64,000 nucleotides of DNA from Kitasatospora sp. NBC_01246 (lineage in GTDB: Bacteria; Actinomycetota; Actinomycetes; Streptomycetales; Streptomycetaceae): assembly GCF_036226505.1 (NCBI RefSeq), contig NZ_CP108484.1:558001-622000 (forward strand). Direction: 5' to 3'. The notes under the pieces are model-generated. The model did no database searches and was not told the origin of the DNA. It worked only from the letters and a program-made list of their open reading frames with translations. Positions 1 through 64,000 of this stretch are shown here, one piece after another. Positions within the stretch are counted from its first letter, which is position 1. Each line of letters opens with the position of its first letter. The position numbers were made by a program, and so were the translations under genes.

Positions 1-1086
1 CGCGGCGTCACGGTCTCGGCGGTCACCCAGGACGACGAGGGCGTGGTGGCCTGGGCGGGCGAGGACGCGTACCCGGCGCGCTGGCTGGTCGGCTGCGACG
101 GCGGACGCAGCGCCGTGCGCCGGCTCACGGGCTTCGACTTCGTCGGCACCGGGCCGCAGCTCACCGGCTACTCGATGCGCGCCACCCTGGCCGATCCCGA
201 GGAGCTGGCTTTCGGCTTCAACCTCACACCGACGGGCCTGTACGTCCGGATGCCCGGCAAGGGCCACCTCGCCATGATGGACTTCGACGGCGGCGCGTTC
301 GACCGCTCGCAGACGCCCACCCGCGCGCACCTCCAGTCGGTGCTGCGCCGGGTCTCCGGGACGGACGTGACGCTGGGCGAGGTCGACCTGGTGTCGACCT
401 TCACCGACCGGGCGATGCAGACGACGACCTACCGGCAGGGGCGCGTCCTGCTCGCGGGCGACGCCGCGCACATCCACTCCCCGCTGGGCGGCCAGGGGCT
501 CAACACCGGCATCGGCGACGCCGTGAACCTGGGCTGGAAGCTCGCGGCGACCGTGCACGGGCACGCGCCGGACGGACTCCTCGACAGCTACACCCGGGAG
601 CGCCACCCGGTCGGCGCCGCGGTGCTCGACTGGACGCGCGCCCAGGTGGCGGCCATGCGGCCGGACCCGCACGGGCGGGCGATCCAGGCGGTGGTGCGCG
701 AGCTGATCGGCACCCGTGACGGAGCGACCTTCGTGTTCGAGCGGATATCGGGCGCCTCGGTCCGCTACGACCTCGGCGACGAGAACCCGCTGGTCGGCCG
801 CAGCGCCCCGGACTTCCTCCTCGGGGACGGCACCCGCCTCGGCGAGCTGCTGCGGGACGGCCGGGGCGTCCTGCTCGACTTCACGGTCGACCGGCACCTG
901 CGCGAGGTGGCCGGGGACCGGGAGAGCCGGATCCGGTACGCGGCCGGGCCGGCCGCGAACGACCTCGGGTTCGGCGCCGTACTCGTCCGGCCCGACGGCA
1001 CCGTCGCGTGGGCGGACGGCCACGACCCCGACCGCAAGTCCCTCGCCTCCGCCGCCGACCAGTGGTTCGGCGCTCCGGCGTCCTGA
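1..1086 (+). CDS. Aromatic-ring FAD-dependent monooxygenase, C-terminal part (5' end outside window)
   Basis: The reading frame is open at base 1 and the FAD-binding N-terminus lies outside the window, so about 361 residues are visible. The second FAD motif is clear (GRVLLAGDAAHIHSPLGGQG), with the Asp that contacts the FAD ribityl chain. The middle domain (MDFDGGAFDR, LRRVSGTDV, TYRQGRV) matches the PgaE/RdmE/Rox class of class A flavoprotein hydroxylases. The last ~100 residues look like the thioredoxin-like C-terminal domain that these enzymes carry. Members hydroxylate aromatic compounds with NAD(P)H and O2; rifampicin monooxygenase Rox is one of them. The resemblance to Rox in the central segment is strong to my eye, but the substrate cannot be told from sequence alone. 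It ends 180 nt before the first kinase gene. Confidence 0.88.
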   Translation, partial: RGVTVSAVTQDDEGVVAWAGEDAYPARWLVGCDGGRSAVRRLTGFDFVGTGPQLTGYSMRATLADPEELAFGFNLTPTGLYVRMPGKGHLAMMDFDGGAFDRSQTPTRAHLQSVLRRVSGTDVTLGEVDLVSTFTDRAMQTTTYRQGRVLLAGDAAHIHSPLGGQGLNTGIGDAVNLGWKLAATVHGHAPDGLLDSYTRERHPVGAAVLDWTRAQVAAMRPDPHGRAIQAVVRELIGTRDGATFVFERISGASVRYDLGDENPLVGRSAPDFLLGDGTRLGELLRDGRGVLLDFTVDRHLREVAGDRESRIRYAAGPAANDLGFGAVLVRPDGTVAWADGHDPDRKSLASAADQWFGAPAS

Positions 1087-1266
1087 CGCGGTCCCGGCTC
1101 CTCCCCTCCTCTCGCCTGCTCGACCGAGTTCCAGGAGCACGCCCATGACGATCGCCGGTTGCCCGTGAGCAGCCGGCCGGACCGGGTTCCTGCGGGAAAC
1201 CGGTGATCGCCTGTCATGACCCCACCGTTCCCCCTAGCCTGTGAGGGCTCACGGGAGGGGGACACG

Positions 1267-3516
1267 TTGGAGCGACTCGGGGCCGGGGACCCACGTCAGG
1301 CCGGGCCGTACACGCTGATGGGGCGGCTCGGGGCCGGCGGCATGGGCGCGGTGTATCTGGGGCGGTCGGCCGGCGGGCGGACCGTCGCGGTCAAGGTGGT
1401 GCGGCCGGAGCTGGCCGGGGACGGGTCCTTCCGGGCGCGCTTCCGGCAGGAGGTAGCGGCGGCCCGGCAGGTCTCCGGGGCGTTCACCGCCCCGGTGGTG
1501 GACGCCGACACCGAGGCCGCCACGCCCTGGATGGCGACCGCGTTCGTGGTCGGCGTCCCGCTCCAGGATGCGGTGGCCCGGCACGGCCCGCTGCCCGGGG
1601 TGACCGTGCGGACGCTGGCCGCCGGGCTGGCGGAGGCGCTGACCGAGGTGCACCGGGCCGGGCTGATCCACCGTGACCTGAAGCCCGGCAACGTGCTGCT
1701 GGCACTGGACGGGCCGCACGTCATCGACTTCGGGATCTCCCGGGCGGCCGACGGCACCGGGCTGACCACGACCGGCGCGGTCATCGGGTCGGCGCCGTAC
1801 ATGTCGCCGGAACAGGCGCTGGGCGAGCCGCTCACCCCGGCGAGCGACGTGTTCGCGCTGGGCTCGACGGTCGCCTACGCCGCGCTCGGCACCCGGCTGT
1901 TCGGCGACGGCGCCGGGGCGGCGGTGCTGTTCCGGGTGGTGAACACCGACCCGGACCTGAGCGGCCTCCCGGACGGGATCCGGCACCTGGTCGCCGGGTG
2001 CCTCGCCAAGAACCCGAACCACCGCCCGACACCGCGCCAACTGGTCGAGCTGGTGGAGCGGATCGGCCGCCCGGACCCGGCGGACGGCTGGCTCCCGCCG
2101 GCCGTCGCGACGGACGTGATCGCCGCACGCGGTGTGCTGACCGCCCTGCCCCTCCCGGACCCGGGCCCACCCGGCGCTCCCCCCGCGACGACTCCGCTGC
2201 CCGCCGACCCCGGCCCCGGGGGCCGGCCGCCCGAGGACGCGGTGCCCGCCCGCCGCCCGAGCCGCCGGACGGTGCTGTTCGGCGTCGGCGGCGGCGTGCT
2301 CGCGGCGGCGGGGGCCGCCACCACGATCGCGCTGCTGAACGACCGGGGCGGCCGCGGCGCCACGGCCGGCAGCACGGGCGGCAGCACGCCGTCCGCCCCC
2401 GTCCGCCCCTCGGGCGCCGAGGTGCCCGAGATCGGGCCGAGCTGGCAGGCGACCCAGCCGAACCCCTGTCCCCAGGTGCTCTCCGCGGACGGCGTGGTGG
2501 TCAGCGTCTCCATCCTCAACATCTGGGGGGTGGACGACACCGGCCGCACCAAGTGGACGGTGGACGGCGCCACCGTGGGCGGCGCCTTCGCGATCGACCC
2601 GACCACCCCGCGGTCCGTCGCCGGGCTCGACGGCGACCGGCTCTACGCCATCGGAGGGTCACCCACGGCGCCCGAGCTCCTGGCGTTCACCCTGGCCGAG
2701 GGCAGACTCGACTGGCGGCTGCCGCAGGGCCGGAAGAACGCGGCGGGCGTCCTCTCCTTCGCCGGGATCCGCGCCGGCAAGGCCTACTGGCTCGGCTTCG
2801 GCGACGGCAACGACCACGGTGACCTCGTCCCGGCCGGCACCCACGTCTGGGCGGTGGACCTCGCCACCCGGCAGAGCCTCTGGTTCCACGGCGAGGACAC
2901 CATGCTGCTCCAGTCGACGGTGCCGACGGACGACCGGATCGTGGTCTCCGACCTCGACCAGCTGAAGGCCCTGGACGCGAAGGGCGGGACCGTCTGGGAA
3001 CGCAGGCTCGCCGCGTTCGGCCTCGGAACCGCCGGGAGGTACGTGCTCGCCCCGGACAAGGACGGCACGCTGACCGCCCTGGACCCGGACACCGGCGGCC
3101 CGGCGTGGACGGCGAGCGGCGTCGTCGGCGCCTCGAAGCTCGGTGACGGCTTCGCCACCAGCGAGGACGGCCGCCTGCTCTACCTCCTCTGGCGGGACGG
3201 GGACGGCGGTTGCTCGATCGGCACCGTGGACCCGGCGAACGGCCGCCCCGGCTGGCGGACCCCGCTGCCGCCCGACTCCCCCGACGCCCCCTTCCTCGGG
3301 GCCCGCCTGCTCCGCGCCGACGGCAACCTCTACCGGATGGGCGCCGACGCCGTGCTGTGGGCGCTCGACCCGGCCGACGGCAAGGCCCGCTGGAAGTACT
3401 CCGGGCTCAAGGGCCGGGACGCCACGAAGCTGGCCTGGAGCGCCGGCGCCGGACGGCTCTGCGTCTCCGACACGACGACCCGGACGATCACCTCGCTGCC
3501 CGCGAAAGGGGCCTGA
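1267..3516 (+). CDS. Membrane Ser/Thr protein kinase with extracytoplasmic PQQ-type beta-propeller
   Basis: This is a Hanks-type Ser/Thr kinase of 749 residues. It has a glycine loop (GAGGMGAV, ~22-29), the ATP-anchoring Lys at 43, HRDLKPGN (~135), DFGIS (~153) and the APYMSPEQ activation segment. A Pro-rich linker is followed by one hydrophobic segment (~335-357). The C-terminal ~360 residues hold repeated WxVDxxTG-like blades typical of PQQ-like propellers, predicted to lie outside the cell as a sensor. I prefer the TTG at 1267 because GGAGGGGG sits 5-12 nt upstream and the protein then starts as its downstream paralogue does. An in-frame ATG at 1216 lacks a ribosome site. It is two bases from the second kinase gene, so the two are surely co-transcribed. 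Confidence 0.92.
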   Translation: MERLGAGDPRQAGPYTLMGRLGAGGMGAVYLGRSAGGRTVAVKVVRPELAGDGSFRARFRQEVAAARQVSGAFTAPVVDADTEAATPWMATAFVVGVPLQDAVARHGPLPGVTVRTLAAGLAEALTEVHRAGLIHRDLKPGNVLLALDGPHVIDFGISRAADGTGLTTTGAVIGSAPYMSPEQALGEPLTPASDVFALGSTVAYAALGTRLFGDGAGAAVLFRVVNTDPDLSGLPDGIRHLVAGCLAKNPNHRPTPRQLVELVERIGRPDPADGWLPPAVATDVIAARGVLTALPLPDPGPPGAPPATTPLPADPGPGGRPPEDAVPARRPSRRTVLFGVGGGVLAAAGAATTIALLNDRGGRGATAGSTGGSTPSAPVRPSGAEVPEIGPSWQATQPNPCPQVLSADGVVVSVSILNIWGVDDTGRTKWTVDGATVGGAFAIDPTTPRSVAGLDGDRLYAIGGSPTAPELLAFTLAEGRLDWRLPQGRKNAAGVLSFAGIRAGKAYWLGFGDGNDHGDLVPAGTHVWAVDLATRQSLWFHGEDTMLLQSTVPTDDRIVVSDLDQLKALDAKGGTVWERRLAAFGLGTAGRYVLAPDKDGTLTALDPDTGGPAWTASGVVGASKLGDGFATSEDGRLLYLLWRDGDGGCSIGTVDPANGRPGWRTPLPPDSPDAPFLGARLLRADGNLYRMGADAVLWALDPADGKARWKYSGLKGRDATKLAWSAGAGRLCVSDTTTRTITSLPAKGA

Positions 3517-3518
3517 GC

Positions 3519-5894
3519 ATGCGCCGGCTGGAACCCGCCGACCCCACCCGGATCGGCCCGTACGCCCTGCTCGGCAGGCTGGGCGCCGGGGGCATGGGGG
3601 TGGTCTACCTCGGCCGATCGGCGGGCGGCCGGACCGTCGCGGTCAAGGTGGTCCGGCCCGAACTGGCCGCCGACCCGGGGTTCCGCGCCCGCTTCCGGGC
3701 CGAGGTGAACGCGGCGCGGGCGGCCTCCTCCGCGTTCACCGCCCCGGTCGTGGACGCCGACACCGACGCGCCCGTGCCCTGGATGGCGACCGCCTTCGTG
3801 CCCGGGATCGCGCTGGACGAGGCGGTCCGGCTGGTCGGCGCGTTCCCCGAGCACGTGCTGCGCATCCTGGCGGCCGGGATCGCCGAGGAACTGAGGAACA
3901 TCCACGCCGCCGGGCTGACCCACCGGGACCTCAAGCCGAGCAACGTGCTGCTGGCGCTGGACGGGCCGCACGTCATCGACTTCGGCATCGCCCGGGCGGC
4001 CGACGGCACCGCACTGACCGCCGAGGGCACCGTCCTCGGCTCGGCCGCCTTCATGTCGCCGGAACAGGCGAGCGGCGAGCGGGCGGGCCCGCCGAGCGAC
4101 GTGTTCTCGCTCGGCTCGACGCTGGCCTACGCCGGTACCGGCGGGACCGCGCCGTTCGGCGGCGGGCATCCGCTACAGGTCCTGTACCAGGTGGTGCACG
4201 AGGAGCCGGACCTCGCGGCGGTGCCCGCCGGAGTTCGGTTGCTGGTCGCCGCCTGCCTGGCCAAGGCCCCGGGCGACCGGCCGACGCCGCAGCAGCTCGC
4301 CGCCTCCCAGGGCGCGGGACCGCTGACCCCGGGGACGTGGCTGCACCCCGCGCTGGTCGCGGCGATCGAGGAGGCGGCGGCCGTGATGGCCCCGTCGTCC
4401 GCCGCGGCGGCCCAGCCGCCGTCCGGGCTGTCTCCCCTGCCGCCCCTGCCGCCCGGGCAGTCGGCGGCGGGCCCGGACTCGCCGCCGACCGCGCGGCAGA
4501 CGGTGCGGCTCGGACCGGTCGACGTCCGGCCCCGGCCCGGTCGCCGCAAGCTGCTGCTCGGCCTGGCCGGCGGGGTCGTGGTGGCCGCGGCCGGCGGCGG
4601 CACGGTGTTCCTCACCGGCGGCGGCGCGCCCGAGAAGCCGACAACCCCCGGAGCCGGTGGGCCGCCGGCGACGGCGCCGGCCGCCGACCCGACCGACTCC
4701 TCGCGCTCGCTGGACACGGACGTGGTGGCGACCCCGCTCTGGACGGTTCCGCTGGTCGAACCGGTGATCGCGCTGACCGGGAGCGGCGACACCGTGGTGG
4801 CCGCCGGGATGACGGGCGTGTGGGCGGTCGACCGCGCCGGGCAGACCCGCTGGGGGCCGTTGACCAACTACACCTCGCCGTCCGGCGCCGGCCTCGGTGA
4901 CCGCCCGGTGGCCGTCGACGCCACCATGGCCTACCTGATGGGCTACGGCGGCCCCGGCAACCTGACGTACGCCCTCAAGGCCGTCGACCTCGCGACCGGC
5001 GCCGCCGCCTGGACCCTCTCCCCGCCGGACCTGCACGTCTCGCCGTCCGCCTCGGTGGTCGGCCTCCTCGACGGCCTCGTCTACGTCGCCGGCGAGGCGA
5101 AGGGCACCTTCCACCTGGCCGACCCGACCGCCCCGGTCACCTACGCGGCGGCCTTCGTCTGGGCGGTGGAGCCGGCCACGGGCCGGCTCCGGTGGCAACT
5201 GGTGCGCCCGCACGACGTCCTGGAGAACTCCAGGCTCTCCGTCCCGTCCGCCGGGACCCGCCTGCTGTTCGAGACCTACGCGATGGACCTCACCACCTAC
5301 CGGAGGACCGGGAAGCTGGAGGCGCTCGACACCGGCAACGGCGGAAAGAGCCTCTGGGAGCAGCTGGCCCCCGGCAGTGGCGCCCTCGTGCCCGGGCTGC
5401 CCTACTTCGCCGACGGCCCGCACACCTCGGCCGGCGGCTACTTCCTCCACCTCGCCGACCGGCTGTACGCGGTCGACCCGGCGGACGGCAAGGTGGTGTG
5501 GCAGTCGGCCGGGGAGTGGAACTTCCGGAGCGCTGTGGCGAGCCCCGACGGCACCGCCGTCTTCGCCGTGGGATCGCACTACGCGAAGGGAGTGGTGGTC
5601 GTCCAGTCCTTCGACGCCCGGACCGGCGCCGTCCACTGGTCGGGCTCGCTGCCGAGCGCGCCGCTCCTCGACATGGCGGCGCACTACGCGGACGGCACCG
5701 TCTACATCTGGGTCCACGGCAAGGTCTGGGCGCTGGACCCGGCCACCGGCGCACCCCGCTGGACCTTCGGGTTCCACCCCAACGGAGGTTCGACGACCCC
5801 CGTGCCGTACTGGGCGGGCGGCGGGCGGATCTACGGCCCGACCGACAAGGGACTGGCGGCGATCGCCGCCGACGGCAAGGCGGCCCACGGCTGA
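3519..5894 (+). CDS. Second membrane Ser/Thr protein kinase with PQQ-type beta-propeller
   Basis: A 791-residue paralogue of the preceding kinase with the same architecture: GAGGMGVV loop (~22-29), Lys43, HRDLKPSNVL, DFGIA, SAAFMSPEQ, a Pro-rich linker, one membrane segment (~344-366) and a PQQ-like propeller of about 400 residues. The ATG at 3519 follows the upstream stop with a two-base gap, implying translational coupling. The kinase domains are nearly collinear while the linkers and propellers diverge, which suggests an old tandem duplication with different ligands or partners. No phosphatase or obvious substrate gene is adjacent. Assignment as a kinase is firm; the stimulus is unknown. 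Confidence 0.92.
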   Translation: MRRLEPADPTRIGPYALLGRLGAGGMGVVYLGRSAGGRTVAVKVVRPELAADPGFRARFRAEVNAARAASSAFTAPVVDADTDAPVPWMATAFVPGIALDEAVRLVGAFPEHVLRILAAGIAEELRNIHAAGLTHRDLKPSNVLLALDGPHVIDFGIARAADGTALTAEGTVLGSAAFMSPEQASGERAGPPSDVFSLGSTLAYAGTGGTAPFGGGHPLQVLYQVVHEEPDLAAVPAGVRLLVAACLAKAPGDRPTPQQLAASQGAGPLTPGTWLHPALVAAIEEAAAVMAPSSAAAAQPPSGLSPLPPLPPGQSAAGPDSPPTARQTVRLGPVDVRPRPGRRKLLLGLAGGVVVAAAGGGTVFLTGGGAPEKPTTPGAGGPPATAPAADPTDSSRSLDTDVVATPLWTVPLVEPVIALTGSGDTVVAAGMTGVWAVDRAGQTRWGPLTNYTSPSGAGLGDRPVAVDATMAYLMGYGGPGNLTYALKAVDLATGAAAWTLSPPDLHVSPSASVVGLLDGLVYVAGEAKGTFHLADPTAPVTYAAAFVWAVEPATGRLRWQLVRPHDVLENSRLSVPSAGTRLLFETYAMDLTTYRRTGKLEALDTGNGGKSLWEQLAPGSGALVPGLPYFADGPHTSAGGYFLHLADRLYAVDPADGKVVWQSAGEWNFRSAVASPDGTAVFAVGSHYAKGVVVVQSFDARTGAVHWSGSLPSAPLLDMAAHYADGTVYIWVHGKVWALDPATGAPRWTFGFHPNGGSTTPVPYWAGGGRIYGPTDKGLAAIAADGKAAHG

Positions 5895-6050
5895 ACCCGC
5901 CCGCCCGGGCCGGGAGCCGGGCGAGGCGGGGAACCCGGTCGGGGCGAGGAACCCGCCGGGCAGCGGAACCGGCCGGGCCGGGTGCCGCGTCGAAGCGAAC
6001 GAGGGCGCGCCGGTTCGGCGGCAGCGCCGGGACGGGGGTCCGCACCGGTC

Positions 6051-6365
6051 ATGGGATTCGTCATCCTGCTGCTCGTACTCGCCGGCGGGGCGGGCCTGAT
6101 CCTGTCCGGCGTCAGCAAGCTGAACACCGCCGTACCCACCTGCTACGGCAAACCGATGGTGCCGGGCGACGTCTGCCACCCCAAGGTCACCGGCTCGTTC
6201 TCCGAGGGCATGCCCGAGCCCCACGACGCCACCTACCAGGAGCAGTTGAACAGCCTGACCAGCGGCGGCTGGACGTCCATCGGGCTCGGCGCGGTGCTGA
6301 TGGTGCTCGCCGTGGTGATCGGCCTCGCCTGGGCCGCCGCCGCGGGCCGCGCCCAGGAGCCGTGA
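6051..6365 (+). CDS. Small two-helix membrane protein with paired cysteines, function unknown
   Basis: The 104-residue product has an N-terminal hydrophobic segment (~2-21), a polar middle of about 55 residues and a second hydrophobic segment (~76-96). The polar loop contains CYGKPMVPGDVC (Cys31 and Cys42), a spacing that suggests a disulfide or metal site outside the membrane; short actinobacterial membrane proteins with a CxxxxMxPGDxC block are familiar to me but uncharacterised. A longer start at 5982 is possible, but the added stretch is Arg-rich and looks like intergenic translation. It follows the kinase pair on the same strand by 156 nt and could be read through from it. Confidence 0.6.
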   Translation: MGFVILLLVLAGGAGLILSGVSKLNTAVPTCYGKPMVPGDVCHPKVTGSFSEGMPEPHDATYQEQLNSLTSGGWTSIGLGAVLMVLAVVIGLAWAAAAGRAQEP

Positions 6366-6535
6366 GGCGGCCCGCCGGCATCCGCGCCTCCCGCACGTCG
6401 ACCGCGGCCGGGCCGGTGCCGTACGGGGTCACCCGTCCGCCGGGCTGCGTTTGGAGGGCGATCAAGGGGTAGGCGGGGCATGGTGGCGGCACCGATGTCG
6501 CCGCCCCTGTCGTCACCGAGCCGAGGAGCACACCC

Positions 6536-7705
6536 ATGACCGACGACGTACTGGTCGAGGACCTGTACCGGTTCGAGGACCTGCTGGTCCCCGAGGAGGC
6601 CGAGGTGCTGCGGCGGGTCCGTGACTTCCTGCGGCAGGAGGTCGCCCCGCACGCCAACGAGTGGTGGGGCCGGGCCGCGTTCCCGCACCACCTGATCCCC
6701 CGCTACGCCGAGCTGGGCATCTGCGGCCTCGCCTACCGGGAGAATCCCGCAAGCAGCCTGCTGAACGGCTTCATCGCCCTGGAGATGGCCAGGGTGGACG
6801 CCTCCCTGTCGACCTTCTACGGGGTCCACGCCGGGCTGGCGATGGGCAGCATCGCCCGTTGCGGCTCGCCGGAGCAGCGCGAGCGCTGGCTCCCGGCGAT
6901 GACCCGGATGGAGCAGATCGGCGCCTTCGCGCTGACCGAGCCGCAGGGCGGCTCCGACGTCGCCGCCGGGCTGCGCACCACCGCCCGGCGCGAGGGCGAC
7001 ACCTGGGTGCTCAACGGCGCCAAGCGGTGGATCGGCAACGCGACCTTCGCGGACCTGGTGGTCGTCTGGGCCAAGGACGAGGAGAGCGGACACGTCCTGG
7101 GCTTCGTGGTGCACGGTGACAACCCCGGCTTCACCGCCACCAGGATCGAGAACAAGATGGCCCTGCGCACCGTGGAGAACGCGGACGTGGTGCTCACCGA
7201 GTGCCTGGTCCCCGAAGCGGACCGGCTGCAGCGGGCGGAGGGCTTCCGCGACACCGCCGACGTGCTGCGGCACACCCGGAGCGGGGTGGCCTGGGAGGCG
7301 GTCGGGGTGATGCTGGGCGCCTACCGGATCGCCCTGGACTACACCCGTGAGCGCGAGCAGTTCGGCGGCCCGATCGCCCGCTTCCAGCTCGTCCAGGACC
7401 TGCTGGTGCGGATGCTCGGCAACGCCACCGCCTGCCTGGGCATGGTGGTGCGGCTGGCACAGCTGGAGGACGCCGGCACGTTCCGGGACGAGCACTCCGC
7501 GCTGGCCAAGGCGTACTGCACCAGCCGGATGCGGGAGACCGTCGGCTGGGGCCGCGAGCTGCTGGCGGGCAACGGCATCGTGCTGGACTACAGCATCGCC
7601 CGCTTCGTCGCCGACGCCGAGGCGCTCTACTCCTACGAGGGCACCCGGGAGATCAACACCCTGATCGTCGGCCGCGCCGCGACGGGCATCGGCGCCTTCG
7701 TCTGA
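6536..7705 (+). CDS. Acyl-CoA dehydrogenase, glutaryl-CoA dehydrogenase-like
   Basis: A 389-residue FAD flavoprotein of the acyl-CoA dehydrogenase fold. The FAD/substrate block AFALTEPQGGSDV (~140) and the central RWIGNATFADL are family signatures. The C-terminal SYEGTREINTLIVGR carries the catalytic Glu (~368) in the position used by glutaryl-CoA and medium-chain enzymes. The SYEGT-I-(N/H)-x-L-I-x-GRA-TG tail is closest to glutaryl-CoA dehydrogenase (lysine/tryptophan degradation), but a straight-chain or biosynthetic substrate cannot be excluded. The start is supported by GAGGAG 7 nt upstream. It appears monocistronic; no CoA ligase or enoyl-CoA hydratase is adjacent. Confidence 0.9.
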   Translation: MTDDVLVEDLYRFEDLLVPEEAEVLRRVRDFLRQEVAPHANEWWGRAAFPHHLIPRYAELGICGLAYRENPASSLLNGFIALEMARVDASLSTFYGVHAGLAMGSIARCGSPEQRERWLPAMTRMEQIGAFALTEPQGGSDVAAGLRTTARREGDTWVLNGAKRWIGNATFADLVVVWAKDEESGHVLGFVVHGDNPGFTATRIENKMALRTVENADVVLTECLVPEADRLQRAEGFRDTADVLRHTRSGVAWEAVGVMLGAYRIALDYTREREQFGGPIARFQLVQDLLVRMLGNATACLGMVVRLAQLEDAGTFRDEHSALAKAYCTSRMRETVGWGRELLAGNGIVLDYSIARFVADAEALYSYEGTREINTLIVGRAATGIGAFV

Positions 7706-7779
7706 CGCCCGCCCAGGACCCCCGGGCGCTGCCGGATGCCTCTCCCCCGGACCGACCTGCCGAAACGATCGGAGCCTTC

Positions 7780-8056
7780 GTGGTGGACGTCTTCATCCTC
7801 GGTATCACGGGCAAGGTCGGCCCCCTGCTCACGCGGGAGCCGCTCGCCAGGGGCGACACCGTCCGTGGCGTCGTACGCCGTGAGGAACAGCGGGCGGAGC
7901 TCGCCGAGCCGGGTGTCCACGCGCTGGTCGGACACCTCGCCGGACCGTCCGTGCCGGAGCTGGCGGAGGCCTTCGGGAACGCCGACGCCGTCGTCTTCGC
8001 CGCCGGATCCAACGGGGGCGCCGCACGGACCACGAAGGCGATCGAGGGCGGCGGTC
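7780..8056 (+). pseudogene. Truncated NAD(P)-binding (NmrA/SDR-type) gene, N-terminal third only
   Basis: The first ~90 codons read as the N-terminal Rossmann half of an atypical SDR: FILGITGKVG in place of the GxxGxxG loop, then RGDTVRGVVRR, a VVGDLA-like VGHLAGPS, and NADAVVFAAGSNGG followed by TKAIEG. In intact relatives (about 210 residues) this is followed by a conserved VSS segment and the substrate part, none of which is seen. The match ends within a few bases of 8056, where the convergent serine-hydrolase gene has its stop codon. The frame stays open beyond this only because the DNA is GC-rich. I read it as a deletion or recombination junction that removed the 3' two-thirds. Confidence 0.6.
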
Positions 8057-8058
8057 GG

Positions 8059-8931
8059 TCACCGGCTCGCCGCCGCCACCCGGGCGGCGTGGACGACCTG
8101 CGCGACCGCCTGGACGGTGTCGATCCCGTACTCCTCGCTGGGGTTGTCCCGGGTGAGGATCGCGATGCGGTACGGCTCGCCCGGGTCGGTGAAGATCCCG
8201 AGGCTGTGCACGTGCCAGGCGTGCCGCTCCCGCGGCGCCCAGCCGTTCTTCACGTGGACGGTGGTGCCGTCGGGGGCGCCGAGCGGGGCGCCCCAGGCCT
8301 GGTCCTCCTCGACCTGGTTCATCAGGTCCAGGCCGAACGCGCGGTGCTCCGGGGTGAGCACCGGGCCCGGTGCGGCGAAGACGGCGAGCTGCTTCATCTC
8401 GTCACCGGCGGTGATCTGGGTGCGCCCCCACCGGTCGCCGTCCGCGAGGACGGTGTCCGCCATGCCGGAGAGGCGCAGGAACTCCGCCAGCCGCGCCCGC
8501 CCCAGGTCCCGCCAGAGGGCGGTGGCCGCGTCGTTGTCCGACTGGACGATCATCGGCCGCAGGTTGTCCTCCTCGAACGGCGTCAGCGCGCGCCCTTCGT
8601 CCTGGGCGCGGCGCAGCACCGCACCCATGATCGTCACCTTGATGACACTGGCCGAGTCGAACCGCTCGCGGGCCCGGACCGCGCAGGACAGCCCGGTGCC
8701 CGGGTCCTCGACCGCGACGGCGACGGTGCTGTGACGCTCCGACACCACGCGGGTGATCGCGCGGGTCAGCTCCTCGGCGGGCCGGGAGTGGGCCACCGAG
8801 GAGCAGCGGCCGGACTCCGGGCCTGCGGGGCCGGTGACGGCCGGTGCGGGTTCCGAGGCCACGAACAGCAGGGTCGCGGCGGTGATCAGCCTGGTCGTGG
8901 TGCGGCTGCCGGCGGGGAGCGGAAGGGTCAT
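8059..8931 (-). CDS. Secreted serine hydrolase, class A beta-lactamase-like
   Basis: The 290-residue protein has a short N-terminal hydrophobic segment (signal peptide or anchor) and the three active-site motifs of the penicillin-recognising fold: SVIK (Ser95, Lys98), SDN (131-133) and KNG in place of KTG (228-230). I see no clear class A Glu166 omega-loop motif (ExxLN), so DD-peptidase-like or esterase activity is as likely as beta-lactam hydrolysis. The start at 8931 precedes MTLPLPAGSRTTTRLITAAT; frames further upstream are antisense to nadK and look non-coding. It is divergent from nadK and converges on the truncated SDR fragment. Confidence 0.85.
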   Translation of the reverse strand: MTLPLPAGSRTTTRLITAATLLFVASEPAPAVTGPAGPESGRCSSVAHSRPAEELTRAITRVVSERHSTVAVAVEDPGTGLSCAVRARERFDSASVIKVTIMGAVLRRAQDEGRALTPFEEDNLRPMIVQSDNDAATALWRDLGRARLAEFLRLSGMADTVLADGDRWGRTQITAGDEMKQLAVFAAPGPVLTPEHRAFGLDLMNQVEEDQAWGAPLGAPDGTTVHVKNGWAPRERHAWHVHSLGIFTDPGEPYRIAILTRDNPSEEYGIDTVQAVAQVVHAARVAAASR

Positions 8932-9094
8932 CGCCCGATCATCGCGGACGGGACGGGCGCCCGGCCGATGACGCACCGTGGCCGCCCGGGGCGGCGTGCC
9001 GGGGGCGCCGGCCCGGGTCCCGGTGACGTCGCCCCCGGTCCGGGTGGATGCTGGGAGGAGCGAGGCGGGCCGATCGGGATCGAGGAGGTCCGGG

Positions 9095-9955
9095 ATGGGA
9101 TTCATCGGCACGGTGGGGCTGGTGCTCCACCCCGAACGGACCAGCGCACCCACCGTGGCCACCGTGGTCCGCTGGAGCCGGGCGCGGGACGCCAAGGTCC
9201 TCGGACTGACGGCGGAGGTGGCCCGGATCGGGTGCGACGCCGTGGCGGTCGGGGCCGAGGAGATGGCCGCCACCGCCGATCTGCTGATCAGCCTGGGCGG
9301 GGACGGCACGATGCTGCGCGCGATGCGGCTGGTCGCCGGGAGCCGGGTCCCGGTGCTGGGCGTCAACGTCGGGCGGCTGGGCTTCCTCGCCGAGGTCGAC
9401 ATCCCGGAGCTGCCGGACGCCCTCGACGCGATCGACGATCTGCGGTTCACCGTGGAGTCCCGCTCCGGTGTCCAGGCCACGTTCGGTGACTCCCGGGAGA
9501 CGGCGCTCAACGACGTGGTGCTGCTGCGCAGCCCCGGGCACAGGTCGGCGGCCGTGGCGGTCCGGGTCCAGGGGCAGCCCTTCGTGTCGTACACCGCCGA
9601 CGCCGTCGTCGTGGCCACGCCGACCGGCTCCACGGCGTACAGCTTCTCCGCCGGCGGGCCGATCGTCTCCCCCAACGCCGAGGGCCTGCTGGTGACGCCG
9701 GTGGCCCCGCACGCGGCGTTCAACCGGTCCGTGTTCCTCTCCGGCGGGGAGCGGCTCGCCCTGGAGGTCCTGCCGCACAGCGGGGACCTCGCCATCGAGG
9801 CCGACGGCCTGCTGGTCGGCCGCGTCCGGCCGGGCGACGTCGTCGAGGTGACGATGCTCCCCGCCGCCTCGCGGGTCGTCCGGCTCGGCCGCACCACCTT
9901 CTACCAGCGCGCCCAGCGCAAGCTCCGGCTCACCGGCTCGGCGGAACCCGCCTGA
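9095..9955 (+). CDS. nadK: NAD kinase
   Basis: A 286-residue NAD kinase, which phosphorylates NAD to NADP with ATP or polyphosphate in the cytoplasm. The hallmark GGDGT is at 68-72, followed by VNVGRLGFLAEV, LNDVVLLR and ATPTGSTAYSFSAGGPIVSP, all canonical positions. The length matches the short bacterial form. The ATG at 9095 has a strong GAGGAGGT 7 nt upstream; possible upstream codons (from 8978) lack a site. It is not beside recN or the rRNA methyltransferase gene usual for the housekeeping copy in actinomycetes, so it may be a second paralogue. Confidence 0.95.
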   Translation: MGFIGTVGLVLHPERTSAPTVATVVRWSRARDAKVLGLTAEVARIGCDAVAVGAEEMAATADLLISLGGDGTMLRAMRLVAGSRVPVLGVNVGRLGFLAEVDIPELPDALDAIDDLRFTVESRSGVQATFGDSRETALNDVVLLRSPGHRSAAVAVRVQGQPFVSYTADAVVVATPTGSTAYSFSAGGPIVSPNAEGLLVTPVAPHAAFNRSVFLSGGERLALEVLPHSGDLAIEADGLLVGRVRPGDVVEVTMLPAASRVVRLGRTTFYQRAQRKLRLTGSAEPA

Positions 9956-9959
9956 GGAA

Positions 9960-9981
9960 GGCCCTCTCCCGAGGAAGGGCC
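9960..9981 (+). terminator. Small hairpin after nadK
   Basis: GGCCCT (9960-9965) and AGGGCC (9976-9981) can pair around a 10-nt loop just past the nadK stop. There is no T-run, so terminator function is only suggested by position. Confidence 0.35.
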
Positions 9982-10121
9982 GTCTCCCGACGGTGCCCGG
10001 CCGGTGCGCTGCTCGGGTCGGCCGGAGGCGGTCGTCGTCGCCCGAGCCGCTCGTCGGCGGCCGGTGAGGGACCGGCTCCGGCCACGTCACCGGCGGTGTG
10101 GTGACGTGCCCCCGGGCCTCA

Positions 10122-10161
10122 GGGGCGCTCAGGACGTGGGCGGGGCGCTCAGCACGTGGGC
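10122..10161. repeat. 20-bp tandem duplication at the amidohydrolase 3' end
   Basis: Two adjacent 20-bp units (10122-10141 and 10142-10161) differ at one base. The duplication spans the amidohydrolase stop codon and shifts frame, so the extreme C-terminus of the protein was probably altered by it. Confidence 0.6.
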
Positions 10162-11532
10162 GCGGGAGGCGTGGACGTCGGCGCGCAGGGCGGTCAGGTC
10201 GACGTCGAGGACGTGTCCGTTCCACTTGCGGGGCTCACCGTCGATCAGGACCGCGGCGATGTTGCGGGCGTCGGAGCCGAGGACGAGCGTGCCGATCGGG
10301 TCGTTGAGCGGCATGTTGTTGAGGTCCTCGGCCCGGACCACCAGCAGGTCGGCCTTCTTGCCGGGGGTGAGGGAGCCGGTGACGGCGGCGAGGCCGTTGG
10401 TGCGGGCGCCCTGGAGGGTGGCGAAGTCCAGCACGTCGTGGGTGGTGATCCGGGAGGGCTGCCGGTCGGTGCCGTGGGCGGCGTTGACGGCGCGCATTCG
10501 CTGGATGGCGTGCAGGGTCCGCATCTGGGTGAACATGTCGCTGGCCAGGGCGACTTCGACGTCGATGCTCAGGCCGGGGCGGACGCCGGCGGCGAGGGCC
10601 TCGTCCACGGCGGGGATCGCGGTCTCCAGGCCGATCTGGGCGTCGGAGGTGGGGGCGAGTGCCACGGTGGTGCCGGTCTCCCCGATGGCCTTCCAGGCGT
10701 CGGAGGTGAGCCCGGTGGCGTGGATCAGGGTGACGTCGGGGCCGAGGATGCCGTGCTCCGCCCAGCGGAGCACGGCCTCGGAGGAGGCCGTGCCGAAGAC
10801 GGCGTCCACGCTCACGCCGATGCCCAGGTCCTCGGCGACGCGGGCGAGTTCGGGACCGTAGGCGAGCGCGGGGCCGGCGATCTCCTCGGTGGCCAGGGCT
10901 GCCAGGCGCAGGGTGAGCAGTTGGTCGTCGCTGCCGAAGTAGCGGTCCCTGAGCCGGGTGAGGTCGCCGGGCCACTGCTGGTCCCAGGTGCCGAAGTGCG
11001 GGCCCATGGAGGCGTGCACGCCGCGGATGCCGGTGTCGAGGAGGGCCTGGACGGCGGCGTCGGAGTGGTCGCCGGTGCGGGAGTTGTGGGAGAAGTCGAG
11101 CATGGTGGTGATACCGCTGTCGATCGCGGTCAGGGCGGCCAGCCTGGTCCCGGTGTACATGTCCTCGGGCCGGTAGACGGTGGCGTAACCGGCCAGGGTC
11201 GCGGTGACGTAGCCGCCCAGGTCGTCGACGTCCGGCATGATCCGGCGCAACTGGGCCTCCCAGGCGTGGCGGTGGGTGTCGACGAAACCGGGGCAGAGGA
11301 TCGTGCCGGTGGCGTCGACGACCACGGCGTCGACCGCGCTCAGGCCGGGCCCGACGGCGGCGACGGTGTCGCCCTCGACGAGCAGGTCGCCCCGGTCGAG
11401 GACACCGAGCGCCGGGTCCATGGTGACGACGGTGGCGCCGGTGAACAGGATCCGCCGCCGGTCGGCGGGCAGGCTCCGGATCCGGGCGAGGGCGGCGTCT
11501 TCGGCGGTGGGGCGGGCGTGGGGGACGTGCAC
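10129..11532 (-). CDS. Amidohydrolase of the ATZ/TRZ and SAH/MTA-deaminase type
   Basis: A 467-residue metal-dependent hydrolase of the cyclic amidohydrolase superfamily. GFVDTHRHAWEAQ contains the HxH metal ligands, LIHATGL carries a later histidine, and KKADLLVVR near the C-terminus is the conserved beta-sandwich strand. The family removes amino or chloro groups from nucleoside, pterin or triazine rings; the substrate is not inferable. The GTG at 11532 has GGAAGGGAAC upstream. No transporter or other purine gene is adjacent. The extreme 3' end carries a 20-bp tandem duplication, so the last residues may be atypical. Confidence 0.85.
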   Translation of the reverse strand: MHVPHARPTAEDAALARIRSLPADRRRILFTGATVVTMDPALGVLDRGDLLVEGDTVAAVGPGLSAVDAVVVDATGTILCPGFVDTHRHAWEAQLRRIMPDVDDLGGYVTATLAGYATVYRPEDMYTGTRLAALTAIDSGITTMLDFSHNSRTGDHSDAAVQALLDTGIRGVHASMGPHFGTWDQQWPGDLTRLRDRYFGSDDQLLTLRLAALATEEIAGPALAYGPELARVAEDLGIGVSVDAVFGTASSEAVLRWAEHGILGPDVTLIHATGLTSDAWKAIGETGTTVALAPTSDAQIGLETAIPAVDEALAAGVRPGLSIDVEVALASDMFTQMRTLHAIQRMRAVNAAHGTDRQPSRITTHDVLDFATLQGARTNGLAAVTGSLTPGKKADLLVVRAEDLNNMPLNDPIGTLVLGSDARNIAAVLIDGEPRKWNGHVLDVDLTALRADVHASRAHVLSAPPTS

Positions 11533-11683
11533 GGGGTTCCCTTCCGGCGGTGGGTACGGCGACTGCCGCGGAGCCAGCCTGCCGCTCCGCCGTGGCCGGA
11601 ACCAGGCCGCGCCGTCCCCGGGTGCCGGGCACCCACCCGCCGCAGCGCGCGGCGGTGCCGACCCGCGCCGAGGAATGCGGAAC

Positions 11684-11715
11684 ACCCGGCCCGCCTCGAT
11701 GGAGGCGGGCCGGGT
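11684..11715 (-). terminator. Hairpin between regulator gene and amidohydrolase gene
   Basis: A 14-bp perfect stem (11684-11697 with 11702-11715) and a 4-nt loop lie 60 nt past the stop of the minus-strand regulator and about 150 nt before the amidohydrolase start, well placed to separate the two transcripts. No T-run. Confidence 0.6.
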
Positions 11716-11773
11716 TGCGGGTGTGGCGGGAGGGCACGCGGGGTCGGGGGTGTGGCGCGAAGGGGGCGCCGGG

Positions 11774-12637
11774 TCAGCCGGTGCTGAGCGCGCGGGCGGG
11801 TGCCACCCGCGTCGCCGGGGTGAGCCCGGCCAGGGCGCGGAGCCCGGCCAGGGCGGCGACAGCGGTGGGTTCGGCCTGGTAGACGACCAGTTGCTGGTGC
11901 GGTGCGCCGTTGACGGTGAAGGCGGAGAACTCGATCTCCAGGGCGCCCACCTCGGGGTGCGCGAGCCGCTTCGACTGCTGGGTCTTGGCCCGCACGTCGT
12001 GCCGGGCCCACAGCTCGCCGAACTCCGGGCTCCGCGCGCGCAGGGTGGCGACGACTTCGGCGATCCGCGGCGAGTCGGGGTGGTGTCCGTGGGCGGCGCG
12101 GAGTTCGGCGACGCAGGAGTGCGCGGAGCGCTCCCAGTCCCGGTAGAAGGAGCGGCCGGCGGGGTCGAGGAAGGCCATCCCGGCCAGGTTGTCGAACCTC
12201 TGGAACCCGCTGTGCAGGGCGCCGGCGAGGCGGTTGTGCGCCAGGACGTCCAGGGCCGGCCCCAGGACGAAGGCGGGCGTGTCGGGCCAGCTGTCGAGCA
12301 GTCGCCGCAGCTGGGGGCCGACGCGTTCGTGCCCGGCGGGCGCGCCCCGGCGTTCCTGGGGTGCCCGGACGAGTCGGCGCAGGTGGGCGAGCGCCTCGCC
12401 GTCGAGGTGGAGGGCGGCCGCGACGGCCTCGACGACCTGGGGCGAGGGATTGGTCTCGCGCCCCTGCTCCAGGCGCGTGTAGTAGTCGGCGCTCACGCCC
12501 GCCAGCATCGCGACCTCCTCGCGGCGCAGCCCCGGGACCCGACGGCGGCCGTGCTCCGGCAGGCCCACGCCCTGCGGCCGGAGGGCTTCGCGCCGTGCTC
12601 GGAGGTACTCGCCCAAGGAACTGCTGCTGTCGCTCAT
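11774..12637 (-). CDS. XRE-type regulator with MmyB-like ligand-binding domain
   Basis: The 287-residue protein has an N-terminal helix-turn-helix (GLRREEVAMLAGVSADYYTR then LEQGRETNPS, ~35-66) followed by the large C-terminal domain typical of MmyB-like regulators (RLLDSWPDTPAFVLGPALD; NLAGMAFLDP; RDWERSA; HPEVGALEIEF), proposed to bind fatty-acid-like ligands. Such regulators usually control a neighbouring dehydrogenase or reductase gene; here the aldo/keto reductase lies upstream on the same strand and is the nearest candidate target. The ATG at 12637 has only a weak GGG upstream. Confidence 0.9.
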   Translation of the reverse strand: MSDSSSSLGEYLRARREALRPQGVGLPEHGRRRVPGLRREEVAMLAGVSADYYTRLEQGRETNPSPQVVEAVAAALHLDGEALAHLRRLVRAPQERRGAPAGHERVGPQLRRLLDSWPDTPAFVLGPALDVLAHNRLAGALHSGFQRFDNLAGMAFLDPAGRSFYRDWERSAHSCVAELRAAHGHHPDSPRIAEVVATLRARSPEFGELWARHDVRAKTQQSKRLAHPEVGALEIEFSAFTVNGAPHQQLVVYQAEPTAVAALAGLRALAGLTPATRVAPARALSTG

Positions 12638-12821
12638 GACCCGACCCGGTGGAGGAGGAGGCCGGCTCCGTCGGTGCGGTGCGGGAGGCCCGGGCGTCCC
12701 GCACCGCACCCGCGGGGCCGATCCGACGCGGATCGGATCGCCGGGCCGCGGTCCGCGGTGCCCGGCGGCACGAGGTCATTCCTACCCTGTCAGCAGCCGG
12801 TGAGCCTGGCCCTGCCGCACC

Positions 12822-12989
12822 CAGGCAACCCCGCCCCTGGTCCCGGACGTCCCGGTCGCCAACCGGCCCGTCGTCGCCGCCTTTCTGGCGCACGGCTTCG
12901 CCGGTGCCGTCGCGGCCCGGCTCGGCGACGACACCGTGACCAAGGCGGACCTGGTCGACGCCGCGAGGGCCGCCGCACCCTCCTGGTGG
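12822..12989 (+). pseudogene. Possible C-terminal remnant of a TetR-like regulator
   Basis: Frame 3 here reads ...VPDVPVANRPVVAAFLAHG, then FAGAVAARLGDDTVTKADLV and DAARAAAPSWW. That rhythm (hydrophobic helix, GFAGAV, aspartate turn, AP-WW ending) is like the C-terminal helices of several actinobacterial TetR-family regulators. No N-terminal helix-turn-helix and no usable start are present upstream. The identification is from memory of family style only, so it is tentative. Confidence 0.3.
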
Positions 12990-13028
12990 CGCTGTCACCC
13001 CCGGAGCGCGGGCTCCGTCGGCCGGCGG

Positions 13029-14012
13029 TCAGCCGTTGAGCGTCTTCATGTACTCCGGCGGGTACCGGTCGCCGGTGACCGCGCCGTGGGGTGCGACCGC
13101 CTCGATCGCGGCGATGTCCTCGGGGGTGAGGGCCAGCTCGGTTGCGGCGACGTTCTCCTCCAGGTAACTGCGGCGCTTGGTGCCGGGGATGGCGACGGCG
13201 CCCTGGTGCCGGACCCAGGCGAGCGCCAGCTGGGAGGGCGTCACGCCCTTGGCGGCGGCGATCCGGCGAACCTCGCGCACGACCTCCAGGTTGCGGTCGA
13301 AGTTCTTCCCCTGGAAGCGCGGATCCGTCCGGCGCCAGTCGTCCGCGGCGAAGTCGTCGGGGCTGGTGATCGCGCCGGAGAGGAAGCCGCGGCCCAGCGG
13401 GGAGTAGGCGACCAGACCGATGCCCAGCTCCCGCAGCGTCTCCCGCACCCCGTCGTGCTCGATGCCGCGCTCGAAGAGCGAGTACTCGGTCTGCACGGCG
13501 GTGAGCGGGTGGACGGCGTGGGCACGCCGGATGGTCCGCGCGGACGCCTCGCAGACGCCGATGTAGCGGATCTTGCCGGCGGCCACCAGCTCGGCCAGCG
13601 CGCCGACGGTCTCCTCGATCGGCACCCCGGGGTCGATGCGGTGCAGGTAGTACAGGTCGACGTAGTCCGTGCCCAGGTGCCGCAGCGACCGGTCGAGCGC
13701 CCGCCGCACGTACTCCGGGTGGCCGTTGAGCCCGGACGCCCGACCGTCGTCCGCGAGCTCCACTCCGGTCTTGGTGGCCACCACCGCGTCCGCCCGGCGC
13801 CCGTGCAGCGCTTTGGCCAGCAGCTGCTCGTTGCGGAACGGTCCGTAGCTCTCGGCGGTGTCCAGCAGGGTGACGCCGAGCTCCAGCGCACGGTCGATGG
13901 TCGCCAGGGACTCGGTCTCGTCGGTGGCGCCGTAGAAGGCGCTCATCCCCATGCAGCCGAGACCCTGTACGCCTACGGTCAGGCCCTGGCTGCCCAGTGC
14001 TCGGTCTTCCAT
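13029..14012 (-). CDS. Aldo/keto reductase
   Basis: A 327-residue NADPH-dependent aldo/keto reductase of the cytoplasmic (beta/alpha)8 type. Catalytic residues are in the expected places: Asp and Tyr in [10 protein letters not shown], Lys in [10 protein letters not shown] and His in DLYYLHRID. The C-terminal [22 protein letters not shown] block contacts the NADPH phosphate. The opening [19 protein letters not shown] is that of the AKR13-like group. The ATG at 14012 has AAGGGGAAG upstream. Immediately beyond that site are five tandem heptamers that may be an operator. Confidence 0.95.
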
Positions 14013-14027
14013 GATCTTCCCCTTACG

Positions 14028-14062
14028 TGACCGGTGACCGGTGACCGGTGACCGGTGACCGG
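14028..14062. repeat. Five perfect tandem TGACCGG heptamers upstream of the aldo/keto reductase
   Basis: Units at 14028-34, 14035-41, 14042-48, 14049-55 and 14056-62 are identical, and each junction creates the palindrome ACCGGT. The array begins 16 nt upstream of the start codon, so it overlaps the 5' untranslated region or promoter of the gene. Confidence 0.85.
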
Positions 14063-14248
14063 CCAGCCCGGTGCGGGCCGGCGGCAGGTAGTTGACACCT
14101 GTACGTTACGCGCGCACCGGCCGTGACGCCCTCGGACGCCTCTCCGGCGCGCCCTCGGGCACGGGGAGCGCGCGGACCGGGAGCGCCTCGGCCGGAGCCC
14201 TGGGCAGTCGCCTTCCCTGCCTCCTGATGTCTAGTCAGAAACCCGCGC

Positions 14249-14541
14249 CGCCGTGCCCAATTCTCCTGGGTCGGGCGCAATGCGGACGGCCGCTTGGAAA
14301 TCTTCGTCCACGACGGCGCGAGCGGGCCGCTCTGGCACAGCTGGCAGTACACCGCCGGTGACGACGGGAGCTGGTCGAACTGGCGGCCGCTCGCCGGCGG
14401 TGTCGCCGGAGCCCCGGTCGTCGCCCCGAACGCCGACGGCCGCCTGGAGGTCTTCGCCCCCTTCACCGGCGGCAGCATCCGGCACATCCGGCAGGTCACC
14501 GCCGGCTCGACCGCCTGGTCGGACTGGCAGTCACTCGGCAG
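14249..14541 (+). pseudogene. Fragment of a PLL/tachylectin-like beta-propeller lectin domain
   Basis: About 95 codons encode blades of the type W-VGRNADGRLEIFVHDG, SWSNWRPLAGG, PVVAPNADGRLEVFAPF and WSDWQSLG. This repeated NADGRLE(V/I)F pattern is characteristic of PLL-like propeller domains that follow secreted hydrolases in actinomycetes. There is no start codon, signal peptide or catalytic domain upstream, and similarity stops before the HelD-type gene. At most two blades are present where five or more are expected, so it is a relic. Confidence 0.5.
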
Positions 14542-14665
14542 TCCTCGACCGGCCGGCGCGGCCGAGCACGCGACCGGGCGACGGGGCGAGGGCGTCCTCC
14601 CCCGGAACGGCAGGTCGGCCCGGTGGTGTGCACCAGAGGTCATATTCCACCCGGTTCGGTCAATA

Positions 14666-14694
14666 TTTACTTTCCCGGATTCCCTCTGCATAGT
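14666..14694 (+). promoter_or_regulatory. Candidate promoter of the HelD-family gene
   Basis: TTTACT (14666-14671) and CATAGT (14689-14694) are separated by 17 bp, in an unusually AT-rich patch for this window, about 40 nt ahead of the start codon at 14736. Confidence 0.45.
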
Positions 14695-14735
14695 GGCGCC
14701 TCGAAACAGTGGTGGATCGAGCCGAGAGGGCTTTC

Positions 14736-16823
14736 TTGTCTCAGATCAACGAGGTTGCCGCCCGCGAGGTGGAGCTTGAGCGGGTGCACGTCTCCGCCCT
14801 GGGCGACCTGTTCGACCAGCGGCTGGCCGGGGTGCGGGAGCAGCTGGCGCGCGTCCTCGCGGCGCCGTCCGACGGGGCGGGCGAGGTGTACGAGAGGGAC
14901 TTGGCGGCCGGACAACTGGCGCGCGAGGTACGACGGTTGGAAGGGGCCGAGGACGGGCTGGCCTTCGGCCGGATCGACCTGGCGGACGGGACCGTCCTGC
15001 GGATCGGGCGGCTGGGGCTGCAACGGGACTCCGACGAGCTGCCGGTACTGGTGGACTGGCGGGCCGAGGCCGCACGGCCGTTCTACGAGGCGACGCCGGT
15101 GCACCCGATGGGGCTGCGGCGACGGCGCCATCTGCGGCTGACGGGCCGGACAGTGGTGGGGGTGAGCGACGAACTGCTCGACGGCTCCGCACCGACCGAG
15201 CAGGACGTGGTCGGTGACGGTCCGTTGGCGGCGGCGCTCCAGGCCAGGCGGACCGGCCGGATGGGGGCGGCGGTCGCCACGCTCCAGGTCGAGCAGGACG
15301 CGATCGTCCGGTCGCCGCACCGCGGGGTGACGGTGGTGCAGGGCGGTCCGGGCACCGGGAAGACGGTGGTGGCGCTGCACCGGGCCGCGTACGTGCTGTA
15401 CGCGTTCCCGAGGGCGGCCGAGCGCGGTGTGCTCGTGCTGGGGCCGAACGCGCGGTTCCTCGACTACATCTCCCAGGTGCTGCCCTCGCTCGGCGAGAAC
15501 GACGTCGTCCTGGCGACGTGCGAGGAACTGGCGGGCGTCGCACCGGGCGCGGCGGACCCCTTCGAGGTGGCGCGCCTCAAGGGGAGTTCCGTACTCGCCG
15601 ACGCGCTGGCCGCCGTGGTCCGGTCCCGGCAGGCCCCGGGCGGCGACTTCGAGGTCCGGGTCGGCCGGGAGTGGATCCGGCTCCCGGAGGCGGAGGTCGT
15701 CCGGGCCCGGGAGTCGGCGCGGAGCAACGGTATCGCGCACAACCCGGCGCGCCGGCTGTTCAAGGAGCTGCTGGTCGACGCCCTCGTCGACGAGCTGGCC
15801 CGCAGCGGCGCCGAGGTGCTGGAGGAGATCGACGCCCAGGTCGCCGAGCTGACCGGACTCGACCTCGACCGGGCCGCCGCGGCGGACCTGCGCCGCCTCG
15901 GTCTCGACGACGCGCCGGCCACCGGGGCCGACGAGTTCGACGCCGACGCCGTCCGCGCCGACCTGCTGGACGACGCCTCGCTCGACCGGGCCGTCGAAGA
16001 CCTGTGGCCCCGGCTCACGCCGGGCCAGGTGGTCCACGCCCTGCTGGCGGAGGGCGACGATCCGGCCGGGCACCTGCAGGGGTTCACGGACGGGCAGTTG
16101 GCCCTGCTGCGGCGCACGCCGGAGGCGCCCTGGACGGACGGCGACGTGCCGCTCCTCGACGAGGCGGCCGGCCTGGTCGACGGCCCGCCGGAGCAGACGT
16201 TCGGGCACGTCGTCGTCGACGAGGCGCAGGAACTCACCGCCATGCAGTGGCGGATGATCGTGCGCCGCTGCCCGGGCCGGTCGATGACCCTGGTCGGGGA
16301 CTTCGCCCAGGCGGGCCCGGCGACGGTGGCCCGGGACTGGAAGGAGGCGCTCGGCCCGGACCTCGGACGGCGCTACGACCTGCGCACCCTGACCGTCAGC
16401 TACCGGACCACCCAGGAGATCCTCGCCGTCACCGAGGACCTGCTCGCCCGGATCGCCCCGGACCGCACACCGATCCGCTCGATCCGGCACGGCGAGGTGC
16501 CGCGCACCCTCGCCGCGGACCGCGCGTCGCTCGTCACCGCCCTCCTGCGGGAGCTGCGCGAGCAAGGCGCCGCGCACCCCGGCGAGTTGATCGGGGTGAT
16601 CTGCGCCGACGACCGGACGGCGCAGCTCGCGGCCGCGGGCGTCGAACGGCACGCCCGGCTGGTGCCGGCCTCACAGGCGCGCGGGCTGGAGTTCGACACC
16701 GCCGTCGTGTTCGACCCGGACGGCATCACCGCCGCCCGCCCCGGCGGCGAACGCGACCTGTACGTCGCCCTCACCCGCGCCACCAAGCGCCTGTGCACCC
16801 TCGCCGCGGAGGCCACCGGCTGA
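14736..16823 (+). CDS. HelD-family RNA polymerase-recycling ATPase (UvrD-like fold)
   Basis: A 695-residue superfamily-1 motor protein. Walker A is VQGGPGTGKTVVALHR (~210), motif II is VVVDEAQELTAMQW, and LVGDFAQAGP, TVSYRTTQEI and the C-terminal YVALTRATKRL complete the SF1 set. The N-terminal coiled coil and the LVDWRAEAARPFYEAT block are typical of HelD, which removes stalled RNA polymerase from DNA rather than unwinding nucleic acid. The HelR branch in Streptomyces protects polymerase from rifamycins; I cannot tell from sequence alone which branch this is. The TTG at 14736 has GAGAGGG 5 nt upstream; in-frame GTGs at 14709 and 14712 have no site. Confidence 0.85.
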   Translation: MSQINEVAAREVELERVHVSALGDLFDQRLAGVREQLARVLAAPSDGAGEVYERDLAAGQLAREVRRLEGAEDGLAFGRIDLADGTVLRIGRLGLQRDSDELPVLVDWRAEAARPFYEATPVHPMGLRRRRHLRLTGRTVVGVSDELLDGSAPTEQDVVGDGPLAAALQARRTGRMGAAVATLQVEQDAIVRSPHRGVTVVQGGPGTGKTVVALHRAAYVLYAFPRAAERGVLVLGPNARFLDYISQVLPSLGENDVVLATCEELAGVAPGAADPFEVARLKGSSVLADALAAVVRSRQAPGGDFEVRVGREWIRLPEAEVVRARESARSNGIAHNPARRLFKELLVDALVDELARSGAEVLEEIDAQVAELTGLDLDRAAAADLRRLGLDDAPATGADEFDADAVRADLLDDASLDRAVEDLWPRLTPGQVVHALLAEGDDPAGHLQGFTDGQLALLRRTPEAPWTDGDVPLLDEAAGLVDGPPEQTFGHVVVDEAQELTAMQWRMIVRRCPGRSMTLVGDFAQAGPATVARDWKEALGPDLGRRYDLRTLTVSYRTTQEILAVTEDLLARIAPDRTPIRSIRHGEVPRTLAADRASLVTALLRELREQGAAHPGELIGVICADDRTAQLAAAGVERHARLVPASQARGLEFDTAVVFDPDGITAARPGGERDLYVALTRATKRLCTLAAEATG

Positions 16824-16831
16824 CACGGCCC

Positions 16832-16861
16832 GGCCCCGGCCGTCACCCGACGGCCGGGGCC
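16832..16861 (+). terminator. Hairpin after the HelD-family gene
   Basis: A 13-bp perfect stem (16832-16844 with 16849-16861) and 4-nt loop start 9 nt past the stop codon, ahead of the convergent deformylase gene. Confidence 0.7.
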
Positions 16862-16964
16862 CGCCACCGCAGCCGTCAGACCACCCGACCGGAATCGTCG
16901 AGCCAGGACGGGGCAGGTCCGGGCAGGGAGCACGGGCCCCCGCTGGTCCCTGCCGTCGGACCGA

Positions 16965-17627
16965 TCAGCGGGCGAAGGTGGCGGCCCTGGCGGCGCGTTG
17001 GGCGAAGACGGTCTCGCGGCGGTCCGCCGTCTGTCGGAGTGCATCCCTGCGGTCCCGCTTCGAAAGCCGGTCCAGGTACGTGTGGCCGTCGAGGTGGTCG
17101 CTCTCGTGCTGCAGGCACCGGGCGAAGTAGCCGGTCCCCTCGATGACGAGCGGCTTGCCGTCCTGGTCGAACCCGCGCACGACGGCGTGGTCGGTGCGGG
17201 GGACGGCCATGGCGGCACCGGGCACGGAGAGGCAGCCCTCCACGTCGTCGACCAGTCGGCGGTCGCCCGGCTCCGGCAACTCCAGGACCGGGTTGAGGAT
17301 GTGGCCGACGTGCCGGATCCCGTCGTCGTCCGGGCAGTCGTAGACGAAGAGCCGCAGGTCGACGTCGACCTGGTTGGCGGCCAGGCCGGCGCCTTCGGCC
17401 ACGTGCATGGTGAGGAACATGTCGTCGATCAGTGCCGACAGTTCGGGCGTGCCGAACTCGGTGACCTCCCGGCACGGGCGGTGCAGGATCTCCTCGCCCG
17501 CCTCCGTGACCCGGCGGACCGAGCCGCGTTCCGCCTCGGGTGACAGCGCCGGGTAGGAGTCCACCGGTCTGCCCTGGACCCGGACCCGCCGGTCGACGGG
17601 ACCGGGCCGCTCGTGACGAACGGACAT
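16965..17627 (-). CDS. def: Peptide deformylase
   Basis: A 220-residue deformylase, which removes the formyl group from nascent N-terminal fMet. All three metal motifs are present: GLAANQ (81-86), EGCLS (130-134, Cys ligand) and QHESDH (173-178, two His ligands and catalytic Glu). An N-terminal extension of about 35 residues (PGPVDRRVRVQGRPVDSYP) precedes the usual VRRVTEAGEEILHRPC start. It has no fmt or priA neighbour as the housekeeping copy often does. It is divergent from a winged-helix regulator over two identical 12-bp palindromes, so its expression is probably regulated, as would suit a conditional or resistance isoform. Confidence 0.93.
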   Translation of the reverse strand: MSVRHERPGPVDRRVRVQGRPVDSYPALSPEAERGSVRRVTEAGEEILHRPCREVTEFGTPELSALIDDMFLTMHVAEGAGLAANQVDVDLRLFVYDCPDDDGIRHVGHILNPVLELPEPGDRRLVDDVEGCLSVPGAAMAVPRTDHAVVRGFDQDGKPLVIEGTGYFARCLQHESDHLDGHTYLDRLSKRDRRDALRQTADRRETVFAQRAARAATFAR

Positions 17628-17672
17628 GCTGTCTCCCCCACTCACCCTCCGGCCCACCCTGCGATGGACCGC

Positions 17673-17710
17673 TTGCCAATCACTTTGCAAAGTAGCAGAC
17701 TTTGCAAAGT
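17673..17710 (+). promoter_or_regulatory. Promoter with twin ACTTTGCAAAGT palindromes between def and regulator
   Basis: Two identical 12-bp perfect palindromes (17682-17693 and 17699-17710) are 17 bp apart centre to centre. A TTGCCA -35 (17673-17678), 17-bp spacer and CAGACT -10 (17696-17701) would start transcription at or next to G17709, the first base of the GTG start, making the regulator mRNA leaderless. One palindrome covers the spacer, the other covers from the -10 to the start codon. The same sites lie 55-85 bp upstream of def on the other strand. Confidence 0.75.
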
Positions 17711-18290
17711 GACTGAAGAAGACGTCAAGACCCCACCCGGTCGGTCCCGGCAGGCCGAGGACCGGCTGCCCGCGCACGAGGTCCGCACGGCGCTGCTGGA
17801 GCTGCTCGCCGAAGTCGGCACCGTCACGGCGACCGAGGCGGCGACGCTGCTGGGGCACAGCTCCGGGCTCTGCTCGTTCCACCTGCGGCAGCTCGCCCGG
17901 CACGGACTCATCGAGGAAGCGCCGCACACCGGGGGCCGCGCACGGCCCTGGCGTCTGCGGCAGGAGGCTCCGGAGGCCGGTGCTCCCCCGGCGGAGGAAT
18001 TCGGCGACCTGGCCCGGGGACTGGAGGACGAGAGCTGGCGACGATGGCTCGGCCAACGCGAGCTGGCGCCCGCCGCATGGCGGCACGACGAGGCGTTCAG
18101 TGCCGTCGCCTACCTGACGCCCGAGGAGATGAGCGGGGTCGCGGCCGCGGTCCGGCAGGCGCTCGCCCCCTACCAGCACCGCGAACAGCGCCCCTTGGCC
18201 CGGCCCGAGGGCGCCCGGCCGGTGGCCCTCATCACCCGGCTGTTCCCCCTGCTCCCCGATCAGCCGGGCGACGAGGACCGGCGGGGCTGA
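17709..18290 (+). CDS. ArsR-like winged-helix regulator
   Basis: The 193-residue protein has one recognisable domain, a winged helix at about residues 15-75 (RTALLELLAEVGTVTATEAA then TLLGHSSGLCSFHLRQLARH), followed by an uncharacterised helical C-terminus (WRRWLGQRELAP; YLTPEEMSGVAAAVRQ) of a type I associate with GntR/ArsR-like proteins that sense hydrophobic ligands. The GTG at 17709 is chosen because it lies 7 nt downstream of a -10-like hexamer and has no ribosome site, as in leaderless actinobacterial genes. It is divergent from def. The two ACTTTGCAAAGT palindromes at its start are the obvious operator, so autoregulation is expected. Confidence 0.8.
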   Translation: MTEEDVKTPPGRSRQAEDRLPAHEVRTALLELLAEVGTVTATEAATLLGHSSGLCSFHLRQLARHGLIEEAPHTGGRARPWRLRQEAPEAGAPPAEEFGDLARGLEDESWRRWLGQRELAPAAWRHDEAFSAVAYLTPEEMSGVAAAVRQALAPYQHREQRPLARPEGARPVALITRLFPLLPDQPGDEDRRG

Positions 18291-18401
18291 GCGGCCGGCA
18301 ACCGCCGGGCTCGGCATACTTGGCCAGACCCCGGAAGCACCCGCCCTCCCCCGCGGTGCGTGGGGGCCGCCGGTGCGGATCGCCGACCCCCGAGGAGAGC
18401 C

Positions 18402-19613
18402 GTGTCCACCACCCCGCAGCCGGCGCCGGACGGCACGCCGGAGGTGACCCCGGCCGCGAGCCGGGCCCGCTGGCGGCAGGTGCGCGACCACCTGAACCGC
18501 CACCGCTTCGAGCTGACCCGGGCGGCCGCGGCCGAGCACGCCGCCCGGCAGTTCGCTCCGGGCGGGCGGCTGCTGGCGCGCGAGCACTGGATTCCCGAGG
18601 CGCCCGTACCCCTGGAGCGGGTGCGGCTCCGGTGGCAGGAGCGGACCCCGGCCGCCCCCGTCGACGGCCGCGGCCCGGAACTGGACGCCACCCGCGCCCG
18701 GCGCGACGACGGCACCCCGTACCCCTGCTACGCCGACGCCGTCCGCGACCTGGCCAGGCCGAAACTGTTCGAGGACCGGAGTTGCTACCGGCTCCTGGCG
18801 GTGGCGCCGGACGCGGCCGCGCCCACGCTGACCTTCGGCCGCGGCACCTACTTCGACGTCATCAACGTCTGCGAGGCCGCCGCTCACGAGTACGCCGCCG
18901 CCGCGCTGGCCGCGCCCGGCCGGCCCGTGCCGGCCGGCGGCGCCACACCGCTGCGGGCCGCCCTCGGTGATCCCACCGATCTCGACCGGCGGCCGGTCAT
19001 GACCGCCGTGAGCACCCTGGTCATCCGCCACGACCGGCGGACCGGCGCGGCCGAGTTCGTCCTGCACTGGCGCGACCCGGCCAAGGTCGCCAGCGGCGGC
19101 GGCCTCTTCCAGGTCATGCCCGTGGGCATGTTCCAGGCCTCCCACGACGCGCCGTGGAACGAGGCCAACGACTTCGACCTGTGGCGCGCGGTCGTGCGCG
19201 AGCTCAGCGAGGAACTGCTCGGCGGCAGCGAGGACTACGGCAGCGGCGCGGCCCCTCTCGACTACGACGCGTGGCCGTTCAACCGGACCCTGACCGAGGC
19301 CCGCGCGGCCGGCACGCTCCGGGTCTCCTGGCTGGGCCTGGGCATGGACCCGCTCACCTTCGTCACCGACCTGCTGACCGTCGCGGTGTTCGACGCCGAG
19401 CTGTTCGACACGGTGTTCGCGCGGATCGTCTCCACCAACGACGAGGGGCACCGCGTACGGCTGGACGACGGCACCGGGCACGCGATGGGGATCCCGTTCA
19501 CCGCCCAACAGGTCGAGCGCCTCACCACCGGCGAGCCGATGCAGCCGGCGGGTGCGGAACTGCTCCACCTCGCCTGGCTGCACCGGAAGACGCTCCTGAA
19601 CGAGCCCGCGTGA
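18402..19613 (+). CDS. Uncharacterised protein with divergent Nudix-like domain
   Basis: The 403-residue protein has no clear signal peptide or membrane segment. Residues ~215-300 contain GMFQASHDAPWNEANDFDLW followed by RAVVRELSEELLGG; the RELSEELLGG part fits the Nudix box core REUxEExGU, with an altered spacing before it. The N-terminal half (WRQVRDHLNRHRFELTRAAA, FGRGTYFDVINVCEAAAHEY) resembles nothing I can name, though actinomycete relatives are familiar as conserved hypotheticals. Nudix enzymes cleave nucleoside diphosphates linked to another moiety; here catalysis is uncertain. The GTG has GAGGAGAG upstream. It sits alone between the winged-helix gene and the TetR operon. Confidence 0.75.
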   Translation: MSTTPQPAPDGTPEVTPAASRARWRQVRDHLNRHRFELTRAAAAEHAARQFAPGGRLLAREHWIPEAPVPLERVRLRWQERTPAAPVDGRGPELDATRARRDDGTPYPCYADAVRDLARPKLFEDRSCYRLLAVAPDAAAPTLTFGRGTYFDVINVCEAAAHEYAAAALAAPGRPVPAGGATPLRAALGDPTDLDRRPVMTAVSTLVIRHDRRTGAAEFVLHWRDPAKVASGGGLFQVMPVGMFQASHDAPWNEANDFDLWRAVVRELSEELLGGSEDYGSGAAPLDYDAWPFNRTLTEARAAGTLRVSWLGLGMDPLTFVTDLLTVAVFDAELFDTVFARIVSTNDEGHRVRLDDGTGHAMGIPFTAQQVERLTTGEPMQPAGAELLHLAWLHRKTLLNEPA

Positions 19614-19744
19614 CCCCGTGACCCGCGACCCCGTGACCTCATGACCCCCTGGCCGCGTGATCGAGGGGCCCGGTTCCGTCGGCGGTGAGACGGGCCGTCG
19701 CAGCGGCCCGAGGCCCCCGGTTGCCCTGCGGGCGATCGTGGGCT

Positions 19745-19770
19745 TTAATAAATGAACAGGCATTTATTAA
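19745..19770. promoter_or_regulatory. TetR operator, perfect inverted repeat
   Basis: TTAATAAATG (19745-19754) and CATTTATTAA (19761-19770) form a perfect 10-bp inverted repeat with a 6-bp spacer, strikingly AT-rich for this genome. It ends 13 nt before the TetR start codon and contains -10-like sequence, so binding would block the promoter. Confidence 0.8.
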
Positions 19771-19783
19771 TGAGGGGGTAGCG

Positions 19784-20401
19784 ATGGCCGGACGTCCCCG
19801 AGGCGTGGACGACGTGGTGATCCTGCGCGCGACGGCCGAGGTGATCGGCCGGGTGGGCCCCGCCGGGCTGACGCTGGCCGCCGTGGCCCGCGAGGTCGGG
19901 CTGGTGCCCGGCACCCTCGTGCAGCGGTTCGGCTCCAAGCACGGCCTGCTGGTGGCGCTCGCCGAGCAGTCCGTCAAGGACGCGGACGCGTTGCACGGCC
20001 GGGTGCGGGAGGCGCACCCATCGGTCCTCGGGGCGCTGGCCGCGCTGGTCGTCGAGTCGATGGCTCCGATGGCCACGCCGGAGAGCTTCGCCAACCACCT
20101 GGCTTTCCTGTGCACGGATCTCACGGACCCGCAGCTCTACGAGCCCGCCCTGGCCGCCCACCGGGCCCAGGAACGGGTGATCCGGGCACTGCTGGCGGAG
20201 GCCGTCGCCGCCGGCGAACTCCGGGCCGGGACGGACGTCGCGGCGGTGGCCGGGTCCGTCCAGGCGGTCACCGCCGGCGTGGGCCTCGTCTGGGCGCTCG
20301 ACCGCCGGGGCACCCTCGCGCAGCGGCTGCGCCGGGAGCTCGACGCCCTCCTGGCCCCGCACCACCCACCCCGGCACCGCCACGACCTGGAGGAAGCATG
20401 A
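19784..20401 (+). CDS. TetR/AcrR-family regulator
   Basis: The 205-residue protein begins MAGRPRG and has an N-terminal helix-turn-helix (GLTLAAVAREVGLVPGTLVQ RFGSKHGLL, ~27-55) and a mixed helical ligand domain. The ATG at 19784 has GAGGGGG upstream. Its stop overlaps the start of the downstream SDR gene (ATGA), so the two form an operon controlled by the inverted repeat at 19745-19770, almost certainly its own site. The likely inducer is a substrate of the SDR enzyme. Confidence 0.92.
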   Translation: MAGRPRGVDDVVILRATAEVIGRVGPAGLTLAAVAREVGLVPGTLVQRFGSKHGLLVALAEQSVKDADALHGRVREAHPSVLGALAALVVESMAPMATPESFANHLAFLCTDLTDPQLYEPALAAHRAQERVIRALLAEAVAAGELRAGTDVAAVAGSVQAVTAGVGLVWALDRRGTLAQRLRRELDALLAPHHPPRHRHDLEEA

Positions 20402-21309
20402 CGAACGACACCCGGCCGCTGGCGGGGAAGGTGGCGCTGGTCGCCGGCGGGACCAGGGGCGGCGGACGGGGCATCGCCGTCGAGCTCGGGGCGGCCGGCG
20501 CGACGGTGTACGTCACCGGCCGCAGCAGCACGGCCGGGCGCTCCGACCTGGACCGTCCGGAGACCGTCGAGGAGACCGCCGAGCGGATCACCGCCGCCGG
20601 CGGCGTCGGAGTCCCCGTCCGCACCGACCACAGCCGCCCAGAGGAGGTCCGCGCCCTGGTCGACCGGATCGCGGCCGAACAGGACGGCCGGCTCGACGTC
20701 CTGGTCAACTCCGTATGGGGCGGGGACCAGCTGACGGACTGGACGCACCCGCTGTGGGAGCAGGACCTCGACACCGGCCTCCGGCTGCTGCGGCGGGCGG
20801 TGGAGACCCATGTGATCACCAGCCGCTTCGCACTGCCGCTGATGGTCGCGCGCCGGAGCGGTCTGGTCGTGGAGGTCACCGACGGCAACACCGCCCGCTA
20901 CCGCGGCTCGTTCTTCTACGACCTCGCGAAGTCCGCGGTGATCCGCCTCGCCGTCGCGCAGGCCGCCGAGCTGAAGGCGCACGACGTCGCGGCCGTCGCG
21001 ATCACGCCGGGCTTCCTGCGCTCGGAGGCCGTGCTGGAGCACTTCGGGGTCACCGAGGCCAACTGGCGCGACGGCGTCGCCCAGGACCCGAACTTCGCCC
21101 ACTCGGAAACCCCCGCCTACCTGGGACGGGCAGTCGCCGCGCTGGCCGCCGACCCCGCCGTCATGGCCAAGACCGGCCGGGCGCTCGCCACCTGGGGCCT
21201 CTACCGGGAGTACGGGTTCACCGACGCCGACGGCACGCGACCGGACTTCGCCGCCCACTGGGCCGACTCCCTGGAGGCGGAGTTCGGGCCGCTGGGAGAT
21301 CCGCTCTGA
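20398..21309 (+). CDS. Short-chain dehydrogenase/reductase
   Basis: A 303-residue classical SDR. The cofactor loop is GGTRGGGRGIA (~17-27), the NNAG-equivalent is VNSVWGG, and the active-site YxxxK is YDLAK near residue 174. The sequence VWGGDQ and the C-terminal extension (YREYGFTDADGTRPDF) mark a subgroup commonly seen in actinomycetes beside TetR regulators. It is translationally coupled to the TetR gene by a 4-bp overlap. The substrate is unknown. Confidence 0.92.
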   Translation: MTNDTRPLAGKVALVAGGTRGGGRGIAVELGAAGATVYVTGRSSTAGRSDLDRPETVEETAERITAAGGVGVPVRTDHSRPEEVRALVDRIAAEQDGRLDVLVNSVWGGDQLTDWTHPLWEQDLDTGLRLLRRAVETHVITSRFALPLMVARRSGLVVEVTDGNTARYRGSFFYDLAKSAVIRLAVAQAAELKAHDVAAVAITPGFLRSEAVLEHFGVTEANWRDGVAQDPNFAHSETPAYLGRAVAALAADPAVMAKTGRALATWGLYREYGFTDADGTRPDFAAHWADSLEAEFGPLGDPL

Positions 21310-21347
21310 CCGTCGCTCCGACCGGCCCGCCCTCCCGACCCGCCGCT

Positions 21348-21376
21348 GGGCGCCCGCTCGAACCGAGCGGGCGCCC
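21348..21376 (+). terminator. Hairpin after the TetR-SDR operon
   Basis: A 13-bp perfect stem (21348-21360 with 21364-21376) with a 3-nt loop lies 38 nt past the SDR stop and is followed by TTCG. Confidence 0.7.
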
Positions 21377-21439
21377 TTCGGCGTCCCCGGGGCGGACACG
21401 GCGCCCGCGCGCCCGCCCGGCACCACGGCACGCCCCCAG

Positions 21440-21469
21440 TTGAACATGTTCAAACCCGTGCGCCATGAT
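21440..21469 (+). promoter_or_regulatory. Palindromic operator and candidate promoter of the five-gene operon
   Basis: TTGAACATGTTCAA (21440-21453) is a perfect 14-bp palindrome. Its left end doubles as a -35 (TTGAAC) placed 18 bp from CATGAT (21464-21469). The first gene begins 114 nt further on. This differs from the site of the TetR protein encoded at 19784, so another regulator is expected. Confidence 0.65.
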
Positions 21470-21582
21470 GATCCCGAGCGGGAGCCCCCGACCCCGACCG
21501 AGGGGTTCGGGCCACCCCGCCGTGCCCCGCCCTGCCCCGGCGCACCCGCGCTCGCCGGCAGCGGAAGAAAGGACCGTCCACC

Positions 21583-21987
21583 GTGCCGACTCCTTGGCAG
21601 ACCCGGCTGAGCGCCTCCGCGGTCGCCCTGATGTGGGGCTACGAGGGCCTCTGGTGCAAGATCTTCCCCGGCCGCGCCGACCAGCGCGCCATCGTGGCGG
21701 GCCTGCCGCTCCTGCCCGGGAGCGCCGTGACGCCGCTGCTGATCATCATCGGCCTGGCCGAGCTGGCCCTCGGCGCCTGGGTGCTCAGCGGACGCCGGGC
21801 CAGGCCGGCCGCGATCGTCCAGACCCTGCTGGTCGTCGGGTTCAACACCGGCGGCCTGCTGTTCGGCGCCGACCGCATCCCCGAACCGGGCCGCCTCGTC
21901 GTCCAGGACATCGCCTTCCTGGCCCTCGTCTGGACCCTCCCCGCCGCCCGGCGCGACCGCATCCGCCCGATCGCGGTCGCCGCATGA
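21583..21987 (+). CDS. DoxX-like small membrane protein, first gene of operon
   Basis: The 134-residue protein has four predicted membrane helices (AVALMWGYEGLWCK; TPLLIIIGLAELALGAWVLS; IVQTLLVVGFNTGGLLFG; DIAFLALVWTL) and is of the DoxX-like four-helix type. No catalytic residue is evident. A start at 21583 (GTG) is supported by GGAAGAAAGGA about 10 nt upstream. It overlaps the BtaA-like gene by four bases (ATGA), so the two are translationally coupled. The context suggests a role in the membrane step of whatever this operon does. Confidence 0.8.
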   Translation: MPTPWQTRLSASAVALMWGYEGLWCKIFPGRADQRAIVAGLPLLPGSAVTPLLIIIGLAELALGAWVLSGRRARPAAIVQTLLVVGFNTGGLLFGADRIPEPGRLVVQDIAFLALVWTLPAARRDRIRPIAVAA

Positions 21988-22895
21988 GCACCGCCACGCC
22001 CTGGACCGAAGGCCGACTGCTCAGCCTCCAGACCCGCCGCCCGCGCGTCCTGTTCGGCCGGATGTACGAGGACCCGGCCGTCGAACTCGGCGCGTTCCCG
22101 GCACCGGGCGCCCGCGTGCTCTGCATCGCCTCGGCCGGCGACACCGCCGCCGCACTGGCCGCCGCCGGGCACGAGGTCACCGCCATCGACCTCAACCCCG
22201 CCCAGCTCGCCTACGCCCGCGGCCGGCTCACCACCGGCGCGCCCGCGACCACCGGCTCCGCGGAACACCTGCTCGCCGCGGGCCGGGCGGCGGCCGCCGC
22301 CGTCCTCCCGGCCTGGCGACCCGCCGCCCTGGAACGCTTCCTGCGCCTGGACGACCCCGCCGCCCAGGCCCGCCACTGGCGCCACCGGCTCGACGGACCC
22401 GGCCTGCGCCTGCTGCTCGCCGCCGCCCTGCGCCCCGCCGGCACGCTCGCCACCGCCGTGCGGCCCGCCTTCCGGGACGTCCTGCCCCACCGCTTCGACA
22501 CCGCCCTGCGGGCCCGGCTGGCCCGCGGGGTCGCCCGCCACCCCAACGCCGACAACCCCTACGCCTGGCGCCTGCTCCTCGGCCGCGAACTGCCCGGGCC
22601 GCCCGTCACCCCCGCCGAACCGGCCGCGGCCCCCGTCCGGCTGCTCGCCGGCGACGTCCTCGACCACCTCGAACGCTCCCCCGCCGGCCACTACGACGCC
22701 GTCACCCTCTCCAACGTCCTGGACGGCCCCGGCCCGGCCTTCACCCGGCGCCTGCGCGCCGCCGTCCAGCACGCCGTCCGCCCCGGTGGAACCGCCGTCC
22801 TGCGCAGCATCCGCGAACCGGGCCCCGCCGGCCCGGGCGCCGCCGCCGAGGACCGCTCCCTGCTCTGGGGCGTCATCCGGGTGCTCCGGCTCTGA
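21984..22895 (+). CDS. DUF3419 protein, BtaA-like 3-amino-3-carboxypropyl transferase
   Basis: The 303-residue protein shows the DUF3419/BtaA pattern: LFGRMYEDPAVELGAF (~23-38, the position of BtaA's WEDP), the SAM loop VLCIASAGD (45-53), AIDLNPAQLAYARG (67-80), a middle RHPNADNPYAW block and YDAVTLSNVLDGP. BtaA transfers the 3-amino-3-carboxypropyl group of SAM to diacylglycerol in the first step of betaine-lipid (DGTS) synthesis. This protein is about 100 residues shorter than BtaA, so its acceptor may differ. A SAM methyltransferase two genes on could play the BtaB-like part. Family assignment is good; reaction is inferred. Confidence 0.8.
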   Translation: MSTATPWTEGRLLSLQTRRPRVLFGRMYEDPAVELGAFPAPGARVLCIASAGDTAAALAAAGHEVTAIDLNPAQLAYARGRLTTGAPATTGSAEHLLAAGRAAAAAVLPAWRPAALERFLRLDDPAAQARHWRHRLDGPGLRLLLAAALRPAGTLATAVRPAFRDVLPHRFDTALRARLARGVARHPNADNPYAWRLLLGRELPGPPVTPAEPAAAPVRLLAGDVLDHLERSPAGHYDAVTLSNVLDGPGPAFTRRLRAAVQHAVRPGGTAVLRSIREPGPAGPGAAAEDRSLLWGVIRVLRL

Positions 22896-23040
22896 GGGCC
22901 CCCGGTTCCGAGGACCACTCAGCTCCGAAGACCACCCGGCTCCGAAGGCCACCCGGCTCTCAAGGCCCCGGCCCTGAAAGCCCCGGCTCAGAAAGCCCCG
23001 GCCCTCAAGGCCGCCGGTTCCGAGGACCACCCACCGCTTC
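22896..23040. repeat. Degenerate 15-18 bp tandem repeats between operon genes 2 and 3
   Basis: About eight imperfect units of the type GGCTCCGAAGGCCACCC or GGCCCTGAAAGCCCC fill this 145-nt spacer; GGTTCCGAGGACCAC occurs at both ends. The spacer is the only long gap in an otherwise overlapping operon, and the repeats can form several alternative hairpins. Confidence 0.6.
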
Positions 23041-23062
23041 GCGCCCACCACCGGAGTCGACC

Positions 23063-23842
23063 GTGCGACACCTGCTCCAACGCCACCCCTTCCCGATGCG
23101 CACCCACTTCGCGCACTCCCTCGTCCTCACCTACGCCCTCCCGCCGCACCTCCTCGTGCCCCTCGTGCCGCCCGGCCTCGCCCTCGACACCTACACCGAC
23201 CCCACCGGCACCGAACACGGCTTCGTCGCCGCCGCCGTCGTCGACACCCGCGCGCTGCGCCCGGCCGGCCTGCCCGCCCGCCTCGGCCGCGACTTCATCC
23301 TCACCGGCTACCGGATCTTCACCCGGTTCCCCACCCCGGGCGGGCGCACCATGCGCGGACTGCGGATCCTGCGCTCCGACACCGACAACCGGCTGATGGC
23401 CGCCGGCGGCAACCTCTTCTCCCGCTACCACTACCGTTCCGCCAGGATCGGCGCCCGGGTACTCGGCGACACCCTGGAGTTCAAGGTCCTCAGCACCGAC
23501 GGCCGCGCCGACCTGCATGTGCGCGCCGACCTCGCGAGCAGCCCCGCACTCCTACCGCCCGGCAGTCCGTTCGCCGACGCCCGGGCCGCGCGCCGGTTCG
23601 CCGGACCGCTGCCCTACACCTTCGAGTACGAGCCGGAAACCCGCTCCATGATCGTCGTCAAGGCCACCCGCACCCACTGGGACCCCGTCCCGGTGGCGGT
23701 CGAGGTCCCCCGGCTGACCTTCTTCGACCACGGCCCCTTCACCGGCAGCCGCCCCGTCCTCGCCAACGCCTTCCACGTCGCCGACGTCGACTACGGCTGG
23801 GAGGCCGGCCACCGCCGTGCCCTCGACGGAGCCCGCCGATGA
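23063..23842 (+). CDS. DUF2071 / acetoacetate-decarboxylase-fold protein
   Basis: The 259-residue protein belongs to the DUF2071 (YqjF-like) group: MRTHFAHSLVLTYALPPHLL then VPLVPPGLALDTY, followed by FILTGYRIFTRF, MRGLRILRSDTDN and YTFEYEPETRSM. These adopt an acetoacetate-decarboxylase-like beta-barrel, but no DUF2071 enzyme activity is established to my knowledge. The GTG start at 23063 has GGAG 7 nt upstream. It overlaps the methyltransferase gene by four bases. Co-occurrence with a BtaA-like enzyme is the main hint to its role. Confidence 0.85.
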   Translation: MRHLLQRHPFPMRTHFAHSLVLTYALPPHLLVPLVPPGLALDTYTDPTGTEHGFVAAAVVDTRALRPAGLPARLGRDFILTGYRIFTRFPTPGGRTMRGLRILRSDTDNRLMAAGGNLFSRYHYRSARIGARVLGDTLEFKVLSTDGRADLHVRADLASSPALLPPGSPFADARAARRFAGPLPYTFEYEPETRSMIVVKATRTHWDPVPVAVEVPRLTFFDHGPFTGSRPVLANAFHVADVDYGWEAGHRRALDGARR

Positions 23843-24618
23843 ACGCCCGGCCCGCCCGGCCCGCCGGGCCCGCGCGGCGCCCCTCGGGTGTCCGCGAGGT
23901 GATCCGCTACAACTGGCCGATGTACGCCGCCGGCGCCGTCACCGCCGCCACCGGCTGGGCGCTGGCCCGTCACCTCCCCGCCCGGCCCGCCGCCCTCGCC
24001 CGCGCCGCCTCGGCCGGCGCCGCCGCGCTCCTCACCACCAGCACCCTGGCCACCTGGCACGTCTACGACCGCTCCGAACTCCACTCCTACGACTGGCTGT
24101 CCGACCTGCTCCCCGACGGCCCGGGCGACCACCTGGTCGTCTGCACCGGACTCGACGAGGCCAGCCGCCCGGTCGCCGCCCGGTACCCCACCGCCCGCCA
24201 GCTCGTCGCCGACCTCTACGACCCGGCCCTGACCACCGAGGGCTCGATCCGGCGCGCCCGTCGCCACGCCCCGCCCGCCCCCGGCACCGTCTCCGCCCGC
24301 CCCGACGCCCTGCCCGCCGCCACCGGCTCCCTCGACACCGTACTCACCGTCCTCGCCGCCCACGAACTGCGTCGGCCCGCCGACCGCACGGCACTGTTCA
24401 CCGAGGCCGTCCGCACCCTGCGGCCCGGCGGCACCCTGCTGCTGGTGGAGCACCTGCGCGACCTCGCCAACACCGCCGCCTACGGCCCGGGCGCCTGGCA
24501 CTTCCAGCCGCGCGCCACCTGGCTGCGGCACGCCGCCGAGGCCGGACTGCACCCGGCCGCCGAACGCCGGATCGCCACACTGATCACCGCCTTCGCCTTC
24601 CGGAGTCCCGCCGCATGA
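23839..24618 (+). CDS. Membrane-anchored SAM-dependent methyltransferase-like protein
   Basis: The 259-residue protein has an N-terminal hydrophobic pair (YAAGAVTAATGWALARHL; AASAGAAALLTTSTLATW) followed by a class I methyltransferase domain. The usual motif I glycine loop is replaced by HLVVCTGLDEASRPVAARYP, while later motifs are normal (GSLDTVLTVLAAHELR; VRTLRPGGTLLLVEHLRDLA). The altered loop recalls a subset of methyltransferases in which SAM binding is unproven. It overlaps both neighbours by four bases. It would be the natural N-methylating partner for the BtaA-like enzyme, but this is inference. Confidence 0.8.
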   Translation: MNARPARPAGPARRPSGVREVIRYNWPMYAAGAVTAATGWALARHLPARPAALARAASAGAAALLTTSTLATWHVYDRSELHSYDWLSDLLPDGPGDHLVVCTGLDEASRPVAARYPTARQLVADLYDPALTTEGSIRRARRHAPPAPGTVSARPDALPAATGSLDTVLTVLAAHELRRPADRTALFTEAVRTLRPGGTLLLVEHLRDLANTAAYGPGAWHFQPRATWLRHAAEAGLHPAAERRIATLITAFAFRSPAA

Positions 24619-25037
24619 CCGAACTGTTCACCCTGGAAGCCCAGTTGAGGTTGGTCGGCGCGGCCCTGGTCGGCATGGGCCTGTTCCACGCCGTCCTGCC
24701 GCGCATCGTGCAGTGGCCGGCCGACCTGTCCGGCGCCAGCCTGCTGACCCGCCAGGTCTCCTACGTCCACCTCTTCTTCATCGCGCTGACCTGCGCGCTG
24801 CTCGGCCTGATGCCGCTCTGCCTGGCCCCCGACCTCCTCGCCGGCACCCGCCTGGGCACCGCCCTGCTGGCCGGGCAGACGCTCTTCTGGGGCCTGCGCT
24901 GGCTGTTCGAGTTCGCCGTCTTCTCCCCCAGGCTCTGGCGCGGCGACCCCCTGCGGACCGCCGCGCACATCGGCCTCTCGGTCCTCTGGACCTGGGTCGC
25001 CGCGGTCTTCGCGCTCGCCCTCTGGAGGGTCCTCTAG
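24615..25037 (+). CDS. Four-helix membrane protein, last gene of the BtaA-like operon
   Basis: The 140-residue protein has four predicted membrane helices (LRLVGAALVGMGLFHAVLP; LFFIALTCALLGLMPL; ALLAGQTLFWGLRWLFEFAV; IGLSVLWTWVAAVFALAL). A histidine in GLFHAVLP and another in SYVHLFF lie within or near helices, so heme or quinone binding is conceivable but unproven. It starts within the methyltransferase stop codon (ATGA). I recognise no family. Confidence 0.75.
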   Translation: MTELFTLEAQLRLVGAALVGMGLFHAVLPRIVQWPADLSGASLLTRQVSYVHLFFIALTCALLGLMPLCLAPDLLAGTRLGTALLAGQTLFWGLRWLFEFAVFSPRLWRGDPLRTAAHIGLSVLWTWVAAVFALALWRVL

Positions 25038-25215
25038 GGTCCGTGCCGAAGCCCCGGCGGGCGGTTCCCGCGCCGACGACCGCCCGGCGGAACCGCCTGT
25101 GACGGGACCGTCGTCCGGTCCCGCCCGAGTCGCGCGCGGAACGGGCCGGCCCCGGGCCCATTACCTGCGACCGCGCCTCGTAGGCCGATCCGCGGTGGAG
25201 CACTCGCCCGTCGCG

Positions 25216-25386
25216 CTATTCCTTGACGGCTCCTCCGGTGAGGCCGCGGACGAAGAGGCGTTGGAGGAGGACGAAGCCGATGACGACGGGGACGGCGGCG
25301 AGGACGGAGCCGGCCATCAGGAGGTCCCAGCGGGGGTCGAACCGGTTCTGGAAGCGGGCGAGTCCGACGGGCAGGGTGCGGAGTAC
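25216..25386 (-). pseudogene. C-terminal fragment of a carbohydrate ABC transporter permease
   Basis: The last 55 codons read LRTLPVGLARFQNRFDPRWD, LLMAGSVLAAVPVVIGFVLL and QRLFVRGLTGGAVKE, ending at a TAG. This is the highly conserved C-terminus of MalG-type sugar permeases. The rest (about 220 residues, including the EAA loop) is missing, and the sequence upstream is unrelated. It is a deletion relic of a sugar uptake operon, just next to a GntR-family regulator that may have controlled it. Confidence 0.8.
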
Positions 25387-25477
25387 GCCGGGCGGAAGGG
25401 CCCGCCGCGGCGGCGTCCGGGCGGGCCGGTGGTGGCCGGTCCGGCGGTGCCGGCTCGCGGGGCACGGGATGAAGGTA

Positions 25478-25571
25478 TTCGATATACGAAACCACCCCAC
25501 GGCGCCTTCGGACGCCAACCGCGACACAGTGCCACCGGGCCGTTCGTCACCGGAGAGATATCGCATACGAT
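25478..25571 (+). promoter_or_regulatory. Two short palindromes upstream of the GntR-family gene
   Basis: TTCG-ATATA-CGAA (25478-25490) and ATCG-CATA-CGAT (25560-25571) are both centred on AT-rich cores and resemble FCD-type GntR operators. The second ends 6 nt before the start codon, as expected for autorepression. Confidence 0.55.
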
Positions 25572-25577
25572 GAACGA

Positions 25578-26246
25578 ATGAGTCAGAAGAGCTGGGCTGA
25601 GCCGATACCGCCCGTGAAGAGCAAGGCCGACCTCGTCTACGGCAGCCTGCACGACGCCATCGCCCGGGGCGACCTGCGCCCCGGCCAGCGCATTAACATG
25701 GACGAGCTGGCCCGCAACCTCGGCGTGAGCAAGATCCCCATCCGCGAGGCCGTCAAGCGCCTGGAGGCCGACGGCCTGGTCGTCTCCCGCGTGCACGCCG
25801 GTGTCACCGTCGCCGAGATCGACAAGACCGAGATGCGCGGGGTCTTCCTCGCCCGGGAGGCGATCGAGGGGCTGGTCGCCCGGCTGGCGGCCGAGCGGGT
25901 CACCGACGCCCTGCTGGCCGACCTCGACGCAGCCCAGCACGCTATGCGCGCCGCCCTGGCCACCGGGGCGGTCGACCGGCTGCCCGAGCACAACTCCGAG
26001 TTCCACCGCGCACTGGCCCGGGCCGGCGGCTACCGCGTCCTCGGCGAGCTCACCGAGCAGCTCCTGCTGACCATCCGCCGGCACCGGATCACCGCCCCGA
26101 TGGACCTCCACAACTGGAAGGCCGTCATCGAGGAGCACGACACGATCATCGCCGCGCTGCGCAGCGGGGACCCGGAGGCGGCCGAGCGGGCCGCGCGGGC
26201 CCACATCGGCTCGCAGGCCGACCACGAGGTGGCCGAGGAGGACTGA
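25578..26246 (+). CDS. GntR-family regulator, FadR/FCD subtype
   Basis: The 222-residue protein has an N-terminal winged helix (LVYGSLHDAIARGDLRPGQR, then MDELARNLGVSKIPIREAVK, ~20-75) and an all-helical FCD domain with the metal-binding histidines (EHNSEFHRALARA; EEHDTIIAALRSGD; ARAHI). Such regulators usually respond to small carboxylic or sugar acids. No intact metabolic target is adjacent; the convergent permease fragment may be the remnant of its regulon. Two palindromes precede the gene. Confidence 0.92.
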   Translation: MSQKSWAEPIPPVKSKADLVYGSLHDAIARGDLRPGQRINMDELARNLGVSKIPIREAVKRLEADGLVVSRVHAGVTVAEIDKTEMRGVFLAREAIEGLVARLAAERVTDALLADLDAAQHAMRAALATGAVDRLPEHNSEFHRALARAGGYRVLGELTEQLLLTIRRHRITAPMDLHNWKAVIEEHDTIIAALRSGDPEAAERAARAHIGSQADHEVAEED

Positions 26247-26270
26247 ACGGCCCCGGACGGACGGCGGCGC

Positions 26271-26310
26271 CGCCCTGCCACCCCGCCGCGCTCGGCGGGG
26301 TGGCAGGGCG
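26271..26310. terminator. Bidirectional hairpin terminator
   Basis: An 18-bp perfect stem (26271-26288 with 26293-26310) and 4-nt loop lie between the convergent GntR and SnoaL-like genes, well placed to end both transcripts. Confidence 0.75.
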
Positions 26311-26328
26311 GGGCCGGGTCGTCGTCGG

Positions 26329-26730
26329 TCAGCGGGCGCTGCCGAGGTCGCGGTCCTCCTCGCCGCCCCGGAGCATCAGGGTGGTCTCCTCCAAGCGGCG
26401 GAACCGGCCGTCGGGGGCGAACTCGGCGAACACGTACACCTCCATGCGCACGGTGGAGCCGTCGGTCTTGGTGACGTCGACCACGTGGCGGTCGGCGTAG
26501 CGGTCCCCCTGGACCAGCTCGTCGAGGACCTCGACGCGGCCGCTCGCGACGACCTCGCGCAGGTGGGCGATGTGGGCGGTGAACTCCGCCCGGTCCGCCC
26601 AGCTGCCGTCGGTGCGCTGGCGGTAGTCCGGGGCGAAGTGCCGGTCGACGGCCTCGGCCAGGTCGAGCCCGGGGGTGAAGAGCAGGTCGGTGAGCGCGGT
26701 GGCGATGTCGGTCCGCGTGGCGGTGGTCAT
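26329..26730 (-). CDS. SnoaL/NTF2-like protein
   Basis: The 133-residue protein reads as an NTF2-like cone fold: an N-terminal helix (DIATALTDLLFTPGLDLAEA VDRHFAPDYRQR), WADRAEFTAHIAHLREV, and strands VEVLDELVQGDRYADRHVV and RMEVYVFAEFAPDGRFRRLE. The group includes polyketide cyclases and many ligand-binding or hydrolase proteins; which applies is unknown. The ATG has AAGGGGACC upstream. It is divergent from a MarR regulator, with two inverted repeats between them, and so is its probable target. Confidence 0.85.
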   Translation of the reverse strand: MTTATRTDIATALTDLLFTPGLDLAEAVDRHFAPDYRQRTDGSWADRAEFTAHIAHLREVVASGRVEVLDELVQGDRYADRHVVDVTKTDGSTVRMEVYVFAEFAPDGRFRRLEETTLMLRGGEEDRDLGSAR

Positions 26731-26784
26731 GACGGGTCCCCTTGGGCGTCGGAGTTACGCGTGAGCGTCGGAGTGAAGAGACTT

Positions 26785-26846
26785 TGCGTGCGTCGAGCAC
26801 GCATCTGAACAGTACCCCATGGTGCGTGCGTTGCGCACGCTATTCT
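26785..26846. promoter_or_regulatory. Twin MarR operators and leaderless MarR promoter
   Basis: TGCGTGC-N5-GCACGCA (26785-26803) and GCGTGCG-N3-CGCACGC (26824-26840) lie between the divergent SnoaL-like and MarR genes. TATTCT (26841-26846) is an apt -10, and 7 nt later is the MarR ATG at 26854 with no ribosome site, so a leaderless transcript is likely. The second repeat abuts the -10. Confidence 0.75.
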
Positions 26847-26853
26847 TGGACGC

Positions 26854-27303
26854 ATGCCGAACGACGTGGGACACGAGATCGCCGACGCACTTGCCGTCGT
26901 CCTCCGACGCAGCTCTCGCACACACCTCTACGAGCTCCTGACCAGCGGCCTGGACGGGGCGCTGGACGCCGTCACCTACCCCGTCCTCAGCGCGCTCGCC
27001 CGCACCGGGCCGTGCAGCGCCGCCAGACTCGCCGAGGAGATCGGCCTCGACCGCTCGGGCGTCACCCGCCGCGCCAGCCGCCTCGAAGAGGCCGGCCTGC
27101 TGCGCCGCGTCCCCGACCCCGACGACGGGCGCGCGACGCTGCTGACCCTCACCGACGCCGGAGAGCGCGTCATCCGGACCACGCGCGAGCGCCTCGCCGC
27201 CCACATCGAGGCCTCGCTGGCCGACTGGCCCGCCGACGAGGCCCGGGCCTTCGCCCGCGGCTTCCACCGCTTCGTCACGGGCAGCCTGCTCCGACCGGCG
27301 TGA
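26854..27303 (+). CDS. MarR-family regulator
   Basis: The 149-residue protein is a MarR-type winged helix: helix-turn-helix ARLAEEIGLDRSGVTRRASR followed by the wing RRVPDPDDGRATLLTLTDAG with the conserved DxRxxxxxLT pattern (~70-105). The terminal helices give the dimer interface. It is divergent from the SnoaL-like gene with two inverted repeats between them, the classic arrangement for repression of both genes until a phenolic or oxidative ligand appears. Start ATG appears leaderless. Confidence 0.93.
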   Translation: MPNDVGHEIADALAVVLRRSSRTHLYELLTSGLDGALDAVTYPVLSALARTGPCSAARLAEEIGLDRSGVTRRASRLEEAGLLRRVPDPDDGRATLLTLTDAGERVIRTTRERLAAHIEASLADWPADEARAFARGFHRFVTGSLLRPA

Positions 27304-27446
27304 CGCGGCCGCGACGAGGACGTGGCCCGGCCAGCCGGCCGGCCGGAGTCCGCCGACCGGCCGGGGCACGGGCCGAGGTGCGGCTAGCGCCGCATCAGAC
27401 AACCTTCGCCCTGTTCAGACCGACAGTCACGCGACTACGACTTTTG

Positions 27447-27869
27447 TTAGGACCTCTTACCCCGGTCAACCGGCGAGCGACCGGTCCTTTTGCCGCTGGA
27501 CGGGGCCTTGGTGATGCACCCGTCCACCGAGATCTCGCCGAGCCCGAGGCCGATCATGCGGTCGTAGGCTTCCAGGGCGAGGGCGTGCACGGCCTGCGAA
27601 ATCCCATGCTCGGCCCACTCTTTGACGCGTCGGCGGATGGTGCGGCCGGAGCATCCGGGGGTGGAGATGCGCTCGTAGCCCGAGCCGTGGACCAGAGCGA
27701 GGACCACATGCTCGAAGACCGTACGGTCAGGCACCCTGCGCCTGTGGCAGCCCAACGGATGGCCGGCCGCGAACTCTTCCCGTGCAGGCAGAAGGGCGGC
27801 GAACTGAGCCCACAACGGTTCGAGCAGGCTGGATGGCAGCGCGGGCACAGCCCGTCTCTTCCTGATCAC
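27447..27869 (-). mobile_element. IS5-family transposase remnant, N-terminal half
   Basis: The 140 codons match the first half of a streptomycete IS5-group transposase: LPSSLLEPLWAQFAALLP, HPLGCHRRRVPDRTVFEHVV, GYERISTPGCSGRTIRRRV and DYRMIGLGLGEIS-type catalytic start with VDGCITKAPSSG. The VDG Asp of the first DDE acid is present but the second and third catalytic residues are missing because the frame stops after SPVDRGKRS, where relatives continue GLKRSVA. No convincing terminal inverted repeats are visible on either side. It cannot transpose by itself. Confidence 0.8.
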
Positions 27870-27944
27870 TGCGGCTGTCGTGATGACGCCGGGATCGTGT
27901 TGAGGATGAGTGCGGCGGACGCGCGGGTCTCGCGGCAGGGGCGG

Positions 27945-28604
27945 TCAGCGCACCGGGGCCTCGTTCTTACAGCCCGAGTGCCCGCGCGGCATGGTTACGG
28001 CACCTCGTGCGGAGCGCCGGGAGCGCCGCCACCAGAGCGTGGTGGCGAGGGCGGTCAGCGCGACCACGGCGAGGGCCGGACCGCCGACGGTGAGAATCTG
28101 CTGGAGAGAGGTTGCTGCGCTGTAGCCGATGCCGGCTTCGGCGGCGGCCCACAGGACCGCTGCGGTGGCGCTGTAGGGGGCGATGCGGCGGTAGGGCAGG
28201 CGGGCGGCGCCGGCCAGGTGGGGGGTGAGGGTACGGACCATGGGCAGGAAGCGGCCGAGGAAGACGGACCGGCCGGCGTGGCGGGTCATGAGCGTCTCGG
28301 CCTGCTGCCAGGCTCCCGCGGGGATACGGCGGCCGAGGCCGCCGGTGCGCAGGCGCTCGCCCAGAAGATGGCCGCTCCAGTGGGCAAGGCGGTCGCCCGC
28401 GACGGCCGCGGCGGTGGCGGCCACGATCACCGGCAGGAGGTGCACGGCGCCGGTGCGGGCCATGGCCCCGGCCGTCAGCAGCAGGGCGAGGGTGGGGGCG
28501 AACGTGCCCAGCAGAAGCACGGATTCGGCGAAGACAACCAGGGCCAGGATCGTGTAGACGGCGGCCGGCGGCAGGTGGGCGACGGCGTCGGTGAGGTGGT
28601 TCAC
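27945..28604 (-). CDS. DedA-family membrane protein
   Basis: The 219-residue protein has the DedA/SNARE-associated layout: an N-terminal membrane segment (VYTILALVVFAESVLLLGTF), a second long hydrophobic stretch, then the GRFLPMVRTLTPHLAGAARL motif (~125-145), which carries the conserved FGRF-R-x-P signature, and two C-terminal helices. DedA proteins are lipid scramblases or undecaprenyl-phosphate recycling factors. The GTG start overlaps the stop of the methyltransferase gene (GTGA), coupling the two. Together they suggest phospholipid handling. Confidence 0.9.
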   Translation of the reverse strand: MNHLTDAVAHLPPAAVYTILALVVFAESVLLLGTFAPTLALLLTAGAMARTGAVHLLPVIVAATAAAVAGDRLAHWSGHLLGERLRTGGLGRRIPAGAWQQAETLMTRHAGRSVFLGRFLPMVRTLTPHLAGAARLPYRRIAPYSATAAVLWAAAEAGIGYSAATSLQQILTVGGPALAVVALTALATTLWWRRSRRSARGAVTMPRGHSGCKNEAPVR

Positions 28605-29341
28605 TGCTCGGCGCCTGGCAGGAGGGGCAGCGGGTGCGACGGCGCGGCGGCCTCCACAGTGGGGCGGCGCAGCTCCCAGACGTGGGCGGGTGGCAGGTTG
28701 GCGAAGACCGTCCACCGGCCGGTGGCGTAGCGGCGCTGGTAGGCACCCACGACCTGGTCGACGGCGGCGTGGCGGCGGGCTTCGTCGCGGGGGGCGAGCA
28801 GGGTGCGGGCGCGGCGGGTGCCGAGATAGGCGAAGTAGGTGAGGGTGCCACCGGGGTGCAGCAGGTCCAGGTAGCGGGCCATGACGCGGTCGACCAGGTC
28901 GGGGGTGAAGTTGGTCAGCGGCAGGCCGGAGACGATGACGTCGTAGCGCCGGCCGGTGTCGAGTTCTTCGACGTACGCCTGGTGGACTTCCGCGCGGACG
29001 TGCCGGACGACCGGGGCCGGGTGGTGGTCGACGAGGCGGCGCAGGCGTTCGGTGAAGCGCGGGTTGGCTTCGACCACGTCGAGGTGGCTGCCGCGCGGGA
29101 GGCGGGAGAGCAGGGCGCGGGTGACGGCCCCGGTGCCGGCGCCCGCCTCCAGGACGGACAGCGGGCGGGAGCCGCAGGTGGCCACCGGGTCGGTCAGGGT
29201 ACGGGCCAGGGCCCGGCTGCTGGGCGCGACGGCGCCGGTGGTGCGCAGGTCCCGGGCGGCTTCGCGCAGGAACGTCCAGCTTTCGGCGGCCTGCCGGGCG
29301 GCGTTCCGGGGGATCTGGGGAGAGGGGGTCCTGTGGTCCAT
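28601..29341 (-). CDS. Phospholipid N-methyltransferase-like SAM methyltransferase
   Basis: The 246-residue protein has a class I methyltransferase domain: motif I VLEAGAGTGAVTRALLSRLP, acidic loop LDVVEANPRFTERLRRL and the DVIVSGLPLTNFTPDLVDRV motif IV. That last block, with GGTLTYFAY after it, is typical of PmtA-like phosphatidylethanolamine methyltransferases. The reaction would be stepwise N-methylation of a membrane lipid with SAM. It overlaps the DedA gene, which fits a lipid role. Start ATG at 29341 is divergent from the histidine kinase. Confidence 0.85.
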   Translation of the reverse strand: MDHRTPSPQIPRNAARQAAESWTFLREAARDLRTTGAVAPSSRALARTLTDPVATCGSRPLSVLEAGAGTGAVTRALLSRLPRGSHLDVVEANPRFTERLRRLVDHHPAPVVRHVRAEVHQAYVEELDTGRRYDVIVSGLPLTNFTPDLVDRVMARYLDLLHPGGTLTYFAYLGTRRARTLLAPRDEARRHAAVDQVVGAYQRRYATGRWTVFANLPPAHVWELRRPTVEAAAPSHPLPLLPGAEQ

Positions 29342-29464
29342 GCTTTCGACGGTAGGAATCCGGGACGCCCTTCGGACCTGCCGTTGTGCGACGGTCCTCC
29401 CCGACGAAAGTAGGGGGTGGGCGTCGCATTTCGTACCGCCCCCGCGGGCGGCGGGCTGCCTACC

Positions 29465-30625
29465 ATGGCGAGGGTGAAGTGGTGGAGGAGCCCGCGATGG
29501 GCCGCGGTGGGCCGGGCGGCGTTCCTGGCGTTCCTGGTGTGGACGGCCTACCAGAACGGCACCGCGACGGCCGGGACCCGGTTCGGGGTTCCGGTGCTGG
29601 TCGCGGCTGCGGTGTGCGCGGTCGTCCTGGCGGTGCCCCGGTGGCGCCTGTCGGTGGCGCCGGTGGTCGTCACGGTCGCCACCGCCTGGTGGGGATGGGT
29701 CGTCGACCCGTTCCTGGCCGTCGTCCTGTTCGACCTGGCGGTGGCCCGTCGTACCCGCACCGCCCTGGTGTGTGCGGCGCTCGCGCTGGCGGGCAACCTG
29801 CTCGGGGTGCAGGCCGGGTCGATCTGGACGGACCGGCGGTGGGCGGCGACGCTGACGGCGCTGCTGTTCGGCCTGGTGGTCGGGCTGTGGCAGGGCAACC
29901 GCCGCCGCCTGCTGCGGACCCTGGCCGACCAGGTCGACCACCTGCGGGTGGAGGCCCGGCTGCGCGAGGACGCCGCCCGTGCCGCCGAACGCTCGCGGAT
30001 CGCCGCCGAGATGCACGACGTCCTCGCCCACCGCCTGAGCCTGATCGCCCTGCACACCGGCGTCCTGGCCACCCGCTCCCCCGATCTGCCGCCCCGGGTC
30101 GCCGAGCGCCTCGCCCTGCTGCGCTCCACTTCCGTCGAGGCCCTGTCCGACCTGCGCGAGGTGCTCGGCGCGCTGCGCGGGCCCGCTTCCGAGGACGGCC
30201 CCGACCCGCTGGAGCCCGCGCTCAAGGACGTCCGTGACCTGGTCGACCAGGCACGTGCCGCCGGGCAGGACGTCACCCTGACCGTGGACGGCGACCCGTC
30301 GCAGGCGCCGACCACGCACCGCCTGGCCGCGTACCGGATCGTCCGGGAGGGGCTGACCAACGCCCGCAAGCACGCGGACGGCGGGCGGGTGGCCGTCCGG
30401 GTCGGCTACCGGCCGCCCGCGACCCTTGTCGAGGTCACCAACGACACCGGTTTCCCGGGCCCCGGTGCCTCGACCGGCTCCGGCTACGGCCTGGTCGGCC
30501 TGCGCGAGCGTGTCACCGCGCTCGGCGGCCACCTCGACGCCGGCCCGGCGGGCGCGGGAGCCTGGCGCCTGGTGGCCCGGCTGCCCCACCCCACCTCCTC
30601 CGACCGGAACGGGAAGCGCCCGTGA
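29465..30625 (+). CDS. NarL-type sensor histidine kinase
   Basis: The 386-residue kinase has four or five N-terminal membrane helices (residues ~15-135) without a large sensor domain, then the HisKA_3 dimerisation block RSRIAAEMHDVLAHRLSLIA (phospho-His about 184), a RVAERLALLRS helix and an ATPase domain with N-box IVREGLTNARKHADGG and G-box GSGYGLVGLRERV. It overlaps the response-regulator gene by four bases (GTGA). The two form a canonical intramembrane-sensing two-component system; the ligand may be a membrane-active agent. Confidence 0.93.
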   Translation: MARVKWWRSPRWAAVGRAAFLAFLVWTAYQNGTATAGTRFGVPVLVAAAVCAVVLAVPRWRLSVAPVVVTVATAWWGWVVDPFLAVVLFDLAVARRTRTALVCAALALAGNLLGVQAGSIWTDRRWAATLTALLFGLVVGLWQGNRRRLLRTLADQVDHLRVEARLREDAARAAERSRIAAEMHDVLAHRLSLIALHTGVLATRSPDLPPRVAERLALLRSTSVEALSDLREVLGALRGPASEDGPDPLEPALKDVRDLVDQARAAGQDVTLTVDGDPSQAPTTHRLAAYRIVREGLTNARKHADGGRVAVRVGYRPPATLVEVTNDTGFPGPGASTGSGYGLVGLRERVTALGGHLDAGPAGAGAWRLVARLPHPTSSDRNGKRP

Positions 30626-31272
30626 TCCACGCGATGATCGTCGACGACGACGCCCTGGTCCGCCTGGGCCTGACCGACCTGCTCGACGGTGACCTCGGCA
30701 TCGAGGTCGTCGCTCAGGCCGCCGACGGGCTCCAGGCCATCGAGAAGGCCACCGCGCACCGCGTCGACGTGGCGCTGGTAGACGTCCGGATGCCCCGGAT
30801 GGACGGCATCACCGCCACCGCCCGGCTGCGCGCTCTGCCCCACCCGCCCAGGGTGATCACCCTGACCACCTTCGACCTCGACGAGTACGTCTACAACGCC
30901 CTCGCCGCCGGGGCCGACGGCTTCCTGCTCAAGGACACCGACCCCGCCGAGATCCTGCGCGCCGTCCACCTCGTCGCCGCCGGTTCCGCGATGCTCCACC
31001 CCAACGCGGCCCGGCGCCTGATCGACCGCTACCACGCCACCAACCGACCCCACACCATCGCCGCACGGGCCCAACTCGACAAACTCACCCCCCGCGAACG
31101 CGACGTCCTGGCCCTGCTCGCCGAGGGCGCCCCCAACGCCGACATCGCCACCCGCCTCGCCATGCGTGAGAGCACCGTCAAAGCCCACGTCAGCCGCATC
31201 CTCGCCGCGCTGGAGGTCACCAACCGCGTCCAGGCCGCCCTCCTGGCCCGAGACGCCGGACTCACTTCCTGA
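30622..31272 (+). CDS. NarL/LuxR-type response regulator
   Basis: The 216-residue regulator has the receiver domain (VDDD at 7-10, phospho-acceptor Asp54 in ALVDVRMPRMDG, Lys near residue 105 in FLLKDTDP) and a C-terminal LuxR helix-turn-helix (LTPRERDVLALLAEGAPNAD then IATRLAMRESTVKAHVSRIL). It is the cognate partner of the upstream kinase. The adjacent divergent phospholipid-methyltransferase/DedA operon is the closest candidate target. Confidence 0.95.
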   Translation: MIHAMIVDDDALVRLGLTDLLDGDLGIEVVAQAADGLQAIEKATAHRVDVALVDVRMPRMDGITATARLRALPHPPRVITLTTFDLDEYVYNALAAGADGFLLKDTDPAEILRAVHLVAAGSAMLHPNAARRLIDRYHATNRPHTIAARAQLDKLTPRERDVLALLAEGAPNADIATRLAMRESTVKAHVSRILAALEVTNRVQAALLARDAGLTS

Positions 31273-31776
31273 CCAAGCCGGAGGCAGGAACCACCGAGCG
31301 TGAGGACGGCCGAGCCGACGCCGAGTGGTGCCCGCTCCAGCCATCGCCGCCTATCGCCGGTCGGTCTTGGTGGTCTCGGCGGAAGACCTCCGGGGGTAGA
31401 CGCAAAGTCAGGTCATGTGCGGGGGCTGGGTCACAGGTCCGGGCCAGTGAGGTGGAGGCCCTACTTGGCGCTGGGGCGGTGAACGGGCCGGGCGGCTACT
31501 TCGGTGACTGCCTGGACACCTTGACGACTGCCTGCGTGGCACCTTCGGCTACGCAGCCCCCGCGACTCTGCTCAGGCGAGACGCCGCGACCGCGCGCGAG
31601 TATCAATCCGCTATCCCGCGCCCTGACGACGGATGGCCTAGCCGTACGACCCGTTCGCCGAGGCCCTCGACGTCCTGGCGGAGGGCGGCATGCACGTCAC
31701 CCTGGCGTGATCCGGGATTCCGCGAAAGGCGCCTTTGCGATAGAGGTGCGCCTCACTCCCTGAACAGCGGGAGAGT
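31273..31776. other. Lower-GC stretch without a supported gene
   Basis: Codon bias disappears here and stops occur in all frames. A short piece around 31637-31710 (YDPFAEALDVLAEGGMHVTL then TGA) has coding-like style and may be the tail of a lost gene. AAAGGCGCCTTT (31725-31736) is a perfect 12-bp palindrome. Confidence 0.4.
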
Positions 31777-32196
31777 TCACCGAGACAGTGTCGGCGACCA
31801 GAGCCCGACGGCTGTCCCGCCGCGAAGATGCTGCTCGTAGGTCACGACCTTGCCGTGGATGACGTCGAGGCTCGCGATCAGGGCGTCGATCCTGGCGCGT
31901 ACGGCGCGCTCGTGTTCGCGCAGCAGGGCGAGGCGGTCCGGCTCGTTGCCGGGGCCCGACCGGACCAGTTCCGCGAACCTCTTGATCGTGGCGATGGGCA
32001 TGTCCGAGTCGCGGAGCCGACGGCACAGTACGAGCCAGTCCACGTCCGCCTGTTCGTAGATCCGCTGCCCGCCGCCGGTGCGCGGGATCTCGCGCAGGAA
32101 CAGGCCTTCGCGCTCGAAGAACCGCAGCGCGTGCACGCTCATTCCGGTCAGCTCGGCGACTCTTCCGATGGGCAGGCCACCCGCGTCTTCTCTCAT
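31777..32196 (-). CDS. MerR-family regulator
   Basis: The 139-residue protein begins MREDAGGLPIGRVAELTGMS with the N-terminal MerR helix-turn-helix (LPIGRVAELTGMSVHALRFF, then GQRIYEQADVDWL). An R-C-R-R-D region (WLVLCRRLRDSDMPIATIKR) and the coiled dimerisation helix (~75-120) follow. It has no cysteine cluster of the metal sensors, so it belongs with the redox or organic-ligand types such as those controlling SDR genes. It is divergent from an SDR gene over a textbook 19-bp-spacer promoter. Confidence 0.93.
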   Translation of the reverse strand: MREDAGGLPIGRVAELTGMSVHALRFFEREGLFLREIPRTGGGQRIYEQADVDWLVLCRRLRDSDMPIATIKRFAELVRSGPGNEPDRLALLREHERAVRARIDALIASLDVIHGKVVTYEQHLRGGTAVGLWSPTLSR

Positions 32197-32210
32197 CGCA
32201 GCACCGTACC

Positions 32211-32241
32211 TTGACCTAGCGCGCGGTCTAGGTCTTAGCGT
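32211..32241 (+). promoter_or_regulatory. MerR-type promoter with 19-bp spacer and inverted repeat
   Basis: TTGACC (32211-32216) and TAGCGT (32236-32241) are 19 bp apart, the elongated spacer that MerR activators need. GACCTAG-N8-CTAGGTC (32213-32234) fills it. The SDR start codon follows 7 nt after the -10, so the SDR transcript should be leaderless. Confidence 0.85.
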
Positions 32242-32248
32242 CCTGAGC

Positions 32249-33205
32249 ATGATCACAAAGCAGCTCGGGACCGGTACCGGATTCGGTGCCCACAGCACGG
32301 CCGGCGATGTTCTCGCCGGGATCGACCTGACCGGCACGACCGCGCTGGTCACGGGTGGCTACTCGGGCCTCGGTCTGGAGGCCACGCGGGCGCTCGCCCG
32401 GGCCGGAGCACACGTCGTCGTCCCCGCCCGCCGCCCCACCACCGCAGAACGCGCTCTGCGCGACATCCCCGGGACGGAGGTGCACGCACTCGATCTGGCC
32501 GACCTGGAGAGCGTCCGGGTCTTCTGCGACGGCTTCCTGGAGACCGGCCGTCCGCTCGGCATCCTCATCAACGGCGCGGGCGTGATGGCCTGCCCGGAGA
32601 CACGGGTCGGCCCGGAGTGGGAGGCACACTTCGCGGTCAACCACCTCGGCCACTTCGCGCTGGCCCAGCGTCTTCGCCCGGCCCTGGTCGCCGGAGGGGC
32701 CCGGGTGGTGTCCGTCGCCTCGTCCGGGCACTTCCTGTCCGACATCCGCTGGGACGACCTGCACTTCCGCACCGGCTACGACCGCTGGCTGGCCTACGCC
32801 CAGTCCAAGACCGCCAACGCGCTGTTCGCCCTGCACCTCGACCGCCTCGGTACGGATGTGGGCGTGCACGCCTTCGCGGTGCACCCCGGAAGCATCCTCA
32901 CGCCATTGCAGCGTCACATCCCTCGCGAGGAATGGCTCACGCAGGGGTGGGTGACCCCGGACGGCGAGCCGGCCGACGGTTTCAAAACCCCGGAGCAAGG
33001 CGCGGCGACAGCCGTATGGGCGGCAACGTCACCTCTGCTCGACGACCACGGAGGGGCCTACTGCCAGGACTGCGATATCGCGGAACCGGCTGCCACCGAC
33101 GACATGCTCATCGGCGGAGTCAAACCCTGGGCCACCGACCCCGACGCGGCATTCCGGCTCTGGGAACTCTCCAGCAGGCTCACCGGGCTGAACGCATTCC
33201 GATGA
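32249..33205 (+). CDS. Short-chain dehydrogenase/reductase under MerR control
   Basis: A 318-residue SDR of the retinol-dehydrogenase-like group. The cofactor loop is VTGGYSGLGLEATRALA (~32-48), the NAG motif is INGAGVM, and the catalytic YxxxK is YAQSKTANA. An extended C-terminus with two cysteines (GAYCQDCDIAEP) is typical of this group. The ATG at 32249 has no ribosome site and is 7 nt from a -10, indicating leaderless expression. The divergent MerR gene is its activator by position. Substrate unknown, likely a carbonyl or alcohol. Confidence 0.9.
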   Translation: MITKQLGTGTGFGAHSTAGDVLAGIDLTGTTALVTGGYSGLGLEATRALARAGAHVVVPARRPTTAERALRDIPGTEVHALDLADLESVRVFCDGFLETGRPLGILINGAGVMACPETRVGPEWEAHFAVNHLGHFALAQRLRPALVAGGARVVSVASSGHFLSDIRWDDLHFRTGYDRWLAYAQSKTANALFALHLDRLGTDVGVHAFAVHPGSILTPLQRHIPREEWLTQGWVTPDGEPADGFKTPEQGAATAVWAATSPLLDDHGGAYCQDCDIAEPAATDDMLIGGVKPWATDPDAAFRLWELSSRLTGLNAFR

Positions 33206-33612
33206 AAGCGAACCGCCTCCGATGAGGTCTCGGCACTGAAGCCTCAAGAGGAGCTCCGCACAGACTCGGCAGCGGGCACTGGTCCGCCCGTCAGCAAAGG
33301 CAGGCATGGGCCGGCCCGAGAGCGAGAGAGAACCTCTCGCCGCCGAGCAGCTCGCCGTCCACGGAGACGAGCGTGCCGCGGCAACGGACGTGGACGGCTG
33401 TGAGCTGGGGCCAGGCGGTGCGGGCGCGGGCGGAGCGCCGTCGGCCGGCATGGCGGCTCGGGTGGCACCGGGAGGGAGTGGACCCGGGCGAGGAGGGCCG
33501 CCGCGCCCGGGTCCACTGCCGACGACCCGGCCGGGGACCGGCGGTGTCGACCGGGCCCGACCGGGCGAGTCGTACCGGGCCGGAGCGGCCCGCGCCCGTA
33601 GGGTCCCGAACG
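33206..33612. other. Gene-free spacer with a possible minus-strand coding relic
   Basis: No complete gene. On the minus strand, a stretch ending at 33291 reads TAVHVRCRGTLVSVDGELLG then GERFSLALGPAHAC, which has the look of a real protein C-terminus but lacks an upstream part. I cannot name it. Confidence 0.3.
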
Positions 33613-34566
33613 ATGGCCGGCAACGAACCCGACTTCGACGCGATCGCGGACGAGCTCCACACCCTCGCCCCGCAGGACTTCACAACGGCCCGGAACCGGC
33701 ACGCGGACGCCCTGAAGAAGACCGACCCGCAGCTCGCCAAGCAGGTCCGTGCGCTGCGCCGCCCCACCCAGGCCGCCTGGGCCGCCAACCTCCTCGCTCA
33801 CCGGCACGGCGACCTGGTCGGGCAGCTGCTGGACCTCGGGCAGGCGCTGCGCGACGCCCAGGAGCACCTCGCCGGGGAGCAGTTGCGCACGCTCACCGAG
33901 CAGCGGCGGCAGCTGGTGCGGGCGCTGACGGGGCAGGCCGAGCGCGACGCGGCGGAGGCCGGACACCCGCTCGGCGCCGACGCCGTCGCCGAGGTGGACC
34001 GGACGCTGGGCGCCGCGCTGGCGGACCCGGACGCCGCCCGCGCCCTCGCGGCGGGGCGGCTGACGGCTCCGCTGGACCCGGTGCTGTGGCCGGGCGCCGG
34101 GAAGCCGGGGAGCCGGAAGCCGGGGACCGGGGCCGCGACGAAGAAGGCCGCCGGGACGTCCCCCGCGTCGGCGCGCGACTCGCGCCCCACGAAGGCACAG
34201 GCCGCGGCCGAACGGCGGCGCCGGCGCGAACAGGAACAGGCCCGCAAGGCCTTGGCCGGCGCGGAACAGGCCGCGGACAAAGCCGACACCCGGGCCGCGG
34301 AGGCCTCTCGGGCCCTCGACGAGGCGGAGTCGGCCCGCCGACGGGCGGAGACCGAAGCCGAGCAGGCCCGGGCCGCGCTCGCCGAGGCGCAGGACCGCGA
34401 AGCCCTCGCCCGGGAGCGCCTCACGCGCGCCGAGAAGCAGGCGCGATCCGCCGAAGACGCGGCGCGCACCGCCGACGACCGGGCCGCCAAGGCCCACGAA
34501 GGCGTCCAGGAGGCGGCCGAGCGCCTGCGGGTGTCGCAGAGCGACGACGACCAACAGCCGGGCTGA
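33613..34566 (+). CDS. Coiled-coil hypothetical protein
   Basis: The 317-residue protein begins with a globular ~150-residue region (FDAIADELHTLAPQDFTTAR; QVRALRRPTQAAWAANLLAH). A Lys/Ala-rich linker (KPGSRKPGTG) leads into a ~125-residue Ala/Glu/Arg coiled coil (ERRRRREQEQARKALAGAEQ onward). The two-part plan is common among actinobacterial proteins annotated only as hypothetical; a structural or chromosome-associated role is possible but unproven. The ATG at 33613 lacks an obvious ribosome site. Confidence 0.75.
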   Translation: MAGNEPDFDAIADELHTLAPQDFTTARNRHADALKKTDPQLAKQVRALRRPTQAAWAANLLAHRHGDLVGQLLDLGQALRDAQEHLAGEQLRTLTEQRRQLVRALTGQAERDAAEAGHPLGADAVAEVDRTLGAALADPDAARALAAGRLTAPLDPVLWPGAGKPGSRKPGTGAATKKAAGTSPASARDSRPTKAQAAAERRRRREQEQARKALAGAEQAADKADTRAAEASRALDEAESARRRAETEAEQARAALAEAQDREALARERLTRAEKQARSAEDAARTADDRAAKAHEGVQEAAERLRVSQSDDDQQPG

Positions 34567-34642
34567 GCGCCGCCGGTCACCCTGCGCCCCACAGGCGGGC
34601 ACCCGGCGGAGCCGGTCCTCCCGGAGCGGGGCCGCGAACGGA

Positions 34643-34870
34643 TCAGCGGCAGATCCGGTAGCCGTCGCCCCCCGGGGCCGCTGCCGCCCACCGCCGGGGC
34701 GGGTGACCACGACGTCGCCCTCCTCGTACGAGAGCCGATCGCCCGCCGCGACCAACACCGGCCGGTCCGGTCCGACCCGGAAGCCGGAGTATGGAAGTCG
34801 GAGTGCGGCAGCATCCGGGAGACGGGCGTGGCACCGTCGAGCAGCATTCGCAGGTGCGGAGCGTCCCGCC
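34643..34870 (-). pseudogene. Possible frameshifted gene relic
   Basis: On the minus strand three frames each give protein-like segments in order: LRMLLDGATPVSRMLPHSDF, then YSGFRVGPDRPVLVAAGDRL with SYEEGDVVVTRP, then WAAAAPGGDGYRICR and a stop. This order suggests a small gene with two frameshifts. No family recognised. Confidence 0.3.
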
Positions 34871-34978
34871 GGGGGCCGCTGCCGCCGCGACGGGGTCGGA
34901 GACCGCCCGACCGTCGGCGGTGCCCCACCACGCGGGAACTCGGTGGCAGGTCGATCAGTGGTCGTGTTGACTTCCGGC

Positions 34979-35902
34979 GTGAGTCACGTGGCCAACATCA
35001 TGATCTCCGTCGAGTTCACCGACCGGCCGGCCGTCGAAGCGCTGAGCCAGTGGTTGCGGACGTCCGCCCCACGACGCGGCTACGAACCGGGCGCCGTCGG
35101 GTGGGTCGGGTCGCTGAACGAGACGACCGGGAGCGACACGCGCTGGGGCGGCGGCAAGTACCCGGAGTGCGAGGTCTTCGCCGGTGCGCTCAACCACGCG
35201 GACCTCGCCGGACTGGTCGCCCGTGTCGAGCGCGTCCCGTGGGTCCACCCGGAGTCGGTGCAGCTGTTCGTGATGGACCAGGAGCAGTCCTACTTCCGGG
35301 TCTGGATGTTCCACGGCCCGAGGCTGCGGCAGATCGCCCCCGAAGGCAGGGAGGACGACATCTACCCCGACGGGGGGCCGTCCGACATCCACACGCGGTT
35401 CGCGCTCGCCGACGACGCCGAGTTCCTCCGCGACCTGGTGGTCGCCGCCGTCAACTGGGCACCCGGCCGGGATGTCTCGCGCGAGGCGGTGCTCTCCGAC
35501 CCGCGCAACGCCCACTACGTGGACGGCTGGCCCGGTCGGGGCGACCTGGGCATCGTGGCACTCTCGACCGGGGAGGCCACCGGGTGGCAGCCGCTCCCGG
35601 TCGGCGCCGCGTGGCTGCGGTACCTCCCGGCGGAGGACCCCGGCTACGGCTTCGTCGACCCGGCCGTGCCGGAGCTGAGCATCGGCATCACCGCCGCCCA
35701 GCGTGGCCGGGGCATCGGAACCCTGCTGATCAGGCGTCTGCTGCGGACCGCCGCCGAGGCCGGCGTCGAACGCGTCTCGCTGAGCGTCGAGCGGGACAAC
35801 CCCGCCCTCCGGCTGTACGAGCGCGAGGGCTTCCGCGTGCACGACCCGCGCGAGGGCGAGGACGCGCTGACCATGGTCACCCGCCTCCGCCGGGACTCCT
35901 GA
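34979..35902 (+). CDS. Two-domain protein: unknown N-terminal domain fused to GNAT acetyltransferase
   Basis: The 307-residue protein (from GTG 34979; GTG 34988 or ATG 35000 are alternatives) has an N-terminal ~125-residue domain (MISVEFTDRPAVEALSQWLR; VERVPWVHPESVQLFVMDQE QSYFRVWMF) that I cannot assign, and a C-terminal GNAT domain (~135-305). The GNAT part shows the acetyl-CoA loop ITAAQRGRGIGTLLIRRLL (R/Q-x-x-G-x-G/A) and LSVERDNPALRLYEREGF. Immune-protein-like N-terminal domains of this size exist, but there is no adjacent toxin. Start choice lacks a ribosome site. Acceptor unknown. Confidence 0.75.
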   Translation: MSHVANIMISVEFTDRPAVEALSQWLRTSAPRRGYEPGAVGWVGSLNETTGSDTRWGGGKYPECEVFAGALNHADLAGLVARVERVPWVHPESVQLFVMDQEQSYFRVWMFHGPRLRQIAPEGREDDIYPDGGPSDIHTRFALADDAEFLRDLVVAAVNWAPGRDVSREAVLSDPRNAHYVDGWPGRGDLGIVALSTGEATGWQPLPVGAAWLRYLPAEDPGYGFVDPAVPELSIGITAAQRGRGIGTLLIRRLLRTAAEAGVERVSLSVERDNPALRLYEREGFRVHDPREGEDALTMVTRLRRDS

Positions 35903-36074
35903 CCGGGTGGCCGCCCGGCCGTCGGGGCACGGGAGGCGGGCCGGACGGCCAGGAGTCCCGGCCGACGGCCGGTGCTCCTGCCCGAAAGGGAAGGCGGCGG
36001 AGGGGGCTGTCCCCCGGGCGGGTCCGGGGGTGTGCTGTCGTGATCTTCGGCCGCCGGGTTCCTAGCGTGGTCAC

Positions 36075-37688
36075 ATGACAGCTCATCACCTTCCCTTCGG
36101 TCCGGCCGCCGTGGCACCGCCGGTCGCCCGCCGGGCCACGGCGGCGGGCCTCGCCCTCGCCGCCTGCCTGACGGTGGCGTCCGCCGTGACCGCCCCCGCC
36201 GCCGGGGCGGCGTCCGCCTCCGCCGACAGCGCCGCCTCCACCCCCCGGGGCCTGGAGCGCTACTACCACCAGCCCCTCGACTGGAGCAGCTGCGTCCAGG
36301 GCCCGGACGACCAGGTCGGCGCGGGCCTGGAGGAGGCGGGCGCGACCTGCGCCGACGTCACCGTGCCACTCGACTACGCCGACCCCCGGGGCCGTACGAT
36401 CACCGTCGCGATCTCCCGGATCAAGGCCACCGACACCCGCCACCGGATCGGCCCACTGCTGCTCAACGACGGCGGCCCGGGCGGCCAGACCCTCGGGAGC
36501 CCGCCGCGCGTCCACACGGCGCTCAAGGAGACCGCCGGCCGCTACGACATCATCGGCATGGACCCGCGCTTCGTCGGCCGCAGCACCCCGCTGGACTGCG
36601 GCTGGCCGGTCGGCACCAACCTCGTCTCGGCCGGGCTCGGCCGGGCGAGCTTCGACCGGCAGGTCGCCCTCCAGAAGGACCTCGCCGCCAAGTGCCGGGC
36701 GGCGGCCGGACCGCTGCTGCCGCACGCCGGCACGCGCAACACGGCCCGCGACATGGACGTCATCCGCGGTGCGCTCGGCGAGCGGAGGATCTCCTACCTG
36801 GGGGTCTCGTACGGGACGTACCTGGGCACGGTCTACACCCAGATGTTCCCCGGCCGCTACGACCGGGTGGTACTCGACGGGGCGCTCGACCCGCGCACCT
36901 ACGGGCCGGTGCTGCTCCCCCACCTGCTGGCGGAGAACGAGCAGGCGCTCGCCGACTGGGCGGCCTGGACGGCGGACCGCCACGACACCTACCGGCTCGG
37001 CCGGACCGCCGACGAGGTGACGGCGGGCATCCGGCGGCTCGTCGAGGCGTCGGCGCGCGCCCCGCTGACCGTCGGCAGCGGCACCGACACCTTCCGACTG
37101 GACGACACCCGGGTGCCGTTCCTGCTGTTCGCCGGACTCGCGGACGACACCGACGCCGCACGCGCGAGCCTGGCCGAGCAGATCGCGGTGCTCGCCGAGG
37201 CGGCGGCGGGGCGGCCGGCCCTGCCGTCGGCGGCCTTCACCGCCATCCTGCGGTTCGCGTTCACCGGGGAGGCGTCGCCCACCGGCAGCTCCCAGCAGGC
37301 GGTCATGTGCGCGGACGCCTCGGCGCCGCGCGACCCCGAGGCGTACTGGCGGGAGATCGAGCGCAGCCGGGTCGAGCACCCGCTGTTCGGCCCGCTGGTC
37401 CACAACATCAACCCGTGCGCCTTCTGGGACCGCCCGCGCGAGGCCCGCACCGAGGTGCGACGCGACGCCGAGGTGCTGATAGTCGCCGCCACCGGCGACC
37501 CGCGCACCACCTACCGGGACAGCGTCGCGCTGCACGGGCTGCTGCCCGCCTCCCGGCTGCTGACCTTGGAGGGTGCCAACCGGCACGCCCTGTACGGCCT
37601 GTACGGCAACGCCTGCGTGGACGACACGGTCAACGCCTACCTGGCGGGGGGCCGGCTGCCGAAGGGCGACCGGACCTGCGCGAAGTAG
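36075..37688 (+). CDS. Secreted alpha/beta hydrolase, S33 tripeptidyl-aminopeptidase type
   Basis: The 537-residue protein has a signal peptide (RR near residue 20 then ATAAGLALAACLTVASAVTA, AXA cleavage near 46-49) and an alpha/beta hydrolase fold. NDGGPGGQTL is the oxyanion HGGPG-like element and GVSYGTYLG carries the nucleophile Ser (~245); the C-terminal TAP-like region (ILIVAATGDPRTTYRDS, EGANRHALYG) supplies Asp and His. Streptomyces use such enzymes to trim tripeptides from the N-terminus of secreted proteins. It is monocistronic and ends before a clear hairpin. Confidence 0.92.
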   Translation: MTAHHLPFGPAAVAPPVARRATAAGLALAACLTVASAVTAPAAGAASASADSAASTPRGLERYYHQPLDWSSCVQGPDDQVGAGLEEAGATCADVTVPLDYADPRGRTITVAISRIKATDTRHRIGPLLLNDGGPGGQTLGSPPRVHTALKETAGRYDIIGMDPRFVGRSTPLDCGWPVGTNLVSAGLGRASFDRQVALQKDLAAKCRAAAGPLLPHAGTRNTARDMDVIRGALGERRISYLGVSYGTYLGTVYTQMFPGRYDRVVLDGALDPRTYGPVLLPHLLAENEQALADWAAWTADRHDTYRLGRTADEVTAGIRRLVEASARAPLTVGSGTDTFRLDDTRVPFLLFAGLADDTDAARASLAEQIAVLAEAAAGRPALPSAAFTAILRFAFTGEASPTGSSQQAVMCADASAPRDPEAYWREIERSRVEHPLFGPLVHNINPCAFWDRPREARTEVRRDAEVLIVAATGDPRTTYRDSVALHGLLPASRLLTLEGANRHALYGLYGNACVDDTVNAYLAGGRLPKGDRTCAK

Positions 37689-37695
37689 CGCTCCG

Positions 37696-37727
37696 CTCCG
37701 GCCGTCCCCGCCCCGGGACGGCCGGAG
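37696..37727. terminator. Hairpin after the S33 peptidase gene
   Basis: A 13-bp perfect stem (37696-37708 with 37715-37727) and 6-nt loop lie between the convergent peptidase and GNAT genes. Confidence 0.7.
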
Positions 37728-37760
37728 CCGGGCGCGGGTCGGCCCCGCTCCGCGGCGCCC

Positions 37761-38192
37761 TCACTCCTCGCCGAGGACCATCCACTTCTCCGGCTTCTCC
37801 ATCGGCACGAACCCGGCCTTGGCGTAGACCTCGTGGGCGTCCGCCGTGGCCAGCATGACGCGGCGCAGCCCGTACGGGGCGAGGTGGTCGCGGACGGCGG
37901 CGGCCAGGGCCGTCCCGAGCCCTCTGCCGCGGGCCGAGGGCTCGATGTACACGTCGCAGAGCCAGGCGAAGGTGGTCCGGTCGGTGACCACCCGCGCGTA
38001 GCCGAGCTGGGTGCCCGCAGCCCGGTCGTAGACGCCGAAGTTGAGGGAGGCGGCGATCGCGGAGTCCTGCTTCTCCCGGGGGCGGCCGCGTGCCCAGTAG
38101 GCGTCCTGGGACAGCCACCGGTGGATCAGTTCGGTATCGAGGCGTGCCGGGTCCGTCGAGATCTCGTAGCCGTCGGAGAGGTCATTCGTCAT
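37761..38192 (-). CDS. GNAT-family N-acetyltransferase
   Basis: A 143-residue single-domain acetyltransferase. The fold landmarks are YARVVTDRTTFAWLCDVYIE, the acetyl-CoA loop SARGRGLGTALAAAV (R-G-x-G-x-A) and YGLRRVMLATADAHEVYAKA with the C-terminal GFVPMEKPEKWM. Such small GNATs act on amines, antibiotics or protein N-termini; this one cannot be narrowed down. It lies 85 nt downstream of the aldehyde-dehydrogenase gene on the same strand and may be in its operon. Confidence 0.9.
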   Translation of the reverse strand: MTNDLSDGYEISTDPARLDTELIHRWLSQDAYWARGRPREKQDSAIAASLNFGVYDRAAGTQLGYARVVTDRTTFAWLCDVYIEPSARGRGLGTALAAAVRDHLAPYGLRRVMLATADAHEVYAKAGFVPMEKPEKWMVLGEE

Positions 38193-38277
38193 ACCGGAAT
38201 CCAACCAGGCCGGGCCCCCACCGATCCAGGTGCGGGCCCGGTGGCCGGGCGTCCGGCCACCGCTGCGCGGGCGCGCG

Positions 38278-39720
38278 TCAGAGGGTGATGGTCTTGTACT
38301 CGGTGTAGGTGCCGAGGCCGACGGCGCCGAACTCGCGGCCGATGCCGCTGGCCTTGAAGCCGCCGAAGGGGCCGTCGAAGCCGACACCGGCCCCGTTCAC
38401 GGTCACCGTGCCGGTCCGGATCCGGCGGGCGACCGCCAGGGCGTGCTCCTCGTCGGCGGACCAGACGCCGCCCGACAGGCCGTACTCGGAGTCGTTGGCG
38501 ATGCGGACGGCGTCGTCCTCGTCCTCGTAGGGGATGACCACCAGGACGGGGCCGAAGATCTCCTCCTGGGCGATGCGCATGGCGTTGTCCACGTCGGCGA
38601 AGAGGGTGGGGGTCACGTAGTTGCCGCCCTCCAGCCCCGCCGGGACCTCGGGGCCGCCGGTGACGAGGCGGGCGCCCTCCTCGATGCCGATCGCGATGTA
38701 CCGGCGGACGCGCTCCTGCTGGTCGGGGCGGATCATCGGTCCGATGAAGGTGTCCGGGTCCGCCGGGTCACCGACCTTCAGGGACTCGACGAGCACCTTG
38801 AGTTCCGCGACCACCTCCTCGTAGCGGCTGCGCGGGGCCAGGACGCGGGTCTGGGCGATGCAGGACTCGCCGTTGTTGAGCAGGGAGGAGAACTTCAGCC
38901 CCTGCACCGCCCGGTGGATGTCGGCGTCGGCCAGGATGACGGCCGCGGACTTGCCGCCCAGCTCCAGGCTGACCCGCTTGAGCTGCTCCCCCGCGATCGC
39001 GGCGATGCGCCGGCCGGCCGGGGTCGAGCCGGTGAAGGCGATCTTGTCGACCTCGGGGTGGGAGATCAGGTACTCGCTGGTCTCGCGGTCGGCGGGCAGC
39101 ACGCTGATCACCCCGGCGGGCAGCCCCACCTGGGCCAGCAGGTCGGCGAGGAGGCCCATGCTGAGCGAGTTCTCCGGCGAGACCTTCAGGACCACCGAGT
39201 TGCCGGCGAGCAGCGCCGGGATGATCTTCGTGGTCGCGGAGGAGAAGGGCGAGTTCCACGGGATCACGGCGGCCACCACGCCGACGGCCTCACGACGGAC
39301 CACGCTTCGCACCGGCGAGGCCGGGTCGGAGGGCGGCAGGGTCTCCTCCCACCCGAACTCCTCCGCCGCCTTCAGGTAGGCGTTGGCCTGGCGGGTCAGG
39401 CCCGGCTGGCCGGCCCGGGTGAACCAGCCCGCGGAGCCGTTCTCGGCGGCGATCAGGGCAGCGATCCGCTCCGCCTGCCGCTCGCGCAGCGCGTTGAAGC
39501 GCCGCAGCACCGCCACGCGCTCCAGCGGCGGGGTGTCGCGCCAGGTGCCCTCGACGAACGCGGCCCGGGCCGCCGCCACCGCACGGTCGACGTCCGCCCG
39601 CCGGGCCTGCGCGGCGCGGCCGATCACCGTCCGGTCGTGCGGGGACCGGATGTCGAGCAGGGCGGCCTCACTCGGCTCGGTCCAGGCGCCTGCGATGAAG
39701 AGCCGGTCATAGACGATCAC
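38278..39720 (-). CDS. NAD(P)-dependent aldehyde dehydrogenase
   Basis: The 480-residue enzyme has canonical ALDH residues: Asn in VIPWNSPFSSATTKI, the Glu in VSLELGGKSAAVI, the nucleophile Cys in NNGESCIAQTRVL and EEIFGPVLVV. It would oxidise an aldehyde to the acid with NAD(P). The GTG start at 39720 has AAGGAGTGG upstream. Its nearest relatives in style are betaine-aldehyde or vanillin-type dehydrogenases, but no specific pathway gene is adjacent. The GNAT gene downstream may be co-transcribed. Confidence 0.93.
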   Translation of the reverse strand: MIVYDRLFIAGAWTEPSEAALLDIRSPHDRTVIGRAAQARRADVDRAVAAARAAFVEGTWRDTPPLERVAVLRRFNALRERQAERIAALIAAENGSAGWFTRAGQPGLTRQANAYLKAAEEFGWEETLPPSDPASPVRSVVRREAVGVVAAVIPWNSPFSSATTKIIPALLAGNSVVLKVSPENSLSMGLLADLLAQVGLPAGVISVLPADRETSEYLISHPEVDKIAFTGSTPAGRRIAAIAGEQLKRVSLELGGKSAAVILADADIHRAVQGLKFSSLLNNGESCIAQTRVLAPRSRYEEVVAELKVLVESLKVGDPADPDTFIGPMIRPDQQERVRRYIAIGIEEGARLVTGGPEVPAGLEGGNYVTPTLFADVDNAMRIAQEEIFGPVLVVIPYEDEDDAVRIANDSEYGLSGGVWSADEEHALAVARRIRTGTVTVNGAGVGFDGPFGGFKASGIGREFGAVGLGTYTEYKTITL

Positions 39721-40072
39721 GCTTCCACTCCTTCGATATCTGTCACTCGACAGTAGCATTTACTCGCTGATTCAACTCGCTGTCGTTGCATTTGATGGCG
39801 GGGTGGCGCCGCGGTCCGTCCGATCGCCGAGGTCCGATGCCGCGCGGACCGGGGGCCTCGCCCCGTCACGACGGTTGCGCACGGCGTCGGCGCGCGGCAT
39901 CAGTCATTCGACTGCGGACCCGGAGACGCCCGGAGGGGCGCGGCGCGGCCGCCGCCCCGACCGTCAACTGACTGATGTGCCGGCCCGCCGGGAACGGAAG
40001 AGTGCGGTGTGCCGGGCAGGACGGACACCCGCCCCGTCCGGGGACACATCCGCGTCACACGGAAGGCTCGAC
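39721..40072. other. Divergent intergenic region with short direct repeats
   Basis: No gene supported. Two ACTCGCTG octamers 13 bp apart (about 39763-39783) lie in an AT-rich patch within 70 bp of the aldehyde-dehydrogenase start, flanked by CGACAG and CTGTCG, likely part of its promoter-operator. Confidence 0.4.
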
Positions 40073-41134
40073 ATGATCGACAGGCGTAGCTTCAACAGGG
40101 CCCTGGGACTGGGTGCCGGTGCGGCCGCGGTCTCGATGGCCAACCTGCCGGGCACGGCCACCGCCGCGCCCGTCCCCGGCGGCCCCGGCGCGGCCCCGGT
40201 CGTGCCCACGATCACCCCGGGCACGCACACGTCCTTCCCGCGGCTGAAGCAGGCCGAGGCCGGGCTGCTGAACGTGGGATACGCCGAACTCGGCCCCGCG
40301 CACGGACCGGTGGTGCTCTGCCTGCACGGCTGGCCGTACGACATCCACAGCTACGTCGACGTCGCCCCGCTCCTGGCCGGCCTCGGGTACCGCGTGATCG
40401 TCCCCTTTCTGCGCGGGCACGGCACCACCCGGTTCCTGTCGCCCCGGACCTTCCGCAACGGCCAGCAGTCCGCCATCGCGATGGACGTCATCGCCCTGCT
40501 GGACACCCTCCGGATCGACCGCGCCGTGGTGGCCGGGTTCGACTGGGGGTCCCGGACCGGGGACGTCCTCGCGGCCCTGTGGCCCGAACGGGTCAAGGCC
40601 CTGGTGTCGGTGAGCGGCTACCTCATCACCAACCGCCAGGCGCAGCTGGACCCGATCGCGCCGGCCGGCGAGCACACCTGGTGGTACCAGTACTACTTCG
40701 CCACCGAACGCGGCAGGAAGGCCATGGAGGACAAGGGCCTGCGCCACGATCTGACCCGCTTCGTCTGGCAGCAGGTCTCCCCCACCTGGAAGTTCGACGA
40801 CGCGACCTTCGAGCGCACGGAGGCCGCCTTCGAGAACCCCGACTACGCCGCGGTCGTGATCCACAACTACCGCTGGCGGCTCAGCGTCGCCGACGGCGAG
40901 CGCCGCTACGACCGCTACGAGGACCGGCTGGCCCTGAAGCCGACCATCGGGGTGCCGACGATCACCCTCGACCCCGCGCTGGACCCGTTCACCGCTCCCG
41001 GCGACGGCGCCTCGTACCGGGCCATGTTCACCGGGAAGTACGAGCACCGGACGCTCGGCGGCATCGGCCACAACCTGCCCCAGGAGGCGCCGACCGCGTT
41101 CGCCCAGGCCGTCGTGGACGTGGACCACTTCTGA
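40073..41134 (+). CDS. Tat-exported alpha/beta hydrolase, epoxide-hydrolase-like
   Basis: The 353-residue protein opens MIDRRSFNRALGLGAGAAAV: a twin-arginine (RRSFNR) leader with an AXA site near residue 31. The fold has LHGWPYDIHSY (oxyanion HGxP), FDWGSRTG with an Asp nucleophile, and IGHNLPQEAP with the general-base His. Asp instead of Ser at the nucleophile elbow is the mark of epoxide hydrolases and haloalkane dehalogenases. Export with folded state via Tat suggests action on an extracellular lipid epoxide or halogenated compound. The next gene is a TetR regulator on the same strand, 113 nt away. Confidence 0.9.
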   Translation: MIDRRSFNRALGLGAGAAAVSMANLPGTATAAPVPGGPGAAPVVPTITPGTHTSFPRLKQAEAGLLNVGYAELGPAHGPVVLCLHGWPYDIHSYVDVAPLLAGLGYRVIVPFLRGHGTTRFLSPRTFRNGQQSAIAMDVIALLDTLRIDRAVVAGFDWGSRTGDVLAALWPERVKALVSVSGYLITNRQAQLDPIAPAGEHTWWYQYYFATERGRKAMEDKGLRHDLTRFVWQQVSPTWKFDDATFERTEAAFENPDYAAVVIHNYRWRLSVADGERRYDRYEDRLALKPTIGVPTITLDPALDPFTAPGDGASYRAMFTGKYEHRTLGGIGHNLPQEAPTAFAQAVVDVDHF

Positions 41135-41247
41135 CGGCGCGCCGCCGGGAGGGGGCCGGCCCCCTCCCGGCGCAGGTCCCCGCGCTACTGACACAGCGAC
41201 GAGGTGGTTGCGAGCCGAAGCTGCACACCGCCGCTAGACTCCCCCCC

Positions 41248-41790
41248 GTGAGAGCTGACGCCGCGCGGAACATCGAAGCCGTCCTGACGACGGGAGCGCG
41301 GATGCTGGCCGCCGACCCGGGCGCGAGCATCGCGAGCATCGCCGCCGAGGCCGGGGTGGACCGGCGGACCGTCTACCGGCGCTTCAGCTCCCGCGAGGAA
41401 CTCCTCACCGCGATCCACTCCGCCCGCCTGGACGCCGTCGAGCGGGCCATCGCCGACGCCCGTCTGCGCGAGGCCCCCGTCGCCGTGGCCCTGCACCGCT
41501 ACGTGGAGAACGTCATCGAGGTCAACCGCGCCTGGCCGGTGGACCTGGCCCGGATGCTCGCCGACGAGGAGACCCGCAGGCGCCGCGACAGCTCCGTCGC
41601 CGAGGTCGGGGACTTCCTCCGACGCGCCGTCACCGAAGGGCTGCTGCGCCCCGGCCTCCCCGAGGGCTGGGTCGCCGCCCTGCTGCCCCAGCTCGTGCAC
41701 CTGGTGACACGTCAGGCGCCCGACCTGGCCGCCGGACCGGCGGCCGACCTGGTGGTCGACACCCTGCTGCGGGGGGCCGGCGCGCCGTGA
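41248..41790 (+). CDS. TetR-family regulator
   Basis: The 180-residue protein has an N-terminal helix-turn-helix (SIASIAAEAGVDRRTVYRRF SSREELLTAI, ~27-56) and a helical C-domain (AVALHRYVENVIEVNRAWPV DLARM). The GTG at 41248 is 7 nt after TAGACT (41235-41240) with no ribosome site, so it looks leaderless. The preceding hydrolase gene is the most likely target. Confidence 0.9.
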   Translation: MRADAARNIEAVLTTGARMLAADPGASIASIAAEAGVDRRTVYRRFSSREELLTAIHSARLDAVERAIADARLREAPVAVALHRYVENVIEVNRAWPVDLARMLADEETRRRRDSSVAEVGDFLRRAVTEGLLRPGLPEGWVAALLPQLVHLVTRQAPDLAAGPAADLVVDTLLRGAGAP

Positions 41791-41904
41791 CGCGCCCGGC
41801 CCGGCGCGGCGGCCCGCCCCCCGCGACCGGCCCCGACCGATCGCCCACACACGGTGCTATGCTCGACGGCGGAAAACCCATCTGACGGAAAGCGTGGAGC
41901 AGAC

Positions 41905-41934
41905 ATGGCGGGTGACGACGACATCTCCGGGTGA
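41905..41934 (+). CDS. Leader peptide MAGDDDISG upstream of the ABC-F gene
   Basis: The ATG at 41905 follows GTGGAGCAG, a fair ribosome site, and the stop is at 41932-41934. The three consecutive Asp codons and following Ile-Ser could be a pausing site for a drug-bound ribosome. The peptide is too short for any enzymatic role. Confidence 0.6.
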   Translation: MAGDDDISG

Positions 41935-41945
41935 GACCCGGTCCT

Positions 41946-41999
41946 GAAGCCGTCGGCGGGCATCGGTGCCCCGGGCCAACGGCTTCGTTCGTCGTTCCC
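41946..41999 (+). terminator. Attenuator-like hairpin in the ABC-F leader
   Basis: GAAGCCGT (41946-41953) pairs with ACGGCTTC (41979-41986); the loop contains an internal stem GGGCA (41958-41962)/TGCCC (41967-41971). The T-rich tail GTTCGTCGTTCCC follows. It begins 11 nt after the leader-peptide stop, so a stalled ribosome would cover it. Confidence 0.6.
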
Positions 42000-42059
42000 T
42001 TCCCCCTGTCTGCTCGCAGGCCGAGGTGTCTCCGCCTGCCCATCCTCCGGGTTGTCCTC

Positions 42060-43694
42060 ATGTCCGATGCGTCCATCGTCTGCTCCCAGCTCTCCTTCTC
42101 CTGGCCCGACGACACCCCCGTCTTCCAGGACCTCTCCTTCGCCCTCGGCACCGGCCGCACCGGCCTGGTCGCTCCCAACGGCGCGGGCAAGAGCACGCTG
42201 CTCAAGCTCATCGCCGGTCAACTGACGCCCACCACAGGATCGTTGACCGTCAGCGGCACACCCGGCTACCTGCCGCAGGACCTCCCGCTGACGGCGGACC
42301 TCGCGGTCGCCGACGTCCTCGGCGTCGCCGGGGTGATCCGCGCCATCGACGCGGTGGAGTCCGGTGACGTGGCCGAGGAGCACTTCACCGCCATCGGCGA
42401 CGACTGGGACGTCGAGGAGCGCAGCCTCGCCCAGCTCGAACGTCTCGGCCTGGCCGGCGTCGGCCTGGACCGGCGGCTCGGCACCCTCAGCGGCGGCCAG
42501 ATCGTCCAGCTCGGCCTCGCGGCGCAACTGCTCAAGCGGCCCGACGTGCTGCTGCTCGACGAACCCACCAACAACCTCGACCTCGCCGCCCGCCACCGGC
42601 TCCACGGCGTCCTGGAGGACTTCTCCGGCTGCCTGCTGCTGGTCAGCCACGACCGTGCGCTGCTCGACCGGATGGACCGGATCGCCGAGCTCGACTCCGG
42701 CGAACTGCGGCTGTTCGGCGGCAACTTCACCACCTACGAGCAGGCCGCGGAGGCCGGGCGCGAGGTCGCGGCCAAGAACATCCGCAATGCCGAACAGGAA
42801 CTCAAGCGGGAGAAGCGGGAGTTGCAGCAGGCCCGGGAGCGCGCCGACCGCCGGGCGAGCAACGCCGGCCGCAACCTCAAGAACGCCGGTCTGCCCCGCA
42901 TCTTCGCCGGGACCATGAAGCGCGGCGCCCAGGAGTCCGCAGGACGCGCCGGCCAGGTCCACGCGGCCCGCCTCGGCGAGGCCAGGGCCCGGCTCGACGA
43001 GGCCGAGCGCGCCCTGCGCGACGACCAGCGCCTGACCCTGGACCTGTCCGGCACCCGGGTGCCGAGCGGGCGCGACCTCTTCGTCGGCGAGAACCTCCAG
43101 ATGCTGCGCGGCGGCACGCCCCTGTTCGCTGGTGGCGGCGTCGATCTGACCGTCCGCGGGCCCGAGCGGATCGCCCTGCTCGGACAGAACGGAACCGGCA
43201 AGACCACCCTCCTGCGCCTGCTGGTCGGGGACCTCGCCCCCGACGGCGGACGGCTCAGGCGCTCGGACGGCCGGGTCGCCTACCTCTCCCAGCGGCTGGA
43301 CCTGTTGGACCCGGACCGCAGTGTGGCGGACAACTTCGCGGTGGCCGCGCCGGAGCTGCCGGCGCCCGAGCGGATGAACGTGCTCGCCCGCTTCCTCTTC
43401 CGCGGCGCCCGCGCCCACCTCCCGGTCGGGGTGCTCTCGGGCGGCGAGCGGCTGCGCGCCACCCTGGCCTGTGTGCTGTGCGGCGACCCCGCGCCCCAGT
43501 TGCTCCTCCTCGACGAGCCGACCAACAACCTCGACCTGGTGAGCGTCGGACAGCTCGAAAGCGCCCTCACCTCCTACCAGGGCGCCTTCGTCGTGGTCAG
43601 CCACGACGAGCGCTTCCTGGCCGGCATCGGGGTGGACCGGTGGCTGCGGCTGGCCGGCGGCACGCTGGAGGAGGTGGCCGCGCCCGAGGCGTGA
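42060..43694 (+). CDS. ABC-F ATPase, antibiotic-resistance-type ribosomal protection protein
   Basis: The 544-residue protein has two ABC domains and no membrane segment. Walker A motifs are APNGAGKST (38-46) and GQNGTGKTT, with signatures LSGGQIVQLGLAAQ and LSGGERLRATLAC and two LLLDEPTNNLD Walker B blocks. The ~80-residue Arg/Glu-rich linker between them is the P-site tRNA-interaction motif that reaches the peptidyl-transferase centre. ABC-F proteins of this length remove macrolides, lincosamides or pleuromutilins, or act as housekeeping factors. The antibiotic-type leader upstream favours the resistance role. Start ATG at 42060. Confidence 0.93.
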   Translation: MSDASIVCSQLSFSWPDDTPVFQDLSFALGTGRTGLVAPNGAGKSTLLKLIAGQLTPTTGSLTVSGTPGYLPQDLPLTADLAVADVLGVAGVIRAIDAVESGDVAEEHFTAIGDDWDVEERSLAQLERLGLAGVGLDRRLGTLSGGQIVQLGLAAQLLKRPDVLLLDEPTNNLDLAARHRLHGVLEDFSGCLLLVSHDRALLDRMDRIAELDSGELRLFGGNFTTYEQAAEAGREVAAKNIRNAEQELKREKRELQQARERADRRASNAGRNLKNAGLPRIFAGTMKRGAQESAGRAGQVHAARLGEARARLDEAERALRDDQRLTLDLSGTRVPSGRDLFVGENLQMLRGGTPLFAGGGVDLTVRGPERIALLGQNGTGKTTLLRLLVGDLAPDGGRLRRSDGRVAYLSQRLDLLDPDRSVADNFAVAAPELPAPERMNVLARFLFRGARAHLPVGVLSGGERLRATLACVLCGDPAPQLLLLDEPTNNLDLVSVGQLESALTSYQGAFVVVSHDERFLAGIGVDRWLRLAGGTLEEVAAPEA

Positions 43695-43704
43695 GCCCCG
43701 TTCA

Positions 43705-43741
43705 GGTCCGGCCGGCGCGGAGGGACGGCGCCGGCCGGACC
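43705..43741 (+). terminator. Hairpin after the ABC-F gene
   Basis: A 14-bp stem (43705-43718 with 43728-43741) lies 10 nt past the stop codon. Confidence 0.7.
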
Positions 43742-43790
43742 CGCGAGGGCCGCACGGCTGCGCCGCGCCCGCCCGGTCGCTGCCCCTGAT

Positions 43791-43820
43791 TTCGCCCTCG
43801 CCCCCGTGATGGCGTACAGT
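43791..43820 (+). promoter_or_regulatory. Candidate promoter of tRNA-fMet
   Basis: TTCGCC (43791-43796) and TACAGT (43815-43820), 18 bp apart, lie 12 nt ahead of the tRNA 5' end. Confidence 0.5.
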
Positions 43821-43832
43821 CGGGTTCACCGA

Positions 43833-43906
43833 CGCGGGGTGGAGCAGCTCGGTAGCTCGCTGGGCTCATAACCCAGAGGTCGCAGGTTCAAATCCTGTCC
43901 CCGCTA
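43833..43906 (+). tRNA. Initiator tRNA-fMet (CAU)
   Basis: A full cloverleaf of 74 nt without encoded CCA. The acceptor stem CGCGGGG pairs with CCCCGCT, leaving position 1 (C) mismatched with position 72 (T), the mark of initiator tRNA. The anticodon stem CTGGG/CCCAG has the three G-C pairs required for P-site entry, and the loop CTCATAA carries anticodon CAT. T-arm GCAGGTTCAAATCCTGT is normal. It is isolated, with its own promoter and a very stable hairpin just after it. Confidence 0.97.
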
Positions 43907-43911
43907 CGACG

Positions 43912-43960
43912 AAGGCCCGGGGTCGGCGCACACTGTGCGCCGACCCCGGGCCTTGTTCGT
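43912..43960 (+). terminator. Strong intrinsic terminator after tRNA-fMet
   Basis: A near-perfect stem of about 19 bp (AAGGCCCGGGGTCGGCGC with its complement) and T-rich tail TTGTTCGTTC. It starts five bases after the tRNA and is the best terminator in the window. Confidence 0.85.
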
Positions 43961-44031
43961 TCACCCGGCCTGCCGGTCCGACCGGCAGGCCGCTCCGGCT
44001 TCCCGCCCGCCCCCGGCGACCGGCCGGCGCC

Positions 44032-44898
44032 TCACCCCACCGGTCGGTGCGGGCGGCTGCCGGCCGGCCGCGGGCCGGGGTCGTCGTCCGTGGCGAGTTC
44101 GGGTTCCAGGCCCTCCGGGAGCCTCGGCGTGCGGAGGCCGCTCTCCCGCCGCCAGGCCTCGAACGCCCAGGCGGTCGAAGCGACCAGCGCGAACCCGAGC
44201 AGCCAGCCGCCGAGGACGTCGCTGACCCAGTGCACGCCGAGGGCGATCCTGGTCAGACCCGTCCCGAGCACGGTCACCACGGCGATCGCCCAGGCCGCCG
44301 GGCGGGCCCGCCGGGGCACGACCGGCAGGAGCACCAGCAGCAGGATCGCGCACGAGGCCATGGCGGTCATGGCGTGCCCCGACGGGAAGGAGAAGCCCGG
44401 CGCGTGGGCGACGGGATCGGGCAGCCGGGGCCGGACCCGGGCCACCGTGACCTTGACCAGCAGGCCGGTCAGACCGGCGGCCAGCTCGGTGAGGGCCGCC
44501 CACAGGGCCAGCCGCCAGGCCCGCCGCCACAGCAGCCAGCCGACGGTGGCCGCCACCAGCAGGCGCATCGTGACCGGGTCCCAGACCCAGTTGCTCAGTA
44601 CCCGCGTGCTCTCCAGCAGGAGCGGGTGGTGCCGGACGGCTTCGTTCAGGTGCACCGCCGCGCCGGCGTCCAGCTCGCGCAGCGGTTCCCAGCCGGCCTC
44701 GATCAGCACCAGCAGGACGGCGGTCGGCACCGCCGCCACGGCGAACGCCAGGACGGCCCCGAGCAGGCGCTCCCCGAAGCGCCGGTCGGCCCGGCGCTGG
44801 GAGAAGCGGCGCCGGGTGAGCCAGCGCCGGGAGAGCCGGCGCAGCGCGGGGACCCGGGTACGGGCGGGGCTTCGGTGCGGCCTCCGGTCAGCTGTCAT
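44032..44898 (-). CDS. PAP2-family membrane phosphatase
   Basis: The 288-residue protein has about six membrane helices and the three PAP2 motifs: KVTVARVRPRLPDP (Kx6RP), FPSGHAM (PSGH) and TRIALGVHWVSDVLGG (SRx5Hx3D, with Thr for Ser). It would remove phosphate from a lipid phosphate such as phosphatidate or undecaprenyl pyrophosphate on the outer face. ATG 44898 is preferred; an upstream in-frame ATG at 44931 overlaps the preceding gene. It is the last gene of a three-gene minus-strand lipid operon. Confidence 0.9.
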   Translation of the reverse strand: MTADRRPHRSPARTRVPALRRLSRRWLTRRRFSQRRADRRFGERLLGAVLAFAVAAVPTAVLLVLIEAGWEPLRELDAGAAVHLNEAVRHHPLLLESTRVLSNWVWDPVTMRLLVAATVGWLLWRRAWRLALWAALTELAAGLTGLLVKVTVARVRPRLPDPVAHAPGFSFPSGHAMTAMASCAILLLVLLPVVPRRARPAAWAIAVVTVLGTGLTRIALGVHWVSDVLGGWLLGFALVASTAWAFEAWRRESGLRTPRLPEGLEPELATDDDPGPRPAGSRPHRPVG

Positions 44899-44908
44899 CG
44901 TGGCTCGT

Positions 44909-45880
44909 CTACCCACGACCTGCGGAATCATCCTCGGGGTCGGGCAGCACCGGCTCCTCGACGCCCGCCCGGTCGGCCTCCAGCTGCGCGGCGAAGGCGA
45001 TCCCGAGGAAGAGCGCGATCGCGGTCAGGTAGGCCCACATCAGGAGCGAGATGATCACGCTCAGCGGCCCGTACACCGCGTCGATCGAGTTGCTCAGCCG
45101 CAGGTACAGGCCGAGCAGGGCGGTCAGGCCGACCCACAGCACCAGGTACACGGCGGCGCCGAAGGCGAGCCAGGTGTGGCCGGGCTGTCGGCGGCGCGGT
45201 GCCCGGTGGAAGATGACGCTCGCGGACAGCAGGGCGAGCACGATGCCGGCCGGCCACCGCAGGACCGCCCAGACGAGAGCCTCCCGATGGGTCCCCGGCC
45301 CGCCCGCCTCGACGACCGCCGCGGCGATCTCCCGGCCCGCCACCAGCAGGACGAAGCCGAGGCCGAGCGGTAGACCGGCCAGCACGGCCATCAGCAGTCC
45401 GCGCGCGTACTTGCGGTGGAAGGGCCGGTCGCGTTCGATGCCGTAGATCCGGTTGGCCCCGCGCTCGATCTGGCACATCGCGGTGGCGACGTTGACGAGG
45501 GAGAACACGGCGCCGCCCCACAGGGCGACGCTCCCGCCGTCCCCCGCGCGCTCGCGGCCGCTCCGCAGGACCTGGTCGACCAGGTCGGAACTCGGGCCCG
45601 CGGTGAGCCGGGCGATGGTCAGCTCGGTCACCCGGCCGAGCCACTGGGTGTGCAGGACGGACGAGAGGCCGACCACCGCGATCGCGAACGGGACGAGGGC
45701 GAGCACGGTCTGGAAGGCGAGGGCCCGGGCGTGGCTGAAGCCGTCGGCGTAGCGGAAGCGCAGGAAGGCGTCCCTGAGCAGCTGCCACCGGCCGTACGCG
45801 CGCAGTGTCGTGACGGCCTCGTCGGCGGAGAGCTCCTCGGGCTCGCGGCCGCGGTGGCCGACGCGGGTGGCGGTTCCCAC
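44909..45880 (-). CDS. YihY/BrkB-family membrane protein
   Basis: The 323-residue protein shows the YihY/BrkB pattern: RALAFQTVLALVPFAIAVVG in helix 1, a charged loop, then LWGGAVFSLVNVATAMCQIE, and the late GPLSVIISLLMWAYLTAIAL FLG block (G-x-(ILV)-x4-LLWxY). Six membrane helices are predicted. The family has no agreed function; export of lipids or aromatic compounds is suspected. The GTG start directly follows the stop of the PAP2-DAG kinase gene with no gap, so its translation depends on that gene. Confidence 0.9.
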   Translation of the reverse strand: MGTATRVGHRGREPEELSADEAVTTLRAYGRWQLLRDAFLRFRYADGFSHARALAFQTVLALVPFAIAVVGLSSVLHTQWLGRVTELTIARLTAGPSSDLVDQVLRSGRERAGDGGSVALWGGAVFSLVNVATAMCQIERGANRIYGIERDRPFHRKYARGLLMAVLAGLPLGLGFVLLVAGREIAAAVVEAGGPGTHREALVWAVLRWPAGIVLALLSASVIFHRAPRRRQPGHTWLAFGAAVYLVLWVGLTALLGLYLRLSNSIDAVYGPLSVIISLLMWAYLTAIALFLGIAFAAQLEADRAGVEEPVLPDPEDDSAGRG

Positions 45881-47632
45881 TCAGCTGCTCCGTTCGGCCG
45901 GGACGGGATCGGCTCCGACCTGGTGGGACCCGTCGACCGCAGCCCCGTCGACCGCAGCCCCGTCACCCGCGGCTCCGTCGCCCGGGGGCCCGCCCGCCGC
46001 AGCTCCGCCGACCCCAGCCCCGCCGACCGCAGCTCCGTTGACCGGGGGCCCGCCGGCCGTCGGCGTGTGGACCAGCAGGGCGCCGGGCCGGACGGCCAGC
46101 CGCAGGGTGCGGCCGGCCGGCAGGCACTCCCCGTCGAGCTCCCGCGGCTGGTCCCGGTCGGCGGTGAGGTGGATCCGGCGCGCCTGGAAGTGTTCGAACG
46201 GCGCCGAACCGCCCCCCGCGCCGGTCCGCCCGGTGAGCAGCCGCGCTGCCGCCGCCGGCCAGCCGGCGAGGCCGCGCGGGTGGACCAGGACGAGGTCGAG
46301 CAGGCCGTCGTCCGGCCGGGCGCCCGGCAGCAGCCGGATCCCGCCCTGGAGCGCACCGACGTTGCCGATCACGGCCATCGCGGCCCGCCGGTGGAGCGGG
46401 CGCGCGTCGTCCAGGGTGACGGTGAGCCGCATCCGGCGGTCGCCGAGGTGGCGGAGCAGCGGGGGAAGGTAGGCGGGCCAGCCCCAGCGGCTCTTCGCGC
46501 GGCGGCTGGTGCCGGCCATCGCCGCGGCGTCCAGGCCGATGCCCGCCATGGCGCTGACCACCGTGGCGGTGATGCCGTCGCCGTCGGCCAGAGCGAGGTC
46601 GATCCGGCGGGGCCCGCCGGCGAGGGCGTCCGCCAGCGCCCGCGCCGGGTCCGCCGGCAGGCCGAGGTTGCGGGCGAGCAGGTTCCCGGTGCCGCAGGGG
46701 GCGATGGCCAGCGCGACGCCCGTACCGGCGAGGGCGTGCGAGCACGCCGTCACGGTGCCGTCGCCGCCGCAGGCCACCACCAGGTCGGCCCCGGCGGCGA
46801 CCGCGGCCGCCGCGGCGCCCCGGCCGGGGTCGGCCTCGCTGGTGGCGGTTCTGGTCGGCGCCGCCCAGCCGTGGCCGGCGAGGACGCGGTCGATCCGGTC
46901 GAGGGTGTCCTCGTCGACCAGGACGGGGTTGAAGACCACCACCGCCCGGCCGGCGGACGGGTGATCGGGTACGGCTGCCACGGTGGTCTCCCTGGGGTCG
47001 GAGAGGAAAGCCCGCCACATGATCCAGAGCACGGCGCCGCCGTTCACCAGCCCGGCCAGCACGTCGGTCGGGTGGTGCATGCCGCGGTACAGCCGGCTGA
47101 ACCCGACCAGCACCGGCAGCAGCGCCGCCAGGGCGCACAGCGGCAGCCGGAGCGGCCCCCGCAGGCGCAGGACGGCGAGGACGGCCAGTGCGCCGTACAG
47201 CGCGACCGCCGCGCCGACGTGGCCGGACGGGAAGCTGGAGGTCGGCGGTGCGCCGTCGAGACGGGGCGCGGTCGGCCGGGGCCGGTCCACGCACAGGGTG
47301 ACCAGCAGGAAGACCGCGGACTGGGCGGCGACGGAGCCGCCGAGGAAGGCAGCCTCGCGCCACCGCCGGGCGCCCAGCAGCAGCGCGAGCACGGCGGCGC
47401 CCGCCACGGCGATCACGGCCCCGGTGCTCGCGAGGACCGAGAGCCACGCGGTGACGGTGTCGAGGACGGGTACCCGGCCGGCGGCGAGCCGGTCGGTCAG
47501 CGCGTTCTCCCCCGGCCGCCAGAGGTGCAGCGGCGGGTGGGTGATCGTGAGACCGGCCAGCACCATGAGCACCGTCTGGGCGAGCAGAGCCGGTGCGATC
47601 GTTCGGAGCGGACGCCTTACCCCTGTGGTCAC
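45881..47632 (-). CDS. Bifunctional PAP2 phosphatase/diacylglycerol kinase-family protein
   Basis: The ~583-residue protein joins an N-terminal PAP2 membrane domain (CVDRPRPTAPRL, SSFPSGHVGAAVA, SRLYRGMHHPTDVLAG, residues ~20-220) to a C-terminal DAGK_cat/YegS-type domain (VVVFNPVLVDEDTL; VACGGDGTVTAC; IAPCGTGNLLARNLGLP; MAGIGLDAAAM). The GGDGT and GTGN motifs bind ATP. It could phosphorylate a lipid and also dephosphorylate one. The last ~50 residues are a (G-A-A-V-D/G)n tail encoded by a 15-bp tandem repeat. The GTG at 47632 is my choice; an ATG at 47680 is equally possible. First gene of the operon. Confidence 0.9.
   Translation of the reverse strand: MTTGVRRPLRTIAPALLAQTVLMVLAGLTITHPPLHLWRPGENALTDRLAAGRVPVLDTVTAWLSVLASTGAVIAVAGAAVLALLLGARRWREAAFLGGSVAAQSAVFLLVTLCVDRPRPTAPRLDGAPPTSSFPSGHVGAAVALYGALAVLAVLRLRGPLRLPLCALAALLPVLVGFSRLYRGMHHPTDVLAGLVNGGAVLWIMWRAFLSDPRETTVAAVPDHPSAGRAVVVFNPVLVDEDTLDRIDRVLAGHGWAAPTRTATSEADPGRGAAAAAVAAGADLVVACGGDGTVTACSHALAGTGVALAIAPCGTGNLLARNLGLPADPARALADALAGGPRRIDLALADGDGITATVVSAMAGIGLDAAAMAGTSRRAKSRWGWPAYLPPLLRHLGDRRMRLTVTLDDARPLHRRAAMAVIGNVGALQGGIRLLPGARPDDGLLDLVLVHPRGLAGWPAAAARLLTGRTGAGGGSAPFEHFQARRIHLTADRDQPRELDGECLPAGRTLRLAVRPGALLVHTPTAGGPPVNGAAVGGAGVGGAAAGGPPGDGAAGDGAAVDGAAVDGSHQVGADPVPAERSS
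45931..46050. repeat. Eight 15-bp tandem units encoding the pentapeptide tail
   Basis: Units of the type CGTCGACCGCAGCCC (first two identical, 45931-45945 and 45946-45960, then variants) run through 46050 with no gap. On the coding strand they specify Gly-Ala/Pro-Ala-Val-Asp-like pentapeptides. The variation among units suggests slippage plus drift. Confidence 0.85.
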
Positions 47633-47775
47633 GCCCCTCGTCTGCCCGGACACCGCCGTTTCATGGCCGGGCCGGCGCATCCCGTCCGGACGGCGCCCTC
47701 CGGACGCCCGCGCCGCCTGCCGGTCCGGGCCCGCCGTCAGAGGTCGAGCACGGTCCGCCCGTCCCGGCGCCGCCG

Positions 47776-49143
47776 TCAGAGGTCGAGGTCGAGCAGGGCG
47801 TTGGCGACGACCTCGGTGAGGGCGGGGTGGATCCAGTACGGGGTGCCGGCCAGGGTGGGGACGTCGATGCCGAGGCTCATCGCGACGACCAGGGGCTGGA
47901 TCAGGGTGGACGCCTGCGGGCCGAGGATGTGGGCGCCCAGCAGGCGGCCGGTCCCCGGGTCCGCGATCACCTTGCAGAAGCCCGCGGTGTCCTCCAGCGC
48001 CCATCCGTAGGCGACGTCCGCGTACCGGCGGGTGGCGGTCGTGTAGTCGAGGCCGGCGTCGCGGCACTCCCGCTCGGTCCGGCCCACCTGGGCGATCTGG
48101 GGGCGGGTGAATACCGCGGCGGGGACGGCGTCGTAGCTGGTGGCGATCAGGTCGTCGGGGTGCAGCAGATTGTGCGCGACCACCTGCGCCTCCCGGTTGG
48201 CGACGTGCTTGAGCGGCACGGGGGTGCACACGTCACCGAGGGCGAAGACGCCCGGCGCGGTGGTCCGCTGGTGGGCGTCCACCACCACGCGGCCGTCCTC
48301 CCGCAGGGCGATGCCGGCCCGGTCGGCGTCGATGGTGTCGCTGTTGGGCGTCCGGCCGACCGCCACCAGCAGGGCGTCGGCCTCGACCGCGGAGCCGTCG
48401 TCCAGGCGCAGCCGCAGCCGGCCCGGTTCACCCTCCAGTCCGGTCAGCTCGACACCGGTGCGCACGTCGAACGCGGAGCGGGCCAGTCGGGTGTAGGCGC
48501 GGGACACCGACTCGTCCTGCGGGGCGAGCAGGGTCTCCTGCTTCTCGATGATCGTGATCCGGCTGCCGGCCGCGTGGAAGACGTGCGCCAGCTCGGCGGC
48601 GATGTAGCCGCCGCCGAGGACGGCCAGGTGCCGCGGCGGCGTCGGGCGCCGCATGATCGTGTCGGAGGTCTCGTAGGGCAGCCCGCTGTCGCGTACCGGC
48701 GGCGGGACCACCGGGCGGCTGCCGACCGCCACCACGACCCGGTCCGCGGTGATGTGCACCTCTCTCCCGTCGCCCTCCACCACCAGCGTCCGTTCGCCGG
48801 TGAAGCGCGCCCGGCCGCGGTGGACGGTGACGAAGTCGGAGCCGCGCCGGCCCTGCTCCCCCTCCGCGGCCTGCCCGTCGAGGCGCCCGAAGACGCGGTC
48901 GCGTACCCGTGGCCACCGCAGGACGCCCGGTGCGGCGTCCACGTCGAAGCGGCCGGCCTCCCGCACGGTGTCCGCGACGTCGGCCGTGTGGGCGAGCATC
49001 TTGCTGGGGATGCAGCCCCGGTTCAGACAGGTCCCGCCGAACGGCCCCTCCTCGACGACGGCGACGTCGAGGCCGCCGAAGCGGTCGTCGATCACCGTGT
49101 TGCCGGAGCCCGCGCCCAGGACGACAAGATCGTGGTGTGGCAT
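47776..49143 (-). CDS. mtr: Mycothione reductase
   Basis: The 455-residue flavoprotein disulfide reductase matches mycothione reductase closely: opening HDLVVLGAGSGNTVID, GGTCLNRGCIPSKML (redox Cys pair), GGGYIAAELAHVF (NADPH loop), a second FAD motif VFALGDVC and the C-terminal YWIHPALTEVVANAL with the catalytic His-Glu. Mtr keeps mycothiol reduced in actinobacteria. The serine-for-threonine in PSK and absence of lipoyl-specific residues separate it from dihydrolipoamide dehydrogenase. It is divergent from transketolase, which is on the NADPH-producing pentose-phosphate route. Confidence 0.88.
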   Translation of the reverse strand: MPHHDLVVLGAGSGNTVIDDRFGGLDVAVVEEGPFGGTCLNRGCIPSKMLAHTADVADTVREAGRFDVDAAPGVLRWPRVRDRVFGRLDGQAAEGEQGRRGSDFVTVHRGRARFTGERTLVVEGDGREVHITADRVVVAVGSRPVVPPPVRDSGLPYETSDTIMRRPTPPRHLAVLGGGYIAAELAHVFHAAGSRITIIEKQETLLAPQDESVSRAYTRLARSAFDVRTGVELTGLEGEPGRLRLRLDDGSAVEADALLVAVGRTPNSDTIDADRAGIALREDGRVVVDAHQRTTAPGVFALGDVCTPVPLKHVANREAQVVAHNLLHPDDLIATSYDAVPAAVFTRPQIAQVGRTERECRDAGLDYTTATRRYADVAYGWALEDTAGFCKVIADPGTGRLLGAHILGPQASTLIQPLVVAMSLGIDVPTLAGTPYWIHPALTEVVANALLDLDL

Positions 49144-49368
49144 GTCCGGAGGCTACCCCCGCGCGCCGCCCCGACACCGGAGTGCGGAGGGACCGCCCTT
49201 CGGGTCGCGGACGGGGCAGCCGCGCGCCGGCCGGACCGGGCGGGTGAATCCCGGACCGGATCGGGCCATGCGGGTCCGGTCACCGGGTAGGCGCTGGAGG
49301 CCGCGCGGACGCGCCGAACCGTCCCCGGCGACCTCACCGACCCCGACCGGCCCCCTGGGAGGACACCC

Positions 49369-51513
49369 GTGACACCCCCCGACAAGCACCCCGCGACCCG
49401 CCACCAGTCGCTGGCCGACCCCGTCGCCGCACGGGCGGGCTGGGACGCCGTGGACGTCCGGGCCGTGGACACCGCCCGGCTGCTCGCGGCCGACGCCGTG
49501 CAGCGCACCGGGAACGGCCACCCCGGGACGGCGATGAGCCTGGCGCCACTGGCCCACCTGCTGTTCCAGAACGTCCTGCGCCACGACCCTGGTGACGACC
49601 AGTGGCTGGGCCGCGACCGCTTCGTACTGTCCTGCGGACACACCAGCCTCACCCTGTACGTCCAGCTGTACCTCACCGGCTACGGCCTGGAGCTCTCCGA
49701 CCTGGAAGCCCTGCGGACCTGGGGTTCCGCCACCCCCGGCCACCCCGAGTACCGGCACACCCGGGGCGTGGAGATCACCACCGGCCCGCTCGGCCAGGGG
49801 CTGGGCGCGGCCGTCGGCATGGCGATGGCGGCCCGCCGGGAACGCGGCCTGCTCGACCCGGACGCCCCGGACGGCGAGAGCCCCTTCGACCACCACGTCT
49901 ACGTCCTCGCCTCGGACGGCGACCTCATGGAGGGCGTCACCGCGGAGGCGAGTTCGCTGGCCGGCCACCAGCGGCTGGGCAACCTGACCATGGTGTACGA
50001 CCAGAACCACATCTCGATCGAGGACGACACCGACGTCTCGTTCAGCGAGGACGTCGCCGCCCGCTACCGCGCCTACGGCTGGCACGTGCAGACCGTCGAC
50101 TGGACCCGCACCGGCCGCTACGTCGAGGACGTCGACGCCGTCCTCGACGCGCTCCGGGCCGCCCGCGCGGAGACCACCCGGCCCTCGCTGCTGGTGCTGC
50201 GGACGGTCATCGGCTGGCCCGCCCCCAACCTCCAGAACTCCGGCAAGGCCCACGGTTCCGCGCTCGGCGACGAGGAGGTCGCCGCCACCAAGGAACTGCT
50301 CGGCTTCGACCCCGCGCGCAGCTTCACCGTCGAGGACGACGTCCTCACCCGCACCCGCCGGGCACGCGAGCGCGGCCGTGAACTCCACGAGGCCTGGACC
50401 CCGCGCTACGAGCGCTGGCGCGACGAGCACCCCGAGCGCGCGGCACTGCTGGACCGGCTGACGGAGCGCCGGCTGCCGGACGGCTGGGCCGACCACCTGC
50501 CGGCCTTCCCCGCGGACCGGGAGGGGCTGGCCACCCGCGCCGCCTCGGGCCGGGTGCTCACCGCGCTCGCACCGGTCCTGCCCGAGCTGTGGGGCGGCTC
50601 GGCCGACCTCGCCGGGAGCAACAACACCACCATGGACGGCGAGCCCTCCTTCCTGCCCGAGGGCGTGGAGACCGCGGAGTGGAAGGGCGGCCCGTACGGC
50701 CGCACCCTGCACTTCGGGATCCGGGAGCACGCCATGGGGGCCATCCTCAACGGGATCGCCCTGCAGAGCCTGACCCGCCCCTACGGCGGCACCTTCCTGA
50801 CCTTCAGCGACTACATGCGGCCCGCGGTGCGACTGGCCGCGCTGATGGAGCTCCCGACCGTCTACGTCTGGACGCACGACTCGATCGGCCTCGGCGAGGA
50901 CGGCCCCACCCACCAGCCGGTGGAGCACCTCGCGGCGCTGCGCGCGATCCCCGGCCTCGACGTGGTGCGCCCCTGCGACGCCAACGAGACGGCCGCCTGC
51001 TGGCACGCGCTGCTGGAGCACCACGACCGGCCGACCGGCCTCGTCCTCACCCGGCAGAAGGTGCCCGTCCTCGACCGCGGGACCGGCGGGTGCGCACCGG
51101 CGGACGGCGCCGCCCGCGGCGGCTACGTGCTCCGCGACCCGGCCGACGGCGCCCCGCCCCGGGTCCTGCTGCTGGCCACCGGCTCCGAGGTGCACCTCGC
51201 GCTGGCGGCGCAGGAGCAGCTCGCCGGTGAGGGCGTGGCGAGCCGGGTGGTGTCGCTGCCGTGCCTGGAGTGGTTCGCCGCGCAGCCGCGCGAGTACCGC
51301 GACGGCGTCCTGCCGCCCGCGGTGGCGGCGCGGGTGAGCGTGGAGGCGGGCGTGGCGCTCGGCTGGCGCGAGCTGGTCGGCCCGCACGGCCGGATCGTCA
51401 GCCTCGACCACTTCGGCGCCTCCGCCGACTACCGGCGCCTGTACAGCGAGTTCGGGCTCACCGCCGAGGCCGTGGCCGGGGCCGCGCGGGAGAGCCTCGC
51501 GGCGGCCGGCTGA
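49369..51513 (+). CDS. tkt: Transketolase
   Basis: A 714-residue thiamine-diphosphate enzyme of the pentose phosphate and Calvin routes. The motifs are GHPGTAMSLAPLAHLLF, TTGPLGQGLGAAVGMAMAAR, GDGDLMEGV-type SDGDLMEGVTAEASSLAG, and ThDP-binding GIREHAMGAILNGIAL, GTFLTFSDYMRPA and VWTHDSIGLGEDGPTHQPVE. The start is GTG 49369 with GGAGGA upstream. Actinomycetes normally have a tkt-tal-zwf-opcA-devB cluster; this copy stands alone and could be a paralogue. Confidence 0.95.
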   Translation: MTPPDKHPATRHQSLADPVAARAGWDAVDVRAVDTARLLAADAVQRTGNGHPGTAMSLAPLAHLLFQNVLRHDPGDDQWLGRDRFVLSCGHTSLTLYVQLYLTGYGLELSDLEALRTWGSATPGHPEYRHTRGVEITTGPLGQGLGAAVGMAMAARRERGLLDPDAPDGESPFDHHVYVLASDGDLMEGVTAEASSLAGHQRLGNLTMVYDQNHISIEDDTDVSFSEDVAARYRAYGWHVQTVDWTRTGRYVEDVDAVLDALRAARAETTRPSLLVLRTVIGWPAPNLQNSGKAHGSALGDEEVAATKELLGFDPARSFTVEDDVLTRTRRARERGRELHEAWTPRYERWRDEHPERAALLDRLTERRLPDGWADHLPAFPADREGLATRAASGRVLTALAPVLPELWGGSADLAGSNNTTMDGEPSFLPEGVETAEWKGGPYGRTLHFGIREHAMGAILNGIALQSLTRPYGGTFLTFSDYMRPAVRLAALMELPTVYVWTHDSIGLGEDGPTHQPVEHLAALRAIPGLDVVRPCDANETAACWHALLEHHDRPTGLVLTRQKVPVLDRGTGGCAPADGAARGGYVLRDPADGAPPRVLLLATGSEVHLALAAQEQLAGEGVASRVVSLPCLEWFAAQPREYRDGVLPPAVAARVSVEAGVALGWRELVGPHGRIVSLDHFGASADYRRLYSEFGLTAEAVAGAARESLAAAG

Positions 51514-51525
51514 CGCCGGGTCCGC

Positions 51526-51562
51526 CCCGGTGCGCCCGCCCGCCGTGGGCGGCCGCACCGGG
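51526..51562. terminator. Hairpin between transketolase and DoxX genes
   Basis: CCCGGTGCG (51526-51534) pairs with CGCACCGGG (51554-51562), and the loop adds an inner CGCCC/GGGCG pairing. Convergent location makes termination of both transcripts likely. Confidence 0.6.
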
Positions 51563-51572
51563 AGCGGGGGCG

Positions 51573-52016
51573 TCAGCCGGTCCACCGCCGGTGCCGGGCG
51601 CGCCAGGCCAGCGACGGCCCCGCTCCGGTGTCCGCCGCCGTGATCAGCAGCCCGCCGCACATCGACAGGTTCTTCAGGAAGTGGATGCGCTGCCGGGCAC
51701 GCTCCTCCTCGTCCTTGACCTCCCAGAACCGGTGGCCGGCCAGGGTGACCGGGACGAGGGTCGCCGCCAGCGCGAGCGCGGCGGGCCGGGTGAGACGGCC
51801 GGACGCCAGCAGCGCGCCGGCCACCACCTGGACCCCGGCGTTGAGCCGGATCGCCGTTTCGGGCCGGCGCGGAACGGCCGGGACGTGCTCGGCGAGCGGG
51901 TCGACCACCGGTTCGGCGGCGGCCTCCAGCCGGGCGGGGTTCAGTAGGGCGTCGGCGCCTCCGTAGAGGAACATCGACGCCAGCATCGGTCGTGCACAGG
52001 CTCGCAAGATGGACAT
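51573..52016 (-). CDS. DoxX-family membrane protein
   Basis: The 147-residue protein has the DoxX layout of four membrane helices: RPMLASMFLYGGADALLNPA, LNAGVQVVAGALLASG, ALALAATLVPVTLAGHRFWE and FLKNLSMCGGLLITAAD. DoxX proteins are linked to thiosulfate/quinone chemistry or, in mycobacteria, to a membrane oxidoreductase complex with SodA and SseA. No sod or sulfurtransferase is beside it. The histidine in the third helix is typical. Confidence 0.9.
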   Translation of the reverse strand: MSILRACARPMLASMFLYGGADALLNPARLEAAAEPVVDPLAEHVPAVPRRPETAIRLNAGVQVVAGALLASGRLTRPAALALAATLVPVTLAGHRFWEVKDEEERARQRIHFLKNLSMCGGLLITAADTGAGPSLAWRARHRRWTG

Positions 52017-52226
52017 ACCCGGCGTCTTTCCGGTCCCCCGCCGGCCAATCCCCGTAGCGCGGGCGTTCCCGACGGGCGGCCCGGGGCTCGGCGGGGGCAC
52101 CTCGGGCTCGTTCGGGTGGGCCGGCCCGTCCGGGCGACAACAAACCGGCGAGGGCCGGTTGACCCGTCGGCAATCGGGCAGACGCACGGCGCGGGGGAAG
52201 AGCTCACAGAGCCCAAGGAGCGCGGC

Positions 52227-52382
52227 ATGATCGTCCTCGGAATCATCCTTCTCGTCATCGGTCTCCTCACCGGCCTCGGCATCCTGTGGACGATCGGAGC
52301 GGTCCTCGTCGTCGTGGGACTGATCCTGTGGATCCTGGGAGCGGTCGGGCACGCCGTCGGCGGACGCAAGCACTACTGGTGA
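52227..52382 (+). CDS. 51-residue hydrophobic membrane protein
   Basis: Nearly all hydrophobic: two membrane helices (MIVLGIILLVIGLLTGLGIL; GAVLVVVGLILWILGAVGHA) with only a short GGRKHYW tail. AAGGAG lies 6 nt upstream of the ATG at 52227. Small proteins of this type are widespread and mostly unannotated in Streptomyces. It stands alone. It may be a stress-induced membrane modulator, but that is speculative. Confidence 0.75.
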   Translation: MIVLGIILLVIGLLTGLGILWTIGAVLVVVGLILWILGAVGHAVGGRKHYW

Positions 52383-52469
52383 CGGAGCCCGTCGACCGAC
52401 CGGGCACAGCGCCGTCCCGGGGCCGCCGGAGGTGCCGGCCGCCTCCCCGGCCCCAGGGCAGTCACGGGG

Positions 52470-53012
52470 CGGGCAGCCGAGCACCCTGCCCGCCCCATCC
52501 TCGACGCCGCCACCGGCATGGTCGCCCAGCGCAACGCGCTGCGCGGCCTGGCCGCCACCGGCGCCGGCCCCGCCCAGCTCCTCGCCTGGCTGAACAGCGT
52601 GACGCACCACCTGACCGACAACGTGACCGCCACCGCCGTCTGCGCGCTCTACAAGCCGCCCACGTGCTGCGCCGGGCGAGGGCGGGCCACCTGCCGCCGC
52701 TCCTGCTGCGTGACGGCCAGGCCCGCAAACTGCCCGCGGTCGCCGGCATCCTGCTCGGTGCGACCAGGCCGAGTACGAGGAGGGCGAGATCCAGCTGAAG
52801 ACCGGCGACCCCCTCATGCTGTACACCGACGGCCTGATCGAACGGCGGGACCGCTCGCTCCAGGCTCCCTCGACGACCTGCACACCGGCGCCGAGGCGCC
52901 GGAGCGCTCGGACGACCCGGCCGAGCTGGAGCGGCGGCTCGACCACCTGCTGCGGTACAGCAACGCGGACACCGACGACGACACCTGCCTGATCGGCATC
53001 AAGGTCCGCTGA
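52470..53012 (+). pseudogene. Frameshifted SpoIIE-type PP2C phosphatase, C-terminal part
   Basis: Coding-quality sequence runs through three frames: frame 3 (RNALRGLAATGAGPAQLLAW then HHLTDNVTATAVCALYKPPT), frame 2 from about 52664 (LRRARAGHLPPLLLRDGQAR then KLPAVAGILLGA), frame 1 from about 52762 (DQAEYEEGEIQLKTGDPLML YTDGLIERRDRSLQ), then frame 3 again from about 52863 (GSLDDLHTG..., LRYSNADTDDDTCLIGIKV). This is the PP2C C-terminal half, with the metal Asp residues in TDGLIERRD and DTDDDTC. Three shifts and a missing N-terminus mark a dead gene. Confidence 0.85.
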
Positions 53013-53069
53013 GCGGCGGTCCGTGACGTAAGCCGACAGCGACATCGGCGGGCGGGCCCCGGCGGACCC

Positions 53070-53525
53070 TCAGGCCGGGCCGCACAGCCGCCCGGCGGTG
53101 TCGCGCGGGTGCGGGTCCCGCTCGCCCGGCGGGTGGAAACAGGCGATCACCGTCTTCCCCTCCTGCTGGCGGCGGATCTCCCACTCGTCGGCGAGGGCGT
53201 CCACGATCGCCATCCCCCGCCCGTTGAGCGCGTCGGTGCCCGCGCTGCGCGGCTCCGGCACCGCGGTGCTCCCGTCGTGGACGGACACGTGCAGGCACCG
53301 GCCGTCCCACACCAGCACCAGCTCGGCGCTGCTGTGGGCATGGATGTGGGCGTTGGTCAGCAGCTCTGAGACGGTGAGCAGGACGGCGTCCACGGTCTCG
53401 GGCGCGTCCCGCGTCCACGCGAGCGAGCGCAGGTGGTTCCGAGTCCACCGCCGCCCCGCCCGGACACCGCCCGCTATGGGGAATGAACGGGCCCATCCCG
53501 TGGCCCTCACCAACGCGTCGCCCAT
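53070..53525 (-). CDS. RsbW-like ATP-binding anti-sigma-type protein
   Basis: A 151-residue HATPase_c_2 protein. N-box VSELLTNAHIHAHSSAEL (~53-70), G1 VHDGSTAVPEP and G2 LNGRGMAIVDALADEW are normal, as in RsbW/SpoIIAB-like serine kinases that bind sigma factors or anti-sigma antagonists. No sigma factor gene is adjacent. It converges with the SpoIIE-type phosphatase relic, which would have been the antagonistic half of a partner-switching system. ATG start at 53525. Confidence 0.88.
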   Translation of the reverse strand: MGDALVRATGWARSFPIAGGVRAGRRWTRNHLRSLAWTRDAPETVDAVLLTVSELLTNAHIHAHSSAELVLVWDGRCLHVSVHDGSTAVPEPRSAGTDALNGRGMAIVDALADEWEIRRQQEGKTVIACFHPPGERDPHPRDTAGRLCGPA

Positions 53526-53740
53526 GGCCCGATCCTCCGTCCCTCTTCAGTCCGTATCCAGCGCCTGCCCCCAAAACCCGCCCCCACGCACCCGAGGCAC
53601 GGACCCGCGGCCCGGCGGTGATCCTGCCCGGGGGCTGTCGGCGCCGGGCGCCCTCCTGCGCCGCGGCGGGGCGCAGGAGGGCGCCCGGCCGGACCGGCAC
53701 GCCCGGCCGCCGCCGACGACGACGACGGACGAACGGCTTC

Positions 53741-53806
53741 CGGCCGCGGACAATGGCCATTGTCCGCGGCCGAACTGCGGTTCCGCCCGTTCCTGTTGTG
53801 GACAAC
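53741..53806. promoter_or_regulatory. 32-bp perfect palindrome and a second TTGT/ACAA site
   Basis: CGGCCGCGGACAATGG (53741-53756) is followed directly by its exact reverse complement to 53772. A second inverted repeat, GTTGT-GG-ACAAC, is at 53795-53806. Both contain ACAA/TTGT half-sites and lie 100-170 nt ahead of the small secreted protein gene in a 380-nt gene-free region. They may bind one regulator, or the long palindrome may be a cruciform or terminator element. Confidence 0.7.
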
Positions 53807-53906
53807 GTGAGCTCTCGCGAAGGTGGAGAGCCCGGCGGGACACCTCGACCGGGAACGAGCCCCGGAGATCGCGCACGGCTCCGGCGGCATGAGTGGAGGA
53901 AGCATG

Positions 53907-54290
53907 ATGCGAAAGACTCTCGGCCGCTTCGCCGTGGTCACCGCGGCGATGGCCCTCGGCCTGGGCAGCGTCGTCACGACGGCCACCGCCCGCCCCGCGA
54001 CACCTGCCTGCGGGAGCGCCCTCAACACCATCGACGACATCGCCGCCCAGGCCGAGCAGGCCATCAGCTACCGGGACAAGGGCAACGCCGCCGTCGGCCT
54101 CACGGACGCCGCCCAGCTGTCCTACGCGGCTCCGTGCTTCACCGAGGAGCTGCAGGACCTCCTCCGGGGGGCCGCGTCGCGGTTCAACGATGCGGCCGAC
54201 ACCCTGTACTACGACAACTGGGACGACGCCTACGCCAGTGCGGCCGCCGGGCGGGGACTGATCTGGCAGGCCCAGGACGCGAACCACTGA
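53907..54290 (+). CDS. Small secreted protein, function unknown
   Basis: The 127-residue precursor opens MRKTLGRFAVVTAAMALGLG SVVTTATA: charged start, hydrophobic core and an AXA-like cleavage near residue 28. The mature ~99 residues are mainly helical (ALNTIDDIAAQAEQAISYRD; LSYAAPCFTEELQDLLRGAA) with two cysteines that may form one disulfide. ATG 53907 sits 6 nt after GGAGGA; ATGs at 53889 and 53904 fit the site less well. No family recognised. The unusual palindromes upstream hint at tight control. Confidence 0.75.
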   Translation: MRKTLGRFAVVTAAMALGLGSVVTTATARPATPACGSALNTIDDIAAQAEQAISYRDKGNAAVGLTDAAQLSYAAPCFTEELQDLLRGAASRFNDAADTLYYDNWDDAYASAAAGRGLIWQAQDANH

Positions 54291-54519
54291 CTGCGCGCCG
54301 TGGGAGCGGTAGCCGACGACGACTGACCTCCGCCAGGACGGGCCGGAAGGCTGCCCGCTCGGCCGACCGCGGCACCGTCGTCGGCCGGTTGAGCGGGCCC
54401 CGGAAGAGGCTGGACAGCGGGACAGCGGGCCCGCCGGAGGCTCGGGGAGGGCGGGTCGGCCCACGCCGTGACCGTCCGGTGGGCTGTCGCCGCCGGCCGT
54501 GTGCCGACGTGGTCGGGGG

Positions 54520-55368
54520 TCAGCGCGCGTCGGGCTCCGGCGTCGACGTGGCGCGGAGTTCCTCGTCGACGTCGCCCGCCTGGCGAAGGCCCGCCTGGTA
54601 GGCCGGCTCCCAGGCCGCCAGGTCGCCCAGGTCCGGGCCGAAAGCGCTGACCGAGGCCGGATCGGGACCGATGGTCACGACGCGCGCCGCTCCCACGGCC
54701 GCCAGCTGCTGGTCGAGCAGCTCCCGGGGGAACAGGTGGGCCATCGGCTCGACCACGACCAGCGTGCGGGCTCCCACGGCGAGGTCGGCGTTGGGCCCCG
54801 CGCGCAGCGCACCGTCCATGTACCGCCGGCCGTCGACGGCGACGGGCGGCGCGACCCCGGGGAAGGCGCTGCTCGCCGCCACCGCGTGCACCAGCGGCAC
54901 ACCGCTGTCGCGGTCCCACACCACGGGCTCACCGGAGGTCGTGTCCACGGCGGTGATCAGCAGTCGGCGCTCGGGCCAGGTGTCCGCGCCGATCAGCGCG
55001 GCGCGTCCTGCTATCAGCGCCTCCTCGGCGTGGGGGTCGGCGCCGTCGAGCGCGAGGCGGCCGACGCGGCGGCGGGCCTCGTCGGGCTCCAGGCCGCGGT
55101 CGCCGAGCACGGCGAACACCTCGCCCGTCCGCCCGGGGTCCGCCGTGACCCGGTGCTCCGGCCGGCGGGCCGCCGTCGCGAGCCGCTCCAGGTCCTGGCC
55201 GGTGGCGAGCAGCGCCGCGACGATCGCGCCGGACGATGTCCCGACGATCACGTCGGCTCCGCCCAGTTCCACACCGCGCAGGCGCAGCCCGTGGGCCAGC
55301 CCTGCCATCCAGGCGGTGCCGACGTGGCCCCCGGGACCCAGGACGAGTGCTCGGTCGAAGGTGTGCAA
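54520..55368 (-). CDS. Patatin-like phospholipase
   Basis: A 282-residue patatin-fold serine hydrolase. The oxyanion loop GPGGHVGTAWMAGLAHGL (~11-28), nucleophile elbow VGTSSGAIVA (GxSxG) and the catalytic-dyad Asp in RRYMDGALRAGPNADL (DGA) are all in place. These act on phospholipids or triacylglycerol and need only the Ser-Asp dyad. The TTG start at 55368 has GAGGGGAG upstream. It is divergent from a TetR regulator and probably its target. Confidence 0.9.
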   Translation of the reverse strand: MHTFDRALVLGPGGHVGTAWMAGLAHGLRLRGVELGGADVIVGTSSGAIVAALLATGQDLERLATAARRPEHRVTADPGRTGEVFAVLGDRGLEPDEARRRVGRLALDGADPHAEEALIAGRAALIGADTWPERRLLITAVDTTSGEPVVWDRDSGVPLVHAVAASSAFPGVAPPVAVDGRRYMDGALRAGPNADLAVGARTLVVVEPMAHLFPRELLDQQLAAVGAARVVTIGPDPASVSAFGPDLGDLAAWEPAYQAGLRQAGDVDEELRATSTPEPDAR

Positions 55369-55383
55369 GGTGATCTCCCCTCA

Positions 55384-55409
55384 TTAGTGAAACAGTCGTA
55401 CCATATACT
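55384..55409. promoter_or_regulatory. Patatin-TetR intergenic promoter region
   Basis: TATACT (55404-55409) is a good -10 for the TetR gene, with a possible start of transcription on or next to the ATG at 55415. An ACAG...CTGT pair flanks it. The patatin promoter must overlap this short span in the other direction. Confidence 0.5.
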
Positions 55410-55453
55410 CGCTGATGCTGTCTCAACTTCGAGAAACCGAGCGGAGATCCACT

Positions 55454-56014
55454 GTGGGGCGACCCGCCGACCCCGCCCGTCGGGAGCGCACGCTGGCACG
55501 GGCGACCGACTACGTGCTGGCGCACGGCCTGACCGGACTCAGCCTGCGGCCGATGGCCGCGGCCCTCGACACCAGCCCGCGGATGCTGCTCTACGACTTC
55601 GGCAGCAAACAGGAGTTGGTCGCGGCGGTCCTCGCCGAGGCGCGGCGCCGAGGTGCCGCGCGCCTGACCGGGCACGTTCCGCCGACGACGGGCACCGCCC
55701 AGGAGCGGCTGCGCGGCATCTGGGCGTGGATCAGCGCGGAGGAACGTGCCCCGTTCGTCCGGCTGTTCTTCGAGGTGCACGCCGACGGGCTGGTTCACCC
55801 CGAGGCCTACCCCGAGCAGGGCGAGGCGATCACGGACTGGTTCGACACGCTCGGCGCCACCTTCCGTGACGTCTCCAGCGGCCCCGACGACACCGTGACG
55901 CCCACGTTGATCATGGCCGTCGTCCGGGGCCTGCTGTTCGACCTCACCACCACCGGCGACCGCGACCGCACGAATCGCGCGCTGGACCGCTTCGCGGAAC
56001 TGCTGGACCGCTGA
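55454..56014 (+). CDS. TetR-family regulator, divergent from patatin
   Basis: The 186-residue protein (GTG 55454, GGAG 7 nt upstream) opens MGRPADPARRERTLARATDY and has the TetR helix-turn-helix (LSLRPMAAALDTSPRMLLYD FGSKQELVAAV) followed by a helical ligand domain. An ATG at 55415 would add 13 residues and could be used if the transcript is leaderless; I cannot decide between them. The 46-85 bp between the divergent starts must contain the operator. The expected ligand is a lipid or fatty acid. Confidence 0.9.
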   Translation: MGRPADPARRERTLARATDYVLAHGLTGLSLRPMAAALDTSPRMLLYDFGSKQELVAAVLAEARRRGAARLTGHVPPTTGTAQERLRGIWAWISAEERAPFVRLFFEVHADGLVHPEAYPEQGEAITDWFDTLGATFRDVSSGPDDTVTPTLIMAVVRGLLFDLTTTGDRDRTNRALDRFAELLDR

Positions 56015-56092
56015 ACGGCCCTGGCGGGCCTTCGGTCCTGGCCGGTGTCGGAGCGTGCCTCCCTGTCGGAGGGCCGTGGCACACTGCGGCAC

Positions 56093-56890
56093 ATGTCTCT
56101 CAGCGCCCTCAGCCTCGACCAGTGGCGGTCGTTCGACCTGCCGACCGCACGCCGCGTCGCCCACGGGGCGGCGGAGCTGGTGGGCGGCCGGGTGACCGCG
56201 CTGGGGACCGTCGAGCACCTCGGCGCCCCGCTGCACCGCGTCCGGATCGAACGGGATGACCAGGAGTTCGCGCTGATCCCCGGCGGCCGGGTGACGCTCG
56301 GGTTCGACCTCGACGCCTGGCGGCCGACGCCCGAGCAGACCGCCGACTACGCGGCGAGCCTGGAGCACGGCTTCGGCTACGGCGCCGACCTCCGGGAGCA
56401 CCTCGCCCAGGTGCTCAGCCCGCGTCGGACCGTCACCCTGGCCACCGTGCTGATGGCCGTGGAGGACGAGGAGCTGGCCGAGGCCTACGGCGACCTGCCG
56501 GCCGTCCTCGCGGCCCGCGGGCTGCGGATGCCGAGCCCGGACGAGTGGGAGCACGCCTGCGGGGCCGGCGCCACCACGCTCTTCCGCTGGGGCGACGACT
56601 GCCCGCTCGACCGCCTCCCCCACGGAGACCCGGACGGGCCGCAGAGCCGGCCGAACGCCTTCGGGCTGCGCATCGCCTACGACACCTACCGCACCGAGGT
56701 GAGCAGCAACACCGCGTCCGTCCACGGCGGGGACGGCGGCGAGTCGGTGTGCGGCGGGTACGGCTTCCTGCTGGGGTGGCTCCCGCTGGCCACGGCCAAC
56801 CGGAACCCCTTCATGGCCGAGTTCGTGCACGGCCCGGACGGCGACGGTCTCTGCGAGGACTTCTCGACCCGTCCCGTCCTCCCGCTCTGA
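56093..56890 (+). CDS. Formylglycine-generating-enzyme-fold protein, probably not an FGE
   Basis: The 265-residue protein ends with a sulfatase-modifying-factor/EgtB-like fold: LRMPSPDEWEHACGAGATTL FRWGDD, then NAFGLRIAYDTYRTEVSSN and VCGGYGFLLGWLPLATANRN PFMAEF. The N-terminal half is unassigned. Real FGEs have a copper-binding Cys pair near the C-terminus in an RGGS-x5-C-R-x3-R context; only one Cys (VCGGYG) lies nearby and the arginine context is missing. It may be a binding or other oxygenase-like protein. A strong hairpin follows the stop. Confidence 0.75.
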   Translation: MSLSALSLDQWRSFDLPTARRVAHGAAELVGGRVTALGTVEHLGAPLHRVRIERDDQEFALIPGGRVTLGFDLDAWRPTPEQTADYAASLEHGFGYGADLREHLAQVLSPRRTVTLATVLMAVEDEELAEAYGDLPAVLAARGLRMPSPDEWEHACGAGATTLFRWGDDCPLDRLPHGDPDGPQSRPNAFGLRIAYDTYRTEVSSNTASVHGGDGGESVCGGYGFLLGWLPLATANRNPFMAEFVHGPDGDGLCEDFSTRPVLPL

Positions 56891-56905
56891 GGGCCGGATT
56901 GCCCG

Positions 56906-56940
56906 GGGTCCGGTGCCGAAGCTTCTTCGGCACCGGACCC
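56906..56940. terminator. Strong hairpin between FGE-like and methyltransferase genes
   Basis: A 16-bp perfect stem (56906-56921 with 56925-56940) and 3-nt loop lie between the two convergent genes. Confidence 0.75.
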
Positions 56941-56960
56941 GACACCAACCTCAGGCACAC

Positions 56961-57008
56961 ACCTCAGGCACGACAGCGCAGGCACGCACCTCAGGCACGA
57001 CAGCGCAG
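56961..57008. repeat. 27-bp-period direct repeat at the methyltransferase 3' end
   Basis: CTCAGGCACGACAGCGCAG occurs at about 56963 and again 27 bp later, the second copy crossing the stop codon of the minus-strand methyltransferase gene. A third partial copy (CTCAGGCACAC) lies upstream. This is a local tandem duplication. Confidence 0.65.
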
Positions 57009-57734
57009 CATCACCAGCGGCGGCTTGGCCAGGAGGTCCGCCCAGAACTCCGCGCCGAACTCGCGGAGGCCGGCTTCGGACACCTGGATCGGCACCCACT
57101 CCAGGTCACGGAATCCGGCCGCCCGCAGGCACTCCTCGTAGACCTCGCGACGCGGAACGGTGCTGACGATGCTGATCGGCCGCGGGTCGAGGAGCGCCGT
57201 GACCCGCACCCGCGGACCGGTCCCGGCCTCCTCACCGATCGGCTCGCAGCGGAACCCGTACCGCTCCAGGGACGGACAGTCGAACGCGTAGTCGGGCCGC
57301 TGGGCGAACACGAAGAACTCGCCGCCGGGCACCAGGTTCCGGTGGATGTTGCGGCACATCCGCTCCAGCTGCTCCACGGATTCCGCGTAGTTGAGACACT
57401 GCACGGCCAGCGCGAGGTCGAACCGCCGGTCCAGCGGCGCCAGCTCGGCGACGTCGCCGACCTCGTAGCGCACGTCCAGCGGCTCACGCCGTTCCATGTC
57501 CCGCGCGGCGGCGATCATCTCGACGGAGATGTCGACGCCGAACACCTCGGAGGCGCCGCGCCGCTTGAACTCCCTGCTGTAGAAGCCGGTGCCGCACGCC
57601 AGGTCGAGGACCGACCTGCCCTTCACGTCCCCGACCATGCCGAGGAAGCTCGGCACCTCCCCGTAACGCATCAGCGGCAGGGACTTGAAACCCTCGAACG
57701 CCTCGCCGATCCCGTCGTACTGCTGCACGCTCAC
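56991..57734 (-). CDS. Class I SAM-dependent methyltransferase
   Basis: A 247-residue soluble methyltransferase. The motif I loop is VLDLACGTGFYSREFKRRGA (~42), acidic end VFGVDISVEMIAAARDME, motif IV FDLALAVQCLNYAESVEQLE and motif post-I/VI NLVPGGEFFVFAQRPDY. The group resembles ToxA-like methyltransferases acting on small heterocycles, but the substrate is unknown. The C-terminus is next to a tandem repeat and is possibly variable. Start ATG 57734. Confidence 0.92.
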   Translation of the reverse strand: MSVQQYDGIGEAFEGFKSLPLMRYGEVPSFLGMVGDVKGRSVLDLACGTGFYSREFKRRGASEVFGVDISVEMIAAARDMERREPLDVRYEVGDVAELAPLDRRFDLALAVQCLNYAESVEQLERMCRNIHRNLVPGGEFFVFAQRPDYAFDCPSLERYGFRCEPIGEEAGTGPRVRVTALLDPRPISIVSTVPRREVYEECLRAAGFRDLEWVPIQVSEAGLREFGAEFWADLLAKPPLVMLRCRA

Positions 57735-57937
57735 GTGCCGCCCCCTTTATGTCCTTCGCCCGTGCTTCGTCCGGTACGCGGCCACTCCGGCTCGCCGGAC
57801 GCGGCGGGTGGAGGCCCGCCCGGGCCGTGGCGACGAGTCTCCTCCGCGCGGTGCGACGGCCGTACTGGCGGATGACACAAAGAAGTCGGCCGGGTGACGC
57901 GCGGGCACCGGCGTCCCGACACGACGTCACAGCTCGT

Positions 57938-58411
57938 TCAGGGGCGGCCGTTCGGGGCCGCCGTGCCCCCGTAGCCGGCCCGGACCCGTTCGAGGTACCG
58001 GTCGGCGCTCCCGTGGGGGTGGTCCTCGGCGCCGTGGCGGCGCAGGTAGATCCGACCGCCGGCGTGCAGGCGCAGCGTGGTGGTCGCCCAGCGGGGTGGC
58101 CCGGCCGGGTCGCGGCCGGCGCCGGTGAGGGAGGTGGCGCCGAGCACGGGCACGGTGTCGGGGAACATCGCGGTGGCGTCGGCGGCCGAGGCGGCGGGTG
58201 GGTGGCCGGTGCGGTTGGCGCTGCTGACGTAGCGGATCGGGTGGTCCTCCAGGACGGGCAGCAGGGGTGTCCAGCGGGCGCCGAACAGCAGGGTCCAGCC
58301 GTCCCGACTGGCCGGGGGCAGCCAGTCGGGGAGCGTGGCGCCGGGGCGGAGCGGCACGAGCAGGGTGACGCGTTCCTCGGTGAGCAGGCGGCGGGCCGCC
58401 CACCGCGCACC
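57938..58411 (-). pseudogene. Truncated YrdC/Sua5-domain gene
   Basis: About 157 codons on the minus strand carry the C-terminal two-thirds of a YrdC-type domain: RRLLTEERVTLLVPLRPGAT, PVLEDHPIRYVSSANRTGHP (the conserved SSAN-x-(S/T)-G), DATAMFPDTVPVL and a C-terminal RIYLRRHGAEDH. Full-length L-threonylcarbamoyladenylate synthase-like proteins need ~60 more N-terminal residues with the KxR-S-T/N motif for ATP binding; the upstream sequence is unrelated. No start codon with a site is seen. Probably a 5' deletion. Confidence 0.55.
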
Positions 58412-58827
58412 CCGATCCCCGCCCGGCCGGACCGCGCGGCGTTCGTACCCTCGTCGGCTGGGAGCAGCCGGCGACCCACTCTGGCGAGCCGGTCGGGCGG
58501 CGAGGGGCCGGCCGAGGCGACCGGGGTTCCGCCCGGCCCGCATCGAATCTCTCAACTCCCTTGCGACACAGTCTCCTTCGCGCGGCGGACGCGGGTACCT
58601 CCGGAGACCGCGGACCGGATCCTCAGTCAGGACGACGCGGGACGGCTCTCCGACCCCCGCCGCCCCGCCCGGACGGACCCCCGGCGGCCGCGGTACGACC
58701 GACGGAGTGCGACGGGGCACGATGGGGGCGCGTGGAAGCAGTGGGCGGGCGTCGCTCTGGTCAGCGGTCCCGACGCGCCTGCACCCTGGTGCGGGAGACG
58801 GGCACCGGGCCGTCGGAGGAGGGGTCC

Positions 58828-60300
58828 ATGGGAACGCGGGCGCACGAGTCGGACCGTCGCTGGGAGAGGGCCGTGGTCATCGGCGGCGGGTACGCCGGTC
58901 TCGTCACGGCGCGGGTGCTGACCGACTGCTTCCGCGAGGTCGTCCTCCTGGAGCGGGACGAGGTGGACGAGCACACCGGCGTCCACCCGCACGCCCCGCA
59001 GGGCCACCACGCGCACGCCATGCTGGCCAGGGGCGCGGAGGTGCTGGAGACGCTCTTCCCGGGCCTGCGCGAGGAACTGCGCGAACTCGGCGCCCCGGTC
59101 TACGACTACGGGGAGCGGATGAGCTTCCTGCAACCGGCCGGCTTCGCCCCGCGGCACCCGACGGGCGTGCTGATCCAGTCGTTCACCCGGGACGAGCTGG
59201 AACGCCGGCTGCGGCGCCGGGTGCTGGCCCTGCCCGGTGTGAGGCTGCTGGCCCCGGCACGCTGCGAGGGCCTGCTCGCGGAGCGTCCCGGGGCCGTGAC
59301 CGGGGTGGTGTACCGGGTGGCCGGCGCCGAGGAGCCGGCCACCCTGGCGGCGGACCTGGTGGTCGACGCCTCCGGGCGCGCCGGCGGGCTGGACGGCCGG
59401 CTCGACGCCCTGGGCGTGCGGGTGCCCGCGCCGCGTGTGGTGAAGGCGAAGATCACCTACACCTCGATGGTCTTCGCCAGGCCGGAGCGGGACCGCCCGG
59501 ACTTCGACGCCGCCTACCAGATGACCTTCGCGCCGGGCATCCCGCGCGGCGGCGTCATCCTGGCCGTCGAGCGGAACCGCTGGACGTGCTCGCTGTTCGG
59601 CTTCGACGACCAGGTGCCGCCGACCGACGACCAGGGGTACCTCGACTTCGCCCGGAGCCTGGCGAACCCCCTGCTGGCCGAGCTGATCGAGCGCCGCACC
59701 CGTCCGGGGCCGACCCGCCGGTACGTCAATCCCAACAACCAGTGGAGCCAGTACCACCGGGTCAGGGACTGGCCCGAGCGCCTGCTCGCCGTCGGCGACT
59801 CGGTCTGCGTGTTCAACCCGGTGTACGGGCAGGGGCTCACCGTGGCGGCGCTGGAGGCCCGGCTCCTGCAGCGGATGCTGGCCGCCCGCCGGGCCGGGGG
59901 CGAGGGACTGGACGGACTGGGCCGCCGGTTCCAGCGCCGGCTGGCCCGCGTGCTGCTGGTGCCCTGGACGCTGTCGAGCAACTCGGACCTGATGTGGAAC
60001 CCGGACGAGCGGCCGCTGCCGGCCCGGGTGGCCCACTGGTACAACTCCCAGGTCTTCACGGTGGCGGTGCACGACCCGGAGGTGTGGTCCCGGTTCGTCC
60101 GGGTCGCCAACATGGTCGCGCCGCCCACCCTGCTCTTCCAGCCCTCCGTCCTGCGGAAGGTCGTCGGCGCGGCGCTGCGTCGCCGCCGTGCCGCGCCGCC
60201 GGCCCCCACCACGCCGACGGCCCGCACGGCCCGCACCGACGGCCACCCGGTGCCCGGGCCGGCGACGGAAGCGCCGTCCTCGACCATGCCATCGCGGTAG
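58828..60300 (+). CDS. FAD-dependent monooxygenase/epoxidase-like flavoprotein
   Basis: A 490-residue flavoprotein. The N-terminal dinucleotide loop is VVIGGGYAGLVTARVLTDCF (~15-34), the VLERDxx Arg region follows, and GDSVCVFNPVYGQGLTVAAL (~330) is the second FAD motif. The GVHPHAPQGHHAHAMLARGA block is typical of the MonCI/Lsd18 polyether epoxidase group and related hydroxylases. ATG 58828 has GGAGGAGGGG. It is 23 nt from the start of the methyltransferase gene, so the two are an operon for modifying a small molecule. Substrate unknown. Confidence 0.88.
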   Translation: MGTRAHESDRRWERAVVIGGGYAGLVTARVLTDCFREVVLLERDEVDEHTGVHPHAPQGHHAHAMLARGAEVLETLFPGLREELRELGAPVYDYGERMSFLQPAGFAPRHPTGVLIQSFTRDELERRLRRRVLALPGVRLLAPARCEGLLAERPGAVTGVVYRVAGAEEPATLAADLVVDASGRAGGLDGRLDALGVRVPAPRVVKAKITYTSMVFARPERDRPDFDAAYQMTFAPGIPRGGVILAVERNRWTCSLFGFDDQVPPTDDQGYLDFARSLANPLLAELIERRTRPGPTRRYVNPNNQWSQYHRVRDWPERLLAVGDSVCVFNPVYGQGLTVAALEARLLQRMLAARRAGGEGLDGLGRRFQRRLARVLLVPWTLSSNSDLMWNPDERPLPARVAHWYNSQVFTVAVHDPEVWSRFVRVANMVAPPTLLFQPSVLRKVVGAALRRRRAAPPAPTTPTARTARTDGHPVPGPATEAPSSTMPSR

Positions 60301-60323
60301 GGCTTCACCCCAGGGAGGGACGC

Positions 60324-61220
60324 ATGACCGACACCACGGATCGGAACAGCGGCGTGGAAGGGGGCGTCGGGGTCACCGCGCTGCTGGTCGCCGCCGCACG
60401 GGCGATCGAGACCCACCGCCGGGACAGCCTGGCCCAGGACGCCTTCGCGGAGCACTTCGTGCGCGCCGCCCCGGCCTCCGCGGGCTGGCCGGTCCGGGGG
60501 CGGGAGGCCCCGGGCGGGGACGCGAACCCGCTCTGGGGGCGGTTCGCCCGCTACTTCGGTCTGCGAACGAGGGTCCTCGACGACTTCCTGCTCCGCTCGG
60601 TCCGCGCCGACGCCCGCCAAGTGGTGCTGCTCGGAGCCGGGTTGGACGCACGGGCGTTCCGGCTGGACTGGCCGCCCGGCTGCGTGGTCTTCGAGATCGA
60701 CCGGCCCGGGGTGCTGGCGTTCAAGCACCGGGTCCTCGACGGGCTGTCCGCCGTCCCGAGGGCGGCGCGCGTACCCGTCCCGGCCGATCTGCGCGCCGAC
60801 TGGGTCGGGGCGCTGACCGGCGCGGGCTTCGACCCGGCCGCCCCGAGCGTCTGGCTGGCCGAGGGGCTGCTGTTCTACCTGCCCAGCGCCGTCGAGTCGC
60901 ACCTCGTCGGCGCGGTGGACCGGTTGAGCACCGGCGGCAGCGCCCTGGCGTACGAGGCCAAGCTCGAACCGGACCTGCTGCGGTACCGAGACAGCCCGCT
61001 CTACACCGCGACGAGGGAGCAGATCGGGATCGACCTGCTCACCCTGTTCAACCTCGAACCCCGGCCCGACTCGGCGGGCGCCCTGGCGGACCGGGGCTGG
61101 ACCACCTCCGTCAGCACCCCCTTCGAGTTCACCCACCGGCACGGCCGCGGCCCGCTGCCCGAGCAGAACGACGCGCTGGCGGGCAACCGCTGGGTGTTCG
61201 CGCACAAGCCCCGGCGCTGA
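60324..61220 (+). CDS. Leucine-carboxyl-methyltransferase-like SAM methyltransferase (Ppm2-like)
   Basis: The 298-residue protein is of the LCMT/UPF0677-type: VTALLVAAARAIETHRRDSL, the SAM-binding VVLLGAGLDARAFRLDWPPG, FEIDRPGVLAFKHRVL and WLAEGLLFYLPSAVESHLVG. These are normal motif positions for that group, common as lone actinobacterial methyltransferases acting on small-molecule acids or hydroxyls. GGAGGGA precedes the ATG at 60324. Transcribed with the upstream FAD gene. Confidence 0.92.
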   Translation: MTDTTDRNSGVEGGVGVTALLVAAARAIETHRRDSLAQDAFAEHFVRAAPASAGWPVRGREAPGGDANPLWGRFARYFGLRTRVLDDFLLRSVRADARQVVLLGAGLDARAFRLDWPPGCVVFEIDRPGVLAFKHRVLDGLSAVPRAARVPVPADLRADWVGALTGAGFDPAAPSVWLAEGLLFYLPSAVESHLVGAVDRLSTGGSALAYEAKLEPDLLRYRDSPLYTATREQIGIDLLTLFNLEPRPDSAGALADRGWTTSVSTPFEFTHRHGRGPLPEQNDALAGNRWVFAHKPRR

Positions 61221-61971
61221 CCTGCCCACCGGGCCGGGCCTCCGGGCCGGTGCTCGGACCGGAGCACCGGCCCCGGGCACCGGGCCCGACCGCGGGTCAC
61301 GCGCCCGGGCCCGGGCCCGGCTCCCGCTCCTCTCGCGCCGGTCGACGAGGACGGTCCGGACCGCGGGCCCGACGAGGCGGTCGCCCACCCGCGCGCCGAG
61401 CGTGCCCGGCCGCCAGGTCGCACCGACTCCCAGCCCGCGCAGCGGCTCCTGGGCGGCCGACAGGACGACGACGGTGGACAGGGCCCGGAAGAGCACGTCC
61501 TGCCACGGGCCCGGGGGCGCCCTCGGGCAGGGGCCAGGAGACAGCTGCGGACCACACTCGGCACTCCCCCGGGGTGGGTGACCACTCGTCCGTCCAGGAT
61601 CGGGCCTGCCGGGGGATCCGGACAGCCTTCCGCGAGATGTCCCGAATAGAGGGCTCATCACACCAAGGCCGGTCAGCGTCGGTTCCCGGCACCCGCTGAA
61701 CGGCTGCCGCGCCCGAGCGGGCCCCGGGCACCGGCGACCCCCCGGGGCGACGGGGCGGCGACCGCCGCCGGTGCGTCGCGGGCGGGTGCGGGCCGCGCCC
61801 CTGGCATGCTGCTGAGCGCGGCTTCGGCTTCGTCCGGCCCCACCCGACCGGGCCTCACGACCGGCCTCCCGACCGGTGAGCCGGCCGGTGGGCCTCCCGG
61901 TGGGCAGCGGCAGCGGGCGCCCTGGGGCCTGGGAGACCGGAACGGCGGAGAGGAACGGAAGGGGTGCGCGC
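61221..61971. other. 750-nt intergenic region without a supported gene
   Basis: A minus-strand stretch at roughly 61320-61500 reads LFRALSTVVVLSAAQEPLRG then LGVGATWRPGTLGARVGDRL and looks protein-like, but lacks identity, start or continuation. The region close to 61972 contains a good AGGAACGGAAGGGG ribosome site for glutaminase. No repeats or RNAs seen. Confidence 0.3.
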
Positions 61972-63336
61972 ATGGACCCGGTGACGAAGGCGCTCAACGA
62001 ACTGCACCGGCGGATCAGCGGGCTGACGGACGGCGAAGTCGCCTCCTACATCCCGCAGCTCGCCCAGGCCGACCCCGACGACTTCGGGATCGCCCTCACC
62101 AGCATGGGCGGCCGCCGCTACCAGGCGGGCAAGGCCGACACCGAGTTCACCATCCAGTCGGTCTCCAAGCCCTTCGTCTACGCACTGGCCCTCACCGACC
62201 TCGGGCCCGACGAGATGCTCCGACGGGTCGGCGCCGAGCCCAGCGGCGAGGCCTTCAACGCCATCAGCCTGGAGCCGGTCACCGGGCGCCCGGCCAACCC
62301 GATGGTCAACGCCGGCGCGATCGCCACCACCGCCCTGGTCGCGGCGGCCGACCCCGAGGCGCGGTCCGCCCGGATCCTGGACTGCCTGTCCGCGTTCGCC
62401 GGCCGCCGACTGGGCTACGACGAGGAGGTGTACGCCTCCGAGGCCGCCAGCGGCGACCGCAACCGCGCGCTCGCCTACCTGATGCGCTCGGCCGGCTCGT
62501 TGACCGACGACCCGTACGCCGTGACGGCCACCTACTTCCGCCAGTGCTCCGTCCTGGTCACCGCGGCCGACCTCGCGGTGATGGCCGCGACCCTGGCCAA
62601 CGGCGGCCGCAACCCGGTCACCGGCGAGCGGGTCGTGGAGCGGAGCGTGGCGGTGCGGACCCTGGCCGTCATGGCCACCTGCGGGATGTACGACGGCGCC
62701 GGGGAGTGGCTGCTGAACGTCGGGCTGCCGGCCAAGAGCGGGGTGGCCGGCGGGCTGATCGCGGCCAGCCCGGGCCGGTTCGGGGTCGCGGTCTACAGCC
62801 CGCCGCTGGACCGGGAGGGCAACTCCGTGCGGGGCGTGGCCGCGCTCACCGCGATGTCCGAGCGGCTCACCCTCCACCTCATGCACGCACCGGTGCACCT
62901 GACGGCCACCGTCACCGACACCGGGCACGGCGCGCGCTCCTCCCGCACCCGCAGCCCGGAGCAGACCGCGCTGCTCAACCGCAGCCGGCAGCGCATCATC
63001 GCCGTCGGCGCCCAGGGCGAGCTGGAGTTCACCGAGACCGAGCAGCTGCTGGGCGCCGTCGAGGGGGCCGTCCCCGCGACACCCGGCTGGCTGGTGCTGG
63101 ACCTGATGGCCGTCACCGGCATCCGCCCCGGCTCCGCCGCGATGCTCGCCGCCGGTCTGGCGGACATCGCCCAGCGGGGCCACCGGATCGTCGTCGCCGC
63201 CCAGGAGCCGTTCCTGGCCGCGGCCGACGGGCACCCCGACTGGCAGGCCTTCACCAGCCGCGACGACGCGGTGGCCTGGTGCGAGGACCGGCTCCTGGCC
63301 GGCGAAGCGCCCCTCGCACCGTCCGCCCCGAGCTGA
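61972..63336 (+). CDS. glsA: Glutaminase A with C-terminal STAS domain
   Basis: The 454-residue protein has a serine-dependent beta-lactamase-fold glutaminase (residues ~1-310) fused to a STAS domain (~325-440). FTIQSVSKPFVYALAL carries the catalytic Ser-x-x-Lys, and MVNAGAI, ATYFRQCSVLVTAADLAVM and AKSGVAGGLIAASPGRFGVA are classic glsA. The STAS part (LEFTETEQLLGAVEG; WLVLDLMAVTGIRPGSAAML) resembles anti-sigma antagonists and may gate enzyme activity. The reaction is L-glutamine to glutamate and ammonia. The same fusion exists in other actinobacteria. ATG 61972. Confidence 0.93.
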   Translation: MDPVTKALNELHRRISGLTDGEVASYIPQLAQADPDDFGIALTSMGGRRYQAGKADTEFTIQSVSKPFVYALALTDLGPDEMLRRVGAEPSGEAFNAISLEPVTGRPANPMVNAGAIATTALVAAADPEARSARILDCLSAFAGRRLGYDEEVYASEAASGDRNRALAYLMRSAGSLTDDPYAVTATYFRQCSVLVTAADLAVMAATLANGGRNPVTGERVVERSVAVRTLAVMATCGMYDGAGEWLLNVGLPAKSGVAGGLIAASPGRFGVAVYSPPLDREGNSVRGVAALTAMSERLTLHLMHAPVHLTATVTDTGHGARSSRTRSPEQTALLNRSRQRIIAVGAQGELEFTETEQLLGAVEGAVPATPGWLVLDLMAVTGIRPGSAAMLAAGLADIAQRGHRIVVAAQEPFLAAADGHPDWQAFTSRDDAVAWCEDRLLAGEAPLAPSAPS

Positions 63337-63383
63337 CCTCGTCGGGGCGTGCTGCCGGGCTGCCCGGTGCGACCAGAACGCAC

Positions 63384-63426
63384 GGAGCCCGGTCACCGCC
63401 GACGACGATCGGGGCGACCGGGCTCC
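63384..63426. terminator. Hairpin between glutaminase and RDD genes
   Basis: GGAGCCCGGTC (63384-63394) pairs with GACCGGGCTCC (63416-63426). Located between the convergent genes. Confidence 0.65.
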
Positions 63427-63456
63427 ATCGGGCCCGCCGGGGGGACCGGCCCGCGG

Positions 63457-64000
63457 TCAGGACTCCTTGACCACCACGGTCTTGGCCGCTTTGTCGTGGA
63501 AGCACTGCTGGAGCGGCTTGTCCCAGAGCAGCGACAACACGTTCACCAGCGAGAACACCGAGCCGACGCAGTAGACCGCCTGGGGCAGGCCGTAGACCGC
63601 GCTGCGGGTCCACAGCTCGTTGTCGCTCGGGCGGCCGCCGTGCGTCGCCGAGACCACCCGCAGCTTCATCGCCTTCTTGCCGACGGTCTGCTGGCCCTGG
63701 CTGAGCATCATCGCCGCCTCGTAGGCGAAGACGATCAGCGCGCCGATGACGGCGGCCAGGATCGAACCCGCCACGGTCGTGAAGGCCAGCTGGAGCACGA
63801 TCAACGGGATCAGCAGCACGCCCAGGTCGATCAGACGGGCCAGGAAGCGGTCGGCCGGGGTGGCCAGGGTCCGGCTCCCGGGCGGCGGCGGTCCGTACGG
63901 ACCCGCCGGGCCGACCCACGGCGGGAGCTGGCCGCCGCCCTGCGGGTAGCCCTGCGCGGGCGGCGGGTAGCCGGGAGCGCCCTGGGCGTAGCCGGGCGGC
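63457..64000 (-). CDS. RDD-family membrane protein (5' end outside window)
   Basis: About 180 residues are visible. A Pro/Gly/Gln/Tyr-rich N-terminal tract (PPGYAQGAPGYPPPAQGYPQ) is followed by RFLARLIDLGVLLIPLIVLQ (the R-D of the RDD motif), AAVIGALIVFAYEAAMMLSQ, then GKKAMKLRVVSATHG and SLLWDKPLQQCFHDKAAKTV VV, which form the typical second half with the final D-K. RDD proteins are multi-pass and of uncertain function; some exchange Na+/Li+ for H+. The start lies beyond 64000. Confidence 0.9.
   Translation of the reverse strand, partial: PPGYAQGAPGYPPPAQGYPQGGGQLPPWVGPAGPYGPPPPGSRTLATPADRFLARLIDLGVLLIPLIVLQLAFTTVAGSILAAVIGALIVFAYEAAMMLSQGQQTVGKKAMKLRVVSATHGGRPSDNELWTRSAVYGLPQAVYCVGSVFSLVNVLSLLWDKPLQQCFHDKAAKTVVVKES

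Follow-up and report, generated by a model that had tools for sequence, protein, structure and literature searches.

The 64,000-nucleotide stretch of Kitasatospora sp. NBC_01246 analysed here (the window) contains a five-gene operon that consists of two parts: a core coding for a DUF2071 protein, a class I methyltransferase (MT) and a small membrane protein (4TM), and a detachable front half coding for a DoxX-like membrane protein and a short relative of BtaA from the DUF3419 family. The BtaA-like enzyme is an optional component of this module. In these soil bacteria, the probable task of the operon is the synthesis or modification of a membrane-associated molecule.

A conserved operon with a detachable front half

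The five genes (21583–25037, Table 1) form a single operon behind a palindrome at 21440. Three neighbouring pairs overlap by ATGA and the remaining pair is separated by a spacer of 167 bp, as described in the initial annotation. A degenerate tandem repeat of 15–17 bp (22886–23017) lies over the spacer region. Because the DUF3419 and DUF2071 genes overlap by 4 bases in 16 of 24 loci, the spacer is not a conserved feature; junction overlaps across loci are approximate, since gene starts were set by a scoring rule, and the one at L045 is an artefact. A description of this operon was not found in the literature searched, in agreement with the initial suggestion of a possibly undescribed pathway.

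Table 1. Features of the operon and its upstream region.
Feature	Position	Strand	Remarks
Palindrome TTGAACATGTTCAA, putative operator	21440-21453	.	
DoxX_3-like small membrane protein, first gene	21583-21987	+	134 aa; PF13781 49 bits (cut-off 25), E 9.5e-13
Short BtaA-superfamily DUF3419 protein	21984-22895	+	303 aa; PF11899 49.5 bits (cut-off 28.2)
Spacer after the DUF3419 gene	22896-23062	+	167 bp
DUF2071 protein, ADC-like fold, core gene	23063-23842	+	259 aa; PF09844 42 bits (cut-off 27)
Class I methyltransferase (MT), core gene	23839-24618	+	259 aa; Methyltransf_11 28.8 bits (cut-off 21.2)
3-4-helix membrane protein (4TM), core and marker gene	24615-25037	+	140 aa

The DUF3419 gene recurs in 26 of 297 Streptomycetaceae genomes, our own included, and therefore the operon is not a chance arrangement. 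The neighbourhood is also conserved, as the initial annotation presupposed: 21 of the 26 genomes share the complete set in an unchanged order (counting G084, where the MT gene is split over two frames), and the identical order is found on one Streptomyces linear plasmid. G016 contains all five genes with a shortened DUF3419, G045 all five with a DUF3419 that is alignable only from residue 148, and G163 decayed pieces of all five; four genes are present at the locus in G114, and G087 contains only DoxX and part of DUF3419. In the loci that were examined, DoxX stands ahead of DUF3419. The 4TM family occurs in 1 of 198 genomes from the phylum and in 26 of 185 from the family. No flanking gene family is common to at least four loci outside the L051–L055 group. 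The adjacent ScbR-like TetR and SDR genes (upstream) and GntR gene (downstream) were considered as parts of the operon and rejected for their weak matches elsewhere (GntR, 31% in L044; SDR, 30% in L201) and the lack of a shared flank family.

The pairwise divergences of the five proteins correlate with coefficients of 0.69–0.94 across 20 of 24 loci (L007, L036, L045 and L055 are incomplete, frame-split or shortened, and were left out), and dN/dS values against up to 7 loci range from 0.20 to 0.52 across the five genes. The DUF3419 alignment (A1) comprises the protein from the window together with those of 18 of the 23 other loci (all but L043, L045, L046, L047 and L055). Other loci contribute 17 of 23 to the DUF2071 alignment (A2), 17 of 22 to the MT alignment (A3), 14 of 21 to A4 and 15 of 23 to A5. 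By length and coordinates, L002, L003, L004 and L006 duplicate the contigs L037, L036, L047 and L046, and by coordinates L005 and L008 equal G090 and G189; each entered the counts once.

Some copies of the module lack the BtaA-like gene. G093 and G134, both searched for DUF3419, contain the DUF2071-MT-4TM genes with open frames and no DUF3419 gene, and G042 keeps the same three genes next to a 23-residue DUF3419 remnant. Five Streptomyces plasmid records also code for the three genes without DUF3419; some of these records may be one plasmid sequenced twice, and the host chromosomes may carry a DUF3419 gene. Since these loci keep DUF2071, MT and 4TM without DUF3419, we identify these three as the core, and the operon is not "built around" the BtaA-like protein as first annotated. 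At the DUF3419-less loci, including the MT-4TM locus of G114, the core genes are stop-free with dN/dS values of 0.14–0.66; MT is less constrained in some pairs (0.56 and 0.66). If MT depended on BtaA, the two genes should always co-occur, and in G093, G134 and on plasmids L169–L171, where MT stands with the core, they do not. Because MT persists without the DUF3419 gene, it seems not to need a BtaA product. The module, present on plasmids and chromosomes, may have moved horizontally.

Families and predicted folds of the encoded proteins

BtaA, a DUF3419 protein, is a diacylglycerol 3-amino-3-carboxypropyl transferase that works together with BtaB. The window protein exceeds the curated cut-off of PF11899 (33.1 bits for the genomic match) over two stretches, the best covering 12–67 of 385 profile positions, and does not match the full length; the canonical BtaA of G679 (404 aa) matches over 8–383. 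As annotated, our protein is about 100 residues shorter than this BtaA, and the missing parts amount to about 57 residues in the middle and 34 at the C-terminus. Both proteins contain the motifs (W/Y)EDP, S(A/G)G, DxNPxQ, N-Y-W, LD, RS and DR in the same order, in matching alignment columns for most; these motifs belong to the SAM site and the C-terminal part. Profile comparison with canonical BtaA finds support over the first 63 columns only (E 2e-4, probability 47%). These motifs do not vary among the 19 aligned copies, and the invariance extends to residues past the SAM loop; the gene shows dN/dS values of 0.26–0.39.

The structural model of this protein (pLDDT 74.6; residues 1–27 under 50) adopts a class I SAM fold (Z 12.9 to 3sm3, 149 residues, rmsd 2.9). 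The highest Z values are reached with ordinary methyltransferases, and a common class I SAM fold shows no function by itself; many known 3-amino-3-carboxypropyl transferases for small molecules have this fold. Motifs and fold together place the protein in the BtaA superfamily as a genuine though short member, as proposed. Judged by these motifs, it is probably an accessory 3-amino-3-carboxypropyl transferase.

The closest family members found outside the operon are mycobacterial-type DUF3419 proteins (about 33% identity, hhalign E 1e-17), namely L058 in G443 (391 aa) and L162 on a linear plasmid of M. riyadhense. Motifs are shared with this type as well as with canonical BtaA. L162 is followed by an iron-containing redox enzyme (Haem_oxygenas_2), a GNAT protein and an RND transporter; neither of these two genes adjoins DoxX, DUF2071 or 4TM. 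L057/L059, L064 and L065 were dismissed as relatives since by sequence they are ordinary methyltransferases. A role in anti-phage defence was also rejected: four of the five proteins match no PADLOC family at E 0.01, and the DUF3419 protein matches mad2 over residues 37–82 only (E 7e-7).

The DUF2071 protein (pLDDT 91.2) is predicted to share the fold of the acetoacetate decarboxylase-like superfamily (ADC, MppR, Swit_4259), with Z values of 16.0–18.2 to twelve PDB entries (3c8w: Z 18.2, 208 residues, rmsd 3.5) at 9–16% sequence identity. An earlier study proposes this relation and describes DUF2071 as devoid of the Schiff-base lysine (PMC4520260). In alignment A2, K200 is the sole invariant lysine.

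The atypical SAM loop of MT noted in the initial annotation (CTGLDEAS) is confirmed: 18 of 18 aligned proteins keep its G-L-D-E residues. The same annotation described MT as membrane-anchored. The N-terminus is indeed weakly hydrophobic, and the anchor itself is doubtful: the best 19-residue hydropathy is 1.11 in the window protein, with a median of 1.33 in 23 orthologues and an N-terminal maximum of 1.78 (L037). A wider actinobacterial MT family was considered and rejected, since, although 21 of 198 phylum genomes match A3 at E 1e-8, the matches listed, apart from that of our own genome, are confined to the generic region within columns 116–214. The 4TM protein matches no Pfam family at E 1 and contains invariant His and Arg residues. 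The idea that DoxX and 4TM are duplicates of one fold was discarded (hhalign probability 0.1%).

A shared palindrome upstream of the operon

In the window, TTGAACATGTTCAA has no second match with up to 2 mismatches; 8 of 100 shuffles contained at least one. Its palindrome occurs at 5 sites in the 8.93 Mb genome, with about 0.01 expected from base composition and 0 for a reversed control. With five sites, the putative operator is not dedicated to this operon, contrary to the initial annotation; as far as the flanks go no regulator adjoins it, in agreement with that annotation. In 16 of 24 loci, DoxX is preceded by the full palindrome with TTGAAC-17/18 bp-CATGAT; the other 8 (L007, L049–L055) lack this combination. 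The left half of the palindrome could be a -35 element (TTGAAC), 18 bp before a -10-like CATGAT.

The same palindrome precedes the core in L198, L200 and L201, and MT-4TM in L202. Among the sites listed, operator contexts were read in 40 stretches from 11 of 28 genomes and in three from our own. In L140, L142 and L154 the operator is flanked by divergent TetR-like and GNAT-like genes (Pfam was run on the L142 pair only), and nearly so in G000, where a one-mismatch site stands roughly 100 bp before the frame of the TetR gene. The cognate repressor may thus be of the TetR type. An HTH_20 regulator beside one site (L092) is a possible candidate that we passed over because of the operator between the divergent TetR-like and GNAT-like genes.

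Possible roles of the module

We tentatively favour a module in which the core synthesises or alters a small molecule or lipid associated with the membrane: this compound would be bound or converted by the DUF2071 barrel, methylated by MT, and held or moved by the 3-4-helix membrane protein. In some strains the DUF3419 protein, presumably partnered by DoxX, would attach an aminocarboxypropyl (homoserine) unit to the core product. Transcription in the main clade would start from a promoter with its -35 element inside TTGAACnnGTTCAA, and this site would be bound by a resident repressor, most likely a TetR_C_23 regulator encoded elsewhere in the genome and represented in G000 by the protein encoded at C1:3993415–3994263. 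A bolder version, with a new streptomycete membrane molecule from a core that needs no aminocarboxypropyl transferase, a minimal BtaA-type enzyme and dedicated DoxX acting as a homoserine head-group switch on plasmids and chromosomes, and TetR repression in one clade, appears doubtful to us. The membrane-lipid pathway initially proposed is consistent with a conserved operon that combines a BtaA-superfamily protein, a SAM-dependent partner and membrane proteins; what does not hold is its centring on BtaA. A lipid is a possible product.

Alternatively, the DUF3419 protein could tailor a diffusible specialised metabolite by moving the aminocarboxypropyl group to a non-lipid acceptor, much like Nat in nocardicin. 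The patchy distribution, the plasmid copies and the short middle region of DUF3419 agree with this idea, as does the presence of CysG from Kitasatospora cystarginea (9fcy, 9fd3) among the best-scoring PDB sequences of the MT profile (E about 1e-5). Nat, the nocardicin aminocarboxypropyl transferase (PDB 8zhv), appears at Foldseek rank 18 with a class I fold and a similar size, but with a TM score of 0.30–0.32 and 13% identity, and the 10 PDB sequences found with the A1 profile at E 0.1 do not include it. Since the five genes also include no scaffold-building enzyme, carrier protein or exporter, and two of the five products are membrane proteins, we consider such tailoring possible but not likely.

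Somewhat less probable is a function in membrane stress or detoxification, in which the core would modify or sequester a lipophilic toxic compound and DUF3419 would be a recruited ordinary SAM-dependent enzyme. The operator does occur at YndJ and other membrane-protein genes, and an ArsR-family gene heads the plasmid version, but no known detoxification family was found among the five proteins, and the BtaA motifs show no erosion among the 19 aligned copies. That DUF3419 is a non-catalytic SAM-binding partner of MT would fit the persistence of the core without it and the non-standard SAM loop of MT; this is improbable given the dN/dS values of its gene and the invariance of motifs beyond its SAM loop.

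Classical betaine lipid synthesis, in which DUF3419 would make diacylglyceryl-homoserine, MT would trimethylate it as in BtaA-BtaB and the other genes would help, is highly improbable: a BtaA-superfamily protein, a SAM methyltransferase and membrane proteins do share one operon, and RefSeq names a plasmid copy "BtaA family protein", but MT stays beside DUF2071 and 4TM in loci that lack the BtaA-like gene, its hhalign match to the BtaB-like neighbour of BtaA in G679 is generic (probability 3%, one sequence), and the middle region of DUF3419 is short. DUF2071 and 4TM are not known as components of BtaAB, and the DUF3419 gene here is embedded with DoxX, DUF2071 and 4TM.

DUF3419 has been known as BtaA; here, a short relative belongs to a conserved unit in which the other genes persist when it is gone. 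Strains with only the core and related ones that add the BtaA-like enzyme provide a natural experiment; S. lavendulae with pSA3239, whose chromosome may carry a DUF3419 gene, and K. paracochleata exemplify the core-only and the five-gene form. Comparing their lipids could at once assign functions to DUF2071, an unnamed membrane family and a DUF3419 branch outside betaine lipids.

Organization and distribution of the operon

The initial annotation described five overlapping genes with one spacer. In the window, three junctions are indeed 4-base ATGA overlaps, and a gap of 167 bp separates the DUF3419 and DUF2071 genes. The first four proteins score above the Pfam cut-offs as DoxX_3, DUF3419, DUF2071 and Methyltransf_11; the fifth, a three- to four-helix membrane protein (4TM), matched no family in this search. 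The nearest named relatives come from Kitasatospora and Streptomyces.

Features and their positions (window coordinates unless a locus, L, is named)
Feature	Position	Remarks
Five-gene operon	21583-25037	all genes co-directional; palindrome upstream at 21440
Degenerate 15-17-bp tandem repeat	22886-23017	in the DUF3419/DUF2071 spacer
TetR regulator and SDR oxidoreductase genes	19685-21309	overlapping; upstream of the operon; TetR weakly ScbR-like
SAM loop of the DUF3419 protein, residues 37-82	22092-22229	PADLOC mad2 match, E 7e-7
YndJ-family locus, own genome	L093:4261-5204 (2324260)	two palindromes, 45 bp apart, before a membrane protein gene of the YndJ family
Long DUF3419, mycobacterial type	L162:4022-6739	M. 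riyadhense linear plasmid
Long DUF3419, mycobacterial type	L058:8569-11465	in genome G443

When genomes were scanned with the DUF3419 protein, orthologues turned up in 26 of 297 Streptomycetaceae genomes from 5 of 17 genera, the own genome included. The same query matched 3 of 396 genomes of a phylum sample, and the own genome holds the sole true orthologue. We rejected the other two matches, a long mycobacterial-type DUF3419 (G443) and an ordinary methyltransferase (G370).

The neighborhood conservation that the initial annotation had proposed to check is evident in 21 of the 26 genomes, which keep all five genes in order, counting one (G084) whose methyltransferase gene is split over two frames. 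The remaining loci are eroded or split: one has a shortened DUF3419 (G016), one a DUF3419 alignable only from residue 148 (G045), one decayed pieces (G163), and one only DoxX and the start of DUF3419 (G087). The last (G114) carries four genes at the main locus and methyltransferase-4TM, preceded by the operator, on a second contig. A Kutzneria MAG contig (L007) ends within the third gene, and the full set of five is present on a Streptomyces linear plasmid. Where both genes could be placed, methyltransferase and 4TM share exactly 4 bases in 16 of 22 loci; for DUF3419 and DUF2071 this holds in 16 of 24. The divergence of the five proteins is correlated over 20 loci (r 0.69-0.94), with dN/dS of 0.20-0.52 against up to seven loci. 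Since no flanking gene family is common to at least four loci outside one group (L051-L055), the limits of the module appear to coincide with the five genes. 4TM, found in 26 of 185 family genomes versus 1 of 198 phylum genomes, is nearly private to this module. The TetR/SDR pair upstream has no close homologue beside the operon at other loci.

A shared putative operator

At 16 of the 24 loci, CATGAT stands downstream of the palindrome, with 17 or 18 bp between it and TTGAAC; from this spacing the putative operator may overlie the -35 element. The initial annotation considered this operator dedicated. Instead, the own genome contains five sites in four places (about 0.01 expected): one before the operon, two before the YndJ gene, one next to an HTH_20 regulator, and one between two further genes, presumably 5-oxoprolinase-like and Wadjet-like. 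Related genomes were tested as well, 21 with the DUF3419 gene and seven lacking it, and 26 of these 28 contain the palindrome; the reversed control gave none in 27 and one in G220. Before YndJ, L141 and L153 have two copies separated by 46 bp, and L139 and L160 have one. In three genomes (L140, L142, L154) it sits in the gap between a TetR-like gene and a divergently oriented GNAT-like gene, and TTGAACGCGTTCGA lies roughly 100 bp ahead of the TetR frame of the own-genome orthologue. The operon thus seems to have joined a regulon already resident in these genomes.

In the plasmid form, an ArsR gene takes the place of the palindrome. L049-L055 and L007 lack the palindrome and have no known substitute for it. 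Directly before the operon in L051-L055 (genera g14 and g16), at most 230 bases upstream of DoxX, are palindromes TTTCACGTGAAA, which we take to be the Streptomyces parS core; this suggests a position near the replication origin.

The encoded proteins

DUF3419 is rare in Actinomycetota, with 3 of 396 genomes having it. As reference we used the canonical BtaA of one of these, G679 (404 residues), followed by a BtaB-like methyltransferase whose identity as BtaB we infer from its place beside BtaA. The window protein has the BtaA motifs in the same order (YEDP/WEDP, SAGD/SGGC, DLNPAQ/DINPRQ and NPYAW/GNYFW in window protein and BtaA, respectively) and also keeps the L-D pair, RS and DR. It is shorter, as initially annotated: 122 residues separate the D of DxNPxQ from the N of N-Y-W, versus 179 in BtaA and 166 in L058, and 58 versus 92 in BtaA follow the L-D pair. 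Profile comparison gave E 1e-17 over 254 columns with L058 and E 2e-4 (probability 47%) over only 63 columns with canonical BtaA. The predicted structure (pLDDT 74.6) adopts the class I SAM fold (Z 12.9), interrupted by a helical insert; its Foldseek matches include the nocardicin aminocarboxypropyl transferase (8zhv) as well as many methyltransferases. The protein belongs to DUF3419 but should not be named BtaA, since it does not cover the full-length profile. The mad2 match is probably a generic SAM-site match. A further uncharacterised setting for DUF3419 is the M. riyadhense plasmid, where genes for an iron-containing redox enzyme (Haem_oxygenas_2), a GNAT protein and an RND transporter come after it.

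The DUF2071 model (pLDDT 91.2) has the acetoacetate-decarboxylase fold (Z 16.0-18.2 to twelve PDB entries, next 8.5), a fold already proposed for DUF2071, in which the Schiff-base lysine is not conserved (PMC4520260). The methyltransferase alignment has an invariant G-L-D-E loop and a conserved C-terminal region; the N-terminus is only weakly hydrophobic.

The core without the BtaA-like gene

Searched against plasmids, DUF2071, methyltransferase and 4TM all retrieved one identical set of six Streptomyces records, only one of which was found with DUF3419 (E 1e-4). The five further records are from S. lavendulae (four) and S. yangpuensis. Three of them (L169, L170, L171) read ArsR-DUF2071-methyltransferase-4TM, with neither DoxX nor DUF3419 beside these genes; L171 is unannotated and its ArsR gene was identified by tblastn (88%). 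By genome scan, 5 of the 26 family genomes with 4TM also lack a DUF3419 orthologue. G093 and G134 have operator-DUF2071-methyltransferase-4TM, G042 has a 23-residue DUF3419 remnant between operator and core, G108 a decayed DUF2071 adjoining 4TM, and G053 4TM alone. A DUF3419 profile search of G134, G042 and G093 recovered the remnant at 24.9 bits and gave no match in G093; the other matches, at 20-26 bits, resemble generic methyltransferase hits. No stops interrupt the core genes of these loci, and their dN/dS is 0.14-0.66, the two highest values (0.56 and 0.66) being those of the methyltransferase. For G042 it is simpler to assume that the front half (DoxX and DUF3419) was lost, because other genera have the complete form too and the remnant shows loss; elsewhere its gain is also possible. 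No DUF3419 of this family lacked a preceding DoxX gene in the loci examined.

Betaine-lipid synthesis by DUF3419 and the methyltransferase is disfavored because the methyltransferase persists where the BtaA-like gene is absent and showed no specific likeness to the one BtaB-like protein compared (G679). Small-molecule aminocarboxypropyl transferases, including Nat and BtaA, have been catalogued, and the consulted part of that work describes no operon of this kind (PMC10491745). In the literature searched, which included few subscription journals, DUF3419 occurred in four papers and DUF2071 in one; no paper had both, and none of these entries named this operon. Judged from the protein families and their presence or absence, the most likely mode is that the DUF2071-methyltransferase-4TM core would act on a membrane-associated molecule, which the DoxX and BtaA-like pair would decorate with an aminocarboxypropyl group in some strains.
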